Shown one piece after another: positions 1-64,000 of a stretch of 64,000 nucleotides of DNA. The translations under genes and the position numbers were made by a program. The stretch's first letter is position 1, and each line of letters opens with the position of its first letter. The notes below the pieces were generated by a model. It did no database searches. It was not told the origin of the DNA and saw only the letters and a program-made list of their open reading frames with translations. Source of the DNA: an uncultured Acidobacteriota bacterium (lineage in GTDB: Bacteria; Acidobacteriota; UBA6911; CAINFC01); assembly GCA_903847975.1 (NCBI GenBank), contig CAINFC010000079.1, positions 1 through 64,000 of the forward strand. The letters are read 5' to 3'.

Positions 1-24
1 TAGAAAATATGTTTTCATTGAAGA

Positions 25-567
25 ATGAAAGCATTAACCATTTCAGATGCACCCATTATCATCTTAGGTCTCCAAGATGAGATTCGTCGAAACGCCGAAG
101 CCCGGTATGACCACCGCTTGCATGGAGTTCTTCTGGTCGCTCAAGGAATGAATTGCTGTAAAGTGGCTGAGTTTTTAGGGGATTCACCAAGAACAGTGGA
201 ATACTGGGTGCGTCGTTTTGAACAAAAAGGACTTGCCGGCTTACAAGAAGGAGATCGCCCCGGTCGTCCTGGCCGCCTTGACGCGGCGCAAATACAGGAA
301 ACTCAGGCTGCCTTACGAAAGAGGCCATGCGATTTTGAACTGAGCGGGAATTTGTGGGATGGGAAAACATTAGCGGAATATTTCCAGCAAACCTTTGGGA
401 TTACCTTGGGAGCTCGCCAATGTCGTCGGTTTTTTCGCCAATGGGGATTTCGCTTGGTGAAACCTCGACCGCTGATTGCCCGAGCTGACCCCACCCGACA
501 AGCCGCTCATAAAAAAACTCCGGACACTGAATCGCAAACCGGAAGTGGACGTATGGTCATTGGATGA
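25..567 (+). CDS. IS630 transposase, N-terminal (DNA-binding) frame
   Basis: 180 codons. The first part (about residues 15-75) has the AEARYDHRLHGVLLVAQG / VAEFLGDSPRTVEYWVRRF pattern of the IS630 helix-turn-helix DNA-binding region, followed by a second winged-helix-like stretch (LAEYFQQTFGITLGARQ) that normally precedes the catalytic core. The frame runs out shortly after an A7 run at 511-517, where the catalytic frame, displaced by one base, takes over. The product alone would bind ends but lacks the DDE residues. No good ribosome binding site is visible upstream, but only 24 bases are available. Confidence 0.8.
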   Translation: MKALTISDAPIIILGLQDEIRRNAEARYDHRLHGVLLVAQGMNCCKVAEFLGDSPRTVEYWVRRFEQKGLAGLQEGDRPGRPGRLDAAQIQETQAALRKRPCDFELSGNLWDGKTLAEYFQQTFGITLGARQCRRFFRQWGFRLVKPRPLIARADPTRQAAHKKTPDTESQTGSGRMVIG

Positions 568-1069
568 GGTGCATTTTCAACAATATGGTTCCCGTTGTCG
601 AATGTGGGTACCCCCGGAAGACAAAGATCCGGTCCTACGACATCACCCTGGTCGCAAGAGTATTGGGTATTTCGGTGCAGTACGTTTACGGGATGGCATG
701 TTTGTGTATTCACGCGAGCCGCTTCAGTTTAATGGCCAGACATTCTGGGATTTCATGAAAACACTACGCCAACGTAGTCGACGGAAAGGAAAACGGGTTG
801 TGGTTATAACCGACAACGCGAAATACCACCATGCCAAAATGCACAAAGCATGGCGAGACAAGCAACAAGCGGGAGGTTTTAGTCTGGATTATCTTCCGCC
901 ATATAGTCCTGACTTGAATCCTATCGAGCGTGTTTGGAAATTGACGCGTAGGCTTTGCCTTCATGATCAGTATTTCCCGACACTGCAAAGCATATCCGCA
1001 GCTGTGGAAAAGCAATTTGAGCAATGGAAAACGGGTACGGAAACCCTTAGGAAACTCTGTGCCTTGTAG
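476..1069 (+). CDS. IS630 transposase, C-terminal DDE catalytic frame
   Basis: 197 codons, opening at a TTG inside the first frame. The DDE triad is visible: Asp in WSLDEVHF, Asp in ITDNAKYHHAK, and Asp/Glu in LPPYSPDLNPIERVW, all in the order and spacing of IS630 DDE transposases. No internal stop interrupts the catalytic half, so the element may be active if the frames are joined. Joining requires a +1 (or -2) shift, or transcript slippage on A7 (511-517); a simple -1 shift would enter the third, wrong frame. It is therefore either a programmed event or a one-base indel that inactivated a once continuous gene. Confidence 0.85.
   Translation: MPELTPPDKPLIKKLRTLNRKPEVDVWSLDEVHFQQYGSRCRMWVPPEDKDPVLRHHPGRKSIGYFGAVRLRDGMFVYSREPLQFNGQTFWDFMKTLRQRSRRKGKRVVVITDNAKYHHAKMHKAWRDKQQAGGFSLDYLPPYSPDLNPIERVWKLTRRLCLHDQYFPTLQSISAAVEKQFEQWKTGTETLRKLCAL
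511..517 (+). other. A7 run joining the two transposase frames
   Basis: Seven consecutive A lie where the upstream frame reads His-Lys-Lys-Thr and the catalytic frame reads Ile-Lys-Lys-Leu. Removing one A, or adding two, makes one continuous transposase. Homopolymer A runs are known sites of transcriptional slippage or frameshifting in insertion sequences; that this one is used is inference. Confidence 0.5.
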
Positions 1070-1088
1070 TTATCATTCGCAATTATAT

Positions 1089-4000
1089 ATGTCCGCGCGT
1101 ATAAAGAGCACATATACTCTATCGGCCGGCCGGGGAGGTCCGGAGCGAATCCGGCTGCGCTACAACGTTCCCACCCGGGTGGACGAATCGGGGAACCTGC
1201 TGCTGTCCCTTCCCTGTGGGGAGTTGCGCGAAGAACCACCCATCGCCTGGCAGACCATTCAAAACAGGAAAATTCCGGTAGCCATCCGCTTTGCATCGGC
1301 GGGAAAGAATACCGTGGGTTTCGTGGTAAACGAATACAATCCGCAATTTGACCTGATCATCGACCCCATTTTGAAATGGAATACTTATGTAGGAGGCGAA
1401 AGCCGCGACGTGATCAATGCGATCGCCGTGGATCCGGCAGACGGTTCCATTTACGTGGTTGGATCGAGCCTGGCGACCTGGGGCACGCCGGTCCGCGCCC
1501 ACAATACCAGTGGCCTAACCAACAACGACGCTTTTGCCGCCCGCTTTAGTCCCACCACCGGGGGTCTGGTCTGGAACACTTTTCTGGGAGGTTCCGGAGC
1601 CGATACCGGTTTTGGCGTGCTGCTCGACAGCCAGGACAATCTTTATGTCGCCGGCAACAGCGCCGCCACCTGGGGCACGCCGGTTACGCATCATGCCGGC
1701 GGGGACGACATTTTTCTGGCCAAGCTCAACTCCAGCGGCAGTTTGGTCTGGAACACCTTCCAGGGATACATCTATGACGACAACTATACGGCCATGGAAT
1801 TCGGGTTCCAATCCAAGGGAGTTGTCGTCGCCGGTTTCATTGCCGCAGCTACCGGCGGTGCCACCGCGGTGGGCCTGTTCAACACCACGGGAGCCCTTCA
1901 CTGGAGCCACATTCTGACAAGCGGTACCTCCTCGACCAACACGGACCTGACGACCGATTCCCTGGGGTCTATTTACCTGACCGGCTACAGCAGCGCCAGT
2001 TGGGGCAGCCCCTTGAATGCCTTCGCCGGTGGCCGGGACGCCTATGTCGCTAAAATGGACCGTTACGGTACCATACAGTGGAACACTTTCCTGGGAGGCA
2101 GCGGGAACGATTACGGCCGAGCCATCACCCTGGACGGATCCAATACCCCCTACCTGGTAGGAGACAGCGATGCCTCCTGGGGTTTGAAACCGCTCAATGC
2201 CTACAGCGGCGGCAGCGACGGCTTTGTGGTCAAGCTGACCACGGCCGGCGCACGCAGCTGGCATACCTTCCTGGGAGGCATCACCTCCACGGACACGGGG
2301 AAAGACATCATCCTCGACAGCGAAAAAAATATCTATATCCTGGGCGAGAGTTCCGCCACCTGGGGCAGTCCGGTGAATGCCTTCGGTGGCGGCAGCACCG
2401 ATTTCCTGCTGGCCAAATTCACCGCTGCCGGAACAAGGACCTGGCATTCTTTCTACGGTGGGGCTGGCAACGAAACCGGCAAAGCGATCGGGCTTCATTT
2501 TCCTGACCTTTTTTTTGCCGGGTACGGCACGACGCCTCAATGGGGAAGCCCGGTCACCGGTTCCTCCGGCTCAGACGGCCTGCTGGCAAGAATCAATCTG
2601 GGACCCACCATCACCGGCTACTATCCCCCGACTAAAACAGCCGGGGCGGCTGCTTTTGACATTCGGATCGATGGAACCGACTTTACTCCCTCCTCGCAGG
2701 TTCAATGGAACCAAAACCCGCTGACCATTACGACACGGAACGGCGATTGGCAAATTCGTGCAATGGTGCCGGCAGAGTTCATGGCCAGCGGGTTGCTGGC
2801 CAACCTGCGCGTCCACCGCCCCATCCAGGATTGGGACAACAGCTATTCCGCCCCGGTCTTCTTCCCGGTAAATAATCAGCTGCCAACCATCCAAAAAGTG
2901 GAGCCGCCCTACACCGTGGCCGGACAGGCAGAATTCACGGTCACGATTACCGGTACGAATTTTGTTCCTGGAACCATCTGCTCTCCCTCCAATCCCAGCT
3001 CCAATTGCTCCATGGTTCGGTGGATGGGATCCGTCAATCTGGAAACGACGTGGTTAAGCAAAACCAGTCTTCAGGCCAAGTTTAAGAGCACGGATCTCGC
3101 CTCCTACCAATCCAACGCCCTTACCGTTTACAATCCTCCGCCGACCGATCCTGCCGGCGGATTGACTTCCTTTCCCTTTTACTTTGTCATTTTTAATCCG
3201 GCGCCCAGCCTCACCAGCCTTTCCCCGGTCTCTGCCCTTGTAGGAACGCCGGGGTTGGATCTGACGATCAACGGAACCGGATTTTACAGCGGAGCCACCG
3301 TCAAATGGAATACGCAAACTTATTCTACGACCTTTGTTTCCTCCTCCCAGATTCGAGCGACTATTCCGGCTTCGCAGTTCGAAAGTCCCGGAACCGCTAC
3401 CGTTAAAGTGGCCAACCCGGACTCCAACAACTCGGAGTCAAATGCCCTTTCGTTTTCGATCAACAATCCGGAGCCGACAATTACCGGCCTCGATCCGGCC
3501 TTCAAAGCGGCGGGGGATGCGGGATTCAAGCTGACCATCCAGGGCACCGGCTTTGTCCGCGGGGCCGAGGTCATATGGAGGTTCGAATCCACCGAATCCA
3601 CCCGTACTCCCACCTATGGTTCCTCGTCTCGATTGACTATCGATGTATTTTCCTCCGACCTGCTCAGCCCGGGCAATCCAACGGTCCAGGTAGTGAACCC
3701 TACACCCGGGGGAGGCCCCTCCAATACCTTCGAGTTCGCCATCGGAAACCCGATCGCCGTCATTTCCAGCCTGGAGCCGGCTTCAACCAGTAAAGGAGGC
3801 CCCGCTTTTTCCCTCCTTCTCACCGGAACCTATTTCCTGAGCGGATCCATCGTCCGTTGGAACGGGTCGGATCGCTCCACCACTTATATATCGCCAACCA
3901 GGCTGTCGGCGGAGATTTCCGCCACGGACATCGCTTCTGCGGTAGACATCCCAATCATGGTGTGGAATCCCGGCCCGGGCGGCGGCTCTTCGCTGGCCAG

Positions 4001-6149
4001 GACTTTTTCAGTCACCAACCCGGCTCCGGCGATTTCCGAACTGAGCCCCTCCTTTCTTGAAGCCGGAGGGCCAAAACTGAATCTGGTTGTCAAAGGAACC
4101 GACCTGCTTTCGAATTCCGTGGTGAGATGGAACGGATCCGACCGGAATACTACTTTTATTTCCACGACACAGCTTTCTGCGGAAATCCTCGCCTCGGACA
4201 TCGCCGGACCCGGTTCCGCCAACGTCCAGGCGTTCAATCCCACACCGGGAGGAGGGGTGTCCAACAGCCTGGCCATCAATATTTACAATCCGACCCCGAA
4301 AATCACCGGCTTGAACCCGACCACGGCGGTCGCCGGCGGATCTCCTCTCAGTCTGACGGTGAACGGCAGCGGATTTGTGACCGGCTCGGTAGTCCATTGG
4401 AATGGAAGCCTTCGACCGACGAGCTATGTTTCCGGAACGCAGCTGACGGCCGCCATTACCGCCGTGGATATCGGCACACCGGGGACGGCCTCGATTTCCG
4501 TGGTCAATCAGGCCCCCGGCGGAGGCACTTCCAACGAAATGTCCTTGCCAATCGTTAATCCGGTTCCGATCCTCAGCTCCCTCGGTCCCAACTCGGTCAT
4601 GGCCAGGGGGGCAAGCTTTACTTTAACGGTCCAGGGCTCCCTTTTTGTTCCTGGAGCCCAAGTGAATTGGAATGGAGCCGCCCGCGAAACAATCTTTGTT
4701 TCCGCCTCGCAGTTGACCGCATCGATTCTGGGCACGGACATCCGCACCCCGGGCACCGCGGCGATTACGGTGGTTAACCCCACCCCCGGCGGGGGCTCCT
4801 CCGGACCCGTCGATTTTACCATCGGCTCCGTCGGGAAAAAGGCCTGGACCATGATGCTCTATCTGGCCGGGGACAACAATCTGAGCCGGGCTCTATCTAT
4901 GGCGGTTGCCCGTCTGGAAGAACAGTCGATTCAGCCCGACGTAAACGTGGTTGTTCAGATCGACGGCGATAAAAGCATGGATACCCGCCGTTTTCTGGTG
5001 CAAAAAAACGGAGTCTATACTGAAAACTACAACCACTGGGTCAAAGGCGAATTCGATATGGGGGCCGAATCCGTATTGTACCAGTTTGTCGACTGGGCGA
5101 TCCAGGAATATCCCGCGGATCATTACTACCTGGCCATCACCGACCACGGCCGGGGCACTCAGGGGATCGCCTGGGACCAGACCAGCAACAACACTTACCT
5201 GAAGCCCGGCAATATACGCAACGCTCTGGCAACTCTTTTCAGCAGCAGCCAGGAGAAAATCGATGTGCTCCACCTGGACGCCTGCCTGATGGGCATGTTC
5301 GAATTGGCCTATGAATTCCGACAATACGCCAACTACCTGGTCGCCTCGGAAAACCTGGGTTGGTCGGTTTTCGCCTACGATCTTTACGCTCCTTCCGGAA
5401 GCAGGACGGAAAAAGCCGTCGCCTCCCAGGAAAGAGTGCCTTTAACGTACGCTCAGGTTTTTCCATTAGTCAGCCGGGCCACGGCCCCCCGGGACCTGGC
5501 GGTTTCCATCGTCGAAGGCTACTTCAACCACCCTGCGCTGCGCGGCCATCCCAGAACAATTTCAGCGGTCGATTTAAACTGGGCCCAGGATGTTCGCCTG
5601 GCCCTCGACGCCTGGGCCGACGCTATGAAGAACAACCTGGAAACACGCCAGGGGCAAATCACCTTCAAGGATAAAATCTATGACCGCCGGCTGATCACTC
5701 AGAAGTTCGACTCCCGTAACTACGGCACGCTGGACGTCAACGACGAATACGTGGATTTATACGATCTGGCCGACCAGATCGTCAAGGTGACCGACATAGA
5801 GAGCGTCCGGACTGCAGGGCAGGCGCTAATGGACGCCATTTTGCCCATGGTCATTGCGGAGCACCACGAGAGCGGGTATTACAACTGGCAGGGGGAAACT
5901 CCCGGCTACTGGAATCTCAATGAAGCCCATGGGATGTCCCTCTATTTCCCGCCGCGGTCGGGAACCAACACCTACACCAATTACGTAGGCGACCAGATTT
6001 TTCAGATGACCATCGACGGGAATTGGGATGATTTTCTCAGGGCTTACTTCGGGGCTATGAATCTGCCGGTTGATACTGCCGTGGATCCGACGCAGCCGCC
6101 GTTGCTGGTCCCACTGTTCGAAGTTTACCTGCCACTGATCCTGAAATGA
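1089..6149 (+). CDS. Secreted SBBP-propeller / IPT-TIG / clostripain-like (C11) protein, 5' end cut off by the IS
   Basis: About 1686 residues from the ATG at 1089; the frame stays open back to 963, inside the IS. From about 1125 the protein resembles the C-terminal part of the N-terminal domain that precedes SBBP repeats (IRLRYN ... FDLIIDPILKWNTYVGG). Seven SBBP-type repeats with FLGGSGxDxG...LYVAG signatures follow (about 1380-2590), then eight IPT/TIG Ig-like domains, most ending GGGxSN (about 2600-4820). A peptidase C11 domain comes next: KKAWTMMLYLAGDNN, catalytic His in DHGRG (codon 5145) and Cys in DACLMG (codon 5283). The last residues are VYLPLILK. The secretion signal and roughly the first 100+ residues are missing, so although the protease dyad is intact the protein is probably not exported. 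Role before disruption: cell-surface or extracellular cysteine protease with a long adhesin-like stalk. Confidence 0.8.
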   Translation: MSARIKSTYTLSAGRGGPERIRLRYNVPTRVDESGNLLLSLPCGELREEPPIAWQTIQNRKIPVAIRFASAGKNTVGFVVNEYNPQFDLIIDPILKWNTYVGGESRDVINAIAVDPADGSIYVVGSSLATWGTPVRAHNTSGLTNNDAFAARFSPTTGGLVWNTFLGGSGADTGFGVLLDSQDNLYVAGNSAATWGTPVTHHAGGDDIFLAKLNSSGSLVWNTFQGYIYDDNYTAMEFGFQSKGVVVAGFIAAATGGATAVGLFNTTGALHWSHILTSGTSSTNTDLTTDSLGSIYLTGYSSASWGSPLNAFAGGRDAYVAKMDRYGTIQWNTFLGGSGNDYGRAITLDGSNTPYLVGDSDASWGLKPLNAYSGGSDGFVVKLTTAGARSWHTFLGGITSTDTGKDIILDSEKNIYILGESSATWGSPVNAFGGGSTDFLLAKFTAAGTRTWHSFYGGAGNETGKAIGLHFPDLFFAGYGTTPQWGSPVTGSSGSDGLLARINLGPTITGYYPPTKTAGAAAFDIRIDGTDFTPSSQVQWNQNPLTITTRNGDWQIRAMVPAEFMASGLLANLRVHRPIQDWDNSYSAPVFFPVNNQLPTIQKVEPPYTVAGQAEFTVTITGTNFVPGTICSPSNPSSNCSMVRWMGSVNLETTWLSKTSLQAKFKSTDLASYQSNALTVYNPPPTDPAGGLTSFPFYFVIFNPAPSLTSLSPVSALVGTPGLDLTINGTGFYSGATVKWNTQTYSTTFVSSSQIRATIPASQFESPGTATVKVANPDSNNSESNALSFSINNPEPTITGLDPAFKAAGDAGFKLTIQGTGFVRGAEVIWRFESTESTRTPTYGSSSRLTIDVFSSDLLSPGNPTVQVVNPTPGGGPSNTFEFAIGNPIAVISSLEPASTSKGGPAFSLLLTGTYFLSGSIVRWNGSDRSTTYISPTRLSAEISATDIASAVDIPIMVWNPGPGGGSSLARTFSVTNPAPAISELSPSFLEAGGPKLNLVVKGTDLLSNSVVRWNGSDRNTTFISTTQLSAEILASDIAGPGSANVQAFNPTPGGGVSNSLAINIYNPTPKITGLNPTTAVAGGSPLSLTVNGSGFVTGSVVHWNGSLRPTSYVSGTQLTAAITAVDIGTPGTASISVVNQAPGGGTSNEMSLPIVNPVPILSSLGPNSVMARGASFTLTVQGSLFVPGAQVNWNGAARETIFVSASQLTASILGTDIRTPGTAAITVVNPTPGGGSSGPVDFTIGSVGKKAWTMMLYLAGDNNLSRALSMAVARLEEQSIQPDVNVVVQIDGDKSMDTRRFLVQKNGVYTENYNHWVKGEFDMGAESVLYQFVDWAIQEYPADHYYLAITDHGRGTQGIAWDQTSNNTYLKPGNIRNALATLFSSSQEKIDVLHLDACLMGMFELAYEFRQYANYLVASENLGWSVFAYDLYAPSGSRTEKAVASQERVPLTYAQVFPLVSRATAPRDLAVSIVEGYFNHPALRGHPRTISAVDLNWAQDVRLALDAWADAMKNNLETRQGQITFKDKIYDRRLITQKFDSRNYGTLDVNDEYVDLYDLADQIVKVTDIESVRTAGQALMDAILPMVIAEHHESGYYNWQGETPGYWNLNEAHGMSLYFPPRSGTNTYTNYVGDQIFQMTIDGNWDDFLRAYFGAMNLPVDTAVDPTQPPLLVPLFEVYLPLILK

Positions 6150-6164
6150 CAGGCGGAGTGCCGA

Positions 6165-7005
6165 TGAGTTTGGTCCGAAAGAATTCCAGGGAGACGGACA
6201 TCCCCGAAAGGCTGCGGGCGGATGGAATGGAGCACCTTTCTGCGCAGCGGCACCGCTGACATCGGATGAAACAAAAAGGTGGATCGCCTGGGATTCGCCG
6301 ATCCTTACGCACGACGGGGGGGTAGCTGCCGATGTCGTCCTGGCCCGTTCGGATGCTGATGGATCCCGGATCTGGCACGCCTCTTTCGGCGGAAACAGTG
6401 CGGATTCTGGTCCGGGCATCGACATCAGCCGCAATGCCATTTATCGGGCGGAAAACAGATTCCCATCCTGGCCGTCAACCCCTATTCGCCCTATTCCGAC
6501 AATCTCGATGGTTTTGCCATCAAGTTCCATATCGCCCCGGTGATCTCCTCTCTGGCTCCTTCGTCCAAAACGGCAGGGAACGCGGCTTTCCCCTGATAAT
6601 AAGCGGCTCCGGTTTGAACAAGGGATCAAAAAAGATGGAACGGTACCGATCTGGACGCCCGCTATGTCTCTGTCAACGAGTTTGGCGGTGCCATCCCCAA
6701 AGACAGTTTAGGCACAGGCGCCAATGTGAATTTCACAGTTAACAACCCTGCGCCGGCAGGCGGAACTACCCCCGCCTGACCTTTCTGAACTGCAATCCCA
6801 TTCCAGAGACCACCGGACTGAGCCCCTCATCCCGGTAGGCTAGCACATCCTATTTCCCCACGGCAGTGAATGGAAACAAATTCGTAGAAAGGTTGATGGT
6901 CTGGTGGAACGGTACCAGCTGCCCCGCTACCTGCGTTTCCGGCATCCAGCTGATTGCCGGCATTAACGCCGCGGACCTCGCCAACCCTGGGGCTGCCTCC
7001 ATCAC
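6165..7005 (+). pseudogene. Decayed SBBP / IPT-TIG gene remnant
   Basis: Translation pieces in different frames match the architecture of the gene just upstream. Near 6350-6450 there is an SBBP-like piece (ADGSRIWHASFGGNSADSG). At 6530-6770 an IPT domain can be read by changing frame (SSLAPSSKTAGNAAFPLIIS, GSGLNKGSK, then RYVSVNEFGG and VNNPAPAGG). At 6800-7005 a further IPT domain is seen (VVWWNGT-like, VSGIQLIAGINAADLANPG). Several stops and frame changes interrupt it, so it is not expressible. It looks like a paralogue or duplicated part of the preceding gene in advanced decay. Confidence 0.7.
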
Positions 7006-7497
7006 AAGTCCTTCAAAGGCATCCAATTTCTTTGGCTGTGGACCGAAAAGAAGAATCCCGACTACTGGCGGGAGGAATTGGAGGGCTTTCGTCATCTGGA
7101 TTTGAAGGCCGCTCGGGCCCCGGCGCTGATGGAAAACGTGCGATACATGGGGACTGCCAAATTCCAGGTTGGATGCTGTTAAGACTGGTACTTTGGGGCC
7201 ACCCATAGCCATTGGGCTCCCATGGTGCAGGCCGCACCTTCGCTTCAGGCGCATTTGGACCGCATCGTTACCTTTGCCATACATCAAAGAGCCGTCATCC
7301 GAAGATTTCTCTCCCGGCGTTTCCTGCTTCCTTCCAATCGCGCTAATCGTGCCCGCCGCGGCTGAACGAACCGACCGGCGACTGCCCTGCAGCGCCTGAT
7401 CGGCCCCCCCCGGGGCCCGACTGCGGGGGAATCCGGTACCGCGTTCCTCTTCCCGCCATGTCACTTTTTTCCCCGGGTTTTCGCATTCCTTTTTTAA
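7006..7497 (+). other. Degenerate coding-like stretch, no intact gene
   Basis: Frame 1 from 7006 reads a plausible protein-like stretch (GIQFLWLWTEKKNPDYW ... FRHLDLKAARAPALMENV) up to a TAA at 7180-7182, and stays open again afterwards to about 7365. I do not recognise it, and it follows the decayed IPT gene in a different frame. A long minus-strand frame here is the antisense shadow of the next gene. A short inverted repeat, ATGGCC/GGCCAT, lies at 7498-7515 just before the next gene. The stretch is probably further debris of a decayed locus. Confidence 0.4.
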
Positions 7498-7530
7498 ATG
7501 GCCAGGGATGGCCATCGGAGGGAAAGGCTC

Positions 7531-8337
7531 ATGAAAAGGAATGGAAAGCGCGGAATCCGTACGATAATGGCGGTCATCCTTTGCGTAACAGCAACCCAAG
7601 TCCGTGCGGGCGGCATCCGCACGGACCGTCTGACCGGGGATCAGCGGCTGGTGTGGCAGGCGATTCTGGATGTGGTGGAGGCCCGGAATCCGGAGGGTCA
7701 GCCGCTGCACCCGGAGCTGGTTCGTCTCTGGGAGGAGGTGGCCCGAAGCCCGCATATCCTCTATATTGAAATGCCCAGGGACTACGAGAAATGGCAATAC
7801 TGGGGGGCTCAGTTCCTGATGGAGCCCTCCAAGGGCGAAGTCGGTCCGTCCCGGGTTGGAGTCATCCGTCTTAATCCCGACCGCATCGACCGGGATCCGG
7901 TTCGCGAAGAAGGGCGCCGGCAAAACGGACTGCTTCCCTTCGAAAAGTTAAAAGCCGGAACTCTTCGCTATGTGGAAGTCATGAGCCACGAGCTGGCGCA
8001 TGCCCTGCAGATTCTCTCCCACCCGGAATATGAGCGTATGGTCGAGGAGCTCGATCGGGAGAGCGACCTTCTGAGCCGTTTGCTGAAGGGGAAGAGAGGG
8101 AAGTCCTTTCCCCGGGAATTCCGGGAGCGCCGGATGCGTGTTCAGTCGCTTACCCGACAGATTGAATCGGCGGCGGAGGAAGCGGAAGCCAAAGTCTGGC
8201 GGGAGCTGGTCCGGGGGCAGGACCGCCCGGCCCATCGCCCGGCTTCTTCCATTTCCCCGATCCTCGCGCCTTCCCGGGAAGAAAAAGATCTCACCGGAAG
8301 ACAGGAGGGGTCGGCAGAAAAGCGAGCGGGAGGCTGA
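7531..8337 (+). CDS. Secreted HExxH putative zinc metallopeptidase-like protein
   Basis: 268 residues starting at ATG 7531, chosen because GGAGGG lies about 8 bases upstream and the start gives a clean signal peptide (basic MKRNGKRGIR, hydrophobic TIMAVILCVTATQV, then RAGG). A longer frame opens at 7498 but would bury the signal. The motif SHELAHALQ at about residues 152-160 contains HExxH (His153, Glu154, His157), the zinc-binding signature of many metallopeptidases. The C-terminal third is charged and helical (RQIESAAEEAEAKVWRELV), possibly supplying a third ligand Glu. No known family is recognised, so protease activity is inferred from the motif alone. It stands alone, convergent with the kinase gene 18 bases downstream. 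Confidence 0.7.
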   Translation: MKRNGKRGIRTIMAVILCVTATQVRAGGIRTDRLTGDQRLVWQAILDVVEARNPEGQPLHPELVRLWEEVARSPHILYIEMPRDYEKWQYWGAQFLMEPSKGEVGPSRVGVIRLNPDRIDRDPVREEGRRQNGLLPFEKLKAGTLRYVEVMSHELAHALQILSHPEYERMVEELDRESDLLSRLLKGKRGKSFPREFRERRMRVQSLTRQIESAAEEAEAKVWRELVRGQDRPAHRPASSISPILAPSREEKDLTGRQEGSAEKRAGG

Positions 8338-8355
8338 CGGGGCGTCCCGCGGCTG

Positions 8356-11232
8356 CTATCGGCCGGGGATCGGCACCAGGCGCTTCAGTTCTTCGAACCA
8401 GTTCTGTACCACGCTGAGCTGCTCGAACTTTCCGACCTGCTCGATCATCAGGAAGCGCCGGCCATCGGGGCTGATGCAGTCGGATCCGTACACCGCCCGG
8501 TTGGGCAGCTCAAAAAGCGTCTGGCGCGGGCCGACTTTGAAATCCCGGATATCCAGGATGGGCACCGAAAATAAAGCCATGTTGCGGTAAAATACCTCCC
8601 GCCCGTCGTGGCTCCAGAAAGGGCTGCCGAAACCATTGAGGGAAATCCTCTGCTTCCGGCCGCCGTCCGGGTAGGCCTGCACGTAAACCTCCATATTTCC
8701 CGATTCGTTGGACATGTAAGCGATCCAATGCCCGTCCGGAGAGAAGTGGGCAGCCGTTTCATCGAACGGCGTTTGTACCACCGGACGCTTACTGCCGTTG
8801 TCCAGATTGAGCTCCCAGATATCGGTGTGGGTTTCCGGATTGTTTTCCACGAACAAAAGCCTGCGGTTGTCCGGGGAAACGGAAGAGGGCCCTTGCGGAT
8901 TGGGGCTCTGGGTCAGCCGCTCCGGCTTCCCGCTGCCATCGGTCGCGACCCGAAAAATGTTGTAGGTGCCTGACTGGCCGGACAGGTAGAAAAGGTGCCT
9001 TCCGTCCGCGGACCAGATGCCGGACCAGTCGTCATTGCCGAAGGTCAGCCGGGTGAGCGGCCCGCCGGACGCGTTTCCCACGTAGATGTTACGGATATAC
9101 CCGTCCCGTATCACCGTGGAGTACTTTTCTGCGTCGGGAGAAAGCGTCGGCGATTCGAACTTGTACGCCTGGGCGATGACCGAGAGCGTCTTCCCCTGGC
9201 GGTCTTTCCACACCAGATTGTCCGCATAGGTCGAAGCCCGGGAGAAGACCAGCGTTCCGTTGTCGGAAACATCGTATTCGGCCGCTCCCAGCGGTTCGTC
9301 CAGCAGATCCTCCATCACCGGGACCGCCAGGCCCTGCAGGCTCAGCCGGCTCAGGTCGAATGCGGCGGCGTACAGGCTGCGTCCGTTGACGTAGAGCAGG
9401 TGGCCGGTGGACACGTATCGCGGGTAACAGCCCGATTCGACCAGGATGCGCGGCTGGTCCGATCCGGCAGGAAGCAGGGCCACGCTGGATTTTCCCGGCT
9501 GCAGGAGGGTGAAGAGGATCCCTTTTTTGTCCGGGAGGGCTTCCGGCCAGAGATAGCGGATGGTGCCGCCTTCGGCCGGTTTGGCGATCAGCTGCATGTC
9601 GCCCCCCTGGGCGGAAATGCGCCAGAGGCCCACCCGCGGCCAGCGACCGAAGAACAGATGATCCTGGCTTTCCCACTGGCCCTTATTGCCGAAGCCTCCC
9701 ATCTCCTTGGTGATGGTTTGCAGCGGGCCGCCGGAAACGGGAATTTTCACCAGCGTGTTTTTCTGGTAAAAAGAGACCCATCGGCTGTCAGGAGAAAAAG
9801 AAGGGTTGACAGCCATGGACGTGTCGGGGACCAGCTGAGGGTCCCATTGATCCAGCCGTCTCAGGTAAAGGTGGCGGCCCTTGGCCGACCGGGCGGCAAA
9901 GGCGATCGTGGAGCCGTCCGGAGAGATGGCTACGCCGCTTTCCAACCTCAGGGAATTGTCGCTGGATAGCGCCAGGGAGGACCGGACCGGGATGGGCGAG
10001 GCAGCCGTCTGGTGCCCGATCCGGTAGGCCATCCACAGGGCGGCACCCAGAAGGGCGATTATGAGCCAGGACGCCGCCCGCCGCCCGATGCTCCGCTTCC
10101 GGGTCGGCCGCTCCGCTCCGCTTCCGCTATCGGGTGCCGGGATCTCCGCGGAATCGGACAGCTCGAGCCGGGCATCGCAGATGGCGCCCAGGCGCCTGGC
10201 CGGATCCTTCTGCAGGCAGCGGCGGAGCATTCGCCGCAGCGGAGCGGGGGTGTCGGCCGGAAGAGCCGCCCAGTCGGGCTCGCGGTGGAGCACGGCAGCG
10301 AGAATATCCGACGAAGTGGGACCGGAAAAGGCGGCGCTGCCGGTGAGCGCCTCAAAGAGCACGCAGCCGAAGCCCCAGATATCGGTCCGCCGGTCGGCCT
10401 CCTTGCCGCGCGCCTGCTCGGGGCTCATGTAGGCCGGGGTGCCCAGGATCATCCCCGAGGAAGTCAATGGTTCGGTCCCGGCCGGCAGGGACGGCAGACC
10501 GTTCTTTTGGACCGGCTCTCCGAATGCTTTGGCCAGGCCGAAGTCCAGGATTTTGACCTGGCCCTTGGGCGTAATCTTGAGATTGGCCGGCTTAAGATCC
10601 CGGTGAACGATCCCTTTTTCATGCGCCGCTTCCAGTCCCGCGGCGATCTGCAGGCCGATGTCCAGGACCTCCTCCAGCGGCAGGGGGCCGTCCTTCAGAC
10701 GGTCGGCGATCGTCGGCCCCTCGACCATCTCCAGCACCAGAAAAGGAGTCCCTTCGACTTCCTGAAATCCGTGGATGGCCGCGACGTTGGACACGTTCAG
10801 CCCGGCCAGCAGCCTGGCCTCGCGAACGAAGCGGCTCTTGCGGTCCGTGTCGGTGACCAGGGAGTCGGGCAGCACCTTGATGGCCACATCGCGATGCAGA
10901 TGCGTGTCCAGGGCGCGATAGACGACCCCCATTCCCCCCTGACCGATTTTTTCCAGGATGCGGAAGTGGGCCAGGGTCTGGCCGGTCAGGTCCCTGGACG
11001 GGGGGGGATCGTGCCGGCGGGCCAGGGCGCGGGCTGCGGCCTGCAGCGCCGGTTCCCGGAACGGGCTGCTGTCGGCCGATTCGTGGTATTGAGCCAGAAG
11101 AGATTCCACCTCCTGCCGCAAGGCGGCATCTTCCGTGCAGGCGCTCTCCAGATAGGCCTGCCGGTCTTCTCCCTCCCGCTCCATGGCTGCATGGAAAATA
11201 TTTTTGACCTGATCCCAACGGTCCTGATTCAT
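8356..11232 (-). CDS. Transmembrane Ser/Thr protein kinase with TolB-like beta-propeller
   Basis: 958 residues. Residues 1-60 form a helical module (FHAAMEREGEDRQAYLESAC) also present at the start of the kinase gene at 12200. The kinase domain (about 90-360) has the glycine loop GQGGMG, VAIK lysine, HRDLKPAN catalytic loop, DFG, and SPEQA in place of APE, so it should be active. One membrane segment (SWLIIALLGAALWMAY) lies near residue 395. The rest is a multi-bladed propeller of TolB/WD40-like repeats (ISPDGSTIAFAA, FSPDSRWVSFY, WSADGRHLFYLSG, FSPDGHWIAYMS), presumably extracytoplasmic. The start overlaps the stop of the sigma factor gene by four bases, so the two are co-translated. Likely role: membrane sensor that phosphorylates cytoplasmic targets; ligand unknown. 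Confidence 0.93.
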   Translation of the reverse strand: MNQDRWDQVKNIFHAAMEREGEDRQAYLESACTEDAALRQEVESLLAQYHESADSSPFREPALQAAARALARRHDPPPSRDLTGQTLAHFRILEKIGQGGMGVVYRALDTHLHRDVAIKVLPDSLVTDTDRKSRFVREARLLAGLNVSNVAAIHGFQEVEGTPFLVLEMVEGPTIADRLKDGPLPLEEVLDIGLQIAAGLEAAHEKGIVHRDLKPANLKITPKGQVKILDFGLAKAFGEPVQKNGLPSLPAGTEPLTSSGMILGTPAYMSPEQARGKEADRRTDIWGFGCVLFEALTGSAAFSGPTSSDILAAVLHREPDWAALPADTPAPLRRMLRRCLQKDPARRLGAICDARLELSDSAEIPAPDSGSGAERPTRKRSIGRRAASWLIIALLGAALWMAYRIGHQTAASPIPVRSSLALSSDNSLRLESGVAISPDGSTIAFAARSAKGRHLYLRRLDQWDPQLVPDTSMAVNPSFSPDSRWVSFYQKNTLVKIPVSGGPLQTITKEMGGFGNKGQWESQDHLFFGRWPRVGLWRISAQGGDMQLIAKPAEGGTIRYLWPEALPDKKGILFTLLQPGKSSVALLPAGSDQPRILVESGCYPRYVSTGHLLYVNGRSLYAAAFDLSRLSLQGLAVPVMEDLLDEPLGAAEYDVSDNGTLVFSRASTYADNLVWKDRQGKTLSVIAQAYKFESPTLSPDAEKYSTVIRDGYIRNIYVGNASGGPLTRLTFGNDDWSGIWSADGRHLFYLSGQSGTYNIFRVATDGSGKPERLTQSPNPQGPSSVSPDNRRLLFVENNPETHTDIWELNLDNGSKRPVVQTPFDETAAHFSPDGHWIAYMSNESGNMEVYVQAYPDGGRKQRISLNGFGSPFWSHDGREVFYRNMALFSVPILDIRDFKVGPRQTLFELPNRAVYGSDCISPDGRRFLMIEQVGKFEQLSVVQNWFEELKRLVPIPGR

Positions 11233-11807
11233 TCCTTGGTTCCCCTCTTGAGTTCGCGTTCCAGCCAGGTCCTGGCAATCGCCCAGTCGCGTTTCACGGT
11301 GCGGCTGGTGACTCCCAGGACATGGGCTACCTCCTCCTCGCTCAGCCCGCCGAAGAACCGGAGTTCCACGACCTGGGCGCCGCGAGGTTCGAATGCCGCC
11401 AGCCGCTCCAGGGCCTGATCGATTTCCAGCATGTTGGAATCTCCTTGCGGCTGCGGGATCTGCACCTCATCCAGGCCGAGCCGGACGGCACCGCCCCCGC
11501 ACTTCCGGCAGCCGTGCCGGCGTGCGAAATCAACCAGGATCCGGCGCATGAGTTTGGCGGATACGGCAAAGAAATGGGCCCGGTTCCGCCAGTCCACCTG
11601 CCGGGCGTCGATCAGCCGAACATAAGCTTCATGGACCAGCTCGGAGGTCTGCAGGCTGTGCCCTTTCCTCTCGCGGCGCATGAAGACCTGCGCGAGGCGA
11701 TGCAGTTCCTGGTAAATCAGCGGAACCAGCTGCTCCCAGGCCGCCTGGCTGCCCGCGCACCACTCCTGCAGCAATCGAGTCACTGGCTGGGCCGGTTGCG
11801 TTCGCAT
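11229..11807 (-). CDS. ECF-like RNA polymerase sigma factor paired with kinase
   Basis: 192 residues. It contains sigma region 2 (LIYQELHRLAQVFMRRER ... TSELVHEAYVRLID ... FFAVSAKLMRRILVDFAR) and region 4 (LAAFEPRGAQVVELRFFGGL, then SEEEVAHVLGVTSRTVKRDW helix-turn-helix). No membrane segment or anti-sigma gene is seen. The ATGA overlap with the downstream kinase gene says they form one operon, and in this type of system the kinase rather than an anti-sigma factor probably gates the sigma factor. It is transcribed away from the second kinase gene at 12200. Confidence 0.9.
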   Translation of the reverse strand: MRTQPAQPVTRLLQEWCAGSQAAWEQLVPLIYQELHRLAQVFMRRERKGHSLQTSELVHEAYVRLIDARQVDWRNRAHFFAVSAKLMRRILVDFARRHGCRKCGGGAVRLGLDEVQIPQPQGDSNMLEIDQALERLAAFEPRGAQVVELRFFGGLSEEEVAHVLGVTSRTVKRDWAIARTWLERELKRGTKE

Positions 11808-12199
11808 AAGCCCGCTTTCTGTTTCCGTGGCTGGTCAAAATAGTCCGCAGTCAAATGCTCTCCCGTTGCAAGCACCCATGCAAGAAGAGTACCACGGTTT
11901 GGCAGGAGAAAAAAGGCGTCCGGGAAGGGTCCCCGGCTGACCGGTCGGAAAACCGGCATGCCTTCGGGGAACCGGGATCCGGTATCCGGTAGTCCTGCTG
12001 CAGCGCCCGCGGAATCGTTCGCCCGGCCTTCTCCAGGGAGCGGATCCTTCCAGAAGCAGGGGTGGGTGGGAAGGAAGGAATTGCGATACAATAAAAGCCT
12101 GAGATGGCAGGCTTCCGCATGAGACGGCGGCCATGCCGAACGATATCCCATTCCTGAAATCATTGTGCCGCGGGGCGGCCTGAACGCAGGGGGCATGCC
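11808..12199. promoter_or_regulatory. Divergent intergenic region between the sigma and kinase operons
   Basis: These 392 bases separate the leftward sigma-kinase operon from the rightward kinase gene and must hold promoters for both. A hairpin with a 7-bp stem AAGCCTG (12095-12101) and CAGGCTT (12108-12114) is present; read leftward it is followed by TTTATT, so it resembles an attenuator or terminator in the leader of the sigma operon. No clear -35/-10 pair was identified. A minus-strand frame through this region shows no family resemblance. The gene at 12200 has a GGGGG ribosome-binding stretch before its ATG. Confidence 0.4.
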
Positions 12200-15100
12200 A
12201 TGAAACCAGGGCTTGGGCAGCGGGCCGAGGAGCTCTTCCACGCCGCGCTGGAGCGATCGCCGGAATGCCGCCGAGCCTTTCTCGAGGAGGCCTGCGGCCC
12301 GGACGCCGGTTTGCGGCGGCGGGTGGAGGAGCTGGTTTCCGCGGAGGAGGGGGCTGGCAGTGTGCTGGAAACGCCGGCCCTGGAGTCTATCGCCCGTGCT
12401 TCCCGCGACAGCGAGGATCGGGAGCTCCCATCGGACCGGACCGGGCAGATCCTCGCCTTCCACTACCGTGTTCTGGAGAAGATCGGCGAAGGCGGCATGG
12501 GCCAGGTATATCGCGCTTACGATAGCAAGCTGGGACGGGAGGTGGCCATCAAGTTTCTGCCGCCCGAGTTTCGGAGCGATCGGGACCGATTGGCGCGCTT
12601 CCGGCAGGAGGCGCACATTCTGGCGTCTTTGAACCATCCCAACATCGGTGCAATTTACGGGCTGGAGGAATCCGGAGAAGCCGATTGCCTGGTGCTGGAG
12701 CTGGTGAAAGGGCGCACCCTCGCTGAACGTATTGCGGCCGGCCCGATCCCCACGGAAGAGGTGCTGCTCATCGCCCGGCAGATTGGCGAAGCGATGGCCG
12801 CGGCACACGGGCAGGGCATCATTCACCGGGACCTGAAGCCGGCCAACGTCATGATATCGGAAGGTGGCCGGGTGAAGGTTCTCGACTTCGGACTGGCCAG
12901 CCCTGTGGATGCCGTGGGGCCCGCCGCGGCACGGCCCCGTCCGGCTTTTGGGCTGGAGGAGGAGACCGTCGCCGGAACCATCGGCTACATGTCGCCCGAA
13001 CAGGTGCGCGGGCTTTCGCTGGATTGCCGGACAGATCTCTTCTCACTCGGCGTGATTCTTTACGAGATGGTCACACGAAAACGCGCGTTCGCCGGCGGCT
13101 CGCTCGCGCAGATCGCCGATGCGATCCTGCACACCCCGGCTGGCGAAGGCAGCGACCGCCTGACACCCACCCGGCTGAAATCCATCATCGATAAGCTGCT
13201 GGCCAAGGATCCGGCGGATCGCTACCGCAACGCCGGGGCGGTCCTCCGGGATCTGAAGGAATGGGAGACTTCACGGGAGCGTGTGCGGCTCCTGCGAAAA
13301 GCGCGGAGGGTGGCCGGAGCCGTGGTGGTTCTGGCTGCTGTGCTTGCCGGCTGGTTCTGGCATGGAGTGTCACGCGAGCGGTGGGCCCTGCAGACGGCGG
13401 CGCCCGAGATTACCCGGCGGATCGAGGCCGGCGAATATGTCGGTGCAGCGGCCCTGGCCCGGCAGGCACGCGCCGTGCTGCCCGGAGATGCCACCCTGGA
13501 AAAGCTCTGGTTTCGATCCACCGGCGAAGTTTCGATTGCCACCGTGCCTGACGGCGCGGAGGTGTCCGTGCGGCCCTACCGGGGAGACCCGAACTCCTGG
13601 GAAGCTCTCGGCAGGACTCCTCTCCGTAAGGTCCGCCTGCCCCGGGATACCTATGTCTGGCGGCTGCGCCAGCCCGGGTTCACCTTTGCCTTTTTCATCG
13701 CCGAAGCGCTGGGCATGCCTCCGCCCGGTTTTCCGTCCGGGTCCAATGTAAACATGACCTCCTTTACCGCCCCCAACCTGGATGTTACCCTGCCGCTACG
13801 CCCCGCGGGGAGCGTTCCACCGGAGATGGTGGCTGTTCTGGGAGGAAGGACCGGCCTGGGGTATCCGTTCGACCAGGCCCCCGCGGTACAGGTGAACGAT
13901 TTTCTCATCGACCGGCACGAGGTCACCAACGAGGAGTACAGGAAGTTTGTCGATGCCGGGGGGTACCGCAGGCAGGAGTTCTGGAAGCAGCCTTTTGTCA
14001 TGGAGGGACGCGCCGTTTCCTGGAAGGAAGCCATCGCCCGGTTTCAGGATGCCACCGGTTGGTCCGGGCCTGCGACCTGGGCAAGGGGCGACTATCCGGA
14101 GGGTCGCGGGAAACATCCGGTGGCCGGAGTAAGCTGGTACGAGGCGGCGGCCTATGCGGACTTTGTGCACAAAAGCCTTCCCACAGCCTACCACTGGACC
14201 AGGGCCTCGCAGTCACCAGGCTATACTCCCCTGATCGTTTCCGGAAGCAACTTCAGCCTCGAAGGCACCCGGCCGGTGGGGAGCGCGGGATCCCTGAGCG
14301 GATTCGGCACCACGGACATGGCCGGCAACGTCAAGGAGTGGTGCTGGAACGAGACCGGAAAAGCCAGGAGACTGAACATGGGCGGCGGCTTCGGCGAGCC
14401 GAACTACATGTTCAACCAGGCGGACGCTCCATCCCCATGGGAACGCCGGACGAACTTCGGCTTTCGCTGCGTACGGCTCGACTCCCCGCCTGATGCGTCC
14501 GCAGCGGCGCCTGTCGAGGTCGCTCTTCGTGATTATGGCCAGGAGAAACCGGTCGCCGAGGAGATCTTTCGGGCCTATGCCGCCCTTTACGCCTATGATA
14601 AAACAGAGCTGAATGCCCGGGTGGAAGAGACCTATCCGATGGAAGTCTCGTTCTGCGAGAGGGTAACCTTCGATGCCGCCTATGGCCGCGAGCGAATCAC
14701 CGCCTACCTTTTTCTGCCGAAAAACGCCTCCCCGCCGTACCAGGCGGTGGTTTATTTTCCGGGCATCTTCGCCTTTATGGACGACCGGCTCGATCTGGCC
14801 AACGTCGAAGACACCCGGGGCTTCCTGATGAAAAGCGGCCGGGCGCTGGTCTTTCCGGTATGCCAGGGCATGTATCAGCGCCGGGACGGCTTCGTGCCCG
14901 GCGGCAAAATTCCGCCGGTCCAGCGCCGCGACCACTGGATTGCCTGGGCCAAAGACCTGTCGCGATCACTCGACTATCTGGAAAAGCGCACCGACATCGA
15001 CAGCGCAAAAGTGGCCTACTTCGGCGACAGCCTCGGCGGGATGTTCGGGGCTTTCCTGCCGGCCGTTGAGAAGCGGATCAAGGCGGCCATCCTGTCTTCC

Positions 15101-15376
15101 GGAGGTCTTCACAGTACCATCCAGTCTCTCCCGGAAGGGGACCCGTTCCATTTCGTGACCCGCGTGACCGTTCCCGTGCTCCTGCTGAGCGGCCGGTACG
15201 ATGCCATTTGTCCCCTGGAGTCCACCCAGCGTCCGCTTTTCCGGTTGCTCGGCACGCCGGGCGGCGATAAAAAGCAGGTCATCTACGAGGGCGGCCACGG
15301 TGCCTTTCCCCGGCCGGACGCCGTTCGCGAATGCCTTGGCTGGCTCGACCGGTACCTGGGGCCGCCAAGGCATTAG
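12200..15376 (+). CDS. Ser/Thr kinase - FGE-like (SUMF1) - alpha/beta hydrolase fusion
   Basis: 1058 residues. Residues 1-60 repeat the N-terminal module of the kinase at 8356-11232 (ELFHAALERSPECRRAFLEE). The kinase domain (about 90-350) has GEGGMG, VAIK, HRDLKPAN near residue 210, DFG and SPEQV. A membrane segment (VVVLAAVLAGWFW) lies at about 375-390. A linker with a PEGA-like strand (VSIATVPDGAEVSV) follows, then an FGE/sulfatase-modifying-factor-like domain (about 540-760: DRHEVTNEEYRKFVD, PVAGVSWYEAAAYADF, DMAGNVKEWCWN, NFGFRCVR). The last 280 residues are an alpha/beta hydrolase with nucleophile Ser in GDSLGG (about residue 944), Asp in SGRYDAICP and His in GGHGAF. The FGE domain seems to lack the catalytic cysteine pair, so binding rather than formylglycine formation is more likely. 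Topology predicts a cytoplasmic kinase and extracytoplasmic FGE and hydrolase domains. Confidence 0.92.
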   Translation: MKPGLGQRAEELFHAALERSPECRRAFLEEACGPDAGLRRRVEELVSAEEGAGSVLETPALESIARASRDSEDRELPSDRTGQILAFHYRVLEKIGEGGMGQVYRAYDSKLGREVAIKFLPPEFRSDRDRLARFRQEAHILASLNHPNIGAIYGLEESGEADCLVLELVKGRTLAERIAAGPIPTEEVLLIARQIGEAMAAAHGQGIIHRDLKPANVMISEGGRVKVLDFGLASPVDAVGPAAARPRPAFGLEEETVAGTIGYMSPEQVRGLSLDCRTDLFSLGVILYEMVTRKRAFAGGSLAQIADAILHTPAGEGSDRLTPTRLKSIIDKLLAKDPADRYRNAGAVLRDLKEWETSRERVRLLRKARRVAGAVVVLAAVLAGWFWHGVSRERWALQTAAPEITRRIEAGEYVGAAALARQARAVLPGDATLEKLWFRSTGEVSIATVPDGAEVSVRPYRGDPNSWEALGRTPLRKVRLPRDTYVWRLRQPGFTFAFFIAEALGMPPPGFPSGSNVNMTSFTAPNLDVTLPLRPAGSVPPEMVAVLGGRTGLGYPFDQAPAVQVNDFLIDRHEVTNEEYRKFVDAGGYRRQEFWKQPFVMEGRAVSWKEAIARFQDATGWSGPATWARGDYPEGRGKHPVAGVSWYEAAAYADFVHKSLPTAYHWTRASQSPGYTPLIVSGSNFSLEGTRPVGSAGSLSGFGTTDMAGNVKEWCWNETGKARRLNMGGGFGEPNYMFNQADAPSPWERRTNFGFRCVRLDSPPDASAAAPVEVALRDYGQEKPVAEEIFRAYAALYAYDKTELNARVEETYPMEVSFCERVTFDAAYGRERITAYLFLPKNASPPYQAVVYFPGIFAFMDDRLDLANVEDTRGFLMKSGRALVFPVCQGMYQRRDGFVPGGKIPPVQRRDHWIAWAKDLSRSLDYLEKRTDIDSAKVAYFGDSLGGMFGAFLPAVEKRIKAAILSSGGLHSTIQSLPEGDPFHFVTRVTVPVLLLSGRYDAICPLESTQRPLFRLLGTPGGDKKQVIYEGGHGAFPRPDAVRECLGWLDRYLGPPRH

Positions 15377-15422
15377 ACTTACGGCGTCGTTTCACGCCTC
15401 CCCCTTAACGGCTGGGATAGGC

Positions 15423-15917
15423 TTATTGTGCCCCCCCTGTCTTGGGAAACAGCTTTTTCGAGTGCCCGGTGATGATCACCGGTATATTCATGCCGTTGGC
15501 CAGGGTTACGGATGTGAAAACCTCAAAAAACTCTTCCGAGTTTCCCACGAACACGATATCGAGGGTCGCGGTGTTGATCAGGTTCTCCGAGCTGTCATAG
15601 CTTCGGACGGTTTTGGTGCCCGTACAGTCGGGATTCAGCGTATAGGTTCCGCGGAAGGTGACCCGGCTGACCGTTCCGTTGGAGACGCGGGTCTGCACCC
15701 CCCATAAATTGCCCGCGTTGTCGTAGGTGCTTCGGTTGACGGACGCAAAGGCCACCGCACCGCTCGGCAGTATTTGCGTTCCTGTCATGGTGGTGCCCCA
15801 CGATCCGGCAATGCTGTTGTTGGAGCAGAAGCCTTCGCTTTGCGCAAACGATGCCGTGGCTACGCTCAGAATGAGTGCCGCGGCGCATAGGGCGGTCCGC
15901 ACGATGTTACCTTTCAT
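15423..15917 (-). CDS. Small secreted protein of unknown function
   Basis: 164 residues from the ATG at 15917, preferred over an upstream in-frame start because AGGAGA lies 7-8 bases before it and MKGNIVRTALCAAALILSVATASFAQ is then a textbook signal peptide with an A-x-A-type cleavage site. The mature part is a beta-rich domain of about 140 residues with two cysteines (FCSNN, NPDCTG), resembling small lipocalin-like or beta-barrel secreted proteins, but I assign no family. It lies convergent to the kinase fusion and divergent from the orphan sigma factor, with which it shares a 125-base promoter region. Confidence 0.7.
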   Translation of the reverse strand: MKGNIVRTALCAAALILSVATASFAQSEGFCSNNSIAGSWGTTMTGTQILPSGAVAFASVNRSTYDNAGNLWGVQTRVSNGTVSRVTFRGTYTLNPDCTGTKTVRSYDSSENLINTATLDIVFVGNSEEFFEVFTSVTLANGMNIPVIITGHSKKLFPKTGGAQ

Positions 15918-16012
15918 GGATGTTCTCCTTTCCGGCTGCAAACGGTTGTCTTTTTGTTCTTCTTCTATTATTACTATTCCGCGAAAGGGCGGGGGAAAGG
16001 TTAACGGGCAGG

Positions 16013-16024
16013 GCGCAATTGCGC
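16013..16024. promoter_or_regulatory. Perfect palindrome upstream of the orphan sigma gene
   Basis: GCGCAATTGCGC is a 12-base perfect palindrome ending 18 bases before the ATG of the sigma factor gene and inside the divergent promoter region shared with the small secreted protein. Its position suits an operator for a dimeric regulator. That it is bound is inference. Confidence 0.35.
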
Positions 16025-16042
16025 TAAAATGGAAAGAAAATC

Positions 16043-16627
16043 ATGGACCGGGATGCGCACGACATAACCGCGATGCTTACGGCCTGGAAGGACGGCGATG
16101 CGGGGGCACTGGACCGCCTGACCGATCGGGTGTACCCGGAGCTGCGGCGGATCGCCCGCCGGAACCTCCAACACCGGCGCGCCGGCCACAGCCTGGATTC
16201 CGCCGGATTAGCCAATGAGGCCTACCTCAAGCTGGTGCGCGCCGGAGGAATCGCCTGCGAAAACAGGGCTCACTTCCTGGCGCTGTGCTCCCAGATCATG
16301 CGGCGAATCCTGGTGGACCATGCGCGCCGTCGCCGTTTCGCCAAACGCGGAGGGGATGTCCCCCGCGTTCCGCTCGATGAGGTGCTGGTTGCCGCGGAAT
16401 CGCGGGGCGTTGAAATTCTGGCCCTGAATGAGGCTCTCGATGCGCTGTCCCGAATCGACGACCCCAAGAGCCGCGTGATCGAGCTGCGCTATTTCGGAGG
16501 ATTGAGCAACGAGGAAACGGCGGAGATCCTCGCGGTCTCCGTGGATACGGTGAAGCGCGACTTCCGGATGGCCCGGGCCTGGCTGCTCACCGAGCTTTCC
16601 GGCAAACGGGACGCAGCGGCGCCGTAG
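16043..16627 (+). CDS. ECF-like RNA polymerase sigma factor (orphan)
   Basis: 194 residues, same subgroup as the sigma factor at 11229-11807: region 2 (VYPELRRIARRNLQHRR ... SAGLANEAYLKLVRAG ... CSQIMRRILVDHARRRR) and region 4 (KSRVIELRYFGGLSNEETAE, ILAVSVDTVKRDFRMARAWL). Members of this group in similar genomes are usually followed by a Ser/Thr kinase gene. Here the gene is followed instead by palindrome-rich DNA and a truncated esterase, so the expected partner seems to have been lost. The ribosome binding site is weak (GGAAAGA). Confidence 0.88.
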   Translation: MDRDAHDITAMLTAWKDGDAGALDRLTDRVYPELRRIARRNLQHRRAGHSLDSAGLANEAYLKLVRAGGIACENRAHFLALCSQIMRRILVDHARRRRFAKRGGDVPRVPLDEVLVAAESRGVEILALNEALDALSRIDDPKSRVIELRYFGGLSNEETAEILAVSVDTVKRDFRMARAWLLTELSGKRDAAAP

Positions 16628-17046
16628 CGCCTGTGACGCGTTTCTTCCCGGTCGCCCTTTCGCTCTGCGAGCCTCGTCTTTTCGCAGGAATCTTCGTTCC
16701 GAGTGCAAGCTTCATACAGAGCGTCCTAAGTTGTTGCGCAACAAAACCTCTCGTATTCATCCACGAGAGGACTTTCCCGTTGTAGGGGCGTGCGGCGCGC
16801 GCCCTAAGGATATCCTGGTCAGACCCATTCTGCGAAAGAACCGTCCACCGTACGGTTGCGTCCTTCCTCGGAATATTCGGATAGCAAGCTTTTTGCATCG
16901 GGGCGCGCGCCGCACACCCCTTCGGGTGGCAAGTTCGTCCGGGAAAGGTACCCTAGACGGGACATGCCGCCCGATTTACGGGACCAATTTCTTGGCAAGC
17001 TCTTGTCGTGTCGGGGCGCGAAAATAGCCTTGGCCTTAGTATTTTT
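16628..17046. other. Palindrome-rich non-coding scar between sigma factor and truncated esterase
   Basis: No gene is seen in these 419 bases. They hold a perfect palindrome TTGTTGCGCAACAA (16731-16744), a hairpin CCTCTCGT/ACGAGAGG (16747-16770), a pair of inverted 20-base GC-rich repeats (16785-16804 and 16901-16920, one mismatch) and a smaller AACCGT/ACGGTT inverted repeat between them. The right edge ends inside the esterase reading frame exactly before its GGGF motif. The stretch looks like the site of an insertion or deletion that removed the esterase 5' end and perhaps a kinase gene. Confidence 0.5.
16781..16920. repeat. Inverted pair of REP-like GC-rich repeats
   Basis: The unit beginning TGTAGGGGCG at 16781 (24 bases) recurs inverted at 16901-16920 with one mismatch over 20 bases, leaving a spacer of about 96 bases. 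A third copy lies at 51410-51433 on the other strand (22 of 24 bases identical). Shared interspersed, palindromic, GC-rich sequence outside genes is typical of REP or MITE-type elements; no coding capacity is visible in the spacer. Confidence 0.6.
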
Positions 17047-18264
17047 TGGGGAGGCGGCTTCCAGAACGGAGACGGCTCGGAACCGCGCTATGACGGCGAA
17101 AATTTGGCACGCCGGGGAATGGTGGCCGTGACCCTAAATTACCGGACCAATATTTTCGGCTTCTTCTCGCACCCGGAGCTGACCCGCGAGTCTCCGCACC
17201 GCGCCTCCGGCAACTACGGCCTGCTGGACCAGGTCGCGGCGCTCGACTGGGTGAAGCGGAACATCGCCGCCTTCGGGGGCGATCCGAAGCGGGTGACGAT
17301 TACCGGGGAGTCCGCGGGCTCCATATCGATCAGCGTCCTGATGGCTTCTCCGCTTTCCCGGACGCTGATTGCGGGAGCCATCGGAGAGAGCGGCGCGATG
17401 TTTTCCAGCCTGCCGCCCCGCCCGCTGGCGGAGTCGGAAGAGAACGGAGCAAAGTTTGCCGCCGCCGCCGGCTCCCTTGCGGCTTTGCGGAAAATGACCG
17501 CGGAGCAGATCCAGGAAGTGATGGCCAGGGGAAAGGGATTCCGCTTCTCGACGGCTCTGGACGGATATTTTCTGCCCCGGAGGCTGAAGGAAATTTTCCA
17601 GGCCGGGGAGCAGAGCAAAATCCCGCTTCTGGCCGGCTCCAATTCGGAGGAGGCCGGGGCCCGCGCGGTTCTGGGGGCGGCGGAGCCCACGATTGCCAAC
17701 TTTTCGGAAGCGGTGAAAAGGCTTTATGGAGAGCGCGCCGGGATCGTCCTGAAAGCCTATGCGCCATCCAGAGCGGAGGAGGTAACCGCTGCGGCCACCG
17801 ATCTGGCCAGCGATCTCTTCATTGCCCACAGTACCTGGAAATGGACCGAGCTGCATGGGAAAACCGGCGGGAAGCCGGTCTGCCGCTACCTGTACGCGCA
17901 TCCGCGGCCCCGGTTCCTGGGCAATGCGGCCGGTCCGGCACCGCCGCCCGCCGCCGGACCGGCGCCGGGCGCGCCGCGGGGCGCGGCCCACCCGGCGGAA
18001 ATCCAGTATGCCATGGGAAATCCCGGGCTCGATCCACGCTATGCCTGGGGCCCGGAGGACCACCAGGTATCCCGGATTCTGCAGGCCTATTTCGTGAACT
18101 TTATCCGCAAGGGAAATCCGAACGGCAAGGGCCTTCCGAAGTGGCCGGCCTATCAGGAGAAAGGCGGCTATCAGCGGATGCGTGTGGATGGGGTCTCCCA
18201 GGCAGGGCCGGAGCCCAGCCGGCAGCGCTACCTGGCACTGGACCAGGCCGCCGAGAAACCTTGA
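17047..18264 (+). pseudogene. 5'-truncated type-B carboxylesterase
   Basis: From codon 17047 (WGGGFQNGDGSEPRYDG) the frame matches type-B carboxylesterases: NYRTNIFGF, NYGLLDQVAALDWVKRNIAAF, GDPKRVTITGESAGS with nucleophile Ser, Glu in GSNSEEAG, and His in AAHPAEIQYAMGNPG. About 405 residues remain; family members have about 500-550, and the missing part is the first 110-130 residues with the signal peptide and the HGGGF oxyanion-hole His, which is replaced here by Trp. A frame opens at 17008 but its first residues come from the repeat-rich scar. The catalytic triad persists, yet without the N-terminal lobe the product is unlikely to fold. Confidence 0.75.
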
Positions 18265-18356
18265 ATGGCCGGGAAATTGTCCGGTACGACTGCCTTGCCG
18301 GTTGGGGCCGAAAGGGGCGCTTCGGAATATTCCTGTCCTGCCATTAACCCGGGGAC

Positions 18357-21300
18357 CTAAGGTCTGAGCACCAGCGGCAGGAAGAGATTGTTGCTGTCGA
18401 GCATGCCGGTAGTGACCTTGGTGCCGGTTATCCCGGAAACATTGCCGACCGCATCCCGGACGCCGACATAGATTTGATCGCCGGGCTTGGCGGAAACCGT
18501 GGCGGTATAGGAATAGGGCTGCCATGGGGCACCGGCCAGGTCGGGGCTGGTGCCGATTTTCATGTCCGCCACACCGCTCCCCCCGAGCTGGTCTTCCGCC
18601 AAAATCCGAAGGGTGACCGTCGAGGAAGCCGATTCCGCAGCTTCGGCTCTCCGGGAGGAGCCGGCGGCCACCGAAACGGTCGGGGGCAGCGGATCGTAGA
18701 CGATATCGTCGCTCAGATTCAATCCGTAGCACATCGGCTGCCCGCTGCTGTCGAACATGCGCATATATACCAGCAGGGTCACGATGCGGGTGCCCAGGTC
18801 CGAAAGGGTCCAGGAGAAGGCGGACTGGTAGGGAATCACTTTGGCGTGAGCGAATCCGGCGTCGTTGCTGACCATCATCTCTTTCACTCCGACCGTGCTG
18901 GAAAAGATCTGCACCTGCCGCTGGCCGGTGTAGGGCGCTCCGTTGTTGATGGTGATCGTACAGGGGAGGAGATTCAATACTCCGATCACAAAAGGATAGA
19001 GCGAGGACAGGGAATCGACTTTGCCGGTGATGATGTTCGCGCCGGTGTCGAGCGCCGTGGTGACATCCTTCCACTTGCCGTTTTCGTAGTGCAAGAGACG
19101 CAGGGAGGCCTCGGATACTCCGGCCGCGGCAACATCCGCTTCGCTGTAGGGGAACTGCACGAGGGCAGAGGAAAACAATGCCTGGGCCGAGGAGGAAGGG
19201 CTGCCTCCGGTAGCGGCGGCGCTGAGCGCATAGCTGGTCCGAAGCAGGGTGAAATCCTCCGGCGTCGACCCGGGTGGCACGATGGAAACGACAGCCGAAA
19301 GCGAGCCGTCGGCCCACAGGTCGTTGAAGATCACCTGCACGGTCCCGGCGTGCGTGCTCAAAGGGACCGTCACCGGGGGGCGAGGCGGCTTGGGGGAAGC
19401 GAATGCCACGGTAACCGGCGGGGCGGACAAGTCGTTCTCGACCACCGTAAGGGTTGCCGAAGCCGGAGAACCGGGAAAGGCGTTGACCGGGTTGCTCAAA
19501 GCGAGGAGTACGGTTTCGCTGAACTCCATGAGCGTAGTGTCGTCCAGGACGGCAACCTGGAATGTCTTGCCGGTTTCGCCGGGTGAAAAATTCAAGGTGC
19601 CGGCGGCGGACTGGTAGTCGCTTCCCGCCGTCGCCGTTCCGTTGGACGTGCTGTACCCGACGGTGATGGTCTGCGGGGAAGGAGCGCTCAGGCTTACGGT
19701 GATGGGGATGCTGCCATCCGCTTCGCCCGCGCTGAAGGCGGACGAGCTGAACTGCACGGCAGGCCCGTCGTTGTCCAGAATGGTCAGAGAGGCCGTCGGG
19801 GGCGAGCCCGGATCGGCGCGGGTCGGGCCGCTCAAGGTCAGAGAGAGCGATTCGTCCAGCTCATCCGCCGAGTCGTCGATGATCGAAACGGAAAAGGTTT
19901 TGGCGGTTTCCCCGGGGCTGAAAGTCAACGTGCCGGAGGAAGCGGCAAAATCGCTGCCGGCCAGGGCCGTCCCGTTGGAAGAGCTATAATCGACGGTAAC
20001 GATCTGCACCGAAGGATAGCTCAGCTGCACGGTAAGAGAAGCGCTTCCGGCCGATTCCGGAACACTGTAGGAGGATGGATGGAAAAAAACCTGCGGCCCG
20101 TCGTTGTCCAGGATGGTCAGCAGGGCGGCTGCAGGAGAACCCAGCGCCGCGGTAGCGGATACGCTGCTCAAAGTGAGCTGGACGGTTTCATCGGTCTCGT
20201 CGAGGCCATCATCGACGAGGCCGACCGCAAACGACCTGGTGGTATCACCCGGGATGAAGGTCAGCGTGCCGGAAGTTGCGGCATAGTCGGCTTCCGCGAC
20301 CGCCGTCCCGTTGCCGGTCGCATATTGGACGGTAATCGTCTGCGGGGAAGCGGCCGTCAGATCCACATAAATGACCGCGCTGCCGGCACCTTCGCCCGCG
20401 CTGAAGCCGGAAGACCGGAACCGCACCGCCGGCCCGTCGTTGTCGGTGATGGTCAGGACCGCTGCGGAGGGCGCTCCCAGCGTAGCGTTTCCCGGGCTGC
20501 TTAAAGTAAGGTTTACGGTTTCGTCGGTCTCGTCCAGCGAATCGTCGGCGATCGAAACGGGGAAGGTCTTGCTGGTTTCGCCCGCGGCAAAGGTCAGCGT
20601 GCCGGATGTGGCCGTATAATCGCTCCCGGCGGCGGCCGTGCCGTTTGCGGTGGCGTATTGCACGGTTACCGGCAGGTTGTAGGCTTTGCTTAATTGGACG
20701 GTCATGGTAACCGAGCCGGCCGCTTCGCCGGCGGAGGTGGCCGCCTGGCTGAACGTAACCTCCGGCTTGCCGAGGGCTGCGGTTACCTCGCTGGAAAACC
20801 AGGACTCATTGCCGTCGGTCCAGTCGGCGGTGCCGTCTGCGGAAGAGTCGATGGCGGTCACCGCAATGTACCACCCGGTAGATGCCAGTCCGCTTAAGGT
20901 GTGGCCGGTCACATGGCCGACCGTTACGGAATTGGCGTACGGGTAGCCGGAATCCGTGTCGTAATAGATTTTATATCCGGCGACATCCGACTCCGGGTTG
21001 GCCGTCCAGGCGAGGACTACGTCATTGCCGCTGACTGTCGCCTGAACACCGATCGGTCGGGATATTGGGGCAGCTGAGGAGGGGGAGTTAAGGAAGCCGG
21101 ATGAGTCCACGGCTCCATAGCTGATGTCGTCGAAATAATCGAATATTTTACTTGCAATCTGAGTTAGGTTCGTTGTGTCCCAGAAATTGCTTTTTGCCGC
21201 AATCGGTTTAGCTGTACGATTTTCGATGGTGTAGGTGCTGTTCCGTAAAAAGTTGTTGTTGGTCTCAATCGATACCGTATTGGCTCCCGTCAAACGGATC

Positions 21301-22394
21301 GCCGTAGCAAAATCCACAAAGGTCGAATTGGAAACGACTAAGCTGCCCATTGAACAATTATAGATACAACCAGAAAACTGAACACCCACACCAGTGCCTT
21401 GACCAATGAAACTGGAAGCGGTGATGGATCCGCTACCAAAAGACAGACCCGGAGTAGAATTAAACGAAAAAATACTGTTGTTTATTTGCATGATGGCCGA
21501 AGGTAGATTTACCGACGAATTGATTAGCTTCGAGTAGGAAAATTTGACTGGTCCGCCCTCCCTTCCTTCCACTAGGGAATCGAATAAAGTGCTGTTCCGG
21601 ATGTCGAAATTGGCACCGCAGCAACCAAGCTGGAATTGGGTTTTGCTCGCGGTCGTGTTGTCGAGGATTATGCCGTAGTTGTAGGAGTCGGATAGAACGG
21701 TGGAGCTGGAAATGTTGGAATTCCTGATTTCTATCGGTTCGCTGTTCGGGTATTGGCCTGTGACGTTGGCGGAAGTGATGGTGGATCCGTCCAATATTAG
21801 CTTGGCTGAGGTTCCATAGCCTCCGGTGCGGACTTCAGCATTGCTGACCTGCAGTTGGGAAACAGTCAAAGTTCCCGTGCAGGCATTGCCCGGATTGAAT
21901 TCCCCACCGCCGCTGCCCACCATGATCGCTCTTAAGGCATCTGCCATAACGATATGGCTGATTTGGGAATCGGAGAGATTGGTGCCTTCAAATTTCAGCA
22001 TGGTAGCTCCGGACGAGGTCGTCGGTGTGGACGAAACAAAACGAATGGGAGCCATGCTCGTTCCGTTGGCGATAAGCGTACCTTTGATAAGAATCTGATA
22101 CGCTCCGGTAAAGCGAATCACAACCCCAGCCTCAATCGTCAGAGTTGCTCCCGAGGCGACTTGAACGCTGCCTACCACATCATAAGGGCTGTTGGCCAGC
22201 GTCCAGGTGACGTTGCTGAGATAATTGCCGCTGACATCTGTAGCTGCCGCGGAGCAGGGAAAAAATAAGATCGGGAAAGCAATCAACAGTATGGATCGAA
22301 TCCATGCAGAAAGGCGATGAGAAACACCTCTACGCCGCGTGGAAGAGTATTTCAAAACTAAAATCCTGGCTCGAATGACTTTAAGAACTTTCAT
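18357..22394 (-). CDS. Secreted beta-helix / FN3 / Calx-beta surface protein
   Basis: 1345 residues. A basic, hydrophobic N-terminus (AWIRSILLIAFPILFFPCSA) is the signal peptide. Residues about 55-420 form a right-handed beta-helix-like region (VQVASGATLTIEAGVVIRF, repeated NSTL/NSTF turns). One fibronectin type III domain follows (VVLAWTANPESDVAGYKIYY), then four Calx-beta domains each ending ITDNDG, ILDNDG or VVENDL, two further beta-rich regions, and the terminal residues FLPLVLRP. It is probably a large exported carbohydrate-binding or adhesin-like protein; no catalytic motif is seen. The gene is mosaic: the signal and beta-helix part (21100-22394) has near 40% GC, while the Calx-beta part is near 65%. 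Divergent from the rhamnosidase gene. Confidence 0.85.
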   Translation of the reverse strand: MKVLKVIRARILVLKYSSTRRRGVSHRLSAWIRSILLIAFPILFFPCSAAATDVSGNYLSNVTWTLANSPYDVVGSVQVASGATLTIEAGVVIRFTGAYQILIKGTLIANGTSMAPIRFVSSTPTTSSGATMLKFEGTNLSDSQISHIVMADALRAIMVGSGGGEFNPGNACTGTLTVSQLQVSNAEVRTGGYGTSAKLILDGSTITSANVTGQYPNSEPIEIRNSNISSSTVLSDSYNYGIILDNTTASKTQFQLGCCGANFDIRNSTLFDSLVEGREGGPVKFSYSKLINSSVNLPSAIMQINNSIFSFNSTPGLSFGSGSITASSFIGQGTGVGVQFSGCIYNCSMGSLVVSNSTFVDFATAIRLTGANTVSIETNNNFLRNSTYTIENRTAKPIAAKSNFWDTTNLTQIASKIFDYFDDISYGAVDSSGFLNSPSSAAPISRPIGVQATVSGNDVVLAWTANPESDVAGYKIYYDTDSGYPYANSVTVGHVTGHTLSGLASTGWYIAVTAIDSSADGTADWTDGNESWFSSEVTAALGKPEVTFSQAATSAGEAAGSVTMTVQLSKAYNLPVTVQYATANGTAAAGSDYTATSGTLTFAAGETSKTFPVSIADDSLDETDETVNLTLSSPGNATLGAPSAAVLTITDNDGPAVRFRSSGFSAGEGAGSAVIYVDLTAASPQTITVQYATGNGTAVAEADYAATSGTLTFIPGDTTRSFAVGLVDDGLDETDETVQLTLSSVSATAALGSPAAALLTILDNDGPQVFFHPSSYSVPESAGSASLTVQLSYPSVQIVTVDYSSSNGTALAGSDFAASSGTLTFSPGETAKTFSVSIIDDSADELDESLSLTLSGPTRADPGSPPTASLTILDNDGPAVQFSSSAFSAGEADGSIPITVSLSAPSPQTITVGYSTSNGTATAGSDYQSAAGTLNFSPGETGKTFQVAVLDDTTLMEFSETVLLALSNPVNAFPGSPASATLTVVENDLSAPPVTVAFASPKPPRPPVTVPLSTHAGTVQVIFNDLWADGSLSAVVSIVPPGSTPEDFTLLRTSYALSAAATGGSPSSSAQALFSSALVQFPYSEADVAAAGVSEASLRLLHYENGKWKDVTTALDTGANIITGKVDSLSSLYPFVIGVLNLLPCTITINNGAPYTGQRQVQIFSSTVGVKEMMVSNDAGFAHAKVIPYQSAFSWTLSDLGTRIVTLLVYMRMFDSSGQPMCYGLNLSDDIVYDPLPPTVSVAAGSSRRAEAAESASSTVTLRILAEDQLGGSGVADMKIGTSPDLAGAPWQPYSYTATVSAKPGDQIYVGVRDAVGNVSGITGTKVTTGMLDSNNLFLPLVLRP

Positions 22395-22518
22395 GCAAGG
22401 AATTCCCAGCCTCAGAAAAAAGAGGATTTATCGTTTGATGTCTAAAACCGCGAGCCTTTCTGATTTAAGGCAATGTCTGGAATTATATGGGATCGTACGG
22501 ACCGGATAAAGAGACAAA

Positions 22519-22600
22519 GTCAGACAAAGTCTGACAGAATCATCCGTCTTTCTTTTTTTCTAATCTCTTTTGATTAGAATGCTTATTTTTGTCTGACCCT
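22519..22600. repeat. AT-rich hairpin cluster with GTCAGAC/GTCTGAC repeats
   Basis: In the 237-base divergent gap there is a hairpin GTCAGAC-AAA-GTCTGAC (22519-22535) and a second, CTAATC/GATTAG (22560-22577), followed by ATTTTT; GTCTGAC occurs again at about 22591-22597. Both promoters for the flanking divergent genes must lie here. The GTCAGAC-type units resemble REP elements and the CTAATC hairpin plus T run could act as a rightward terminator; neither role is shown. Confidence 0.4.
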
Positions 22601-22631
22601 GGTAGCGCAATTTAACAAGAAGGAAGGTGCG

Positions 22632-23828
22632 GTGAGCGTGAATTGCAAAGCGAAGTGCATGGCGTGGGCTCTGGTGATGCTCCTGGTTTTGCCGGCCGGA
22701 TTCCTGGCCGGCCAGAACAGGGCCGATGATCTGCAGAGCGGCTTTCAGACTCCTCCGGACAGCTCCCGGCCGAGGGTCTGGTGGCACTGGATGAGCGGGA
22801 ATATAACCAAGGAAGGGATCAAAGCCGATCTGGAGTGGATGAAGCGCTCCGGCATCGCCGGCTTTCAGAATTTCGACGCCGGGCTGAATACCCCGCAGAT
22901 CGTCGAGAGGAGGCTGGTGTACATGACCCCCGAGTGGAAGGAAGCCTTCCGCTACGCCGCTACCCTGGCCGACCAGCTGGGGCTGGAAATGGCCATTGCC
23001 GGGTCCCCGGGCTGGAGCGAAAGCGGCGGCCCCTGGGTGACGCCCGCCCAGGCGATGAAAAAATTTGTCTGGAGCGAGACCCTCGTGGAAGGCGGCCAGC
23101 CTTTCCGCGGCATCCTGCCCAGGCCGCCTTCGGTGGCCGGGCCTTACCAGAACCAGACCGGTGGCCGGGGATTTGCCGGCATGGGAGGCGGCGCCCCCGC
23201 ACCGCCTCCCGAGTTCTATGCCGACAGCGCCGTGGTGGCCTGCCGCCGCGCCGAAGCGGAGGACCGCCTGGCGGCTGTCCCCCCCAAGGTGAGCGCCAGC
23301 GGAGGCAGCTTCACCCTGCAGGACCTCACCGATGGCGACCTGGCCAAAACGACTCTGCTGCCCTCCGCCCCGGTCGACCAGAAAGCCTGGATTCAGGTTG
23401 AGTATCCCACGCCCCAGACGATCCGCGGCCTTACCTGGGTTACCGCTGCGGCAGGGCGCGGGTTCGGTCGATCTGCCGGGCCCAGCAACCAGGCGCTGGA
23501 AGCCGGCGACGACGGGCAGCAGTTCCGGACCGTGGCCGAAATCCCGGTCGGAGCCAGAACGATGGCTCTGCCGCCCGTAACGGCCCGTTTTTTCCGCATC
23601 ACCGTGCTGACCACGCCGCCGCCGGCCGGACGGGGGGGGATTCATGGGGTTCGGCCCCGCGTCCTCCTCGCGCCAGCCGGCGCCCCCGGCGGGAACGCAG
23701 GTCGCGGAACTTGTGCTGCACGCCGTTACCCCGGTCAACCGGTTCCAGGACAAGGCCGGCTTTTCCGCGGCGACCGGCATTTACGACATGGCCACACCGG
23801 CCGTTCCCGAGGCCGACGCCATCCGTAA
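22632..23828 (+). CDS. GH106-like alpha-L-rhamnosidase, N-terminal fragment (frameshifted)
   Basis: Starts at GTG 22632 with GAAGGAAGG just upstream and a signal peptide (AWALVMLLVLPAGFLAGQ). The sequence PRVWWHWMSGNITKEGIKAD and DLEWMKRSGIAGFQNFDAG is the hallmark start of GH106 rhamnosidases, and homology continues to about 23630 (residue 333). At a G8 run (23632-23639) the frame is lost: the real continuation (GFMGFGPASS) is one base over, and the remaining codons to 23828 are out of frame. Deleting one G restores a single protein of about 1125 residues with the next entry. The product would be an exported enzyme releasing L-rhamnose from plant or microbial glycans. Confidence 0.8.
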   Translation: MSVNCKAKCMAWALVMLLVLPAGFLAGQNRADDLQSGFQTPPDSSRPRVWWHWMSGNITKEGIKADLEWMKRSGIAGFQNFDAGLNTPQIVERRLVYMTPEWKEAFRYAATLADQLGLEMAIAGSPGWSESGGPWVTPAQAMKKFVWSETLVEGGQPFRGILPRPPSVAGPYQNQTGGRGFAGMGGGAPAPPPEFYADSAVVACRRAEAEDRLAAVPPKVSASGGSFTLQDLTDGDLAKTTLLPSAPVDQKAWIQVEYPTPQTIRGLTWVTAAAGRGFGRSAGPSNQALEAGDDGQQFRTVAEIPVGARTMALPPVTARFFRITVLTTPPPAGRGGIHGVRPRVLLAPAGAPGGNAGRGTCAARRYPGQPVPGQGRLFRGDRHLRHGHTGRSRGRRHP

Positions 23829-26013
23829 GGAAGAGGTGATCGACCTGACCTCGCGGATGCGCCCCGACGGGACCCTGGAATGGACCCCGCCCCCCGGCCG
23901 CTGGACGGTCATCCGGCTGGGCTGCAGCCTGACCGGGGCCCGTAACAATCCGGCCAGCCCGGAGGCCACCGGCCTGGAGGTCGACAAGCTGAGCAAGCCG
24001 CATGTCAAAGCCTACTTCGACAACTATCTCGGCCAGTACCAGGACACGGTGGGCGAACTCATGGGCCGGCGCGGACTGCAGTACATGATCACCGACAGCT
24101 GGGAAGCCGGCGTGCAGAACTGGACCGACGACATGTTCGCCGAGTTTGCCCGGCGCCGCGGCTACGACCTGCGCCCCTGGATTCCGGCCCTCACCGGGCG
24201 GGTGGTGGGCAGCGCCGAAGCCAGCGACCGCGTGCTCTGGGATTTCCGGAAGACGATCGCCGATCTGACCGTGGAAAATCACTACGACCAGCTGACCGCG
24301 CTGCTTCGCGAGCGGCAAATGGGCCGCTACACCGAGTCCCACGAGAGCGGCCGCGCCTTTATCGCCGACGGCATGGAAGTGAAGCGCAACGCCGACATAC
24401 CCATGAGCGCCATGTGGACCGCCGGCCCCAATCAGAACACGGAGCGGTACGACGCCGACGTCCGCGAGTCGGCCTCGGTAGCCCACATTTACGGGCAGAA
24501 CCTGGTGGCCGCCGAGTCGCTGACCGCCGGTTCCGGCGCCTGGAGCTTTTCCCCGGAAACGCTCAAGCCGACCGCCGACCGCCTGCTGGCCATGGGCCTG
24601 AACCGCTTCGTCATCCACACCTCGGTCCACCAGCCGGTCAACGACAAAATTCCGGGACTGGGGCTCGGGCCCTTCGGGCAGTGGTTCACGCGGCATGAAA
24701 CCTGGGCCGAGCAGGCCAAGGTCTGGACCACCTACCTGGCGCGGAGCTGCTACCTGCTGCAGCAGGGCCGGTTCGTGGCGGACATCCTTTATTTTTACGG
24801 GGAAGACAGCAATGTGACCGCGCTGTTTGCCGGCCGGTCGCCGGAAATTCCCGCCGGTTACAATTTCGACTACATCAATGCCGACGCCCTCGAGAGCCGG
24901 CTGTCGGTCGCCGACGGCCGGCTCGTAACCCCAAGCGGGATGAGCTACCGTCTTCTGGCCCTGGACCCCAACAGCCGCCACATGTCTCTTTCGGTGCTGC
25001 GCAAGATCCGCGATCTTGTCCAGGCCGGTGCTGCCGTGGTGGGGCCGAAGCCTGTCGACAGCCCCAGCCTGCGGGACGACCCGGCGGAGTTCAAAGCCAT
25101 GGCTGACGCGCTTTGGGGCGGCGCGACCGGCAAGGGGAAAGTCTACGGGGGGCAATCGGTGGCCGAAGCGCTCGCGGCCCTGTCGCTGGCCCCGGACTTC
25201 AACTATGGCCGGCCGCAGGGAGATACCCGGCTCTTCTTCGTGCACCGCCGCCTGAAGGATGGAGATCTCTACTGGGTGAACAACCGCAATGCCCGCGCCG
25301 AAGTCCTGGAGGCCGGCTTCCGCACCGCGGGGAAGGCGCCGGAGATCTGGCATCCCGACAGCGGCCTGGTGGAGCCCGCCGCCTACCGGACCGCCGAGGG
25401 GCGCACCCTCGTGCCGCTGCGGCTGGAGCCCAACGATGCCCTGTTTGTGGTCTTCCGCGGACCGGCGGCCGCTCCTTCCCGCAGCCTGGCGGTGCAGACC
25501 GAAGCGGTGCTCGCGGCCCTCGAGGGCAGCTGGGACCTGTCCTTCCAGGAAAACCGCGGCGCGCCGGCGAAAATCGTGCTGGAGGCGCTGAGCCCCTGGA
25601 ACGAACACCCGGATGCCGGGGTGCGCTATTTTTCGGGAACGGCCGCCTATCGCAGGACCCTGGCAGTGCCGGCCGGCTGGCAGAAGGCCGGGACGAAGCT
25701 CTGGCTGGATCTCGGCGATGTGAAAAACATTGCCGAGGTTTCCCTCAACGGCCAGCCGCTGGGAACCTTATGGAAGGCGCCTTTCCGGGTGGAGATCACC
25801 CCGGCGGTGAAGGCCGGCGACAATCTGCTCGAAATCCGGGTGACCAACCTGTGGGTGAACCGCCTGATCGGCGACCAGCAGCCCGACGCCGGCCGGAAGT
25901 TTACGTACACCGCACAGCCGTTCTACCGGGCCGATTCGCCCCTCCTGCCTTCCGGCCTGCTGGGACCGGTGCACATCGTGCGGACGGCATTGGGGTCCGG
26001 CCAGGCGAACTGA
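23644..26013 (+). CDS. GH106-like alpha-L-rhamnosidase, C-terminal fragment (frameshifted)
   Basis: 789 codons from the ATG at 23644, which is just the first start after the G8 frame loss, not a natural one. It continues the family homology without a gap: LQYMITDSWEAGVQNWTDDM, RRRGYDLRPWIPALTGRVVG, MGRYTESHESGRAFIADGM, then a late Rossmann-like part and a C-terminal GH2-type sugar-binding beta-sandwich (WKAPFRVEITPAVKAGDNLL, then EIRVTNLWVNRLIGD). No other stop or frame change interrupts the remaining 2.3 kb, so the lesion is either very recent, phase variable at the G8 tract, or a sequencing or assembly error. By itself the fragment has no signal peptide. Confidence 0.8.
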   Translation: MGFGPASSSRQPAPPAGTQVAELVLHAVTPVNRFQDKAGFSAATGIYDMATPAVPEADAIRKEEVIDLTSRMRPDGTLEWTPPPGRWTVIRLGCSLTGARNNPASPEATGLEVDKLSKPHVKAYFDNYLGQYQDTVGELMGRRGLQYMITDSWEAGVQNWTDDMFAEFARRRGYDLRPWIPALTGRVVGSAEASDRVLWDFRKTIADLTVENHYDQLTALLRERQMGRYTESHESGRAFIADGMEVKRNADIPMSAMWTAGPNQNTERYDADVRESASVAHIYGQNLVAAESLTAGSGAWSFSPETLKPTADRLLAMGLNRFVIHTSVHQPVNDKIPGLGLGPFGQWFTRHETWAEQAKVWTTYLARSCYLLQQGRFVADILYFYGEDSNVTALFAGRSPEIPAGYNFDYINADALESRLSVADGRLVTPSGMSYRLLALDPNSRHMSLSVLRKIRDLVQAGAAVVGPKPVDSPSLRDDPAEFKAMADALWGGATGKGKVYGGQSVAEALAALSLAPDFNYGRPQGDTRLFFVHRRLKDGDLYWVNNRNARAEVLEAGFRTAGKAPEIWHPDSGLVEPAAYRTAEGRTLVPLRLEPNDALFVVFRGPAAAPSRSLAVQTEAVLAALEGSWDLSFQENRGAPAKIVLEALSPWNEHPDAGVRYFSGTAAYRRTLAVPAGWQKAGTKLWLDLGDVKNIAEVSLNGQPLGTLWKAPFRVEITPAVKAGDNLLEIRVTNLWVNRLIGDQQPDAGRKFTYTAQPFYRADSPLLPSGLLGPVHIVRTALGSGQAN

Positions 26014-26060
26014 CCGTCGCCATCGCGAAATAAAGTCGCAGGCCGGGAATACCCTGACTG

Positions 26061-26150
26061 CTTCTTTCTGCCTTCCTTGTCTTCCGGTCTTCCTGTGAAA
26101 TGAAAAGGTTCACAGGAAGAAAGGAAGACCGGGAAGAAAGGCGAAGGGGC
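26061..26150. repeat. GGAAGA-type palindromic repeat, copy 1
   Basis: The arms CTTCCTGTGAA (26089-26099) and TTCACAGGAAG (26109-26119) are perfect inverted repeats around a 9-base loop, and the outer flanks continue as imperfect complementary runs of TTCC and GGAA units. The right arm is nearly identical to copies at 31502-31530 and 39165-39194. It sits between convergent genes, where it could also end transcription. Confidence 0.6.
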
Positions 26151-26189
26151 CTGCGGCGTGGAGATGGCGGCCATTTTTTAAGATGGCCC

Positions 26190-26212
26190 GGGAAAAGTCG
26201 CACGCTCGTGCG
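26190..26212 (-). terminator. Possible terminator of the histidine kinase operon
   Basis: A CGCACG/CGTGCG hairpin (26199-26212) read on the minus strand is followed by ACTTTTCC, 24 bases after the stop codon at 26236. The T tract is short. A second inverted repeat, GGCCAT/ATGGCC, lies just beyond (26170-26187). Confidence 0.4.
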
Positions 26213-26235
26213 GATGCCCTTGTCCCGGTCTGGCC

Positions 26236-27402
26236 CTAATGGCTTTCCGGCGCCTGGCCGAGAGGCAGGCGCAGATCGAACCAGAACAGGCTCCCCTCGC
26301 CGGGTGCGCTGCGGTAGCCGGTTTCTCCTCCCATCAGCGACACCAGACGCTTGCAGAGCGCCAGGCCCAATCCCATGCCTTCGTACTTGCGGGAGAAGGA
26401 GCTGTCTCCCTGGGAAAAAATCTGATACAGATCGGATCGCATGGCCGGGTCGATTCCGATCCCCTGGTCCTGCACCTCGAATCGCACTCTCACATGCCCC
26501 GGATGGGAACCGATCTGGCGTATCCGCAACGTGATTCGGCCCTCCTCCGAAAATTTGACGGCATTATCGAGCAGCACGCCCCACACCTGGTGCAGTCGTA
26601 CCGGATCCCCTTTCAGCCAGTCCGGAAGAAAGGGATCGATCTCGCATGCCAATAGCAGCCCTTTTGCCCTGGCGCGTTCCTGGAAGGCATTCTCCAGGTT
26701 TTGCGCCAGTCCGGCCAGGGAAAAATCGATCGATTTGATCTGTATTTCTTCCGCCTGGCTGCTGGCGTAGTCGAGCATCTGGTTCAGCAGCCCCAGCAGG
26801 TGCCAGGACGCTTCCTTCAGATCGGAGAGGCGCCTTCGGCCAGGTTCGCTCAGGGCTTCCTGCTCCAGTAGTTCCTGGTTGCCGAGGATGATGTTCATAG
26901 GGGTGCGCAGCTCGTGCCCCACAACCGCCAGGAAGGCGCATTTAGCCCGGCTGGCGCTCTCCGCGGCATCCCGGGAGGCCTCCAGCTCCCGGGTCCGGGC
27001 GTGGACCAGCTCTTCCAGGTGATGGCGGTGCTGCGCCAGTTCCAGGTGCAGCCGGACATGGGTGCGCACCACCTCGGGATGGATCGGTTTTTGAATGAAA
27101 TCCGCACCCCCCGCGGCTAAGGCCTTGAGTTCGCTTTCCGGCTCCGTTTTGGCCGTCAGAAAAAGAATGGGGATATTCCGGGTGGCCTCGTCGGCCTTCA
27201 GTTCGGCGCACACTTCAAAGCCGTCCTTGCCGGGCATCATGATATCCAGCAGGATCAGGTCGGGTCGGTTGATCCGCGCGCTCTTCCAGGCTTGCATGCT
27301 GTCGGCGGTGGCCACCAGCTCATAGTCGTCCTTGAGCGCGAAATACAACACCTCCAGGTTTTCCGGGGAATCGTCGACCATCAGGATGGTTGGTTTTTTC
27401 AT
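26236..27402 (-). CDS. Receiver-histidine kinase hybrid
   Basis: 388 residues. An N-terminal receiver domain (about 5-120) carries the phosphoacceptor Asp near residue 54 in LILLDIMMPG, the acidic pair in MVDDSPEN and the Lys in IQKPI. A coiled-coil linker (LEELVHARTRELEASRDAAE) leads to a HisKA dimerisation domain with His near 161 in GHELRTPMN and a HATPase domain with DNAVKF, DQGIGID and GMGLGL. There is no membrane segment, so it is cytoplasmic. The receiver-first order suggests that an upstream kinase phosphorylates it, and the gene starts 4 bases after the stop of the large PAS kinase, its likely partner. No output regulator is encoded nearby. Confidence 0.92.
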   Translation of the reverse strand: MKKPTILMVDDSPENLEVLYFALKDDYELVATADSMQAWKSARINRPDLILLDIMMPGKDGFEVCAELKADEATRNIPILFLTAKTEPESELKALAAGGADFIQKPIHPEVVRTHVRLHLELAQHRHHLEELVHARTRELEASRDAAESASRAKCAFLAVVGHELRTPMNIILGNQELLEQEALSEPGRRRLSDLKEASWHLLGLLNQMLDYASSQAEEIQIKSIDFSLAGLAQNLENAFQERARAKGLLLACEIDPFLPDWLKGDPVRLHQVWGVLLDNAVKFSEEGRITLRIRQIGSHPGHVRVRFEVQDQGIGIDPAMRSDLYQIFSQGDSSFSRKYEGMGLGLALCKRLVSLMGGETGYRSAPGEGSLFWFDLRLPLGQAPESH

Positions 27403-27406
27403 GGGT

Positions 27407-31237
<3,831 letters not shown>

Positions 31238-31722
31238 CCTTTATACATAAGTGGGTGCGGTGATCATATCCGCAGAAAGTGCGGTTGGCAAAGGATGGAA
31301 ACGGTTTTTTTTCACGGACCGGTTCCGCCGGCTTTAGCGCAACGATAAGGCGCGAAGCGCGCCAACCCCTGGCTTGCGATCCGGAACCCCTTTGGACTTC
31401 CATGATTTCTGACGAAGGTGCAAAAAGTCCCCGCTTCCCGCCGACAGGTCTTTTCGCTTTTCTTCCCGTTCTACCTTTCTTCCTGTAAGCATTATCTCTT
31501 CACAGGAAGACAGGAAGATCAGGAAGAAAGAAACCACCCATGTATTTCGGGTGGGGAAAGGAACTTTTTGCGGCGGCATCATTCCAGTTCGGGCCGCAGG
31601 AAGGATTTGCCGCTTACCGGGCGGCTTAATATTTCCAATCTTTTTGGTTAGAATTTCAGGGACTTACGGGAACACTTTTATTCAAGTTTTTTCAAGCGGG
31701 CTCAGGCCCGACAGGGGGGACG
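31238..31722. promoter_or_regulatory. Divergent intergenic region with hairpins and a repeat
   Basis: No gene is seen in these 485 bases between the histidine kinase operon and the large secreted protein. Contents: a GC-rich hairpin GGCGCG-AAG-CGCGCC (31349-31363), the second copy of the GGAAGA repeat (31452-31530), an AT-richer stretch (31615-31695) and a hairpin CGGGC-TCAG-GCCCG (31697-31710) just before a GGGGGG ribosome-binding stretch of the downstream gene. Short frames here have no family resemblance. Confidence 0.5.
31452..31530. repeat. GGAAGA-type palindromic repeat, copy 2
   Basis: Inverted arms CTTCCTGT (31479-31486) and ACAGGAAG (31502-31509) flank a 15-base loop, and longer imperfect arms of TTCC and GGAA units extend both ways. 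The stretch from 31500 to 31530 matches the right arm of the copy at 26109-26140 with few differences. Confidence 0.6.
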
Positions 31723-34700
31723 ATGCGATTTCAGGGGCGCCGGAAAGTTCTTTTCATCTTAGCTCTTGCCTGCCGGATCGGGGCCGCGTCCGGGGAAGCC
31801 GGGTCGGGCCGCCCGCCGGCCGCCGCCGGTTTGCCGCCCTGGCAGACGTTTGCCGGCCAGGCAGGTCCCGCCCCGGTCCTGGAGTCCGAAACCGTCGAAG
31901 GATCCAGGGGGCAGGCCGTGAAGGTGGCCGGCAGGACCTCCGTTCCAGCCACCCAGGTCCGTCTCGTCTGGCTCTACAACGATTTGACCCGCACCGCCGC
32001 TATGGTATCCGTTTCCGCCGGGGGAGCATTCTCCGCCGCCCTGACGGTCCCCTTCGACGCCGAGGCCGGGCAGGTGCAGATCTGCGCGGCCGCCGCCGGG
32101 GATGAAAAAGCGCGCTTCGGCTGCATTCCTTTTCTGGTGCGCGAGTCGGCTCCGGGAAGCATCACCGCATCGATTCCGGGTAGCTTCGCGGGCGCACCTG
32201 CGGACGATTCCGCCCGGCTGATGCTGCTCGACCGCTCCGGGATGCCGGTGATGGAAGCCCGGTCGACCAACCGGGGCAGTCTGGTGGTCTCCGAGCTCCC
32301 CGCAGGCTTCTACCAGCCGTCGGTGATCGGCCCGGTGGACGGCGAAATCCGGTACGATCCCGTCTTTCTGCGGCCCGACGAGGACCTGGTCCTGACGGCC
32401 AGGCCGGCCGAAATCTTTCCGCCGGCGACCGCCCAGGGCTGCGATCCGAACCGGAGGGACGTGATTATCAGCCAGGTGGGCATGACCCCTTCGACCCGGA
32501 CCTCCTCGGCATCCGAGTGGAAGGAGGCCGGGATCGACGTCTGGCCGGACCGCCTGGATGCCTCGCCGGAATTCGACTTCGGCGTTTACCTGACCGGCGT
32601 GGCCCTGAAGGGCCGGCTGCGCGTGGGAACCCAGGTGACGGGCAACACCTTTGAGAGGCCGCCCACCTACGAACTGGTTTCCCCGGACGGAAAAACCAAA
32701 ATCCCGGGAGAAATGGCTGCGACGCAGGAAAAGCACGTGTTTCAGGCGGACATCAACCTGGGGGATTCCAAATTCACCGACGGGCTGTGGAAGCTTTTTA
32801 TCTATCCGCGCAGCCTGACCTACACCTACTGCCCGGCGGTCAAAACGCTGCGCTTTGTGGGCGACCCCATGAAGAGCCCGGTCTTCCGCCAGGGCGGCAG
32901 CTCCGCGACCGCCTGGAACGCCGCCGAGCAGCGCTACGAGTTTCGCGGTACCATTCCCCGCGGACTCGATTTTCTGCCGCTGCGCTATCCCAACCCTCCG
33001 CCCGACCTGCCCCTTCTCGGAGAGGTGCGCAACGAGCTGGATGCCGGCCTTTTCCTGGAAGGCATAATCACCCTGGACTACAAGATAACCTTCCAGGCAC
33101 TCAATGCCAAAGCGTATGTCAAGCTTCTGAGCCAGGAGGTCTACGGCAAGGAGCGGGACATCCGCCCCAAATGGATGAACGGGGTTACCTATGACCCCGA
33201 TAATCCCGGCTCCCTGCAGGTCGACGTGGGGCCCATTTCCCTGTATCGCCTGAACTGGGAAACCAATGTTTTTCGCGGCGTGCTGGCGTCCTATTTCGGA
33301 ATCGTCACCGTGAATGCCGGGGTGAGCGTCGGGGTGAACGGCGAGCTCAGCCTGAGCGCTACCATCTGGCCGCTCAAGCCGGGGGCCGACCTGGTGCTGA
33401 CGCCGTACATACAGCCCTGGCTGGCGGTGAGCATCTGGGTCGATCTGCTGATGGGGCTGGCCAGCGCCGGCGCCGACGCTACCGCCTCCCTGGCGGTGGG
33501 ACTGCCGGTTCATCTCAACACGACCGATTCCCGTGTCCTGTATTTCGATTCCCTCTGCCTGGCGGCGCGCATCGACCTGGCGGTCTGGGCGCGCATCAAC
33601 CTGGGCTTTATCAAAAAGCAGTGGGATCTGGCCAGCGTCAGCCTCCTGGATAAGAAATACGGCTGCAGCCAGCCGGTTCCCCCGCCCGCTCCCCCCCCCA
33701 CGCCCCCGCGAATCCTCGGATCGCCGGCGGTTAACGTCAACGCCCAGGGACAGATGATGGTGGTGTATGTGGCCGATACCGCTCCGAACGGGGCCAGGCC
33801 GATTCCCAAGGTTTTTGCGCTCTACAAGGACCAGAATACCGAAAACTGGGATTACCGCCAGGCCGTGGCCCTGACCGACGGAAGCCACATGGTGCAGGAC
33901 CCGACCGTGGCGCTGAGCTACCGTAAGGCGGTCGTGGCCTGGACGGAGACCGTCATGACGCCGCAGGAGGAGGAGAGTGCCGGCAACGACATCAACCGGA
34001 TCCTGCAACGCCAGGAAATCTGCTATGCGGTCTGGGGCAAGGAGACCGACCGCAAATGGAAGGCGCCGGTCTGTTTGACCCAGGACCGCACCGCGGATGG
34101 CCGCCCCGTGCTGGCCGCCGAAATCAACGACACCACCACCAGCACCTTCACCCTGGCCTGGGTCCGTTCGGGCGGGGAAAACTACAACCGGAATGAAACC
34201 CGGATTGCCGTCACGGAGTGGATCCAGAACCAGAGCGACGAGGTAAAGTGGAACCCGCGCCAGGAGTTCGACGGACCGGGAATGGACGCCCAGATCGCCA
34301 TCTACCAGACCCAGGTTTCGGGCAATCCCACCTTCACCGACGTCCGCCGCTTCCTGGGATGGGTGACCGGCGCCGACGGCGCCGACGGCCGGAAGCCGCG
34401 CCTGAAGCTGTACTCCTCGCTCATGACCAACTATCCCTATCACCAGTTCTACGGAGAATGGCAGGAGATCGATACCAGCCGGCTTCCGGACAACATCAAC
34501 TCCCCCGCTCTCTACTTTGACGACACGGAGAAAAAGCTGACCGTCGCCTTCCTGGCCGGCAATCCCAATGCGGCCGCGGCGGCCGTGGATACCCGGGCCA
34601 GGCTGCGGGTGGCCCAGCGCTGGAGTTCCGGGGCCTGGATCCTGGAGGACATCGAGCCCGCCGGTATCAATGCCTATGCCGAAAAACCGCAGCTGGTGCA

Positions 34701-37209
34701 GACCTGGTGGGACGGGGCCCACCAGGGGATGGTGCTGGTCTACCGCCGGTTCAGCGATCCCGGCACCAACCGGGCTTTAGGACAGATCGCCACTTGCGCC
34801 ACCACCTACGAATCGTCGCAGAAGATTTTCGGCCGGCCCATCTATCTGACCGATGAGAAAAAGGCCAACTGGCTGCCAGCCGCCGCCTACAACAAATTTA
34901 CCCGGAAGCTGAATGTGCTCTGGCTGCAGCGGGCCTCCGGGAACAGCACCCTCATGGAGCTGCTGCTCAACAGCCTGCCGGCGGCCGAAGCAATGGCCCT
35001 TCCGGGAGGCACCCTGCAGACGGTGTCCGACGATCCCGATCCGCTGCTCGGCATGACCCTGGACGAAAAGCCCGACCCGGCGCTGGATCCCCAACTCCTC
35101 TTCGAGCTTCTGGATCGGGAGAGCGGTACTTGGAAAGTGACCGCCCGGGCGCGCAACGTCGGGCTGCTGCCGACCGGCGGCCTGGCGGTCCGGCTCTACC
35201 GGGGGACTCCCGGAGCCGGCTCCGCTGAGCCGGTCGACAGCCGGGAGCTTTCCGGCGTGCTCCCATCCGGGGCCGTGGAGTCCGTCGAATTTCTGGTCCG
35301 CGGGGTGAAAACGGAGCAGCCCTATTACGCGGTCATCGGCGGATTGCTTCCCATGCAGGATTATTCGGCCAACAATTCGGCGGCGGGCCGCGCCTGTTTT
35401 CTGGAACGGCCGAAAATGCTCGGGGTGACGGTCAGCCCGCGCTTCGTCAACAGCCTGGAGATCAGCTGGGCGGAGCAGGACAACCGGGCCGTGGCCGGGT
35501 ATCGCGTCTGCCGCGCCCCGCAGCCGGAAGGCCCCTGGGAGCTGGTCGGGGAATCGCGGGAAAGCCACTTCGCCGACCTGGGACTCAAGCGGTTCACCCT
35601 TTATTACTACCGGGTGCAGGCCTACGATGCTGCGGGAAATCTTTCCGGGGAGAGCGACGCCATGAGCGGCATGCTCAGCCGGGGGCCGCTCGAGCCCTAC
35701 CGTGTGGTCATCCCGCACGCCGTGCAAAACCCTTCCTGGGAAACGCTCCTGGAAATCGTCAACCTGGATTCCCGGCCGCACCCGTTTCACATCCTGGGAT
35801 TTGAAGAGGGGGGAAATCCGGTGCGAGGCAACACGGACGGGGTCTCCGCCAATTTGAACCGGGAGGTGGCCCCCTTCGGCACGCTGCGCCAGTCTCTGGC
35901 GGACCTCTTCGGCAGCGAAGGCGGCCGCGTGGCCTCTCTCGAGGTCTACCCGGACGAACCGGGCAGCGTCAACCGCATCGCCGCCGTATCGGTTATCTAC
36001 CAGGCGAAGGCCGGGGAGCAGACCGCTTCGGTAGCCTGGCCGCAGGCGGTCGGGTATCACCGGCTGCTCGTCGACCGGCTGGAATCGGCTGCCGGCGGCG
36101 GCTCCGGGAGCCTGGCGGCGGCGGTGGAAAATATCGGCAGCCACCCGGTCGTCCTCTTTTTGAAGATCGCCGCCGTGAACAGCCTGGGTCGCACCGTGGA
36201 GAAGGCGGTTCCGCTCGACTCCCCGCTCGAGCCTCTTCAGCGCCGCGTGCTGCGGCTCGATGCCGGGTGGCTCGCCGCAAGTTTCCCCGAAGTGATCCCG
36301 TCCGGCATCCGGGGAGCCGAGATTCTTTCCTTTGCGCCGGGCGCTTCGTTTTTTGAGTCGGATGGGCAGGTGGTCTTCCAGGGGACGCCGGAGAACAACC
36401 TGACGGGAATGGAAACCTTGGAAACCGGGGCCGCCGGCCCCGCAGAATCCTGGCGCTTACGCGGAATTACCGCCAAGGGAGGCGGCGAACGGGACAGCCG
36501 GCTCTGGTTCCCGGTTGCCGTCCCCGTCCTTCTGGCCCGGGAGGATCCTTCCTATTCGGTTGCGAGCGGCTACTGGACCAGCGTCAGCTACTTGAACTCC
36601 TCGACCTTCAGCCACCGGATCCGGCTGACGCATTACTCCCCGGAAGGGGAGGAGCTGCGGAACGTGAGCCTGGCGCTGAGGCCGGGAACCGGCCAGACGC
36701 TCGATCTGGGGCTGTGGGGCTTCGACCTGTCGAAAGGGGGAGCCGTCGAGGTGACCTCCCAGCACCGATACGAACTGCGCAGTTCGGAGCAGGGTAGCGC
36801 CCTCTGGCTTTCGGGAGACCGGCCGGATACCAGCGGGAAATCGCGGTTTCTGACCGGCGATCAGGCGGCGGCGCTCCACCAGGCTTCCCGGCGCCTGGCG
36901 GCGGCATGGGAGGACAGGACCGCGTGGACCGGCCTGGTCACCCTGACCAATCCCGGCCTGACGGCGGCGGCCTACACGATTACCTATCGGAACGCCCAGG
37001 GGCAGATCGTGGGGTCGGCCCGGGGCGTGCTGCCGCCCAAAGGAACGGCGAATCATTCCGGCGGGGCAGCGGCGGCTTCGGGCGCGACCGGCAGCGCCAC
37101 GGTGGAAAGCGACGAGCCTCTGCTCGGGTTTCTGACCATGGCGGCGAAGAGGGCCGGTACGTCATCGGCGGCGCAGGTGACCAGCCGGCCGCTGTCGCCG
37201 GCAGAATGA
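31723..37209 (+). CDS. Giant secreted protein with FN3 domain, function unknown
   Basis: 1828 residues. The N-terminus RRKVLFILALACRIGAASG is a signal peptide, with GGGGGGAC as ribosome binding site. The first 650 residues are beta-rich with a fold I do not recognise. A proline hinge (PVPPPAPPPTPPR, about 655-668) separates them from a region with propeller-like repeats (MMVVYVADTAPNG, KAVVAWTETV, TFTLAWVRSGG, GMVLVYRRFSDPG). A fibronectin type III domain lies at about 1225-1315 (LEISWAEQDNRAVAGYRVCR). The end contains beta-sandwich repeats. There is no membrane anchor, catalytic motif or YLPLxLK-type tail. It could be an extracellular structural or binding protein. Its own terminator follows directly. 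Confidence 0.75.
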   Translation: MRFQGRRKVLFILALACRIGAASGEAGSGRPPAAAGLPPWQTFAGQAGPAPVLESETVEGSRGQAVKVAGRTSVPATQVRLVWLYNDLTRTAAMVSVSAGGAFSAALTVPFDAEAGQVQICAAAAGDEKARFGCIPFLVRESAPGSITASIPGSFAGAPADDSARLMLLDRSGMPVMEARSTNRGSLVVSELPAGFYQPSVIGPVDGEIRYDPVFLRPDEDLVLTARPAEIFPPATAQGCDPNRRDVIISQVGMTPSTRTSSASEWKEAGIDVWPDRLDASPEFDFGVYLTGVALKGRLRVGTQVTGNTFERPPTYELVSPDGKTKIPGEMAATQEKHVFQADINLGDSKFTDGLWKLFIYPRSLTYTYCPAVKTLRFVGDPMKSPVFRQGGSSATAWNAAEQRYEFRGTIPRGLDFLPLRYPNPPPDLPLLGEVRNELDAGLFLEGIITLDYKITFQALNAKAYVKLLSQEVYGKERDIRPKWMNGVTYDPDNPGSLQVDVGPISLYRLNWETNVFRGVLASYFGIVTVNAGVSVGVNGELSLSATIWPLKPGADLVLTPYIQPWLAVSIWVDLLMGLASAGADATASLAVGLPVHLNTTDSRVLYFDSLCLAARIDLAVWARINLGFIKKQWDLASVSLLDKKYGCSQPVPPPAPPPTPPRILGSPAVNVNAQGQMMVVYVADTAPNGARPIPKVFALYKDQNTENWDYRQAVALTDGSHMVQDPTVALSYRKAVVAWTETVMTPQEEESAGNDINRILQRQEICYAVWGKETDRKWKAPVCLTQDRTADGRPVLAAEINDTTTSTFTLAWVRSGGENYNRNETRIAVTEWIQNQSDEVKWNPRQEFDGPGMDAQIAIYQTQVSGNPTFTDVRRFLGWVTGADGADGRKPRLKLYSSLMTNYPYHQFYGEWQEIDTSRLPDNINSPALYFDDTEKKLTVAFLAGNPNAAAAAVDTRARLRVAQRWSSGAWILEDIEPAGINAYAEKPQLVQTWWDGAHQGMVLVYRRFSDPGTNRALGQIATCATTYESSQKIFGRPIYLTDEKKANWLPAAAYNKFTRKLNVLWLQRASGNSTLMELLLNSLPAAEAMALPGGTLQTVSDDPDPLLGMTLDEKPDPALDPQLLFELLDRESGTWKVTARARNVGLLPTGGLAVRLYRGTPGAGSAEPVDSRELSGVLPSGAVESVEFLVRGVKTEQPYYAVIGGLLPMQDYSANNSAAGRACFLERPKMLGVTVSPRFVNSLEISWAEQDNRAVAGYRVCRAPQPEGPWELVGESRESHFADLGLKRFTLYYYRVQAYDAAGNLSGESDAMSGMLSRGPLEPYRVVIPHAVQNPSWETLLEIVNLDSRPHPFHILGFEEGGNPVRGNTDGVSANLNREVAPFGTLRQSLADLFGSEGGRVASLEVYPDEPGSVNRIAAVSVIYQAKAGEQTASVAWPQAVGYHRLLVDRLESAAGGGSGSLAAAVENIGSHPVVLFLKIAAVNSLGRTVEKAVPLDSPLEPLQRRVLRLDAGWLAASFPEVIPSGIRGAEILSFAPGASFFESDGQVVFQGTPENNLTGMETLETGAAGPAESWRLRGITAKGGGERDSRLWFPVAVPVLLAREDPSYSVASGYWTSVSYLNSSTFSHRIRLTHYSPEGEELRNVSLALRPGTGQTLDLGLWGFDLSKGGAVEVTSQHRYELRSSEQGSALWLSGDRPDTSGKSRFLTGDQAAALHQASRRLAAAWEDRTAWTGLVTLTNPGLTAAAYTITYRNAQGQIVGSARGVLPPKGTANHSGGAAAASGATGSATVESDEPLLGFLTMAAKRAGTSSAAQVTSRPLSPAE

Positions 37210-37238
37210 CGGGAGGCGGTGCCGCCTCCCGTCTTATT
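37209..37238 (+). terminator. Strong terminator between convergent genes
   Basis: ACGGGAGGC (37209-37217) pairs with GCCTCCCGT (37224-37232) around GGTGCC, followed on the plus strand by CTTATT. It starts within the stop codon of the 1828-residue protein gene. Lacking a T run on the minus strand, it serves mainly the plus-strand gene. Confidence 0.75.
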
Positions 37239-38961
37239 CCGCCGGCGTGAACCGGACCGCCGAGAGGCTGATCCTGTCGCGGATGCCGTCGGCAAGCGCG
37301 ACGGTCACCGTGTGGCGGCCGGGCCGGCTAAAATGCAGGAGGCCGAACGGAAAAGCGTGGTACACGGACGAGGCGTTCTGGTTGTTTTCCAGCCGGACGC
37401 CCTCGTCGGTGGCGATGGTCCAGGTCGGGCGGCCTTCTCCACGGTAGACCAGCTCCACGTAATAGTCTCCGGCGGCAGCCACCTCCACGGCCCAGACCGC
37501 CCGCCCGGATTCGCTCCAGGCGCCCGCCTGGGTGACGTGCTTCCACTCGCCGAATTTTTCCATCCAGCGGATCTCCTTCTTCTCGGCACCGGACACCTCG
37601 GCGAAATCCACCAGCAGCGTAGCGGGCATATTCGGGTGAATGCCGGGGACGGCTTCGGCACGGGGGATCTCGGCAAACTCGAGGGCTATCACGCCCGCGG
37701 GCCGGTCGGGCGGCGCAGCGGGCAGGCGCAGTTCGGTCCAGGCGCCCGCCGCCGCCCAGCGTATCGGTATCCGCTTCCGGCCGGCGACCAGGTGCGCCGA
37801 GCGGAGGGCGGACTGCAGCGGCGGCAGGAACAGCCTTCCGTCGTGCGGCCAGTCGAACACCGCCAGGTGCAGCGTCCTGCCCTGGGTGGTGGCATCGCCC
37901 CACGGCATCGCGTATCCCCAGGGGGACGGGCCGGCGCCGTAAACCACCTGCGGGTAGCGCCGGATCCAGTCGCCGGCCTGGCGCAGGTAACGGGCGGCCG
38001 GCGGCGGAATGCGGCCCTTTCCGTCCGGGCCGACGTTCAGCAGATAGGTCCCTCCGCGGCCGACCGTCCGGACCAGGCGCAGCAGGATTTCGCGCGAGTC
38101 CTTCCAGTTTTGGTCATACCAGGCAAAGGCCCAGGAGTCGTTGGTGGTGTCGCATGTCTCCCAGAGTCCTTCCCGGTTGCGGGGCGGCACCTCCATATCG
38201 CCCTGGCTTACATAGTCGCCGAGTCCGTGTCCGATGCGGCTGCAGAGCAGCGCCCCGGGCTGCGTCCCGCGGACGAGTTGCTCGAGCTCGATCACCTGTT
38301 CCCGCGGCATGCTGCCGGGAGTGTCGAACCAGATGAACTGCAGGGGCCCGTATTGGGTGCAGATCTCCCGGACCTGGGGGAAGCACTTCTCGCGGAAGTA
38401 CCGGGAGAAGGCGGCCGGGGAGCCGTCGGGGTTCTGCGTCGGGCCGTTGGTTCCGCCCGGGGCGGTCCAGTCCTGGTTGTGGGAGTAATAGAAGCCGAAG
38501 CCCAGGCCGGCCTCCCGGCAGGCCTCGGCCAGTTCCTTCATTGGATCGCGCCCGAAGGGCGTGGCATCGACAATGTTGAACGGATGGGCCGAGCGGAACA
38601 TAGCGAAGCCCTCGTGGTGTTTGGAGGTGATGATGATCCACTTCATGCCGGCCTGCCGGGCGAGCAGGGCCACGGCGCGCGCATCGAACTCCGACGGGTT
38701 GAATTCCTTCGCTACGGCCATGTAATCGGCCAGGGGTATTTTCATCTGCCGCAGGATCCACTCCCCGATGCCGTAGAAGGTCCGACCCTGCCATCGGCCG
38801 CCAAGGTGCGAGTAAAGGCCGAAGTGAATGAACATCCCGTAGTTGCCGTCGCGAAAAAGCGCGGTGCGGTCGGAGGGCGGAGCGGCCGCCCGGGCGTGGA
38901 TCGGCAGGCATATCGGCAGAGCCAGAAGAATCGCGAAAAGTGCTACGGATGTTCGTTTCAT
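37234..38961 (-). CDS. GH29-family alpha-L-fucosidase, secreted
   Basis: 575 residues from the ATG at 38961, chosen over a longer frame because AAGGAGGGGAAGG precedes it and MKRTSVALFAILLALPICLP is a signal peptide. The GH29 landmarks are present: YGMFIHFGLYSHLGG, KWIIITSKHHEGFAMF, FGFYYSHNQDW, nucleophile Asp in QFIWFDTPGS (about residue 213) and LLNVGPDGKGRIP. A C-terminal carbohydrate-binding-like beta-sandwich (about 450-575) follows. The enzyme removes terminal L-fucose from glycans outside the cytoplasm. It converges on the large secreted protein gene; no operon partner except possibly the downstream-oriented dehydratase-like gene at 39248-40480 about 290 bases upstream. Confidence 0.92.
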   Translation of the reverse strand: MKRTSVALFAILLALPICLPIHARAAAPPSDRTALFRDGNYGMFIHFGLYSHLGGRWQGRTFYGIGEWILRQMKIPLADYMAVAKEFNPSEFDARAVALLARQAGMKWIIITSKHHEGFAMFRSAHPFNIVDATPFGRDPMKELAEACREAGLGFGFYYSHNQDWTAPGGTNGPTQNPDGSPAAFSRYFREKCFPQVREICTQYGPLQFIWFDTPGSMPREQVIELEQLVRGTQPGALLCSRIGHGLGDYVSQGDMEVPPRNREGLWETCDTTNDSWAFAWYDQNWKDSREILLRLVRTVGRGGTYLLNVGPDGKGRIPPPAARYLRQAGDWIRRYPQVVYGAGPSPWGYAMPWGDATTQGRTLHLAVFDWPHDGRLFLPPLQSALRSAHLVAGRKRIPIRWAAAGAWTELRLPAAPPDRPAGVIALEFAEIPRAEAVPGIHPNMPATLLVDFAEVSGAEKKEIRWMEKFGEWKHVTQAGAWSESGRAVWAVEVAAAGDYYVELVYRGEGRPTWTIATDEGVRLENNQNASSVYHAFPFGLLHFSRPGRHTVTVALADGIRDRISLSAVRFTPAE

Positions 38962-39164
38962 ATCCTTCCCCTCCTTGCAAGGATTCTCAGGACGTAGCTT
39001 ACCATCTTTTCGCAGCGGAAAAAATCCGGACGGTAAATTCCCGCGGGGTCCCGCAGCCAGGCCCTTTCTATGCGACCGGGGGTGGGCTGGCAAAACCGGG
39101 ATCCCGGGCGACGAAGGGCTTCAAACATCTCCCTATCGGGAAGGCAGAACCGGACCCGCCAACC

Positions 39165-39194
39165 GAAGGAAGACCGGGAAGAAAAGCGGAAGGG
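39165..39194 (+). repeat. GGAAGA-type repeat, copy 3 (one arm)
   Basis: The unit AAGGAAGACCGGGAAGAAA followed by GCGGAAGGG matches the right arm of copy 1 (26117-26145) almost exactly. The opposite arm is not recognisable, so this is a partial copy. It lies in the gap between the fucosidase start and the stop of the enolase-superfamily gene. Confidence 0.55.
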
Positions 39195-39247
39195 TCAAAG
39201 CGGAGCGACAACCCGATATCGGATGTCGCGCCGCGTCGGGCGCAGGA

Positions 39248-40480
39248 CTATCCCCACCAGGGCTCGCCTTCCGCGCGGTTGGCTTTCAGATAATCCTGGT
39301 TCAGATCGAGGCCCAGGCCGGGCAGGGTAGAGACCTTCATCCGGCCGTGGACGATGACCGGGGCGTTGCTGGCCGCTTCCCTGGCCTGATCCGAATTGCG
39401 CGTGCACTCCATCCAGGGGCTGTCGAAGTGGGCCGCGGTCCACTGCTGGGAGGCCATGTTCAGAAGCAGGCCGCTTACGTTGTGCAGGCAGACCGGGATG
39501 CGATACAGCGCCGCCATCTCGGCGATGATCCGCGTGCCGGTGATACCGCCGGAATTGATCAGGTCCGGCTGCAGGCAGTCCACGGCCTGGTTCTGCAAAA
39601 AAGGCAGGGCCTGATCGGCCAGTTCGATATTCTCTCCGGTCATGATCGGCAGTCTTGTGGAGCGTCGCAGGGCGAGCCACGATTCGGAAAAGAGCGGTGC
39701 AACGGGATCCTCGAAAAACAGGGGCCGGATGGGCTCCACCGCCTGGGCCACGCGGATGGCGCTGGCCACGTCCAGCTCGCAATGGCAATGAACGATGATG
39801 TCGATGTCCGGGCCGAGGGCTTCGCGCGCCAGGCTGTAGGCCTGCTCTACCTTGCGAATCTCGCGCGGCCCCAGGCTGGGAATGTACTCCTGCATGCGGG
39901 CGCCGAGCGCGTGATGGATGTCCACCTTGAAGGCCTTGAATCCCCGGGGGTCCTGTTTCAGCTCCTGCGCCCGTGCCTGCCACGCCTCGCGGCTGAGGAA
40001 GTCGCCGCCCGGGCAGTGGGAATAGAGCGGAATTTCGTCCCGGAAATTTCCGCCGAGCAGCCGGGAGACGGGTTTGCCGAGAATTTTCCCCGCCAGATCC
40101 CACAGGGCGATGTCGATGCCGCTCAGGACTCGCACCGGGCGCCCGCGCTGGGGAAAGGCGTAGAACAGGTTGTGAAAGTGAACCTGGATGGCCAGGGGAT
40201 CCTTTCCGATCAGGCCCAGGTGCGGCAGCCGTCCGCCCTCCAGGCCTTCGATCACTGCGCGGGCCAGCGGGCCGCTGGCGTTGCAGGGCCCGAAGCCGGA
40301 GATTCCGGCATCCGTATCGATCCGGATCATGGTGGCGCCCTGCCGGGGCTGCATGGCCTTTATGGCGGTAATTTTAATCCGGTCCTGCTCGGGAGCCGCC
40401 AGGGCCTCCAGGTGCTTCAGAAAAGAGGCGGCCGGGACCGCCAATGCCGCCTGGAGCATATTTCTTCGAGTGATTCTCAT
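39248..40480 (-). CDS. Enolase-superfamily (mandelate racemase/muconate lactonizing type) protein, exported
   Basis: 410 residues with a twin-arginine-like leader (MRITRRNMLQAALAVPAASF). Family signatures: FKAFKVDIHH at the end of a barrel strand (Lys acid/base region), LFFEDPVAP (metal-ligand Glu), IMTGENI (third metal ligand) and HNVSG near the C-terminus. Closest in character to sugar-acid dehydratases of the galactonate/rhamnonate type, which remove water from sugar acids. At the first metal-ligand position, where family members have an Asp at the end of a strand, this protein reads IIVHCHCELD, so His may replace Asp. Substrate unknown; its neighbour is a fucosidase and a rhamnosidase gene is 13 kb away, so deoxysugar acids are reasonable guesses. 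Confidence 0.82.
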   Translation of the reverse strand: MRITRRNMLQAALAVPAASFLKHLEALAAPEQDRIKITAIKAMQPRQGATMIRIDTDAGISGFGPCNASGPLARAVIEGLEGGRLPHLGLIGKDPLAIQVHFHNLFYAFPQRGRPVRVLSGIDIALWDLAGKILGKPVSRLLGGNFRDEIPLYSHCPGGDFLSREAWQARAQELKQDPRGFKAFKVDIHHALGARMQEYIPSLGPREIRKVEQAYSLAREALGPDIDIIVHCHCELDVASAIRVAQAVEPIRPLFFEDPVAPLFSESWLALRRSTRLPIMTGENIELADQALPFLQNQAVDCLQPDLINSGGITGTRIIAEMAALYRIPVCLHNVSGLLLNMASQQWTAAHFDSPWMECTRNSDQAREAASNAPVIVHGRMKVSTLPGLGLDLNQDYLKANRAEGEPWWG

Positions 40481-40596
40481 TATCTTTCCCTCTTGTTCGT
40501 TCTCCGGATCGCGGGTTTGTCCGGCCCCCGCCGCGTCGCAAAATAAGGGCCGTGGGGGGAGAGGCCGGCATGGTTCCCGGTCGGCGGGAGCTGCCG

Positions 40597-40863
40597 CTAT
40601 ACCCCTATGTTGACCAGGGCTTTGACGATTTCGTTGACCAGGCTGCTCGCCCGGGGGTGCTGGATCTCGAAGGCCTTGACCGTATCCCTCAATTCATCGA
40701 TGAGGGCGTGCCGTTCCTGGCTGCCCGGCGCAGCAGAGAGGTTCTCCTCGATTTTTTCCAGCAGCCGACGCATTTTTTCCCCGGCGACCGGGTGCGCCCC
40801 GCTCCATCGTTCGATCTCCTCGCGGAGTTCCGCCAGCGAGACCTTTATCTTGGTGTCCGGCAT
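40597..40863 (-). CDS. DUF4404-family small protein
   Basis: 88 residues from the ATG at 40863, where GAGGAG lies about 8 bases upstream; the frame extends further but without a better start. The sequence is helical and charged (LAELREEIERW, KMRRLLEKIEENL, HALIDELRDTVKAFEIQHP, LVNEIVKAL), the pattern of DUF4404 proteins, which are about 85-90 residues and of unknown function. No signal or membrane segment. Divergent from the SEC-C protein gene across a 162-base gap. Confidence 0.7.
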   Translation of the reverse strand: MPDTKIKVSLAELREEIERWSGAHPVAGEKMRRLLEKIEENLSAAPGSQERHALIDELRDTVKAFEIQHPRASSLVNEIVKALVNIGV

Positions 40864-41025
40864 GAAATTCTGCTCCTCAGGAATATGCGGCCAATCCTGA
40901 TGGTAAGTATAACACGGTTCCCCGCAAGGGAGCCGCAAAGCGAATACCTTTTCCGTTGTCCTGCGCGGAGGTTTGTGGTAGGCTGTGGCATTGGCGGCGA
41001 GGTGTTATCACAGGAAAGGAGCAGA

Positions 41026-42447
41026 ATGATCGGCAAGGTGGGTCGAAACGATCCGTGCCCCTGCGGCAGCGGACGAAAATACAAAAAATGCTGCATGGAA
41101 AAAAACCAGCGGATTTCCCTGGAGAGCGCCGGGGAAGAGCCACGGTTGACCCGGGAGGGCGAAGACGAATTCGAGGGGTGGGAGAAAGAGGACCGGGACG
41201 GTGGCTCCTCCCTGGATGAGGTCCTGGCAGGGGAGGACGCAGGGGAAATCGAAAGTCCTGCCGCGCCGGAAGACATCATGAACACGCATGGGCGGGTTTT
41301 TTTCCCCACGCCGGACCCCAACCTTCCCAAGCTGCCGGCGGGGGAGCAGTCTCTGGTCGATCAATGGTGCGAAGAGTCCGAGCCGTTGTTCCGGAATATG
41401 CAGGTGGATCCGCTGATCGCACATATTCTGAGCTTTTTGGAATCCCAGCCGAAGCTGTTTGTGCACCTGGGGCTGGAATTCGAAATGCTTTTCGAGATTG
41501 GCGCCGAGCTGGGGCGCCGCCGGGAGTGGAGCCGCTATGCCGAATTGCTTCGGCGCATTCGCCGGGAGTGTCCGGAGATGTACCAGCGCTCCTTTGCCTA
41601 CTATGAATGGGACCTGATCGTCGAAACGCTCGCCGAGGGAAGGGAAGAACCGCTCTCCGAATATTTTTCCTTTTTCCACCAGTATCCGGACAGCCAGCCG
41701 GATTATGCCGGCCGGGTGGCGGACCTTCTCGCCTGGGTGGGCCGGCAGGAGGAGCTCCTGGCTTTTATCCGCCCGATCGCTTATCCCATTTGGCATTCGC
41801 CGGACATTGGCAGCGGCTGGTTTCTTATTCGCTGGCTGGTGGTGGAAAAGTACCTGCCCTTTCTGGAGGGAGAAGCGGATCTGGACCGCGCCTCACGCGA
41901 CGTGTTTGTCGCCTTGCAACAGATGAAAATCGGAGGTCGCGTGGCGCAAAACCGGGACGAGGTCCGGCACCATCTGCAGGCCTGTCGCCAGACGCCGGAA
42001 TTTGTGGAGGCCGAAAAGCTCCGAAGCAAATCGGAACTGGTGCAGCACTATATCGATATCAACTGGAATTTCAGCGCCTATCTCCATCGCCGCCGGGGAT
42101 TTCCTTGGGTCCGATCCTTTTTTCTGGCGTATGAGCTGCATCAATACTGGATGGCCAAGCTCTCTCACGGGAAGCCCAAGGACATTTTCTGGTTGAAGGA
42201 GCGCACCTTGGATTCTTATATCGCCAGGAACTGCCGGGAACTGTTTTATATCGAGGGAGTCTCCATGGCCGCCCTGCTGGAGGCTGCCTGGCATTTTGCC
42301 GATTACCTGACGGAGCACTTCCGGCTCCCGCCGGAGGAGAGGGATCATTTTCATGCGGTCTGCCAAAACCTCTTCCGGCGGTGCCTGAAAGGTATGGACT
42401 CCACAGACCCGTTGCAGCGTTTGAGACCGCCGGGATTTGTACTATGA
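41026..42447 (+). CDS. SEC-C zinc-binding motif protein with large helical domain
   Basis: 473 residues from the ATG at 41026, preceded by AAAGGAG; a much longer open frame upstream is ignored because homology starts here. Residues 4-24 are a SEC-C motif (VGRNDPCPCGSGRKYKKCC), the zinc-binding tail known from SecA and many other proteins. An acidic linker follows, then about 390 mostly helical residues (SRYAELLRRIRRECPEMYQR, LVEALLEAAWHFADYL-like) that I do not recognise; the pattern resembles repeat-containing scaffold proteins. It overlaps the amidohydrolase gene by four bases (ATGA), so they are co-translated. Confidence 0.75.
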   Translation: MIGKVGRNDPCPCGSGRKYKKCCMEKNQRISLESAGEEPRLTREGEDEFEGWEKEDRDGGSSLDEVLAGEDAGEIESPAAPEDIMNTHGRVFFPTPDPNLPKLPAGEQSLVDQWCEESEPLFRNMQVDPLIAHILSFLESQPKLFVHLGLEFEMLFEIGAELGRRREWSRYAELLRRIRRECPEMYQRSFAYYEWDLIVETLAEGREEPLSEYFSFFHQYPDSQPDYAGRVADLLAWVGRQEELLAFIRPIAYPIWHSPDIGSGWFLIRWLVVEKYLPFLEGEADLDRASRDVFVALQQMKIGGRVAQNRDEVRHHLQACRQTPEFVEAEKLRSKSELVQHYIDINWNFSAYLHRRRGFPWVRSFFLAYELHQYWMAKLSHGKPKDIFWLKERTLDSYIARNCRELFYIEGVSMAALLEAAWHFADYLTEHFRLPPEERDHFHAVCQNLFRRCLKGMDSTDPLQRLRPPGFVL

Positions 42448-44189
42448 AAAGGATTTACCGATTTGCATGTGGCTGGCTTCTGCTGGCATGGGCGACGGGC
42501 CTCGGCGTCCTGCAGGCTGCCGAAGCCGATCTGATTTTACACCATGGCCGGATTGTGACCTCCGACCGGCAGTTCTCGATTCACCCGGCCATGGCCATCC
42601 GCGGGGAGCGCGTGGTGGCCGTGGGCAGCGACCAGGAAATTCTCCGCGGGAGGGGGCCGCACACCACGGTGGTCGACCTGGCGGGCAAAATGATTTTGCC
42701 GGGGCTGATCGACTCCCACACCCATCCGGCGGAGGCCGCCATGACCGAATTTGACCACCCCATCCCGGAAATGGAAACCATCGCCGACGTGCTGCGCTAT
42801 TTCCAGAGCCGGGCGGCGGTGGTTCCCGAGGGGCGCTGGCTGGTGCTGCAGCAGGTGTTCATCACCCGCCTCCGGGAGCAGCGCTACCCCACGCGGCAGG
42901 AGCTGGATCGGGCTGCCCCCCGCCACCCTGTGGTGTTTCGCACCGGCCCTGACGCCTCCCTGAACAGCCTGGCCTTGCAGCGCAGCGGGATCGACCGCAA
43001 CTTCCGGGTGACGGACGGCGGCAGCGGCTTTGCGGAAAAGGACCCCGGAACCGGCGAGCCAACCGGAATCCTGCGCAACTGCACCCGCTATGTAAAGATC
43101 GAGGAATCCGGGAAGGCGCCCTCGCCGGAAGACCGGGAAAGGCGCATGACCGAGCTTTTCCAGGACTACAATTCGGTCGGCCTGACCGGCATCTGCGACC
43201 GCGACACCTCCCCGGAGGACCTGGACCTCTACCGGCGGCTGCGCGACGGCAACCGGCTCCCGGTGCGGCTGAGCGCCCTGTGGCACATCGAATCCATCGG
43301 TCCGCTGGACGACATTTTGAAGCGCATCCGGCAGGTGGCCGCCGAGCCGCTTTTCCTGGAAAAAAACCCCGGGCTGCGGGTCCTGGGAATAAAAACCTAC
43401 CTGGACGGCGGCATGCTGACCGGCAGCGCCCTGATGCGCGAGCCGTGGGGAGTCAGCCGGATTTATGCCATCACCGATCCGCAGTACCGCGGCGTGCGGT
43501 TCATCCCCGCGGACCGGCTGGCGGCCATGGTTCGCACGGCGGTGGAATCCGGGCTGCAGTTCTCCGCCCACACCGTGGGGGACGGCGCGGTGCAGGCCCT
43601 GCTGGAGGCCTATGCCGAAGTCAACCGCACCATTCCCATCGCCCGCACCCGGCCTTGCATCTCGCACTCCAACTTCATGAGTCGCGAAGCGGTCGATCTT
43701 TTGCCGCGGCTGGGAGTTTCGGTAGATGTCCAGCCCGCCTGGCTTTATATGGATGCCCGTACCCTGGTATCCCATTTCGGCTACGATCGCCTGCGCTGGT
43801 TTCAGCCGCTGCGCAGCATCTTCGCCGCGGGAGGCGTGGCCGGCGGCGGATCGGATCACATGCAGAAGGTGGGCTCTCTGCGGTCCATCAATCCGTACAA
43901 TCCCTTCCTGGGCATGGCGACCGCCATCGGCCGCAAGGCGCGCTGGTATGCGGGGCCGCTGCATCCGGAAGAGGCCCTCAGCCGCGAGCAGGCCATCCGC
44001 ATGTACACTTCCTATAACGCCTGGCTGCTGTTCGCCGAAGGGGAGCTCGGCTCCCTGGAACCCGGCAAGCTGGCCGATTTCATCCTCCTGGATACCGATC
44101 TGCTCTCGTGCCCGGAAGACGACATCGCCCGCACCCGGGTTCTCGAAACCTACCTGGGCGGCAAGAGGGTCTATCGCCGGGCCCCGTAG
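42444..44189 (+). CDS. Secreted amidohydrolase (YtcJ-like, metal-dependent)
   Basis: 581 residues. The signal peptide is RIYRFACGWLLLAWATGLGVLQA. The amidohydrolase fold is marked by DLILHHGRIVTSD, MILPGLIDSHTHP (HxH metal ligands), the later His in FSAHTVGDGAVQ, His in ISHSNF, Asp in GGSDHM, and the end AEGELGSLEPGKLADFILLD. This is the architecture of YtcJ/exoenzyme-regulatory-AepA-type hydrolases acting on C-N bonds of unknown substrates. The start codon overlaps the SEC-C gene stop. A terminator follows. Confidence 0.88.
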   Translation: MKRIYRFACGWLLLAWATGLGVLQAAEADLILHHGRIVTSDRQFSIHPAMAIRGERVVAVGSDQEILRGRGPHTTVVDLAGKMILPGLIDSHTHPAEAAMTEFDHPIPEMETIADVLRYFQSRAAVVPEGRWLVLQQVFITRLREQRYPTRQELDRAAPRHPVVFRTGPDASLNSLALQRSGIDRNFRVTDGGSGFAEKDPGTGEPTGILRNCTRYVKIEESGKAPSPEDRERRMTELFQDYNSVGLTGICDRDTSPEDLDLYRRLRDGNRLPVRLSALWHIESIGPLDDILKRIRQVAAEPLFLEKNPGLRVLGIKTYLDGGMLTGSALMREPWGVSRIYAITDPQYRGVRFIPADRLAAMVRTAVESGLQFSAHTVGDGAVQALLEAYAEVNRTIPIARTRPCISHSNFMSREAVDLLPRLGVSVDVQPAWLYMDARTLVSHFGYDRLRWFQPLRSIFAAGGVAGGGSDHMQKVGSLRSINPYNPFLGMATAIGRKARWYAGPLHPEEALSREQAIRMYTSYNAWLLFAEGELGSLEPGKLADFILLDTDLLSCPEDDIARTRVLETYLGGKRVYRRAP

Positions 44190-44234
44190 GAATCCGGTCC
44201 GGATTGTCCCGCAATAGGTCCGGGGCTTTTTTTT
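44181..44234 (+). terminator. Probable Rho-independent terminator
   Basis: GCCCCG (44181-44186) pairs with CGGGGC (44221-44226), directly followed by T8 (44227-44234). An inner hairpin, AATCCGG/CCGGATT, fills part of the loop. It starts at the amidohydrolase stop codon. Confidence 0.6.
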
Positions 44235-44264
44235 ACATGGGGACGCCGTCCTGGTCCGGTGCGA

Positions 44265-45896
44265 TCAGCGCGGCGGAAGGCCGGCGGCCCAGGCGATGCC
44301 GCGGCGCAGCAGGGCGGAGGCCCCGGGAGTGGACAGCGCCTGGGAATCATGGCCCAGGACCGAATGGAATACTTTCCCTTTGCCGTATTCCAGGGTGAAG
44401 GCCATCGGGTAATCCTTGCCGTCCACCTGCGAGCGGGCCTTGGCCAGCACGTGGATCGGCCGGCTTCCGGTGAGGCAGGTATACAGCTCATCGACCACGG
44501 CAAAGGGCTCCAGGCCGCGGGTGATTGGATGTTCGGCGTCGGCGATTTCCACTTCAAACCGGCGGTAGGGGTCATGCCCGCGAAGCTTCGGATCCCAGGC
44601 TCTTCCGGCCAGCTCCGCGAATTCCGGCCAGTCCTGAAAGGCGCCGCAGGCGAAATGAAGCAGGGCGAGGCCCATTCCTTCTCGGACCCGCTGCTGCAGG
44701 CGCTGCCGTGCGGCGGCCGGGGGAGCAGGCTGCTCCCAGTTCATGAAGTGCAGGACGACGGCGTCGTATTTGTCCAACCCCTGGGAGTCGAGCATCCCGG
44801 GATCTTCCGTAACCGTCACCGCCATACGCGGGTCCTGCTCCAGGAAAGAGCGGACCACCGGGGCGGTCTGACGCCACAGGTGGCCGGGGTAATCCTGGCC
44901 GGTGACCAGCAGCAGCCGGCGGGGCGGCTCGCGACGGGCGGTTTGCGCCGCGACACTGTAGGCGTCGGAGAAAGCATGCCAGGATTCCAGCGCCTGACGG
45001 TCATCCAGTGCCGGCACCACCGACAGCCGGGCCACCGTGCGCCGCGTGGCGCCTCGGGGCAGATCGCGGCCGAACAGCGAAAAGTAGAGAGAGTAATGGG
45101 AGTCTTTTTCCTGGGGAGTAGCCACCGAGAGGCATTCCTCCGGCAGGGTCATAAAAAGAAGCGACAGGCCGCTTTGCGGGTCCCGGCGGATTCCCATCGG
45201 CAGGGCGAAGTCCGGGAGCATCGTCCACTCCACGGGATTGGGCGTATTTTTCCACCTTCCGTCGGTGATCATGGCCACGTCGGCGCGGGATCGGGGGGCC
45301 ATCTGCCAGTCGCCCAGGGATTTTTCCGCTGCCAGAAACGAGTCTCCTGCCGGCTTGCCCGGCGCAGCCCGGCAGTAGATGCGGGAAGAGAGGAAGGGGG
45401 CGGAAGTATAGGACGACAGAAAGGCCTCAAAGGCAGGCAGATCGGCCCGGGCGGTGGCGGTCAGTTCCATGTCCACCGTGGTCGGATTGATCCAGCGATA
45501 TACCGCCAGCAGGTCGACCGGACGCTCGTCGGTACCCTTCCATTCGATCCGGGCCGAACCGTTTTCCAGGACGCGGACCTCCGATGGGAAGTCGCGGATA
45601 TCCGGGAGGAAGCGGCGGCTGCCGGAGAACATCCGGTAGAGGTTGAGCAGGCCGGGGCTCTTGTCGAGACGCATTCCCGAAGGCACATACACCACTTCGG
45701 TGAGCCCGAGCGCTTTGCTCGCGGAGTGAAGCTTCCCCTTCAGCACCCCGGTGTCGAAGCCCAGCGAGCCGTCGGCCTGGGCGACAAAGGCCAGGCGCAC
45801 GGCCCGGGAGGCATCGGAAGCCTGGCCGCGAACCGGAGGCCAGCAGGAAGGAAGCAGGAACATCAGAAACAAAACGGCAGATCGGATTCGAATCAT
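44265..45896 (-). CDS. Secreted ThuA-domain protein
   Basis: 543 residues from the ATG at 45896; the longer open frame is the shadow of the upstream gene. Signal peptide MIRIRSAVLFLMFLLPSCWP. Residues about 25-310 are a beta-rich domain without a recognised family. Residues about 315-540 are ThuA-like (glutamine-amidotransferase-like fold): RLLLVTGQDYPGHLWRQTAP, DKYDAVVLHFMNWEQP, GMGLALLHFACGAFQDWPEF, HPITRGLEPFAVVDELYTCL, PMAFTLEYGKGKVFHSVLGH. ThuA proteins occur with sugar-utilisation genes; the biochemical role is poorly defined. Its start is 5 bases after the oxidoreductase stop: last gene of a four-gene operon. Confidence 0.8.
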   Translation of the reverse strand: MIRIRSAVLFLMFLLPSCWPPVRGQASDASRAVRLAFVAQADGSLGFDTGVLKGKLHSASKALGLTEVVYVPSGMRLDKSPGLLNLYRMFSGSRRFLPDIRDFPSEVRVLENGSARIEWKGTDERPVDLLAVYRWINPTTVDMELTATARADLPAFEAFLSSYTSAPFLSSRIYCRAAPGKPAGDSFLAAEKSLGDWQMAPRSRADVAMITDGRWKNTPNPVEWTMLPDFALPMGIRRDPQSGLSLLFMTLPEECLSVATPQEKDSHYSLYFSLFGRDLPRGATRRTVARLSVVPALDDRQALESWHAFSDAYSVAAQTARREPPRRLLLVTGQDYPGHLWRQTAPVVRSFLEQDPRMAVTVTEDPGMLDSQGLDKYDAVVLHFMNWEQPAPPAAARQRLQQRVREGMGLALLHFACGAFQDWPEFAELAGRAWDPKLRGHDPYRRFEVEIADAEHPITRGLEPFAVVDELYTCLTGSRPIHVLAKARSQVDGKDYPMAFTLEYGKGKVFHSVLGHDSQALSTPGASALLRRGIAWAAGLPPR

Positions 45897-45901
45897 CGGT
45901 A

Positions 45902-47227
45902 TCAGGTCCCAGGGAGAAGACGGGTTACACCGGGAACAGCGACGGGATAGAGCCCGTCCGCACCCGGCTTTACGGGAGGATCGGTGTCCGCGGTGCAGGT
46001 GCGCGGCTCGAAGGCGAAATCGGAATTGGCTGCCTTTTTCCAGCTGAACTGGCGGCCCGTATAGCAGGCGATCTGCCCGAGCACCGCCACCATGGTGCTG
46101 TTGGCCATGTGGTAGCCGCTGTTGACCGGCTTGCCGCTGCGGATGGCGGCGAAAAATGCGCGGTGTTCCTCCTTGTAGGGGGAGGGAGGCGGCCCGGAGT
46201 AGCTCCAGGGATTTTCGCCTTCGATTTTGGATTCCAGCAGGGAAGCGCGGCCCCGGGTTCCGAAAATGTAATCGGAAACGCCCTCGTGGCAACCCTTCTG
46301 CGTCCGGCAGAAGGCATAGAGGCGAACTCCGCTGGCATATTCATACACCACCGAATGGTGGTCGAACATGTCTCCGTACATCGGCCCGAAAGAAGCGGAG
46401 CGGCCGGCCAGGCCGTGGGCCTTGAGCGGCGGCTCCTCTTTCATCGCCCAGCAGGCCTTGTCGACGCTGTGCACCAGGGACTGGATCACGTCGTCGCCCG
46501 AAAGCCAGGAAAAGTGGTACCAGTTGCGGAACTGGTAATCCAGCTCGCTCCATCCGGGCTGGCGCTCCACCACGACGTACGGGGCCCGCAGAAAGTTGAC
46601 CTCCATGGAGACGATGTTGCCGATGGCCCCGTCGTGAATGCGCCTCATGGTTTCCCGGACGGCTACGTCGTACCGGTTATGCAGTCCGGAGAGCACGCTC
46701 AGCCCCTTAGCCTTGGCGATTTCGCATGCTTCCTGCGTGGCCCGGACGCCCACCGGGTCGATCCCGTGGGGTTTTTCCACGAAGACGTGCCTGCCGGCAT
46801 CGACGGCGGCCCGCAGATAGGCGGGGTGGAACTTGGAGGCGCAGGCCATCAGGACCACATCGCTCGCTTCGATCACCTGCCGGTAGCCCTCGAAGCCGGA
46901 GAACCGGTGGTTCTTGTCTACCCGGGCACGGTCCGGATGCTTTTCGGCAATTTTGGCCAGGGAGTTTTCGATCTTATCGGCAAAAACATCCGCCATGGCC
47001 ACCAGCTTGAGGCCCGGGTCGGCATCCAGGGCATCGATGGCCGCTCCCGTGCCCCGGTGCCCGCAGCCGATCAGTCCGATTTTCAGCGTGTCGCTGCCGG
47101 CGGCCCAGGCGCTCCGGCCGATCTCCGGAGAGGCCGCGGCGGCGGCCGACCATCCGGCGGAGGTTTTCAGAAAATGGCGGCGGGAAGCCGTCCCGGGGTA
47201 AGGTTCGTTTCGTTTCGTTTCCATCAT
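45902..47227 (-). CDS. Gfo/Idh/MocA-family oxidoreductase, twin-arginine exported
   Basis: 441 residues. The leader SRRHFLKTSAGWSAAAAA is a twin-arginine signal. The NAD(P)-binding Rossmann start is LKIGLIGCGHRGTGA, and the family motif is HVFVEKPHG with the catalytic Lys; NRYDVAVRETMRRIHDGAIG and NWYHFSWLSGDDVIQ match the secreted group known from planctomycetes and acidobacteria. AAGGAG lies before the paired ATG codons. The exported cofactor-bound enzyme could oxidise a glycoside or sugar ring hydroxyl. In the operon it stands between an isomerase-type barrel protein and a ThuA protein. Confidence 0.9.
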   Translation of the reverse strand: MMETKRNEPYPGTASRRHFLKTSAGWSAAAAASPEIGRSAWAAGSDTLKIGLIGCGHRGTGAAIDALDADPGLKLVAMADVFADKIENSLAKIAEKHPDRARVDKNHRFSGFEGYRQVIEASDVVLMACASKFHPAYLRAAVDAGRHVFVEKPHGIDPVGVRATQEACEIAKAKGLSVLSGLHNRYDVAVRETMRRIHDGAIGNIVSMEVNFLRAPYVVVERQPGWSELDYQFRNWYHFSWLSGDDVIQSLVHSVDKACWAMKEEPPLKAHGLAGRSASFGPMYGDMFDHHSVVYEYASGVRLYAFCRTQKGCHEGVSDYIFGTRGRASLLESKIEGENPWSYSGPPPSPYKEEHRAFFAAIRSGKPVNSGYHMANSTMVAVLGQIACYTGRQFSWKKAANSDFAFEPRTCTADTDPPVKPGADGLYPVAVPGVTRLLPGT

Positions 47228-47281
47228 TATATTTATCTCCTTGGTATGAGCGCTGGATCCATTGGCGGCGGCGGATACCGG

Positions 47282-48136
47282 TCAGGCCAGGCCGGCCAGG
47301 GTTTCGCGAACCCACTGCAGGGAACGCTCGATCATGGGGCCGCCCTGCCCTTCGCATTCCAGGCTGACCACCCCCCCGTAGCCGGCATCTTTCAGGACCT
47401 GCAGGCAGGCGCGGATGTTACCGGCATTGACTCCCTCCCCGAGCGCGCAATGGCTTACGGCGATGCCGGTCTGCTGCCCGCGTGTGGCTTCGGCCAGGGA
47501 GGGAGAAACGTCCTTGAGGTGCACGTGGCTAACCTTGCCTACAAACCTTTGCAGCATCTCCACCGGATCCCGGCCGGCGATGAAGGTGTTGCCGGTGTCG
47601 AAATTCAGCCGCAGCCAGGGACTGGGATCGAAACCCAGCATTTCCTCCAGGAAATCGGGGTGTGTGGTGAAGTGCCCGTGCGGCTCGATGTTCACGATAA
47701 TCTGGTGCGCTTCGGCCACCCGCAGGATCTGGCGATAGCAGCGACCCATGGAGTCCATGGCCTCCCGCTCGCTCCATTCCGCGGGGGCGTGCAGCCCGTC
47801 TGTGGTATCCACACAGGGACAGCCGGTCTGCGCTGCCCAGGCGATGGCCTTCATGACATAAGGCACTCCGCGAATCGGGCCCTCCTCTCCGGACAGGGGG
47901 AAGGCGGCATCCACCTGGGAAAAGCGGACCTGGTAACGGTCCATTTTATTCCGCAGAAGCCGGGGGTCTTCGTAAAGGGCCACGTGCGGCTGGTACCCCA
48001 GGCCGTGAATCCAGCTGACCCCGTCGATCAGCCCGCATTCGATGAAGGGCACCTTGTTCTCCCCGGCCCAGGCCAGGCAGCGCTCGAAGCTCCAGTAAGC
48101 CGAGTTGAAGGCATCCGTATGAAAACCGATATTCAT
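47282..48136 (-). CDS. Sugar phosphate isomerase/epimerase-type TIM barrel protein
   Basis: 284 residues, cytoplasmic (no signal). The fold is that of the xylose isomerase-like/AP endonuclease 2 family: MNIGFHTDAF, FIECGLIDGVSWIHG, IIVNIEPHGHFTTHP, LRLNFDTGNTFIAGRDP, VSHVHLKDVS, VVSLECEGQGG, giving the Glu, Asp/His and Glu metal ligands. GAGGAG precedes the ATG. Neighbours are a DUF1080 fusion protein upstream and a Gfo/Idh/MocA oxidoreductase downstream; such barrel proteins act as epimerases, isomerases or as lyases on 3-keto sugars in comparable clusters. Substrate not determinable. Confidence 0.85.
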   Translation of the reverse strand: MNIGFHTDAFNSAYWSFERCLAWAGENKVPFIECGLIDGVSWIHGLGYQPHVALYEDPRLLRNKMDRYQVRFSQVDAAFPLSGEEGPIRGVPYVMKAIAWAAQTGCPCVDTTDGLHAPAEWSEREAMDSMGRCYRQILRVAEAHQIIVNIEPHGHFTTHPDFLEEMLGFDPSPWLRLNFDTGNTFIAGRDPVEMLQRFVGKVSHVHLKDVSPSLAEATRGQQTGIAVSHCALGEGVNAGNIRACLQVLKDAGYGGVVSLECEGQGGPMIERSLQWVRETLAGLA

Positions 48137-48166
48137 TCTGAATCTCCTCGAGGCAACGAGGCCCGA

Positions 48167-49663
48167 TTAGCGGACCTGGATCGGCTTTCGGCCCTCCGGG
48201 GCCGGAAAGAACATGTCCGCCGGCTGCAGGTCGCATTCCTTCAGGATCTGCAGGCAGTAGTCCAGCTCTGCGTATTCCTTTCCGACGTTGTTGGTGCCGA
48301 AGGCGAATTTGACTCCTTTGGCCCGGGCCAGGCGCACGAAAGCGGCGCTGGGTATCCGGTAGCGGGCGTTGATTTCCAGGGCGATGCGGTTTCGGGCCAG
48401 AGCGTCGGTCACCGCCTCCATGCGCTCCCGGGTCCACAGCGTGTCGTACTGCGCGGCGATGGCTTCCGGCAGGAAAGTGGGATTGATGTAGATGTCGATC
48501 TTTTCGCGGTCGAGGACCGAGAGGATGCGACGCAGGTACATCTCCATGAAGGCCTGGGGATCTTTGATTTCTCCCACTTCGTCTTTCATCCACAGGCGCA
48601 TGCGCCGGCCGCTGTCGTCGGTGAAGGTCATGGCGTCGGTGAAAACATAGTCGAATCTGGCGATGGAGTCCTTCCGAAAGGTTTGGACCCATTCGCGCCC
48701 TTCCGCCTGCATGGCCAGAAATACCGGGATCGGCCGGTGCTGCCGGTAGAACTCCTCCAGCTTCTCGTTGGTGTCGATCGGGAACCCCACGCCGCAGTTG
48801 GGTGCGATTCCGCAGAAAATGCCGGTGCGGCGCGACTTTTCGAGCACGTCTTCCAGGACCACCCCGCCCTTCAGGTGGACGTGGAAGTCGATGACCGGGT
48901 ATCCGCGGTTGACGAGAGCCTCGATCGTCAAGGCTTTTTCGGCAGCGTCGAGCGCGGCCTGGTCCGATGGAGCCTGGTCCACCGAAGTCAGGGGTCTTAC
49001 CTGCACTTTTCGGAACAGGGTCCTCCCGGCCGCCGTCTGGCGCTGCAGGGCGAAGGTTCCCCCGGACAGCCGCCGGCCGGCATAAGCGGCGGTCCGGGGC
49101 GGATCGGCCGGCTCGGCATAGTCCACAACCGGGAGCTCGTTCAGGAAGATTCGAATCCGGTGGCTGGCAACCCGGATGCGTACCGCAAACCATTCCCCGT
49201 CGCGTACCGCGCATTTGTAAACCTGGCGCACGGCGGCCAGACTGCCGCTGGTGGCCCTATCGCGGTCCGGGTGGAAAGGAGAATTTTTCAACGAAACCGC
49301 GTACCCGGAGGCCTGCGGGGACTTCCCTTTTCCGGAAGTGTGGAAAAGGATGGCGGCCGCGGCATCGTTTTCCAGGAGGACCTCCGCCAGGAATTCGAAA
49401 TCGGTATAGGAGGCTTTGCGGTCGGGGCCGGTAAACAGAAGCAGAGACGGAGCGCCCTGGGCGACGATTCGGCCCTCCTGCACGGACCAGGATTTCCGGC
49501 TGCCGTAGGCCTGCCAGCCGTCCAGGCTCGTGCCGTCGAAAAGCGTAGCCCAGCCCGGGCTCGGCGCGCCTATAAGCCCGGGATCCGCCGGAAGAAGGAG
49601 CATCGGGGAGAGAAGAGCCAGGAAGCGGAAAACCGGAGCAAGACGGATGGGTCTATATTTCAT
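48167..49663 (-). CDS. DUF1080 (3-keto-disaccharide hydrolase family) fused to HxH metallohydrolase
   Basis: 498 residues. Signal peptide RFLALLSPMLLLPADPG. Residues about 38-235 are a DUF1080 concanavalin-like domain (WATLFDGTSLDGWQAYG, GRIVAQG, DFEFLAEVLLENDA, SGYAVSLKN, EWFAVRIRVASHRIRIFLNE). After a linker (ALTIEALVNRGY) comes a second enzyme-like domain of about 240 residues starting VIDFHVHLKGG (HxH near 256-258) with IDIYINPTFLPE, RIALEINARYRIP and KGVKFAFGTNNVG, resembling PHP or amidohydrolase barrels. The fusion links a glycoside-binding or cleaving domain to a metal-dependent hydrolase. First gene of the four-gene operon; the protease gene ends 20 bases upstream. Confidence 0.8.
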   Translation of the reverse strand: MKYRPIRLAPVFRFLALLSPMLLLPADPGLIGAPSPGWATLFDGTSLDGWQAYGSRKSWSVQEGRIVAQGAPSLLLFTGPDRKASYTDFEFLAEVLLENDAAAAILFHTSGKGKSPQASGYAVSLKNSPFHPDRDRATSGSLAAVRQVYKCAVRDGEWFAVRIRVASHRIRIFLNELPVVDYAEPADPPRTAAYAGRRLSGGTFALQRQTAAGRTLFRKVQVRPLTSVDQAPSDQAALDAAEKALTIEALVNRGYPVIDFHVHLKGGVVLEDVLEKSRRTGIFCGIAPNCGVGFPIDTNEKLEEFYRQHRPIPVFLAMQAEGREWVQTFRKDSIARFDYVFTDAMTFTDDSGRRMRLWMKDEVGEIKDPQAFMEMYLRRILSVLDREKIDIYINPTFLPEAIAAQYDTLWTRERMEAVTDALARNRIALEINARYRIPSAAFVRLARAKGVKFAFGTNNVGKEYAELDYCLQILKECDLQPADMFFPAPEGRKPIQVR

Positions 49664-49683
49664 GGACCCATTGTATCGTTTTT

Positions 49684-51036
49684 TCAGCGGATTACGGAAG
49701 GAAGATACAATTTATATGCATAGTTGATGTTGCTGGTGGTAACCGCTTCCGCCAAATTGCTGTAGGAGGAGGATCCGGCCTGATTGAAGGCCTGGATGCG
49801 GTACAGGTAGCCCGTGCCGGCAGCAGCCGTGGCATCCACATAGCTGGCGGAGCCGGCCGGAAGGGAGACCAGCAGCTGCCAGCTGACGCTGCTCCGGAGG
49901 GTCCGTTCCAGACGGAACCCGTCCTCATTGGTGCTGGTATCCTGCCAGGTGAGGCTGACTTGCGTGGAGCTTAGGCCGCTGGCGGTAAGATTGGCCGGGG
50001 CGAACGGTGGCTCCGTCAGGTTCAGCTGCCAGCCGATATCGGTGAGAATACCGGAGGTCACCGGCCCGGGCGTGTGAATGGCCTCTCCGAAGCCGATGGA
50101 ATAGGTCATGACGGCATTCTGGGTGCTGTTGAATCCTTCATCCAGATGGGTGTAGCTGGACCCGGAGACCCAGGTCGATGGGGCGTACAGCTTGACCGAC
50201 AGACCTCCGTTGGCTTTCCTGGCGGCTGCTCCCGTAAAGTAGATGCCGCCGCCGGTCAGCACCGAACCGAGAGCGGTGGAGGGAGAAGGGTAGCTGAGAA
50301 GAGAAGTGCCGCTGCCGTCCGCGGTGAAGCGGTCGTAGATGGCGGGATTGGGAAAGCGCAGGGAGCCCGAACCGCTGGAGACCGTGAAGGCCCCGATAAA
50401 GCCCAGGCCGTGGGCGATTTCATGCAGGACAACGGTGACCAGGTCCACCTTGTAGCCCGGGTTGCCGTCCGTGCCCAGGTACCAGTTGCTGTTACCGTTG
50501 ATGTCGACGATCATATCGGGCACTGTGGGAACCAGCCTGGTTCCGGCCAGGTGGTTGGAAAGGGATAATGGGTAATAGGTGTTCTTCACCGGGGCGTTGG
50601 GCGGATCCTGAACCAGGTTGGTGGAAGTCGTCCCCAGGTTGCTCGTACTCAAATCAGTGCGCCAGCAGGCCGCCACTTCAATGGCTACCGTCGAATTGAC
50701 CAGGGATGCCCAGATGTCGCTGGCATACTGGAAGGATGTCATGGCCTCGGCGGGCCAGGCGGCGAGAGTACCGCGGCAGCTGCTGCCGTTGAAACTGATG
50801 TGTACCTGCGCGGCGGGGGCGCGTCGGGCCCGGTAGTCGGTGAAAGAGGGGGGCGGCGGAGTGAAGCTCGGCTTGTATTGGTTGTCCAGCACGACGGGCA
50901 CAAAACCGGACTCCTGGATCAGAAAGGGAGAAGTTGCTTGCGCTTCGGCCATGCAGAAGCCGGTGCCGGCAATACCGGCGAGGCAAAGTGCCAAAATCCT
51001 TCGTTTCATTCCGGGGCGCTGGCTCAGGCTATTCAT
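49684..51036 (-). CDS. Secreted matrixin-like metalloprotease with FN3 and LYLPSVIR tail
   Basis: 450 residues. The signal peptide is RRILALCLAGIAGTGFCMAEA (an internal ATG at 51009 is an alternative start). The metzincin-type zinc site is VTVVLHEIAHGLGFIGAF, HExxHxxGF with a third ligand supplied a few residues later by a nonstandard position. A preceding domain with a twin-residue NSTVAIEVAACW pattern and a large insert (NPAIYDRFTADG) match reprolysin/matrixin-like secreted proteases of environmental bacteria. A fibronectin type III domain follows (ASGLSSTQVSLTWQDTSTNE), and the last residues are KLYLPSVIR, the same kind of tail as in the proteins ending at 6149 and 18357. Extracellular protein degradation is the likely role. 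Confidence 0.82.
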   Translation of the reverse strand: MNSLSQRPGMKRRILALCLAGIAGTGFCMAEAQATSPFLIQESGFVPVVLDNQYKPSFTPPPPSFTDYRARRAPAAQVHISFNGSSCRGTLAAWPAEAMTSFQYASDIWASLVNSTVAIEVAACWRTDLSTSNLGTTSTNLVQDPPNAPVKNTYYPLSLSNHLAGTRLVPTVPDMIVDINGNSNWYLGTDGNPGYKVDLVTVVLHEIAHGLGFIGAFTVSSGSGSLRFPNPAIYDRFTADGSGTSLLSYPSPSTALGSVLTGGGIYFTGAAARKANGGLSVKLYAPSTWVSGSSYTHLDEGFNSTQNAVMTYSIGFGEAIHTPGPVTSGILTDIGWQLNLTEPPFAPANLTASGLSSTQVSLTWQDTSTNEDGFRLERTLRSSVSWQLLVSLPAGSASYVDATAAAGTGYLYRIQAFNQAGSSSYSNLAEAVTTSNINYAYKLYLPSVIR

Positions 51037-51409
51037 TTTTTTTTCCCATTCCTTGTATTGTTTCCGGAATATTTATAGCAAGAACCTGGCCAGCCGGGAC
51101 GGTAGAGGTCTGAAAAGAATCTCGTCTCTAATCTATAGAAATATCAACGGTTGTATCATGTGAAAAAGAAAAGGAAAGAGCATGGGATCCGGAGGCGACG
51201 CAATAGTTTCAAAATGAAACCATTGGGAAGGTTCAGTCCGAAAACTCGTTCCATCCGAACCCCCTGGTGACCGGCGGAGATCGAACGGTAAATCGTTGTG
51301 CTCCGCGTGAGGTCTGGTCCGACAACTTCCCTCTTGCTTCAAAGAAACCGATCCGCAAGCGGATGGATTGCTCCTGCCGGAGGAATCGGCTGGCAAGGCG
51401 AATGGGGAA
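51037..51409. other. Non-coding gap with hairpins between protease promoter and galT
   Basis: No gene is seen. Two short hairpins are present, GTTTCA-AAA-TGAAAC (51206-51220) and ATCCGC-AA-GCGGAT (51351-51364). The promoter for the minus-strand protease gene should be near 51040-51110, where the sequence is AT-richer. Short frames here show no resemblance to known families. Confidence 0.45.
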
Positions 51410-51433
51410 GGGCGGGCGCCGCTCGCCCCTACA
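51410..51433 (-). repeat. REP-like GC-rich repeat overlapping the galT stop
   Basis: On the minus strand this begins TGTAGGGGCGAGCGGC and matches the unit at 16781-16804 in 22 of 24 positions. The TAG within it (51429-51431) is the stop codon of galT, so insertion or expansion of this repeat probably set the present C-terminus of GalT ([13 protein letters not shown]). Confidence 0.6.
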
Positions 51434-52553
51434 AATACTTTGTTGGAGATGTCGACTTCGTCGACGGCGATAAGGGAGGATCCGGCGGGGCCGCCGAGAG
51501 GTAATGGCTGTCGCTGAGAGCTCGCAGGGTCTGGGCGGCATACTCGGGAGTCAGATCCCTCTGCGGGTCGGCGAGCATTTCGTATCCGACCATGAACTTG
51601 CGGATGGCAGCCGAGCGCAGCAGGGGCGGGAAGAAGTGAGCGTGAAAGTGCCAGTGGGCGCCGGCGCGGCCGTCGGTGGGTGTCTGGTGAAACCCCATCG
51701 AATAGGGAAAAGAAATTTGAAAAAGATTGTCATAGCGTATGGTGAGCTGCTGGAGGATGGCAGCCAGAGAGCGGATTTCTCCACCGCTCAGTTCGGCCAG
51801 GCTGCCGAAATGCCGGTGCGATAGCAGCAGGGTTTCGTAAGGCCAGACCGCCCAAAAAGGGACCAGGGCGGAAAAGTGATCGTTGGCGGTCACGATCCGC
51901 TCTTCCCGGCGTCGTTCCTCTTCCAGGTAGGAGCAGAGCAGGCACCGGGCATGGCGCTGCTGATACGCTTTCAGCTGGAAATCTTCCTTGGCCGGCTCGT
52001 TGGGCAGCGCGGATCCTGCCCAGATCTGCCCGTGAGGATGCGGGTTGGAGCAGCCCATCATGGCGCCCTTGTTCTCGAAAATCTGCACGTAGGCGATATC
52101 CTCGCGGCGACCCAGCTCCAGGTACTGCTCCCTCCAGGCATGAATGATCGATTCGATGGCCGGGGGTTCCATCTGCGGGAGGGTCAGATCGTGGCGCGGG
52201 GAAAAGCAGATCACCCGGCAGCAGCCTTTTTCCGGGACACTCCGCAGCAGGGAGGCGGCGGACTCCTCCGCCCCGGGCGCGGAGACCGGTGTGTCCTCCC
52301 GCAGCGCGGCGAAGTCGTTTTCGAAAACGAAGACACTGCGGTAGGGCGGATTGATCACTCCTCCGGCCCGGGAGTTTCCCGGGCAGAGATAACACTGCGG
52401 ATCGTAAGGTGGCCGCCTCTCTTCGGCCCTCTTCTCCACCTGGCCCTGCCAGGGCCGCTGGGTGCGGTGCGGAGAGACCAGCACCCATTCTCCCGTCAGA
52501 GGATTGTGACGGCGGTGGGGATGGATCCCGGGGTTGAATTCGAAGTCTGTCAA
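51429..52553 (-). CDS. galT: Galactose-1-phosphate uridylyltransferase
   Basis: 374 residues, from a TTG at 52553 with AGGA about 12 bases upstream. GalT landmarks: [20 protein letters not shown], the zinc pair in [26 protein letters not shown] with the nucleophilic His in HPHGQ, and [11 protein letters not shown] near the C-terminus. It exchanges UMP between UDP-glucose and galactose-1-phosphate in the Leloir pathway, cytoplasmic. The protein is about 25 residues longer than usual; the surplus is a low-complexity tail that ends in a repeat. No galactokinase or epimerase gene is adjacent. Confidence 0.93.
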
Positions 52554-52614
52554 GAGGCGATGTTCCTGGGTGTTTCCGGGAAAGAGTGGAAAATACGGAT
52601 ATTCTTTGGGCCTG

Positions 52615-52658
52615 GAAAAACCTGTCCCGCGGGGGCCGCCGCCGAGGGCTGCCCCCGC
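52615..52658 (-). terminator. Possible terminator after the second oxidoreductase
   Basis: GCGGGGGC (52629-52636) pairs with GCCCCCGC (52651-52658) in an 8-bp GC stem; on the minus strand it is followed after a few bases by GTTTTTCC. It lies 22 bases past the stop at 52681. Confidence 0.45.
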
Positions 52659-52680
52659 CAGGAGGCAGGGTGCTCCGGAT

Positions 52681-53976
52681 CTACTTGTCGAACTGCTTCA
52701 GGTTGATTTTGGGATCCCACTTTTCCTTGGAAGCGGAAATTTTCTGCCAGGTGACCTCTTTCTGGGAGTAGGCTGCCTCGCGTCCCATGATGGCTGTGAG
52801 GGCCGATTCGACGCCCTGCGCGGCCTCGTTGATCCGCTTTCCGCTGCGGATGCTCTCGATAAAAGCCTTTTCCTTGTTGGCATCGGCGTCGTCGAGCGCG
52901 GAGCGGAAGGAGCCCGTGGCCCAGTCCTTGGCGCTGACCGCCTGGCCGCTGCGGGCCGCCCCGGAATCCCAGGCATTCTCTCCCTTGATGAACACGCCGC
53001 CGCTGTAGTGCGACTCGGAAATGCCCTTGGTGCCGAAAAACCGCTCGCAGACGTCGCCCAGGCCGGGGTCGAACTGGGTAGACATCACGCTGACGTGAAC
53101 GTCATTCGGGTACAGGTAGGTGACGTTGAAATGGCTCCAGCAGTTCCCGTCGTCGGTCCGCCCTTTTCGTCCGCCGAATCCGACGGCCTTGACCGGGTGT
53201 CCTTTCAGGAACCAGTTGCACACGTCGATGATGTGAATGTTCTGCTCGACAATGATGTCCCCGGACAGATGCCGGTCCCACACCCAGTGCCGGAGGCGCG
53301 ACTCCTCGGCGGAAGCGCCCGGATAGGCCGGCAGTTTGAGGGCGCTGGCATAGTAGTAAGCCTCGCCGCTCACGATGTCGCCAATGGCCCCGGTGTGGAT
53401 TCGCTTGGCCAGCTCCACGAAAGGTGTGGCATGGCGTATCTGAAATCCGACCGCCAGGCTGACTTTGCCTTCTGCTTTTTTCCCGGCTTGCAGAACCTGC
53501 TGGCAGCCGAAGGGGTCGACCGCTACCGGCTTTTCGCAATAGACGTGCTTGCCGGCTTCCACAGTGGCCAGCAGATGCTCCGGGTGCAGGAAAGGCGGGC
53601 TGGAGACCAGCACGGCATCCACCTCTTTCGATTCCAGAATGCGGGTGTAGGCTCGCGATCCGCGGAAGATGAGGTTTTTGTCTACGGCGGCGAAGCCCTT
53701 TTCCTGTGCCAGTTTGCTGAAGGTTTCCTGCCCGCGGTTGAGGCGGTCTTCAAAAAGGTCGGCCAGGGCGACGACCCGCGTGTCGGTGTGTTTCATAAAG
53801 GAGGTGGCGACGGCGGTGCCCCTTCCTCCGCATCCGATAATTCCCATGCGAATGGCGCTGTTGGCCTGGGTCCCAAAGGCAGTGCCCGGTTTCACAATGC
53901 TCCAGGCGGCGGCGGTTCCCGCGGAGGCGGCCGGAGCGCTCCGTATGAAGCTTCGTCGATTCAAGGTGGTATCCAT
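52681..53976 (-). CDS. Gfo/Idh/MocA-family oxidoreductase, twin-arginine exported
   Basis: 431 residues from the ATG at 53976, preceded by AAGGAGACAGG; the longer frame to 54090 adds only an implausible hydrophobic prefix. The twin-arginine leader is [20 protein letters not shown]. Rossmann start [16 protein letters not shown], catalytic-Lys motif HVYCEKPVA, and [40 protein letters not shown] and [20 protein letters not shown] match the exported group. Less than 40% identical by eye to the enzyme at 45902-47227, so it probably has a different substrate. It stands alone between galT and the PilZ gene. Confidence 0.9.
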
Positions 53977-54185
53977 GTCCTGTCTCCTTTCTTGTTTGGG
54001 TCTGGAAGCACACAATAGTATGACAAGCAAAGGAAAAAAGGAAAGGCCCGCGCCGAAAAAACCGCACCGCCGCGCAAGAAGACGGCGCAAAAAGCAGCAG
54101 GAATCCCAAAAGGGTTCCGGAACACAGCCCGGGGTAGGCGGAATTTTCCGGGAGGCGGCACTGCGGAACCATGCCGCGCCGGCCG

Positions 54186-55475
54186 TCAGCGGATGGCGAA
54201 AGAGCTGGCGGTTTCCATGATCTGCTGGCCGGTAGTCGGATCCAGGATTTTCGTTTTAATCTGGTATACGCCGGAGGGAAGCGAGGGAGTCACCTTGAAA
54301 GGCTGAAACGGCTCCAGGCGAATTTCCGAGCCCGCGGTTAGGACCAGGGTGCCGTCGGCCCCGACCGAAAAAACGGAAATGGGGAGCAGGCCGGGGCCTT
54401 CCAGCCAGATTTTCAGCTCGATGGTGGCGGAAGTGATGTCCTGGTTTCGAATGCGACAGCCCTCCGTGGAAGCCACGGTTTCCCCCATGGAGTAGCTGCT
54501 CTTTCCTATTTGAAAGTCCACTGCCAGGGTGGGCCGGGTGGTCCGCGGAGCGAAGGTCGGCGTCTCGGATGGCGTGGCAATGGAGAAGGGGCTTATTTTT
54601 TCGGAGATAATTTCCCCGGTAACCGGATCAAGAGCCCGGGCATTAAACTCGTACTTGCCCGAGGGGAGATCCGAAATGACCGGCATAAGCTGTACCGGGC
54701 CATATTCCTCATCGGAGCCGGGTGCCAGGGAATAAAGCCCGTCCGCACCGACCGTTCCTACCGGGATCGGTGCCGTGCCAGGGACGGCCAGCCACGTTTT
54801 AACCTCGATTCGCTTTTCGTAGTTGGAGGGGTTGGAGAGATGGTACAGGTTGGCGGCCACCGTATCGCCGAAGCGGTAGACGTCCTTGCTCATCCGTATG
54901 TCGATGTTGGCGTACCCGGCGTTGGACCGGGAATCGGCGGCCTGCTTCATCGAGGACTCGATCCAGGAGGTCGTTTCGTGGCTTTCTTCAGCTGCTGCGT
55001 TATCCCGCCGGCTGGTATGGCTGGTATAGCCGCCGGAAAGCGTGAAGGAGGCAGCGGGGGGAGAGGCGATTGTCTGCACGGTGGCGGATCGCAGCTGGTC
55101 CGAGCGATCCGCGGCAGAGGAAGCGCGGGCGGAGACGCTCTGGCAGAAGAAAGTCCAGAAAAGCAGCAGCGAGGCGGCCAGCTTGAGTCCGACGCCGGCC
55201 TGCGGCTGGATCAGGCGCAGGCCGACCCGGTAACGACCTGTTTCGGAATCTGTTTTTACCCAGCGGACTTCTGCTTCGGACCGGAATCGATCGCCATGCA
55301 GCAGAGTTACTATACTGCCCGGAGAAGCGAAACTGCGATCCAGGATGATACCGCAGCCCTGGCGGCTGAAGTCGACACTGGTTCCGGAAACCTTGAAGGG
55401 AAGTCCTTCAACGGACGTTCCCGTCATGACCACCTGAACGCTCAGGCTGGCCCGGATGTTTTTCCTTGAATTCAT
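54186..55475 (-). CDS. PilZ domain protein with membrane segment and duplicated outer domain
   Basis: 429 residues. Residues 1-92 are a PilZ domain with both c-di-GMP-binding signatures: RxxxR in SRKNIRAS at residues 4-8 and DxSxxG in VDFSRQGCG. One membrane segment (LKLAASLLLFWTFFCQSV) lies at about 97-115. The rest is presumably extracytoplasmic and holds a linker and two copies of a domain of about 105 residues, each with FG/GETV near its start, a central KxWL..PG..PI.V..VGADG, and an end LPSGxYx..xxxLDPxTGxxI. Neither copy matches a family I know. Binding of c-di-GMP inside and of an unknown ligand outside is inference. A terminator separates it from the upstream permease operon. Confidence 0.78.
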   Translation of the reverse strand: MNSRKNIRASLSVQVVMTGTSVEGLPFKVSGTSVDFSRQGCGIILDRSFASPGSIVTLLHGDRFRSEAEVRWVKTDSETGRYRVGLRLIQPQAGVGLKLAASLLLFWTFFCQSVSARASSAADRSDQLRSATVQTIASPPAASFTLSGGYTSHTSRRDNAAAEESHETTSWIESSMKQAADSRSNAGYANIDIRMSKDVYRFGDTVAANLYHLSNPSNYEKRIEVKTWLAVPGTAPIPVGTVGADGLYSLAPGSDEEYGPVQLMPVISDLPSGKYEFNARALDPVTGEIISEKISPFSIATPSETPTFAPRTTRPTLAVDFQIGKSSYSMGETVASTEGCRIRNQDITSATIELKIWLEGPGLLPISVFSVGADGTLVLTAGSEIRLEPFQPFKVTPSLPSGVYQIKTKILDPTTGQQIMETASSFAIR

Positions 55476-55560
55476 AGCTTCTTCCGGATGACCTGCTGAC
55501 CTCCCACTACCTTTATGGCTAATATTCTGCTGGATTTAGCATGGCGTTGTCAAGGAAAAT

Positions 55561-55600
55561 GGAAAATAAAACAGCTGTTTTTTCACGAAAAACAGCTGTT
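55561..55600 (-). terminator. Strong terminator of the permease operon
   Basis: AACAGCTGTTTTT (55570-55582) and AAAAACAGCTGTT (55588-55600) form a 13-bp perfect stem with loop TCACG. On the minus strand it is followed by TTATTTT. It lies 22 bases beyond the permease stop. Confidence 0.8.
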
Positions 55601-55621
55601 CCCGGCGAAGTTGAATGGAAC

Positions 55622-57040
55622 TCACTCCGGTTGCGATTCCGAGGGAGGCGGTTCGGTCGGAGCGTCATCCGGCAGCGGTTTTTTTCCGGACAAGCTCCAC
55701 TCCCAGTAGTAATAAACCGGTATTCCCGAAAGGACCACCATCAGGGCAAACCAGGTTGTCCGCGTCCAGGCCAGAAGCGCCGAGGCCGCCATGCAGAAGG
55801 TAAGCGCTATGAAGGCAGCCGGAATCCAGGGGAAGAAAAAGCGCGGGGTTCCCTGCCGGGGGACCAGTTTTTTCCGCTTTAAGAAAAACAGCCCCAGGAT
55901 GGCCAGCAGAGGGAATACGGTCAGGGCGAATCCCATGTACTCCAGCAGCTTCTGGGCGCTGCCGGTAAAGATGTAGAGAATGGCCAGGATCATCTGCAGA
56001 AGAATGGCAATCCACGGAGTGCCCAGACGCGGATGCACCCGGGCCAGAGGAGAAAACATCAGCCGATCCCGGGCCATCGCGAAGTAGACCCGGGGGCCGA
56101 TCATCATCTGCACCGAAATCGAAGACAGCAGAATTAAAGAAATGCCCAGGGTGTAGAACTGGACGATCGGCAGGGGAAAGAGATGGCGCGCCGCGAGGGC
56201 TCCGACGGCTTCCTGCCCCATCAGGTCCGGACCGGGCACGGCGATCAGGTATACCAGATTGAGAAGAAAATAGAGAGCGGCGGTGCAGGCCGTACCGTAC
56301 AGGAGGGCTTTTCGCAGATTGCGCTCCGGATCCCGGATCTCGCCGGCGATGTAGGAGGCGGCATTCCATCCGGAATAGGAAAACATGATGATGAGCAGCG
56401 ACAGGCCCCAGATAGGCAAATCCGCTGCGGGCGCGGCGGACTCCGCCGGATAGACCGCCGCCAGTCGGGCGGCCTGGCTCCAGTCGGCCATCCACAGGCC
56501 GCCGGCGGCAAAGGATGCCGCGATCAGAAACTTCAGGACGGTCAGTCCGTTTTGAATCCGGCTGCCCCACTGCACTCCGACGATGTGCAACAGGCCGAAA
56601 AAAAACACCAGGAAGGCCGCCAGGAGCTTCTGCGGCCCGGTCCCGGAAATCAGGTCGGCGGTATTCCCGGCGGCGTCCGGCAGCTCCCGGTAAAAGGCGT
56701 TCAGATAGGAAACGAAAGCCAGGGCGCTGGTGGCCACCGGGGCCGAAAAGCCCACGATCAGGGAAATCCAGCCGGTCAGGAAGCCCGGCAGCCGCCCGAA
56801 GGTCTTTTTCAGGTAGACGTATTCGCCGCCGGTCTGCGGCCACAGAGTGGCCAGTTCCACATAGCAGAGGGCGCCGCAGATGGCGGTGAATCCTCCCAGA
56901 AGCCAGAGCAGCAGCACCAGCCAGGCCTGGCGGGTCATTTGCAGGATGATTCCTGTGGTGAAAAAAATCCCGGTTCCCATCATGCTGGCGATGACCACCA
57001 GGGTGGCGGTGGGGAGTCCCAGCTGGCGTTTCAATTCCAC
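55622..57040 (-). CDS. APC-family amino acid permease
   Basis: 472 residues from a GTG at 57040, chosen because AGAGGAAG lies just upstream and the protein then begins VELKRQLGLPTATLVVIASM, the normal start of the family. About 12 membrane segments are visible; first-helix motif SMMGTGIFFTTG and TGGEYVYLKKTFGRLPGFLTGW are typical of APC transporters. The C-terminal tail (LPDDAPTEPPPSESQPE) is acidic and cytoplasmic. It should import an amino acid or related compound by cation or exchange coupling; specificity unknown. Its start is 16 bases after the zinc-ribbon gene stop, in one operon with the PEP/pyruvate-binding protein, and it is about 5 kb from gdhA, which would use the imported amino acid if glutamate. 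Confidence 0.9.
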   Translation of the reverse strand: MELKRQLGLPTATLVVIASMMGTGIFFTTGIILQMTRQAWLVLLLWLLGGFTAICGALCYVELATLWPQTGGEYVYLKKTFGRLPGFLTGWISLIVGFSAPVATSALAFVSYLNAFYRELPDAAGNTADLISGTGPQKLLAAFLVFFFGLLHIVGVQWGSRIQNGLTVLKFLIAASFAAGGLWMADWSQAARLAAVYPAESAAPAADLPIWGLSLLIIMFSYSGWNAASYIAGEIRDPERNLRKALLYGTACTAALYFLLNLVYLIAVPGPDLMGQEAVGALAARHLFPLPIVQFYTLGISLILLSSISVQMMIGPRVYFAMARDRLMFSPLARVHPRLGTPWIAILLQMILAILYIFTGSAQKLLEYMGFALTVFPLLAILGLFFLKRKKLVPRQGTPRFFFPWIPAAFIALTFCMAASALLAWTRTTWFALMVVLSGIPVYYYWEWSLSGKKPLPDDAPTEPPPSESQPE

Positions 57041-57056
57041 GGCTTTGCTTCCTCTT

Positions 57057-57323
57057 CTATTCCGAATTTGTTTCGTCCCGGCCGGCGGACTCGCTTTCTC
57101 TGCCGGTGCGGCGATCCGACGGGGCGGCGGGCGGGGCGGATGGGAGATCATCGTATAGGTTGAGTAGAATATGGTACCAGCAACCCTTGCAGATCAGCGC
57201 CCGGTCTACACTGAGCAGAACCTGCTCCCAGGAGCTGAGCTCGCGGCCGCACTGCGGACAGGCCGACATGGCTTCCTCGGGATTGGTGCGATGCATATCT
57301 CCGGTCATTCCGTGAATCCTCAT
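57057..57323 (-). CDS. Small zinc-ribbon protein
   Basis: 88 residues. Two cysteine pairs (CPQCG at about 22-26 and CKGC at about 46-49) form a zinc-ribbon-like site, linked by WEQVLLSVDRAL. A proline- and charge-rich tail follows. The ATG overlaps the stop of the large upstream gene by four bases (ATGA), which argues for translation and coupling. Function unknown; it may be an adaptor for its neighbour or act in regulation. It is easily missed because its end overlaps a longer false start of the permease. Confidence 0.65.
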   Translation of the reverse strand: MRIHGMTGDMHRTNPEEAMSACPQCGRELSSWEQVLLSVDRALICKGCWYHILLNLYDDLPSAPPAAPSDRRTGRESESAGRDETNSE

Positions 57324-60313
57324 GGTTTGGGTTTGAGAACGACGCCGCGGCCCTCCCGGCTGTTCATCTTGACGAGGAGCGGCGAAGGAAAACGAAGGTG
57401 ACGCACGAACTGCATTTCCGCCGCCGCCGGGCAGGTCCGCAGCCAGGACCAGTCGATAAAGTTATCCTGATTCTCGACCGGGATGGTGAAATAGCCGACC
57501 ATGAAGGAAATCAGGTTCTGAAAAAAGTGCGAGCCCTGGGAGGGTGCCACGTTGAAGTCCCTGAAATTGGCTTCGGCAATGACCCGGACGCCGGAAATCT
57601 GGTCCCAGGTCACCGGGATTCCCAGCCAGGGATCCAGGCTGCCCAGGCGGCCGACCGTGATCAGGACGTACGGTCTTTTTTCCGAAATGAGCTGGTTGTT
57701 GATCTGGTTGATTTCCGCGGCCACCTCGGCGCTCTTCGCCCGGTCGTACCGCTCGCGGTCCACGACCACCAGGTCGAACAGGTGGCTCATGGATCCGTGC
57801 CCCAGGACCTGGTGGCTCGAAAGCAGCATTTCCTCGCGGCGGTGGTCTCCGATGGTCAGCTCCTCCTTTTCGCGGCTCAGCACCAGGGGGCGCATCTGCA
57901 GCAGGCCGAACTCGATCGGATTTTTCTTCAGGTTGACCGCAAACTCGATTTCCACCGGGGTGCCCATGCCCCACACCCCCATGCCCAGGAGCAGGTCGAT
58001 GATTCTGGCCAGCGGGAAATCCCTGTTTTTCAGCAGCGGCTGGAAGGTGGCCACGCGGATGCCGCTGCGGGAAATGCCGTCCAGAATCCGGTCGTCCTCC
58101 GGAGAGTAGGTCGACCCGATATAAGTCAGAGTGCCGTCGTTTTCCGCATCTTCCAGCTGCAGGGTGACGATGTTCGGATCCCGGGCCGGAAGGGGCTCGC
58201 CGGCTCCCGAGGAGAGGTTGAGGGCGTAAAAAGCGCGCTGGCTGGCGTTCAGACGGTCTTTCACGCTGCTGAAGGGATATCCCTGCAGCGGATACTTGGG
58301 GCAGAAGCGGAAAGACACGCCACCGTCCACCACGGTTTTTCCCAGCCCCAGGGCCAGCGAAGCCACTCCGTCGGCGGATTTCTGCGGAGGAACAGGATAG
58401 TAATTGTAGGACCGGGCCACACCGGAAAATTCCGGGTAGAACCTTCCGCGATAGGTGTTGCCGACCATGCGCTGCACGATGACCGCCATTTTTTCCTCTT
58501 CCAGCCGGTAGGAGGTGGCCCGGAAGTAGTCCTTGGGGCCCTGGTAGAAAACGGAGGCATAAACCCTCTTGATCGCTTTCAGCAGCTCTCCGAGCCGCGA
58601 CAGCGGGTCCGGCTGGTTGTTGGCAATCATGCAGGTCTGGTACACCCCGGCGAAAGGATGATACTGGGAATCCTCCAGAAGGCTGGAGGAGCGCACCGCC
58701 AGAGGGTCGCGGACCAGGTCGAGAAAGGCCACCAGCTGGGCCAGGATGGATTCGGGAAAGAAGGCGGCGGACAGGAAGCGGTCCAGGATCTTCCGGTCGT
58801 CCGGCTCGCCCAGGGCAAAAGCCCGCAGCTGGTTGGTGTCCAGAAATTCGTCAAAAACGTCCGTGCCCAGGATGATTGCCGGCGGAATGCGGATGGAGAT
58901 TCCGGCGAAGCGGTCCTGCACCAGGTAATTGCTCAGCAGGATATTGACGAAACTGAGCCCCCGGGCTTTTCCGCCGATGGAGCCCCTGCCGATGCGGGCG
59001 ATGCTTTTTTTAGGGTCGAAGGAGTCCTTGCGGAACTCGCTGACGATGCCCCGCTGCCAGATCCGGCGATAGTCCCGCAGCGAGGAGATCAGGTCGGCGC
59101 GCATCAGCTCGATGTTGGGGAAGTCCGAAACGGTCCGCGGCCGGAGCTTGTGGGCCAGCCAGAATTCGGTTCGGGCTTTGAGCCAGTGCGAGAAATGATT
59201 CCGTTCGGCATGGTATCGTATGCTTTCCGAGGGGACCACCGTCAGCTGCTGCTCCAGGGAGATCAGGTCCTGCGCCCGTCCGACCTCGCCTCCGTCCGGG
59301 AGGCGGAAGACAAAATCGCCGAAGCTGAAGTTCTCCATCATGAAGCGGTGCAGCTCCACCGGAAAGTCGGGAGCGTTCTTCAACAGGAAGGAGGCCCCCA
59401 GGGCCTGGGCCTTGGCGCTGTTGTCCGGCTGGTTGGACTGGAAGAGAAAGGGGATGTCGGCGTGGATGGACTTCACTTTCTGGTAGAATCCCAGGCCGGC
59501 CTCGGGATCCATCCGGCCCTGCCGGGGGAAGTCGATGTCGGAAATCACCCCCAGCACGTTTTCCTGGTACTTTTCAAAGAATTCCCAGGCTTCCTCGAAA
59601 TGGATGCAGTGCAGGATTTTCGGGCGGGCCCGCGTGCGGATTTCCTTGTGAGAGAGATTGATCCCCTCGGCGATCAGCCGCTGGGCCTGCTGGATGACTT
59701 CGCGATAGATCATGGGCAGCAGGTAGGAGTAGTAGCGGACGTTGTCCTCGATGGCCAGGATGGTCTGCACGCCGGCGATGCGGGTGTCGTGGTCCACGTT
59801 GAGCCGGTCTTCCAGCTGCTTGATGATGGCGATCAGCAACCGGAAATCCCCCTGCCACATGTAGACCCGGTCGAAATGCCGGACGTCCTCATGGTGAAAC
59901 AGGCTGCTGAGCTCCAGGTTGTCGTAGGTGAGCAGAACGATCGGTGTGGTAACCCCCGCCTGCCGGACCAGCTTGGCAAGGGTGGGTGCGGTCATGTCCT
60001 CGATGTGCAGCGTGGTGATGATCAGGTCGAAGTGCTTCTCTTCCTTGGCCAGGGCCAGCGCCTCCCGGCCGCTGGAAACCCGGGTGATCTCCGGCGAATG
60101 GCTCAGCTTCAGGGCCTGGTATTCGTTGCGCAGCAGCTCGTAAAGCCGCCCGTCCTCCTCGAAGACGAAGAGATCATAGAGGCTGGAGACCAGCAGGATA
60201 TCGCGAATGCGGATGCGCATCAGGTTCTGAAAGCCCTGAAAACGCCGTCCGTATCCGTGTTCCACCCAGCTGGGGTCGAAATGGGTCAGAACGTCCTTGA
60301 ATGTGTTGGGCAT
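57320..60313 (-). CDS. PEP/pyruvate-binding (PPDK N-terminal) domain protein with two receiver-like domains
   Basis: 997 residues. Residues about 36-175 look like a receiver domain but the phosphoacceptor position reads FDLIITTLHIEDM (Thr for Asp), so it is a pseudo-receiver. Residues about 185-345 form a second receiver-like domain that keeps Asp in GVISDIDFPRQG and the acidic IEDN. Residues about 440-880 are the ATP-grasp PEP/pyruvate-binding domain (GSIGGKARGLSFVNILLSN, then DPLAVRSSSLLEDSQYHPFAG). The phosphohistidine swivelling domain and the PEP-binding barrel of true dikinases are absent. The enzyme could use ATP to phosphorylate an unknown acceptor, or act as a sensor. First gene of an operon with a zinc-ribbon protein and an APC permease. 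Confidence 0.85.
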   Translation of the reverse strand: MPNTFKDVLTHFDPSWVEHGYGRRFQGFQNLMRIRIRDILLVSSLYDLFVFEEDGRLYELLRNEYQALKLSHSPEITRVSSGREALALAKEEKHFDLIITTLHIEDMTAPTLAKLVRQAGVTTPIVLLTYDNLELSSLFHHEDVRHFDRVYMWQGDFRLLIAIIKQLEDRLNVDHDTRIAGVQTILAIEDNVRYYSYLLPMIYREVIQQAQRLIAEGINLSHKEIRTRARPKILHCIHFEEAWEFFEKYQENVLGVISDIDFPRQGRMDPEAGLGFYQKVKSIHADIPFLFQSNQPDNSAKAQALGASFLLKNAPDFPVELHRFMMENFSFGDFVFRLPDGGEVGRAQDLISLEQQLTVVPSESIRYHAERNHFSHWLKARTEFWLAHKLRPRTVSDFPNIELMRADLISSLRDYRRIWQRGIVSEFRKDSFDPKKSIARIGRGSIGGKARGLSFVNILLSNYLVQDRFAGISIRIPPAIILGTDVFDEFLDTNQLRAFALGEPDDRKILDRFLSAAFFPESILAQLVAFLDLVRDPLAVRSSSLLEDSQYHPFAGVYQTCMIANNQPDPLSRLGELLKAIKRVYASVFYQGPKDYFRATSYRLEEEKMAVIVQRMVGNTYRGRFYPEFSGVARSYNYYPVPPQKSADGVASLALGLGKTVVDGGVSFRFCPKYPLQGYPFSSVKDRLNASQRAFYALNLSSGAGEPLPARDPNIVTLQLEDAENDGTLTYIGSTYSPEDDRILDGISRSGIRVATFQPLLKNRDFPLARIIDLLLGMGVWGMGTPVEIEFAVNLKKNPIEFGLLQMRPLVLSREKEELTIGDHRREEMLLSSHQVLGHGSMSHLFDLVVVDRERYDRAKSAEVAAEINQINNQLISEKRPYVLITVGRLGSLDPWLGIPVTWDQISGVRVIAEANFRDFNVAPSQGSHFFQNLISFMVGYFTIPVENQDNFIDWSWLRTCPAAAEMQFVRHLRFPSPLLVKMNSREGRGVVLKPKP

Positions 60314-60423
60314 AGAAAAAGCCGCCTGTCAGTTTCCCGTCACCAATCTTAGCATGGATGCATCCGGGCCCGGAGCCGAAGTCGGGTTGGGCATCCGGGA
60401 AAACCGGCGCTCCGGGGGAAAGG

Positions 60424-60503
60424 CGGCCGGGGCGGAAAAGCGCGGATCGGCGCGGACTTCCGCCCCGGCCGTGGCCCGGAAGGCATCGCCCCGCTGCGCG
60501 GGG
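60424..60503. terminator. Strong inverted repeats after gdhA
   Basis: CGGCCGGGGCGGAA (60424-60437) and TTCCGCCCCGGCCG (60458-60471) form a 14-bp perfect stem with a 20-base loop; a second hairpin, CCCCGC-TGC-GCGGGG, is at 60489-60503. Both follow the gdhA stop on the minus strand. No long T run follows, so they may be stability structures rather than classical terminators. Confidence 0.45.
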
Positions 60504-60525
60504 TAAGCCCTCCGGGGCGGGAAGG

Positions 60526-61887
60526 TTAGATGATCCCCTGGTCCATCATGGCATCGGCCACCTTCAGGAAACCGCCGATGTTGGCACCGTTGACGTAGTT
60601 GCCCGGCGTTCCGAACCGCTCCGCCGTTTCCACGCAGGTCTTGTGGATGCTCTTCATGATGATGTGCAGCCGCTTGTCGACCTCATCCCGGGTCCAGGGC
60701 AGGCGCATGCTGTTCTGGGACATTTCCAGGCCGGAAGTGGCCACTCCGCCGGCATTGGCGGCCTTCCCCGGTCCGTACAGGACGCCCGCGTCGGTGAAAA
60801 TGCGGACTCCTTCCGGCGTGGTGGGCATGTTGGCGCCTTCCGAAATGCAGTACACACCGTTGCGCAGCAGGTTCTGAGCGTCCAGATCGTTGATTTCGTT
60901 CTGGGTGGCGCTGGGGAAAGCGCAGTCGGCGCGATGGCTCCACAGCGGGTTGCAGGCGGCCTTGCCGTCCACCGGCGTATACACCGCGCTTTTGTATTTC
61001 TCGGCATACTCCTTGATGCGCCCGCGGCGCACGTTTTTGAGGTTCATGACGAACGCCAGCTTGTCCCGGTCGATCCCCTCTTCATCGTAGATGTAGCCGT
61101 TGGAATCGGAAAGAGTGACCGCTTTGCCGCCCAGCTGCAGCACCTTCTCCACCGTGTACTGGGAGACGTTGCCGCTTCCGGATACCAGGCACACCTTGCC
61201 TTCCATGCTCTGGCCGCGGGTGGCCAGCATCTCTGCGGCAAAATAGGTGGCCCCGTAGCCGGTGGCTTCCGGACGGATCAGCGATCCGCCCCAGTTCAGG
61301 CCCTTGCCGGTCAGAACCCCGGTGAACTGATTGACGATCTTTTTGTACTGCCCGAAGAGGTAGCCGATTTCCCGGCCGCCGACCCCGATGTCGCCGGCCG
61401 GCACGTCGGTATCCGCGCCGATATGGCGGTACAGCTCATTCATGAAGCTCTGGCAGAAGCGCATGACCTCCGCGTCGCTTTTTCCCTTGGGATCGAAATC
61501 CGAACCGCCCTTGCCGCCGCCCATCGGCAGCGTGGTCAGGCTGTTTTTGTAGACCTGTTCGAATGCCAGGAACTTCAGGATCCCCAGGGTCACCGACGGA
61601 TGAAAACGCAGGCCTCCTTTGTAGGGCCCGATGGCGCTGTTCATCTGGATGCGGAATCCGCGGTTGATGTGGATTTCGCCGCGGTCGTCGACCCAGGTAA
61701 CGCGGAACTGCACCGCCCGCTCGGGTTCGATCATCCGTTCGAAAACCTTGGCCTGCCTGTATTCCGGATACTTGTCGTATACCAGGGCCACGGAATCGGC
61801 CACTTCCCGGACGGCCTGGTGGAATTCGGGCTCCGCCGGATTTTTAGCGATCACTTCCGCAATCAGATCTTTCATGGAACTGGACAT
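60526..61887 (-). CDS. gdhA: NADP-type glutamate dehydrogenase
   Basis: 453 residues from the ATG at 61887, with GGAGG 9 bases upstream. The family block is complete: GFRIQMNSAIGPYKGGLRFH, with the 2-oxoglutarate-binding Lys, LTTLPMGGGKGGSDFDPKGK with the catalytic Lys region, GVGGREIGYLFGQYK, NAD(P)-binding VCLVSGSGNVSQYTVEKVLQ, and GVRIFTDAGVLYGPGKAANAGGV. It interconverts glutamate and 2-oxoglutarate plus ammonia in the cytoplasm. Length and sequence type are those of the hexameric 450-residue class. Strong hairpins follow the gene. Neighbouring genes for a permease and for a possibly glutaminase-related protein suggest amino-nitrogen metabolism, as inference. Confidence 0.96.
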   Translation of the reverse strand: MSSSMKDLIAEVIAKNPAEPEFHQAVREVADSVALVYDKYPEYRQAKVFERMIEPERAVQFRVTWVDDRGEIHINRGFRIQMNSAIGPYKGGLRFHPSVTLGILKFLAFEQVYKNSLTTLPMGGGKGGSDFDPKGKSDAEVMRFCQSFMNELYRHIGADTDVPAGDIGVGGREIGYLFGQYKKIVNQFTGVLTGKGLNWGGSLIRPEATGYGATYFAAEMLATRGQSMEGKVCLVSGSGNVSQYTVEKVLQLGGKAVTLSDSNGYIYDEEGIDRDKLAFVMNLKNVRRGRIKEYAEKYKSAVYTPVDGKAACNPLWSHRADCAFPSATQNEINDLDAQNLLRNGVYCISEGANMPTTPEGVRIFTDAGVLYGPGKAANAGGVATSGLEMSQNSMRLPWTRDEVDKRLHIIMKSIHKTCVETAERFGTPGNYVNGANIGGFLKVADAMMDQGII

Positions 61888-62001
61888 CAAAAAAATCCTC
61901 CAAAAGAAAAAGTTGAACGAATCGGCAGAAACCCCATGGGACGGAACATCCGGGCCCCTCTGCCGGAAAACAGAGAATCAAAGATCGAATATCGACCGGG
62001 A

Positions 62002-64000
62002 TCAGCGCCTCTGGGCCGAAGCCCATTTCTTCCATAGCGGGGCGTCGGCCAGCAGGCGGATAAACACCCCGCCGACTACGGAACGGGCCTGGAAGCCGCG
62101 CTGCGTTCCCTCGCTGGTCATGTACCAGTCGGTCATCGGAACGCGGTCGCGGGTTTCCTGGAGAAATCGGTATACCGGGGTGACCAGCGCCGCAAAGTCG
62201 GCGGGATTTTCGGCCAGCGTGGCGGTCCAGAGTATCCAGTCCAGCTTGGTGTAGTCGGCGCGGTTGTCCAGCGGCAGGCCGTAGCGGTTCTGCCGCTGCA
62301 GGTAAAAAGCCATCTCCTGGCGGGCGATGTCCGCGGAGAACAGATTCAGCCCCAGCAGGCGGTCCCAGACCAGGTTGTACTTCTGGCTCCAGGTCCCGGG
62401 TCGGTCGAAGGCCAGCCGGTAGTGATCGCCGTCCCGGGCCATGGCCGGCCAGCGGGCGGCCAGCTCCTTCGCCAGGCGAAGATATTTTTCTGCGGCCTCC
62501 GCATGGCCCAGCGACTCGGCCACCCGGGCATAGGCGCCCAGGCCGAGGATAGCCTTGATCGACAGGTTGGTGTTGTGCGCCAGGTGGCCGGCAAAATCGT
62601 CGGTGCAGAGCTGGTTTTCCGGATCGAGTCCCTTTTCGGCGAGATACTCCGCCCAGCGGGTGATGATAGGCCAGTAGGGGCGGCTGAAATCGGCATTCCC
62701 CTGGATGCGGGTCAGGGCTCCGAGCAGCAGGAGCATGTTGCCGCTCTCCTCCACCGGCATCTGGTTGTCTTCGCTCTCCTCCGCACCGCCGTAGACCTGC
62801 CCGTTGGCCAGCGGATACTGACCGAGGTCGTGCGGCGCAAAGGGCCACTTCCACTTGCCGGAGCGGGCGTAGTCCAGCACGGGCCGAAGCTGGGCTTCCA
62901 GCAGACGGGGATTGAAAAGCAGGAAAAACGGGGCGGCGGGGTAGATCACGTCCACCGTGCCGATGCAGCCGTTGCTGAAGTTTTCCTTGGAAAAATGCAG
63001 CGCGGTGCCGTCCAGATCGGCGGCCAGCTTGTGGGCGGCCAGGGTCTGGCGAAAAGCCAGCGAGGCCACGGCGGCGTAGGGCGGTCCGCCGGCCCGGACC
63101 AGGTCTCCGGTCAGCTCGGCATCGAACTGCTCGCAGCGCCGCTTGAGTTCGGGCAGGTCCCGGACCGCTTCGGCCAGGAGGGTCTCGGCGGTAGCGCGGT
63201 TCCGCCGCCAGTAGGGGCGGATCGGGCGCCGGAAATATTCCAGCGAATAAATATCGTCATAGGCGGCCAGGGCATACCGCGACACCGCGCCTTCGGCCGG
63301 AACCTCGGCATCCATGGCCAGGGCAATGAAGGCTCCCTGGCGCTCGCCGGGCTCGGGGTTCTCGAGGTCGTGCGAGACGGGCAGTTCCAGGGTGGGAAGG
63401 TAGCCGGCGCGGCCCCGGCTGCGGATTCCCAGGGTGGCGGCCGGCGCGGGGGTTGCCAGGTAGAAATACCCCCAGTCGATGCGCAGGTTGTCCCCCGAGC
63501 GGGTCAGCATGCGCTGTTCGACGCTGCCCAGGCGGGCGATTTCCAGGTTCCCGATACGATGGCGGGACCACATCGCCTGCTGGGCGTTATTGTCTACGGC
63601 TAACAGGCCGGAAGCATCCAGGTACAGGCGCACGCGGTGGGCGGCGCGGTCCGAGGAGCGGATGTCGAAAAGCAGATAGGTGACCGGCCGGGCCAGGACA
63701 TCCATGTCGCCGGGCAGTGCCGGGGTAAGGAAGGTCAGGTCCAGCTGGATTCCTTCTCCGGCAAAGGAGTAGATGGTCCGGGTCGGGGTCAGCTTGCGGG
63801 AGGTCTGCGCCAGGGCTTCGATGGGTGCGGTGCCGCGGGGGGAGGTTCCCATGAAGCGCCGGACTTTGCCGTCGATGCGGATCAGTCCGGTCAGCGGCTG
63901 CTCGGACCCGGTCCAGTGCCGGGTCGGCTGATCGGTCAGCTGGTCGGACATGGACCAGATGCTGAAATAGGGATCATGGGCGATCAGCGGCGTGGCCGGC
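62002..64000 (-). CDS. GtaA-like (DUF5127/DUF4965/DUF1793) protein, 5' end beyond window
   Basis: At least 665 residues; the frame is open through the right edge (TPLIAHDPYFSIWSMSDQ), which is near the mature N-terminus of the family, so only the signal peptide and a few residues are probably missing. Landmarks: HWTGSEQPLTGLIRIDGK, then a beta-rich half (DUF5127) and a helical alpha/alpha-toroid-like half (DUF4965 and DUF1793: YDDIYSLEYF, MPVEESGNMLLLLGALTRIQ, TDDFAGHLAHNTNLSIKAIL, YGLPLDNRADYTKLDWILWT, RSVVGGVFIRLL). Related fungal proteins are called glutaminase A, but most bacterial members are uncharacterised and may be glycosidases or glycoside-binding proteins. Its stop lies 115 bases from the gdhA start in the same direction. 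Confidence 0.85.
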   Translation of the reverse strand, partial: PATPLIAHDPYFSIWSMSDQLTDQPTRHWTGSEQPLTGLIRIDGKVRRFMGTSPRGTAPIEALAQTSRKLTPTRTIYSFAGEGIQLDLTFLTPALPGDMDVLARPVTYLLFDIRSSDRAAHRVRLYLDASGLLAVDNNAQQAMWSRHRIGNLEIARLGSVEQRMLTRSGDNLRIDWGYFYLATPAPAATLGIRSRGRAGYLPTLELPVSHDLENPEPGERQGAFIALAMDAEVPAEGAVSRYALAAYDDIYSLEYFRRPIRPYWRRNRATAETLLAEAVRDLPELKRRCEQFDAELTGDLVRAGGPPYAAVASLAFRQTLAAHKLAADLDGTALHFSKENFSNGCIGTVDVIYPAAPFFLLFNPRLLEAQLRPVLDYARSGKWKWPFAPHDLGQYPLANGQVYGGAEESEDNQMPVEESGNMLLLLGALTRIQGNADFSRPYWPIITRWAEYLAEKGLDPENQLCTDDFAGHLAHNTNLSIKAILGLGAYARVAESLGHAEAAEKYLRLAKELAARWPAMARDGDHYRLAFDRPGTWSQKYNLVWDRLLGLNLFSADIARQEMAFYLQRQNRYGLPLDNRADYTKLDWILWTATLAENPADFAALVTPVYRFLQETRDRVPMTDWYMTSEGTQRGFQARSVVGGVFIRLLADAPLWKKWASAQRR

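Follow-up and report, generated by a model that had tools for sequence, protein, structure and literature searches.

Why should three otherwise unrelated proteins, encoded within 64,000 nucleotides of an uncultured Acidobacteriota bacterium (contig CAINFC010000079.1; this whole stretch is called the window below), end in the same short tail? A first-pass annotation of the sequence had pointed out the likeness and raised a sorting or anchoring signal as its cause. All three tails (VYLPLILK, LFLPLVLRP and LYLPSVIR) were confirmed in open reading frames, each directly before a stop codon. The genes and tails are as follows.

25..1069, + strand: IS630-type transposase split over two overlapping frames (HTH 25-567, DDE_3 476-1069), immediately 5' of the clostripain gene
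963..6149, + strand: clostripain-type protein, tailed, exported-type, ending ...FEVYLPLILK
6126..6146, + strand: YLP box YLPLILK, the 7 codons with which the clostripain-type protein ends, before the stop at 6147-6149
18357..22394, - strand: Calx-beta protein, tailed and exported, with signal peptide, ending ...NLFLPLVLRP
18360..18383, - strand: YLP-box variant FLPLVLRP, longer by one residue, the 8 codons with which the Calx-beta protein ends, before the stop at 18357-18359
49684..51036, - strand: matrixin-like metalloprotease (NF038122-like), tailed and exported, ending ...YKLYLPSVIR
49687..49707, - strand: YLP box YLPSVIR, the 7 codons with which the matrixin-like protease ends, before the stop at 49684-49686

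Three tailed genes and a named motif

The clostripain-type protein comprises a partial DUF7948, an SBBP propeller, CoaZ/TIG repeats and a clostripain (Peptidase C11) domain; the C11 match stops at residue 1692 of 1728 and the tail starts 29 residues later. The Calx-beta protein combines a beta-helix-like region with four Calx-beta domains, the repeats lying further inside and no Pfam domain being matched near the C-terminus. The matrixin-like protease has 450 residues; its C-terminal fn3 match stops at residue 428, about 14 residues short of the tail, and an AlphaFold2 model of this protein, computed with no relatives in the input, had a pLDDT of 27, too low to be of use. The view that the three proteins have no final domain in common was thereby borne out (C11 in the first, no Pfam match close to the end of the second, and fn3 in the third), and the tail is not the last strand of one shared domain, since the domains before it differ. 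The carriers had also been described as signal-peptide-bearing or 5'-truncated, which holds as well. The clostripain gene lacks the start of DUF7948 (the profile is matched only from position 124, the first 123 positions being missing) and lies directly behind the IS630-type transposase, whose insertion is the probable cause of the truncation. Two tailed paralogues stand in tandem on contig C21 of the same genome (L048).

The first-pass annotation overlooked that models of this motif exist. Two tiny NCBIfam models, NF050076 (sort_motif_YLP) and NF053834 (ultrashort_CTERM), both bear the name "YLP-box putative sorting motif". YLPSVIR scored 15.1 bits on NF050076, above the curated cut-off of 15; YLPLILK scored 12.0 bits on NF053834 (cut-off 10) and 13.6 on NF050076; FLPLVLRP was below detection by both models. 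The ending YLPLVLRP, directly before a stop, is also present in a Chloroflexota genome (L339). When 48 Chloroflexota carriers were scanned with NCBIfam, NF050076 was found in 20 and NF053834 in 6. A literature search found no publication on the YLP box. The window tails are thus further members of a motif that has a name and no explanation, and its role as a sorting signal is putative, in NCBIfam wording too.

Recurrence in the genome and taxonomic spread

The 8.13 Mb genome was searched with a degenerate DNA pattern ([FY]-L/F-P-x-h-h, a codon with A or G in the middle, stop), which gave 39 matches versus 18 in the reversed control. Inspection by eye left 36 with a true stop; 30 of these ended in K or R, all of the [FY]LP type, and the remaining 6 look like chance. 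With the stop shifted by one extra codon the matches fell to 13 versus 9 in the control, so K or R is normally the last residue; the LRP ending of the Calx-beta protein in the window is a rarer variant. The protein motif [FY]hPxhh[KR] occurred in 32 copies in 657 sampled ORFs (~238,000 residues in 0.8 Mb), and 28 of these copies were exactly C-terminal, a figure that is not an unbiased count per genome, the regions having been selected around hits. Chance would place 0.12 (from the internal rate) or 0.07 (from composition) copies at the ~7000 termini of the genome. Among 257 ORFs from regions selected regardless of tails there were 0 terminal motifs, with about 1 expected. ORF caller and signal-peptide scorer were home-made, and counts for the whole proteome come from DNA patterns and the regions sampled. 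By the scorer, which is crude, a signal peptide was present in 22 of the 28 carriers and in 182 of the 629 other ORFs (Fisher p = 1.6e-7); the enrichment in signal-peptide proteins, proposed earlier as a check, was thus obtained.

A broader motif matched 40 C-termini, at least 35 of which were judged credible, which brings the tail to about forty exported proteins. Variants include WLPLIVR, FLPLIQR and YLPLLAR, as well as tails with one to three extra residues, and the carriers range from 94 to more than 2200 residues. With about 0.1 expected and at least 28 observed, the idea that three C-termini in one window resemble each other by chance, for which only the short length of the motif speaks, was refuted and keeps a negligible probability. 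Contamination of the genome bin as a source of the tails was likewise rejected: the tail genes lie on more than 25 contigs, have native G+C and GC3 (0.716 versus 0.736, p = 0.09) and adjoin genes for outer-membrane barrels.

From the tails the consensus h-[YF]-L-P-[LV]-[VIL]-x-[KR] was derived. In an alignment of 29 carriers of the genome with 48 from Chloroflexota only L-P was invariant, the L at the second motif position being partly imposed by the search pattern. The final domains of the carriers were diverse (C11, FGE-sulfatase, CBM, F5/8, PPC, Calx-beta, fn3, beta-helix, Golvesin_C, S8, trypsin and ice-binding), and several carriers matched the NCBIfam "choice-of-anchor" domains D, J, Q, X and Z. 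In the last 60 residues of the 28 carriers the highest hydropathy over 19 residues was 1.94 in one and at most 1.48 in the rest. A profile of the tails searched against the PDB returned no match.

Among the neighbours of the tail genes the only recurring families were common ones (outer-membrane barrel receptors, kinases, oxidoreductases) and one gene pair. The receptors adjoining the tail genes are of the OMP_b-brl_4 type, and an ECF sigma factor stands beside a Ser/Thr kinase with WD40-like repeats; this gene content suggests an acidobacterial host with an outer membrane. The gene pair occurs in two copies (L050 10206-11894 and L052 4447-5783) and encodes an exported protein of 337-428 residues and another of 94-95 residues, the latter of the GGGGTSSS...GFWYG type and carrying a YLP box. 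Small box-bearing proteins of this kind are also present in Chloroflexota (L108, L172, L345).

That similar endings occur in other environmental bacteria, as had been remarked, proved true, and the bacteria in question are Chloroflexota. Scanning 84,980 species for exact matches returned 27 loci, 21 of which belong to Chloroflexota (Anaerolineae, Chloroflexales, Herpetosiphonaceae, Thermoflexia and others). Of 251 Chloroflexota genomes 29 matched, with clear carriers and many apparent non-carriers, although the strict pattern undercounts low-G+C genomes. The genome sets drawn from Chloroflexota and from the phylum of the window have no member in common, so the window is not from Chloroflexota. 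The strict pattern gave 8 matches versus 0 in the control for the genome of the window and at most 1 for every other of the 297 genomes of its phylum; with the broad pattern none of 39 relatives approached the count of this genome, and NF050076 matched 27 times in it versus 0-5 times in 30 relatives. The YLP box is mainly a Chloroflexota trait, and within the phylum of the window only this genome has an excess. Outside Chloroflexota, a Planctomycetota MAG (L112, QNBY01000025.1) encodes an exported-type protein ending in HAVYLPLILK; this small genome has 2 broad-pattern matches versus 0 in the control and is either a real carrier or contains a misbinned contig.

A clostripain tree was computed with the tails cut off beforehand and was midpoint-rooted for drawing only. 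The three tailed clostripains of this genome grouped with Chloroflexota clostripains (support 98/97), whose ends are YLP-like tails or are not in view, while the tail-less clostripains of the window's own class and of Chloroflexota fell on the opposite side. Because the tailed clostripains of the two phyla group together, an ancient transfer is suggested, and the simplest reading is that the clostripain carrier, at least, was acquired horizontally.

Position of the box and candidate partner enzymes

Boxes away from the C-terminus were sought in this genome and in three Chloroflexota carriers. The highest NF050076 score of the genome (RSVYLPLVTR-ELIQ) belongs to a box that is nevertheless non-terminal and directly follows a signal peptide (L340, contig C138, 896-1690, - strand: MRKLFPVLLGAAILLPSASVETLPVPPSSSPISRSV-YLPLVTR-ELIQ...). 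A second non-terminal box was found on contig C42 (L320, 1378-2826, + strand: MRTCLAGLVFLVLGGMAGHGETVASLPPTL-YLPLIAR-ETAESP). In Chloroflexota the box stands behind the signal peptide in L322 and L352 and, after a longer linker, in L353; it precedes a glycosyl hydrolase domain in L350 and lies between S8 protease and CarboxypepD_reg domains in L347 and L348, and L329 has two boxes in Pro/Thr-rich linkers of a single protein. In L331 the box precedes a trypsin domain. Strict non-terminal boxes numbered about 9 in the three Chloroflexota genomes versus 0.18 expected from composition, and 2 boxes lay within 40 residues of a signal peptide in this genome versus 0.03 expected. Raw counts of the pattern without a stop did not exceed the reversed control in these four genomes, and the argument from non-terminal boxes is one from the identity, quality and context of a few matches, not from raw counts.

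That the box can follow a signal peptide or stand between two domains, here and in Chloroflexota alike, is new in the present analysis. Of the proposal of a C-terminal motif of exported proteins, the recurrence at that position stood; an intrinsically C-terminal signal was not supported. Since the box is tolerated behind signal peptides, between domains and at the C-terminus alike, these placements speak against a mechanism that reads a free C-terminus and against one in which a transpeptidase takes off the tail.

A co-occurring processing enzyme, which the first-pass annotation had proposed to look for, was not found among the candidates. Exosortase (PF09721) was missing in 15 of 17 Chloroflexota carriers and was rejected as partner on this phylogenetic profile. 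A half-length exosortase on contig C17, followed by a YLPLVTAGLDG match, was also set aside, the match lying inside a membrane protein and being taken as chance. All carriers have sortase (PF04203), but so do 13 of 14 Chloroflexota non-carriers and, among class relatives, 5 of 10; sortase was rejected because this profile does not separate carriers from non-carriers and because the only sortase found in the genome (L262 9838-11456, C275) adjoins a classical target, a 269-aa protein with a hydrophobic segment and an RRLRRY tail. The two appear to form a diderm sortase-target pair that is separate from the YLP box; a similar pairing was seen in class relatives (L274, L275).

Candidate roles and comparison with known systems

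With exosortase missing from most Chloroflexota carriers, sortase non-specific and the box position-tolerant, a portable peptide for docking or anchoring, with a putative binding partner in the cell envelope, was favoured over the rival readings, although at somewhat less than even confidence. The box would be a linear peptide that travels on Sec-exported proteins, mostly at the extreme C-terminus and otherwise just behind the cleaved signal peptide or in linkers between domains. After export, a cell-envelope receptor would bind this short hydrophobic peptide without needing a free carboxyl end, and would so keep a range of unrelated enzymes and adhesins at the cell surface. K or R at the very C-terminus is preferred more strongly than a position-tolerant tag needs, and terminal and internal boxes might therefore differ in role.

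The same preference speaks for a true C-terminal sorting signal, in which a dedicated enzyme or secretion machine would read the free carboxyl end and either cut off the tail or attach it to a surface carrier, much as in sortase, exosortase or T9SS PorU systems. The NCBIfam wording (a putative sorting motif, in one case named ultrashort_CTERM) and the choice-of-anchor domains among the carriers agree with it; the reading is nonetheless less likely given the boxes away from the C-terminus, the lack of a membrane segment before or after the box, and the distribution of exosortase and sortase described above. If the box were instead a tag for processing or turnover at which an envelope protease cleaves, boxes at the boundaries of pro-regions and domains, such as those before the trypsin and glycosyl hydrolase domains, would also be explained, and the basic last residue would fit; cutting at a C-terminal box would take off almost nothing and no protease candidate was found, which makes this improbable. 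Slighter still is the probability of a weak structural element without any role in sorting, for example an extra strand capping a beta-rich domain and spread by domain shuffling. Many carriers are indeed beta-sandwich or beta-propeller proteins, but their last domains belong to unrelated families, C11 and FGE-sulfatase folds among them, the tail begins well beyond the fn3 and C11 matches in the window, boxes lie in Pro/Thr linkers, and the box is restricted to some lineages.

Taken further, the docking reading would make the box a position-independent peptide rather than a C-terminal sorting signal, and the first general surface-anchoring tag that dispenses with a membrane segment and covalent chemistry, common to Chloroflexota and to one lineage of an outer-membrane phylum that acquired the carriers, and presumably the receptor, horizontally; this wider claim is doubtful. 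To our knowledge, the retention and sorting of proteins on the surface of Chloroflexota are poorly known. Because a defined tag of 8 residues occurs on dozens of exported proteins, and also in a single genome that stands alone in another phylum, the question can be put to the test: a partner common to the carriers and missing in tail-less relatives should exist, and the mechanism is narrowed by the non-terminal boxes for the reason given above.

Among known systems, PEP-CTERM/exosortase, GlyGly-CTERM/rhombosortase and MYXO-CTERM/myxosortase offer the same picture of one short tag on dozens of unrelated exported proteins, choice-of-anchor domains included. YLP tails differ in having no transmembrane segment, arginine cluster, Cys or GG. 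A PEP-CTERM motif would be followed by a transmembrane segment and a basic patch and accompanied by exosortase wherever it occurred, whereas YLP tails end at K or R and, in most Chloroflexota carriers, occur without that enzyme; GG or Cys with a transmembrane segment and basic patch, as in GlyGly-CTERM and MYXO-CTERM, was seen in none of 28 tails of the genome. The earlier exclusion of these systems and of T9SS is upheld, with no match of such models, T9SS sorting-domain models among them, to ten tails (E<=10) and no hydrophobic segment after the tail. The invariant Leu-Pro recalls LPXTG/sortase, but T-G and a membrane anchor are missing, the sortase of the genome adjoins a different target, and PF04203, which should be specific to the tag, is equally common in Chloroflexota non-carriers. 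Like the YLP box, the Type IX secretion signal closes Sec-exported proteins at their extreme C-terminus, often with a basic last residue; it is a folded domain of some 70 residues and the YLP tail has about 8. A further difference is that the YLP box occurs in Chloroflexota, which are generally held to be without an outer membrane. Closest are NF050076 and NF053834, which describe the same sequence in mostly the same place and one or the other of which accepts the matrixin and clostripain tails above its cut-off; as in that family, the box recurs at the C-termini of many unrelated exported proteins in one genome. The present tails differ from those models in that FLPLVLRP is undetected and many others of the genome fall below the cut-off, in a host outside Chloroflexota, and in the non-terminal boxes documented here.

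What the first reader, a model, noticed from the sequence alone, without database searches (positions are those of the whole stretch)
54186..55475. PilZ domain joined across one membrane segment to a duplicated unknown domain
Both c-di-GMP signatures are present in the first 92 residues, a single membrane segment follows, and the outer part contains two copies of a domain of about 105 residues sharing KxWL..PG..PI.V..VGADG and LPSGxY...LDPxTG. An inside-out or outside-in c-di-GMP coupled protein with this outer domain is not an architecture I know.
Basis: partly seen in the sequence, partly recalled or inferred. Interest (0 to 1): 0.62.

Follow-up and report, generated by a model that had tools for sequence, protein, structure and literature searches.

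The report
c-di-GMP sensor fused to matrix-like domains
An acidobacterial gene joins an internal sensor for a bacterial 'settle down' signal, through one signal-peptide-like membrane segment, to a pair of domains that resemble a cholera biofilm glue protein, suggesting a direct but untested link between that signal and the cell's outer coat.

Summary
In detail: a 429-aa ORF on the minus strand (55475-54186) carries a PilZ domain with RxxxR and DxSxxG, one hydrophobic segment, and two copies of a ~112-aa domain. The outer domain is not of unknown kind. Sequence profile (RbmA first among 177,635 PDB sequences) and fold (eight RbmA chains fill the top eight Foldseek rows, for the tandem and for one domain) both say RbmA-like fibronectin III, the tandem unit of a Vibrio cholerae biofilm matrix protein. 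Single-domain scores stay below Pfam's cut-off, so it is a distant relative, not an RbmA. PilZ is truly part of the protein: three full-length homologues in two acidobacterial genomes keep it at about 50% identity. The hydrophobic segment has signal-peptide anatomy, so anchored versus cleaved is open. In two other genomes the same tandem domain ends large secreted fn3-LamG proteins without PilZ; two of the three PilZ versions sit directly behind a separate fn3-LamG gene, which suggests a partnership. Best reading: an Alg44-like c-di-GMP receptor whose outer part binds polysaccharide or an fn3-LamG surface protein. New variant of a known kind; c-di-GMP binding and cleavage untested.

The parts
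54186..55475 (-). ORF, 429 aa: PilZ - hydrophobic segment - linker - tandem RbmA-like FnIII
55200..55466 (-). PilZ domain, residues 4-92
   Evidence: Pfam PF07238 above cut-off; 47-51% identical in three full-length homologues
55452..55466 (-). RxxxR c-di-GMP motif, R4-R8
   Evidence: read directly; R4 and R8 invariant in 4 of 4 aligned modules
55356..55373 (-). DxSxxG c-di-GMP motif, D35-G40
   Evidence: read directly; D35, S37, G40 invariant in 4 of 4 aligned modules
55128..55184 (-). Hydrophobic segment K98-A116 with signal-peptide anatomy (positive residue, about 13 hydrophobic residues, Q/E, V-S-A at -3..-1)
   Evidence: same pattern in all four PilZ proteins
54912..55127 (-). Poorly conserved linker, residues 117-188
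   Evidence: 25-35% identity with many gaps (counted over 118-188); pLDDT under 50 for 93-168
54933..54968 (-). Short helix SWIESSMKQAAD, residues 170-181, found in the three full-length PilZ forms but not seen before the tandem domains of the two fused forms
   Evidence: alignment, sequences, helix 171-181 in the model
54576..54911 (-). Outer domain copy 1, RbmA-like FnIII, residues 189-300
54189..54527 (-). Outer domain copy 2, RbmA-like FnIII, residues 317-429
55568..55602 (-). Terminator-like hairpin (15 pairs, then ATTTT) closing the upstream permease gene
   Evidence: fold z -4.1 for 55557-55625
55524..55553 (-). Promoter-like TTGACA-N18-CAGAAT upstream of the ORF
   Evidence: 10 of 12 matches; 0.3 expected per region; a consensus match only

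Best explanation
It is an inner-membrane c-di-GMP receptor built like Alg44: PilZ in the cytoplasm, one membrane pass directly after it, a flexible linker of about 70 residues, and a tandem RbmA-like FnIII unit on the outer (periplasmic) side. c-di-GMP binding to RxxxR/DxSxxG changes the PilZ or its dimerisation, and this is passed through the short segment to the tandem FnIII unit, which binds an exopolysaccharide and/or an fn3-LamG surface protein, so that matrix or adhesin attachment follows the internal c-di-GMP level. Shown here: the domains, their order, conservation of both motifs, RbmA-like fold, and the gene neighbourhood or fusion link to fn3-LamG proteins. Inferred: c-di-GMP binding, orientation, lack of cleavage, ligand, and coupling.
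For: PilZ above Pfam cut-off with both motifs invariant in four modules. PilZ, segment and both copies all conserved at 42-54% identity among the three full-length homologues, while the linkers are at 12-35%. RbmA is the best PDB match by profile (A5: E 6e-4, next unrelated 0.17) and by fold (Foldseek rows 1-8, E 3e-11 to 3.4e-9 over 245-253 columns; single domain TM 0.74-0.77; VIA Z 12.4 over 211 residues). The genome has 15 GGDEF matches, so c-di-GMP is probably made. Fused versus split fn3-LamG: fused in G033 and G027, adjacent genes in G000:C6 and G015:C792. LamG-covering matches to the fn3-LamG protein at E <= 1e-30 occur in exactly the four of 38 class genomes that hold the tandem domain. 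Alg44 gives the precedent for PilZ - one pass - periplasmic domain and RbmA FnIII-2 binds polysaccharide (section read).
Against: The hydrophobic core is short (about 13 residues) and ends in a signal-peptidase-like site, so the outer part may be released. No EPS synthase or fn3-LamG gene was found beside the window copy among the genes scanned; its neighbours are an amino acid permease and a Gfo/Idh-type gene. RbmA's R234 is not conserved (aligned residue Q262). No binding data. An inner-membrane anchor would keep the outer part in the periplasm, away from the matrix in which RbmA acts.
Confidence: 0.47

Rival explanations
1. Cleaved version: the segment is an internal signal peptide; signal peptidase cuts after A116, the tandem RbmA-like unit is released (and exported further as a matrix or adhesin subunit), and PilZ stays behind on a membrane stub, where c-di-GMP may gate export or serve another partner.
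For: All four PilZ proteins have K/R, about 13 hydrophobic residues, Q/E, then VSA, TFA, SFG or SFA. In G015:C12 a tandem paralogue of 142 aa lacks the PilZ domain and has the equivalent segment at its N-terminus like an ordinary signal peptide. RbmA itself is secreted from a 30-aa signal peptide (passage of PMC4551309). In G033 and G027 the tandem unit belongs to ordinary secreted proteins.
Against: A folded 92-residue domain before a cleavable signal peptide is unusual (own knowledge). A long unconserved linker after the segment fits a tether. The 142-aa paralogue could be a decayed gene.
Confidence: 0.3
2. PilZ is only a cytoplasmic plug or partner-binding domain without c-di-GMP response; the protein is a simple membrane-anchored FnIII protein.
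For: Some PilZ domains do not bind c-di-GMP (for example PilZ itself, passage of PMC12564702); P0003 and P0006 score just under the Pfam PilZ cut-off (20.6 and 20.8 against 22.5).
Against: Both binding motifs are invariant in four of four modules.
Confidence: 0.13
3. The outer domain is a generic E-set or FnIII sandwich and the RbmA resemblance says nothing about polysaccharide or matrix.
For: Single-domain PF22021 scores (21.6, 16.5, 15.2) are under the cut-off of 27; AlkC, Spo0M and transglutaminase domains come close in VIA (Z 10 to 11.6 against 12.4).
Against: RbmA ranks first in three comparisons: profile, tandem fold, single-domain fold, and it shares the tandem arrangement.
Confidence: 0.1

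Closest known systems
Alg44 (Pseudomonas alginate co-polymerase)
   Same: N-terminal PilZ, one membrane pass, periplasmic C-terminal part (passage of PMC8461298)
   Different: Alg44's outer part is a membrane-fusion-protein domain and its gene lies with alginate synthesis genes; here it is a tandem RbmA-like FnIII unit with no EPS synthase found beside it
RbmA (Vibrio cholerae biofilm matrix protein; Pfam PF22021 RbmA-like_FnIII)
   Same: Tandem FnIII unit; best match by profile and fold; family-invariant W228 aligns with RbmA W203
   Different: RbmA is free, secreted from a signal peptide, has no PilZ; R234 and W222 of RbmA are not kept (Q262, Y248 in the alignment); 14-18% identity for the tandem
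LapD (c-di-GMP inside-out receptor)
   Same: Couples internal c-di-GMP to an outer-side event for adhesion (starts of abstracts PMC3032545, PMC3032553 in the listing)
   Different: LapD senses with a degenerate EAL domain and has HAMP and a periplasmic PAS-like part (recalled); no PilZ, no FnIII
fn3-LamG secreted proteins of G033 and G027 (Acidobacteria CTSoil_012 and Zod_Metabat.240)
   Same: Carry the same tandem outer domain at their C-terminus, 31-41% identity
   Different: No PilZ; ordinary N-terminal signal peptide and fn3 and LamG domains in front

Membership tests
PilZ (PF07238) | Match above the curated cut-off | tested here: met
   28.3 bits against 22.5; paralogue P0002 30.1; P0003 and P0006 20.6 and 20.8, just below
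PilZ c-di-GMP receptor | RxxxR and D/NxSxxG | tested here: met
   R4, R8, D35, S37, G40 invariant in 4 of 4 modules
PilZ c-di-GMP receptor | Binds c-di-GMP | not testable with these tools
   needs protein
RbmA-like FnIII (PF22021) | Score above curated cut-off | tested here: inconclusive
   whole protein P0001 24.3, P0002 31.4 against 27; single domains 21.6, 16.5, 15.2, all below
RbmA-like FnIII fold | Tandem FnIII with RbmA as nearest solved structure | tested here: met
RbmA (orthologue) | Switch residue R234 | tested here: not met
   aligned residue is Q262 (Q, E, S or T in relatives) by the alignment with offset 30; alignment is weak
RbmA (orthologue) | Free secreted matrix protein beside EPS genes | tested here: not met
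   N-terminal PilZ; neighbours scanned are not EPS genes
Alg44 | PilZ - one pass - periplasmic membrane-fusion domain | tested here: not met
   first two parts met by sequence; outer part is FnIII-like, with no membrane-fusion match
Cleavable signal peptide | Cleavage by signal peptidase after A116 | not testable with these tools
   anatomy fits; no predictor or experiment available

The most novel reading that the evidence does not exclude
The PilZ domain is the cytoplasmic front part of a working internal signal peptide, so that c-di-GMP binding gates the export or release of an RbmA-like matrix protein: post-translational control of matrix protein release by direct c-di-GMP binding to the matrix protein's own precursor.
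Probability: 0.12. Interest if true: 0.85.

Novelty: new variant of a known kind. Interest (0 to 1): 0.55.

Why it matters
In Vibrio, RbmA is a separate secreted protein with no c-di-GMP sensor of its own. Here sensor and matrix-type domain are one polypeptide, with a natural split and fused series (fn3-LamG plus tandem FnIII, with and without PilZ) that suggests what the outer part touches. If it works as proposed, it is a one-protein link from c-di-GMP to the cell surface in a little studied phylum, and a compact system for testing how a PilZ domain sends a signal across one membrane pass.

Tried and rejected
Mispredicted start: rejected; PilZ is kept in frame in three full-length loci at 47-51% identity. 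The window gene has no in-frame ATG, GTG or TTG in the 45 codons before the hydrophobic core, so the outer part is unlikely to start on its own there; the other three PilZ proteins do have such codons (3, 4 and 3), so internal starts are argued against only for the window gene.

PilZ remnant upstream of the 142-aa paralogue in G015:C12: none found, scores within shuffles apart from the last strand that belongs to the ORF itself. Pfam PF22021 in 396 genomes of the phylum: 0 at E <= 0.001, and no control genome rang, so this shows nothing about absence. Viral contigs: none. First genome-contig scan with the single sequence found none; the second, with the tandem-domain alignment, found 4 loci, which rests on two short peptide patterns, so wider relatives may be missed. 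Weak match G040:C125, E 8.5e-5 over 58 positions: left out of the family. Hydropathy alone does not separate the segment: of 8 other PilZ ORFs of the genome, one reaches 1.84 in a region far from its PilZ end, the other seven 1.30 or less. Literature: no paper holds RbmA, PilZ and 'fibronectin type III' together; 14 hold PilZ and RbmA, seen as a listing only, titles are Vibrio or biofilm papers; the one paper with PilZ and 'fibronectin type III domain' names them in separate proteins (passages). These searches cover only the open library.

Full report
What is there. The finding lies on the minus strand: ORF 55475-54186, 429 aa. Pfam gives PilZ at residues 4-92 above its cut-off (28.3 against 22.5 bits) and a sub-threshold RbmA-like_FnIII match at 341-423 (24.3 against 27). 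Copies 1 (189-300) and 2 (317-429) align with score 189, against at most 49 in 2000 shuffles. The gene seems to be its own transcription unit: a 15-pair terminator-like hairpin closes the upstream permease gene and a TTGACA-N18-CAGAAT site follows; these are consensus matches only.

Is PilZ really part of it? Yes. The genome holds one paralogue (G000:C6, 45% over the full length) and G015 one homologue (47%; named record QHZE01000460.1, Acidobacteria bacterium gp18 AA62). Over PilZ the three are 47-51% identical without gaps, over the copies 47-54%, over the 118-188 linker 25-35% with gaps. A fourth protein, G015:C12 (221 aa), has the same PilZ and segment but another outer part; a fifth match, G015:C166, is cut by its contig end at model position 80. 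R4, R8, D35, S37 and G40 are invariant in the four aligned modules. At E <= 1e-14 the PilZ-segment module was found in 2 of 396 genomes of the phylum.

The segment. K98 then LAASLLLFWTFFCQSVSA. In the others: K-VAVSLLLSWAFLAQATFA, R-IAASLLLSFAYLSQASFG, R-TAASLLLCVAFLGELSFA. This is the build of a signal peptide (positive residue, about 13 hydrophobic residues, polar residue, small residues at -3 and -1). In G015:C12 the neighbouring 142-aa ORF begins at the last PilZ strand and carries the equivalent segment at its N-terminus without a PilZ domain. So anchoring and cleavage are both open. I put anchoring first because of the Alg44 precedent and the linker, at modest confidence.

The outer domain. 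A profile of nine copies puts RbmA first among 177,635 PDB sequences (E 6e-4 and 8e-4; next 0.17); with the tandem profile the same two come first, E 0.021 and 0.026. Paralogue P0002 scores 31.4 bits for PF22021 as a whole protein, but single domains score 21.6, 16.5 and 15.2, below 27. The full-length model (mean pLDDT 68, copies 63-91 by blocks of ten, residues 93-168 under 50) gives eight RbmA chains as Foldseek rows 1-8 (E 3e-11 to 3.4e-9; TM only 0.22-0.23 by query, rmsd about 14, probably because the two domains are turned differently). The one-domain model (pLDDT 88.9) again gives RbmA in rows 1-8 (TM 0.74-0.77, rmsd 2.7-3.3). VIA ranks RbmA first at Z 12.4, with AlkC at 11.6 tied by its own rule. 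In the alignment, with offset 30 (271-aa precursor with a 30-aa signal peptide), RbmA W203 falls on the invariant W228 and R234 on Q262, which is not conserved. I conclude a distant RbmA-like tandem, not an RbmA.

Where else the tandem domain occurs. It was found in 4 of 38 class genomes and in 5 of 396 phylum genomes, the fifth weak and left out. In G033 (JAFNAG010000360.1) and G027 (JAFGIY010000170.1) it forms the C-terminus of secreted fn3-LamG proteins (817 and 1262 aa), and neither genome has the PilZ-segment module at E <= 1e-12. In G000:C6 and G015:C792 the fn3-LamG protein stops after LamG, and the PilZ gene follows on the same strand 87 and 43 bases later. Matches covering the LamG part at E <= 1e-30 occur only in these four of 38 genomes; five others match the fn3 part only. 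The four are related, so this is not an independent count. The window copy has no such neighbour among the genes scanned.

Surroundings. The genome has 15 GGDEF matches and 11 PilZ matches on 10 ORFs. A PAS-GAF-GGDEF gene lies about 1.9 kb upstream of the C6 fn3-LamG gene. In G027:C226 an exosortase-like ORF and several PEP-CTERM-like ORFs lie beside a tandem-domain fragment (labels recalled from sequence, not tested).

Mechanism. Papers used: PMC5605196 (abstract, introduction and section 7 read: RbmA is a tandem FnIII protein that binds VPS through FnIII-2), PMC8461298 (passages: Alg44 is PilZ, one pass, periplasmic part), PMC12564702 (passages on PilZ effectors), PMC4551309 (passages: RbmA is secreted from a 30-aa signal peptide), PMC7898620 (passages: mutants W203G and W222G lose autoproteolysis). 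From these I infer a PilZ receptor whose outer side binds polysaccharide or the fn3-LamG protein. The steps shown are domain order, motif conservation, fold and gene linkage; c-di-GMP binding, topology, cleavage, ligand and coupling are inferred.

Noticed in passing
window 49684-51036 (-) and L014 1347-2453: A metalloprotease-like secreted protein with fn3 ends in YKLYLPSVIR and an FGE-sulfatase-domain protein beside the C6 paralogue ends in RIFLPLLLR: a shared C-terminal tail that might be a sorting signal.
   Followed up: no
L016 8817-10368: Tandem paralogues of 221 and 142 aa: one with PilZ before the signal-peptide-like segment, one without; the outer part is a different, about 100-residue domain.
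   Followed up: partly
window 57320-60313 (-): 997-aa protein with a response-regulator receiver-like part and a PPDK ATP-binding domain (Pfam matches).
   Followed up: no
L019 1-7364: Exosortase-like ORF and PEP-CTERM-like ORFs beside a fragment of the tandem domain in G027 (labels recalled from sequence).
   Followed up: no
L018 1-7267: Two fn3-LamG-tandem genes in G027 separated by a 383-aa ATPase-like ORF (label recalled); one runs off the contig end.
   Followed up: no
L013 13863-15437: PAS-GAF-GGDEF gene about 1.9 kb upstream of the fn3-LamG and PilZ-FnIII pair on C6.
   Followed up: partly
L045: Weak match (E 8.5e-5) of the LPxGxY...DPxTG stretch in a large secreted-looking protein of another class (G040).
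   Followed up: partly
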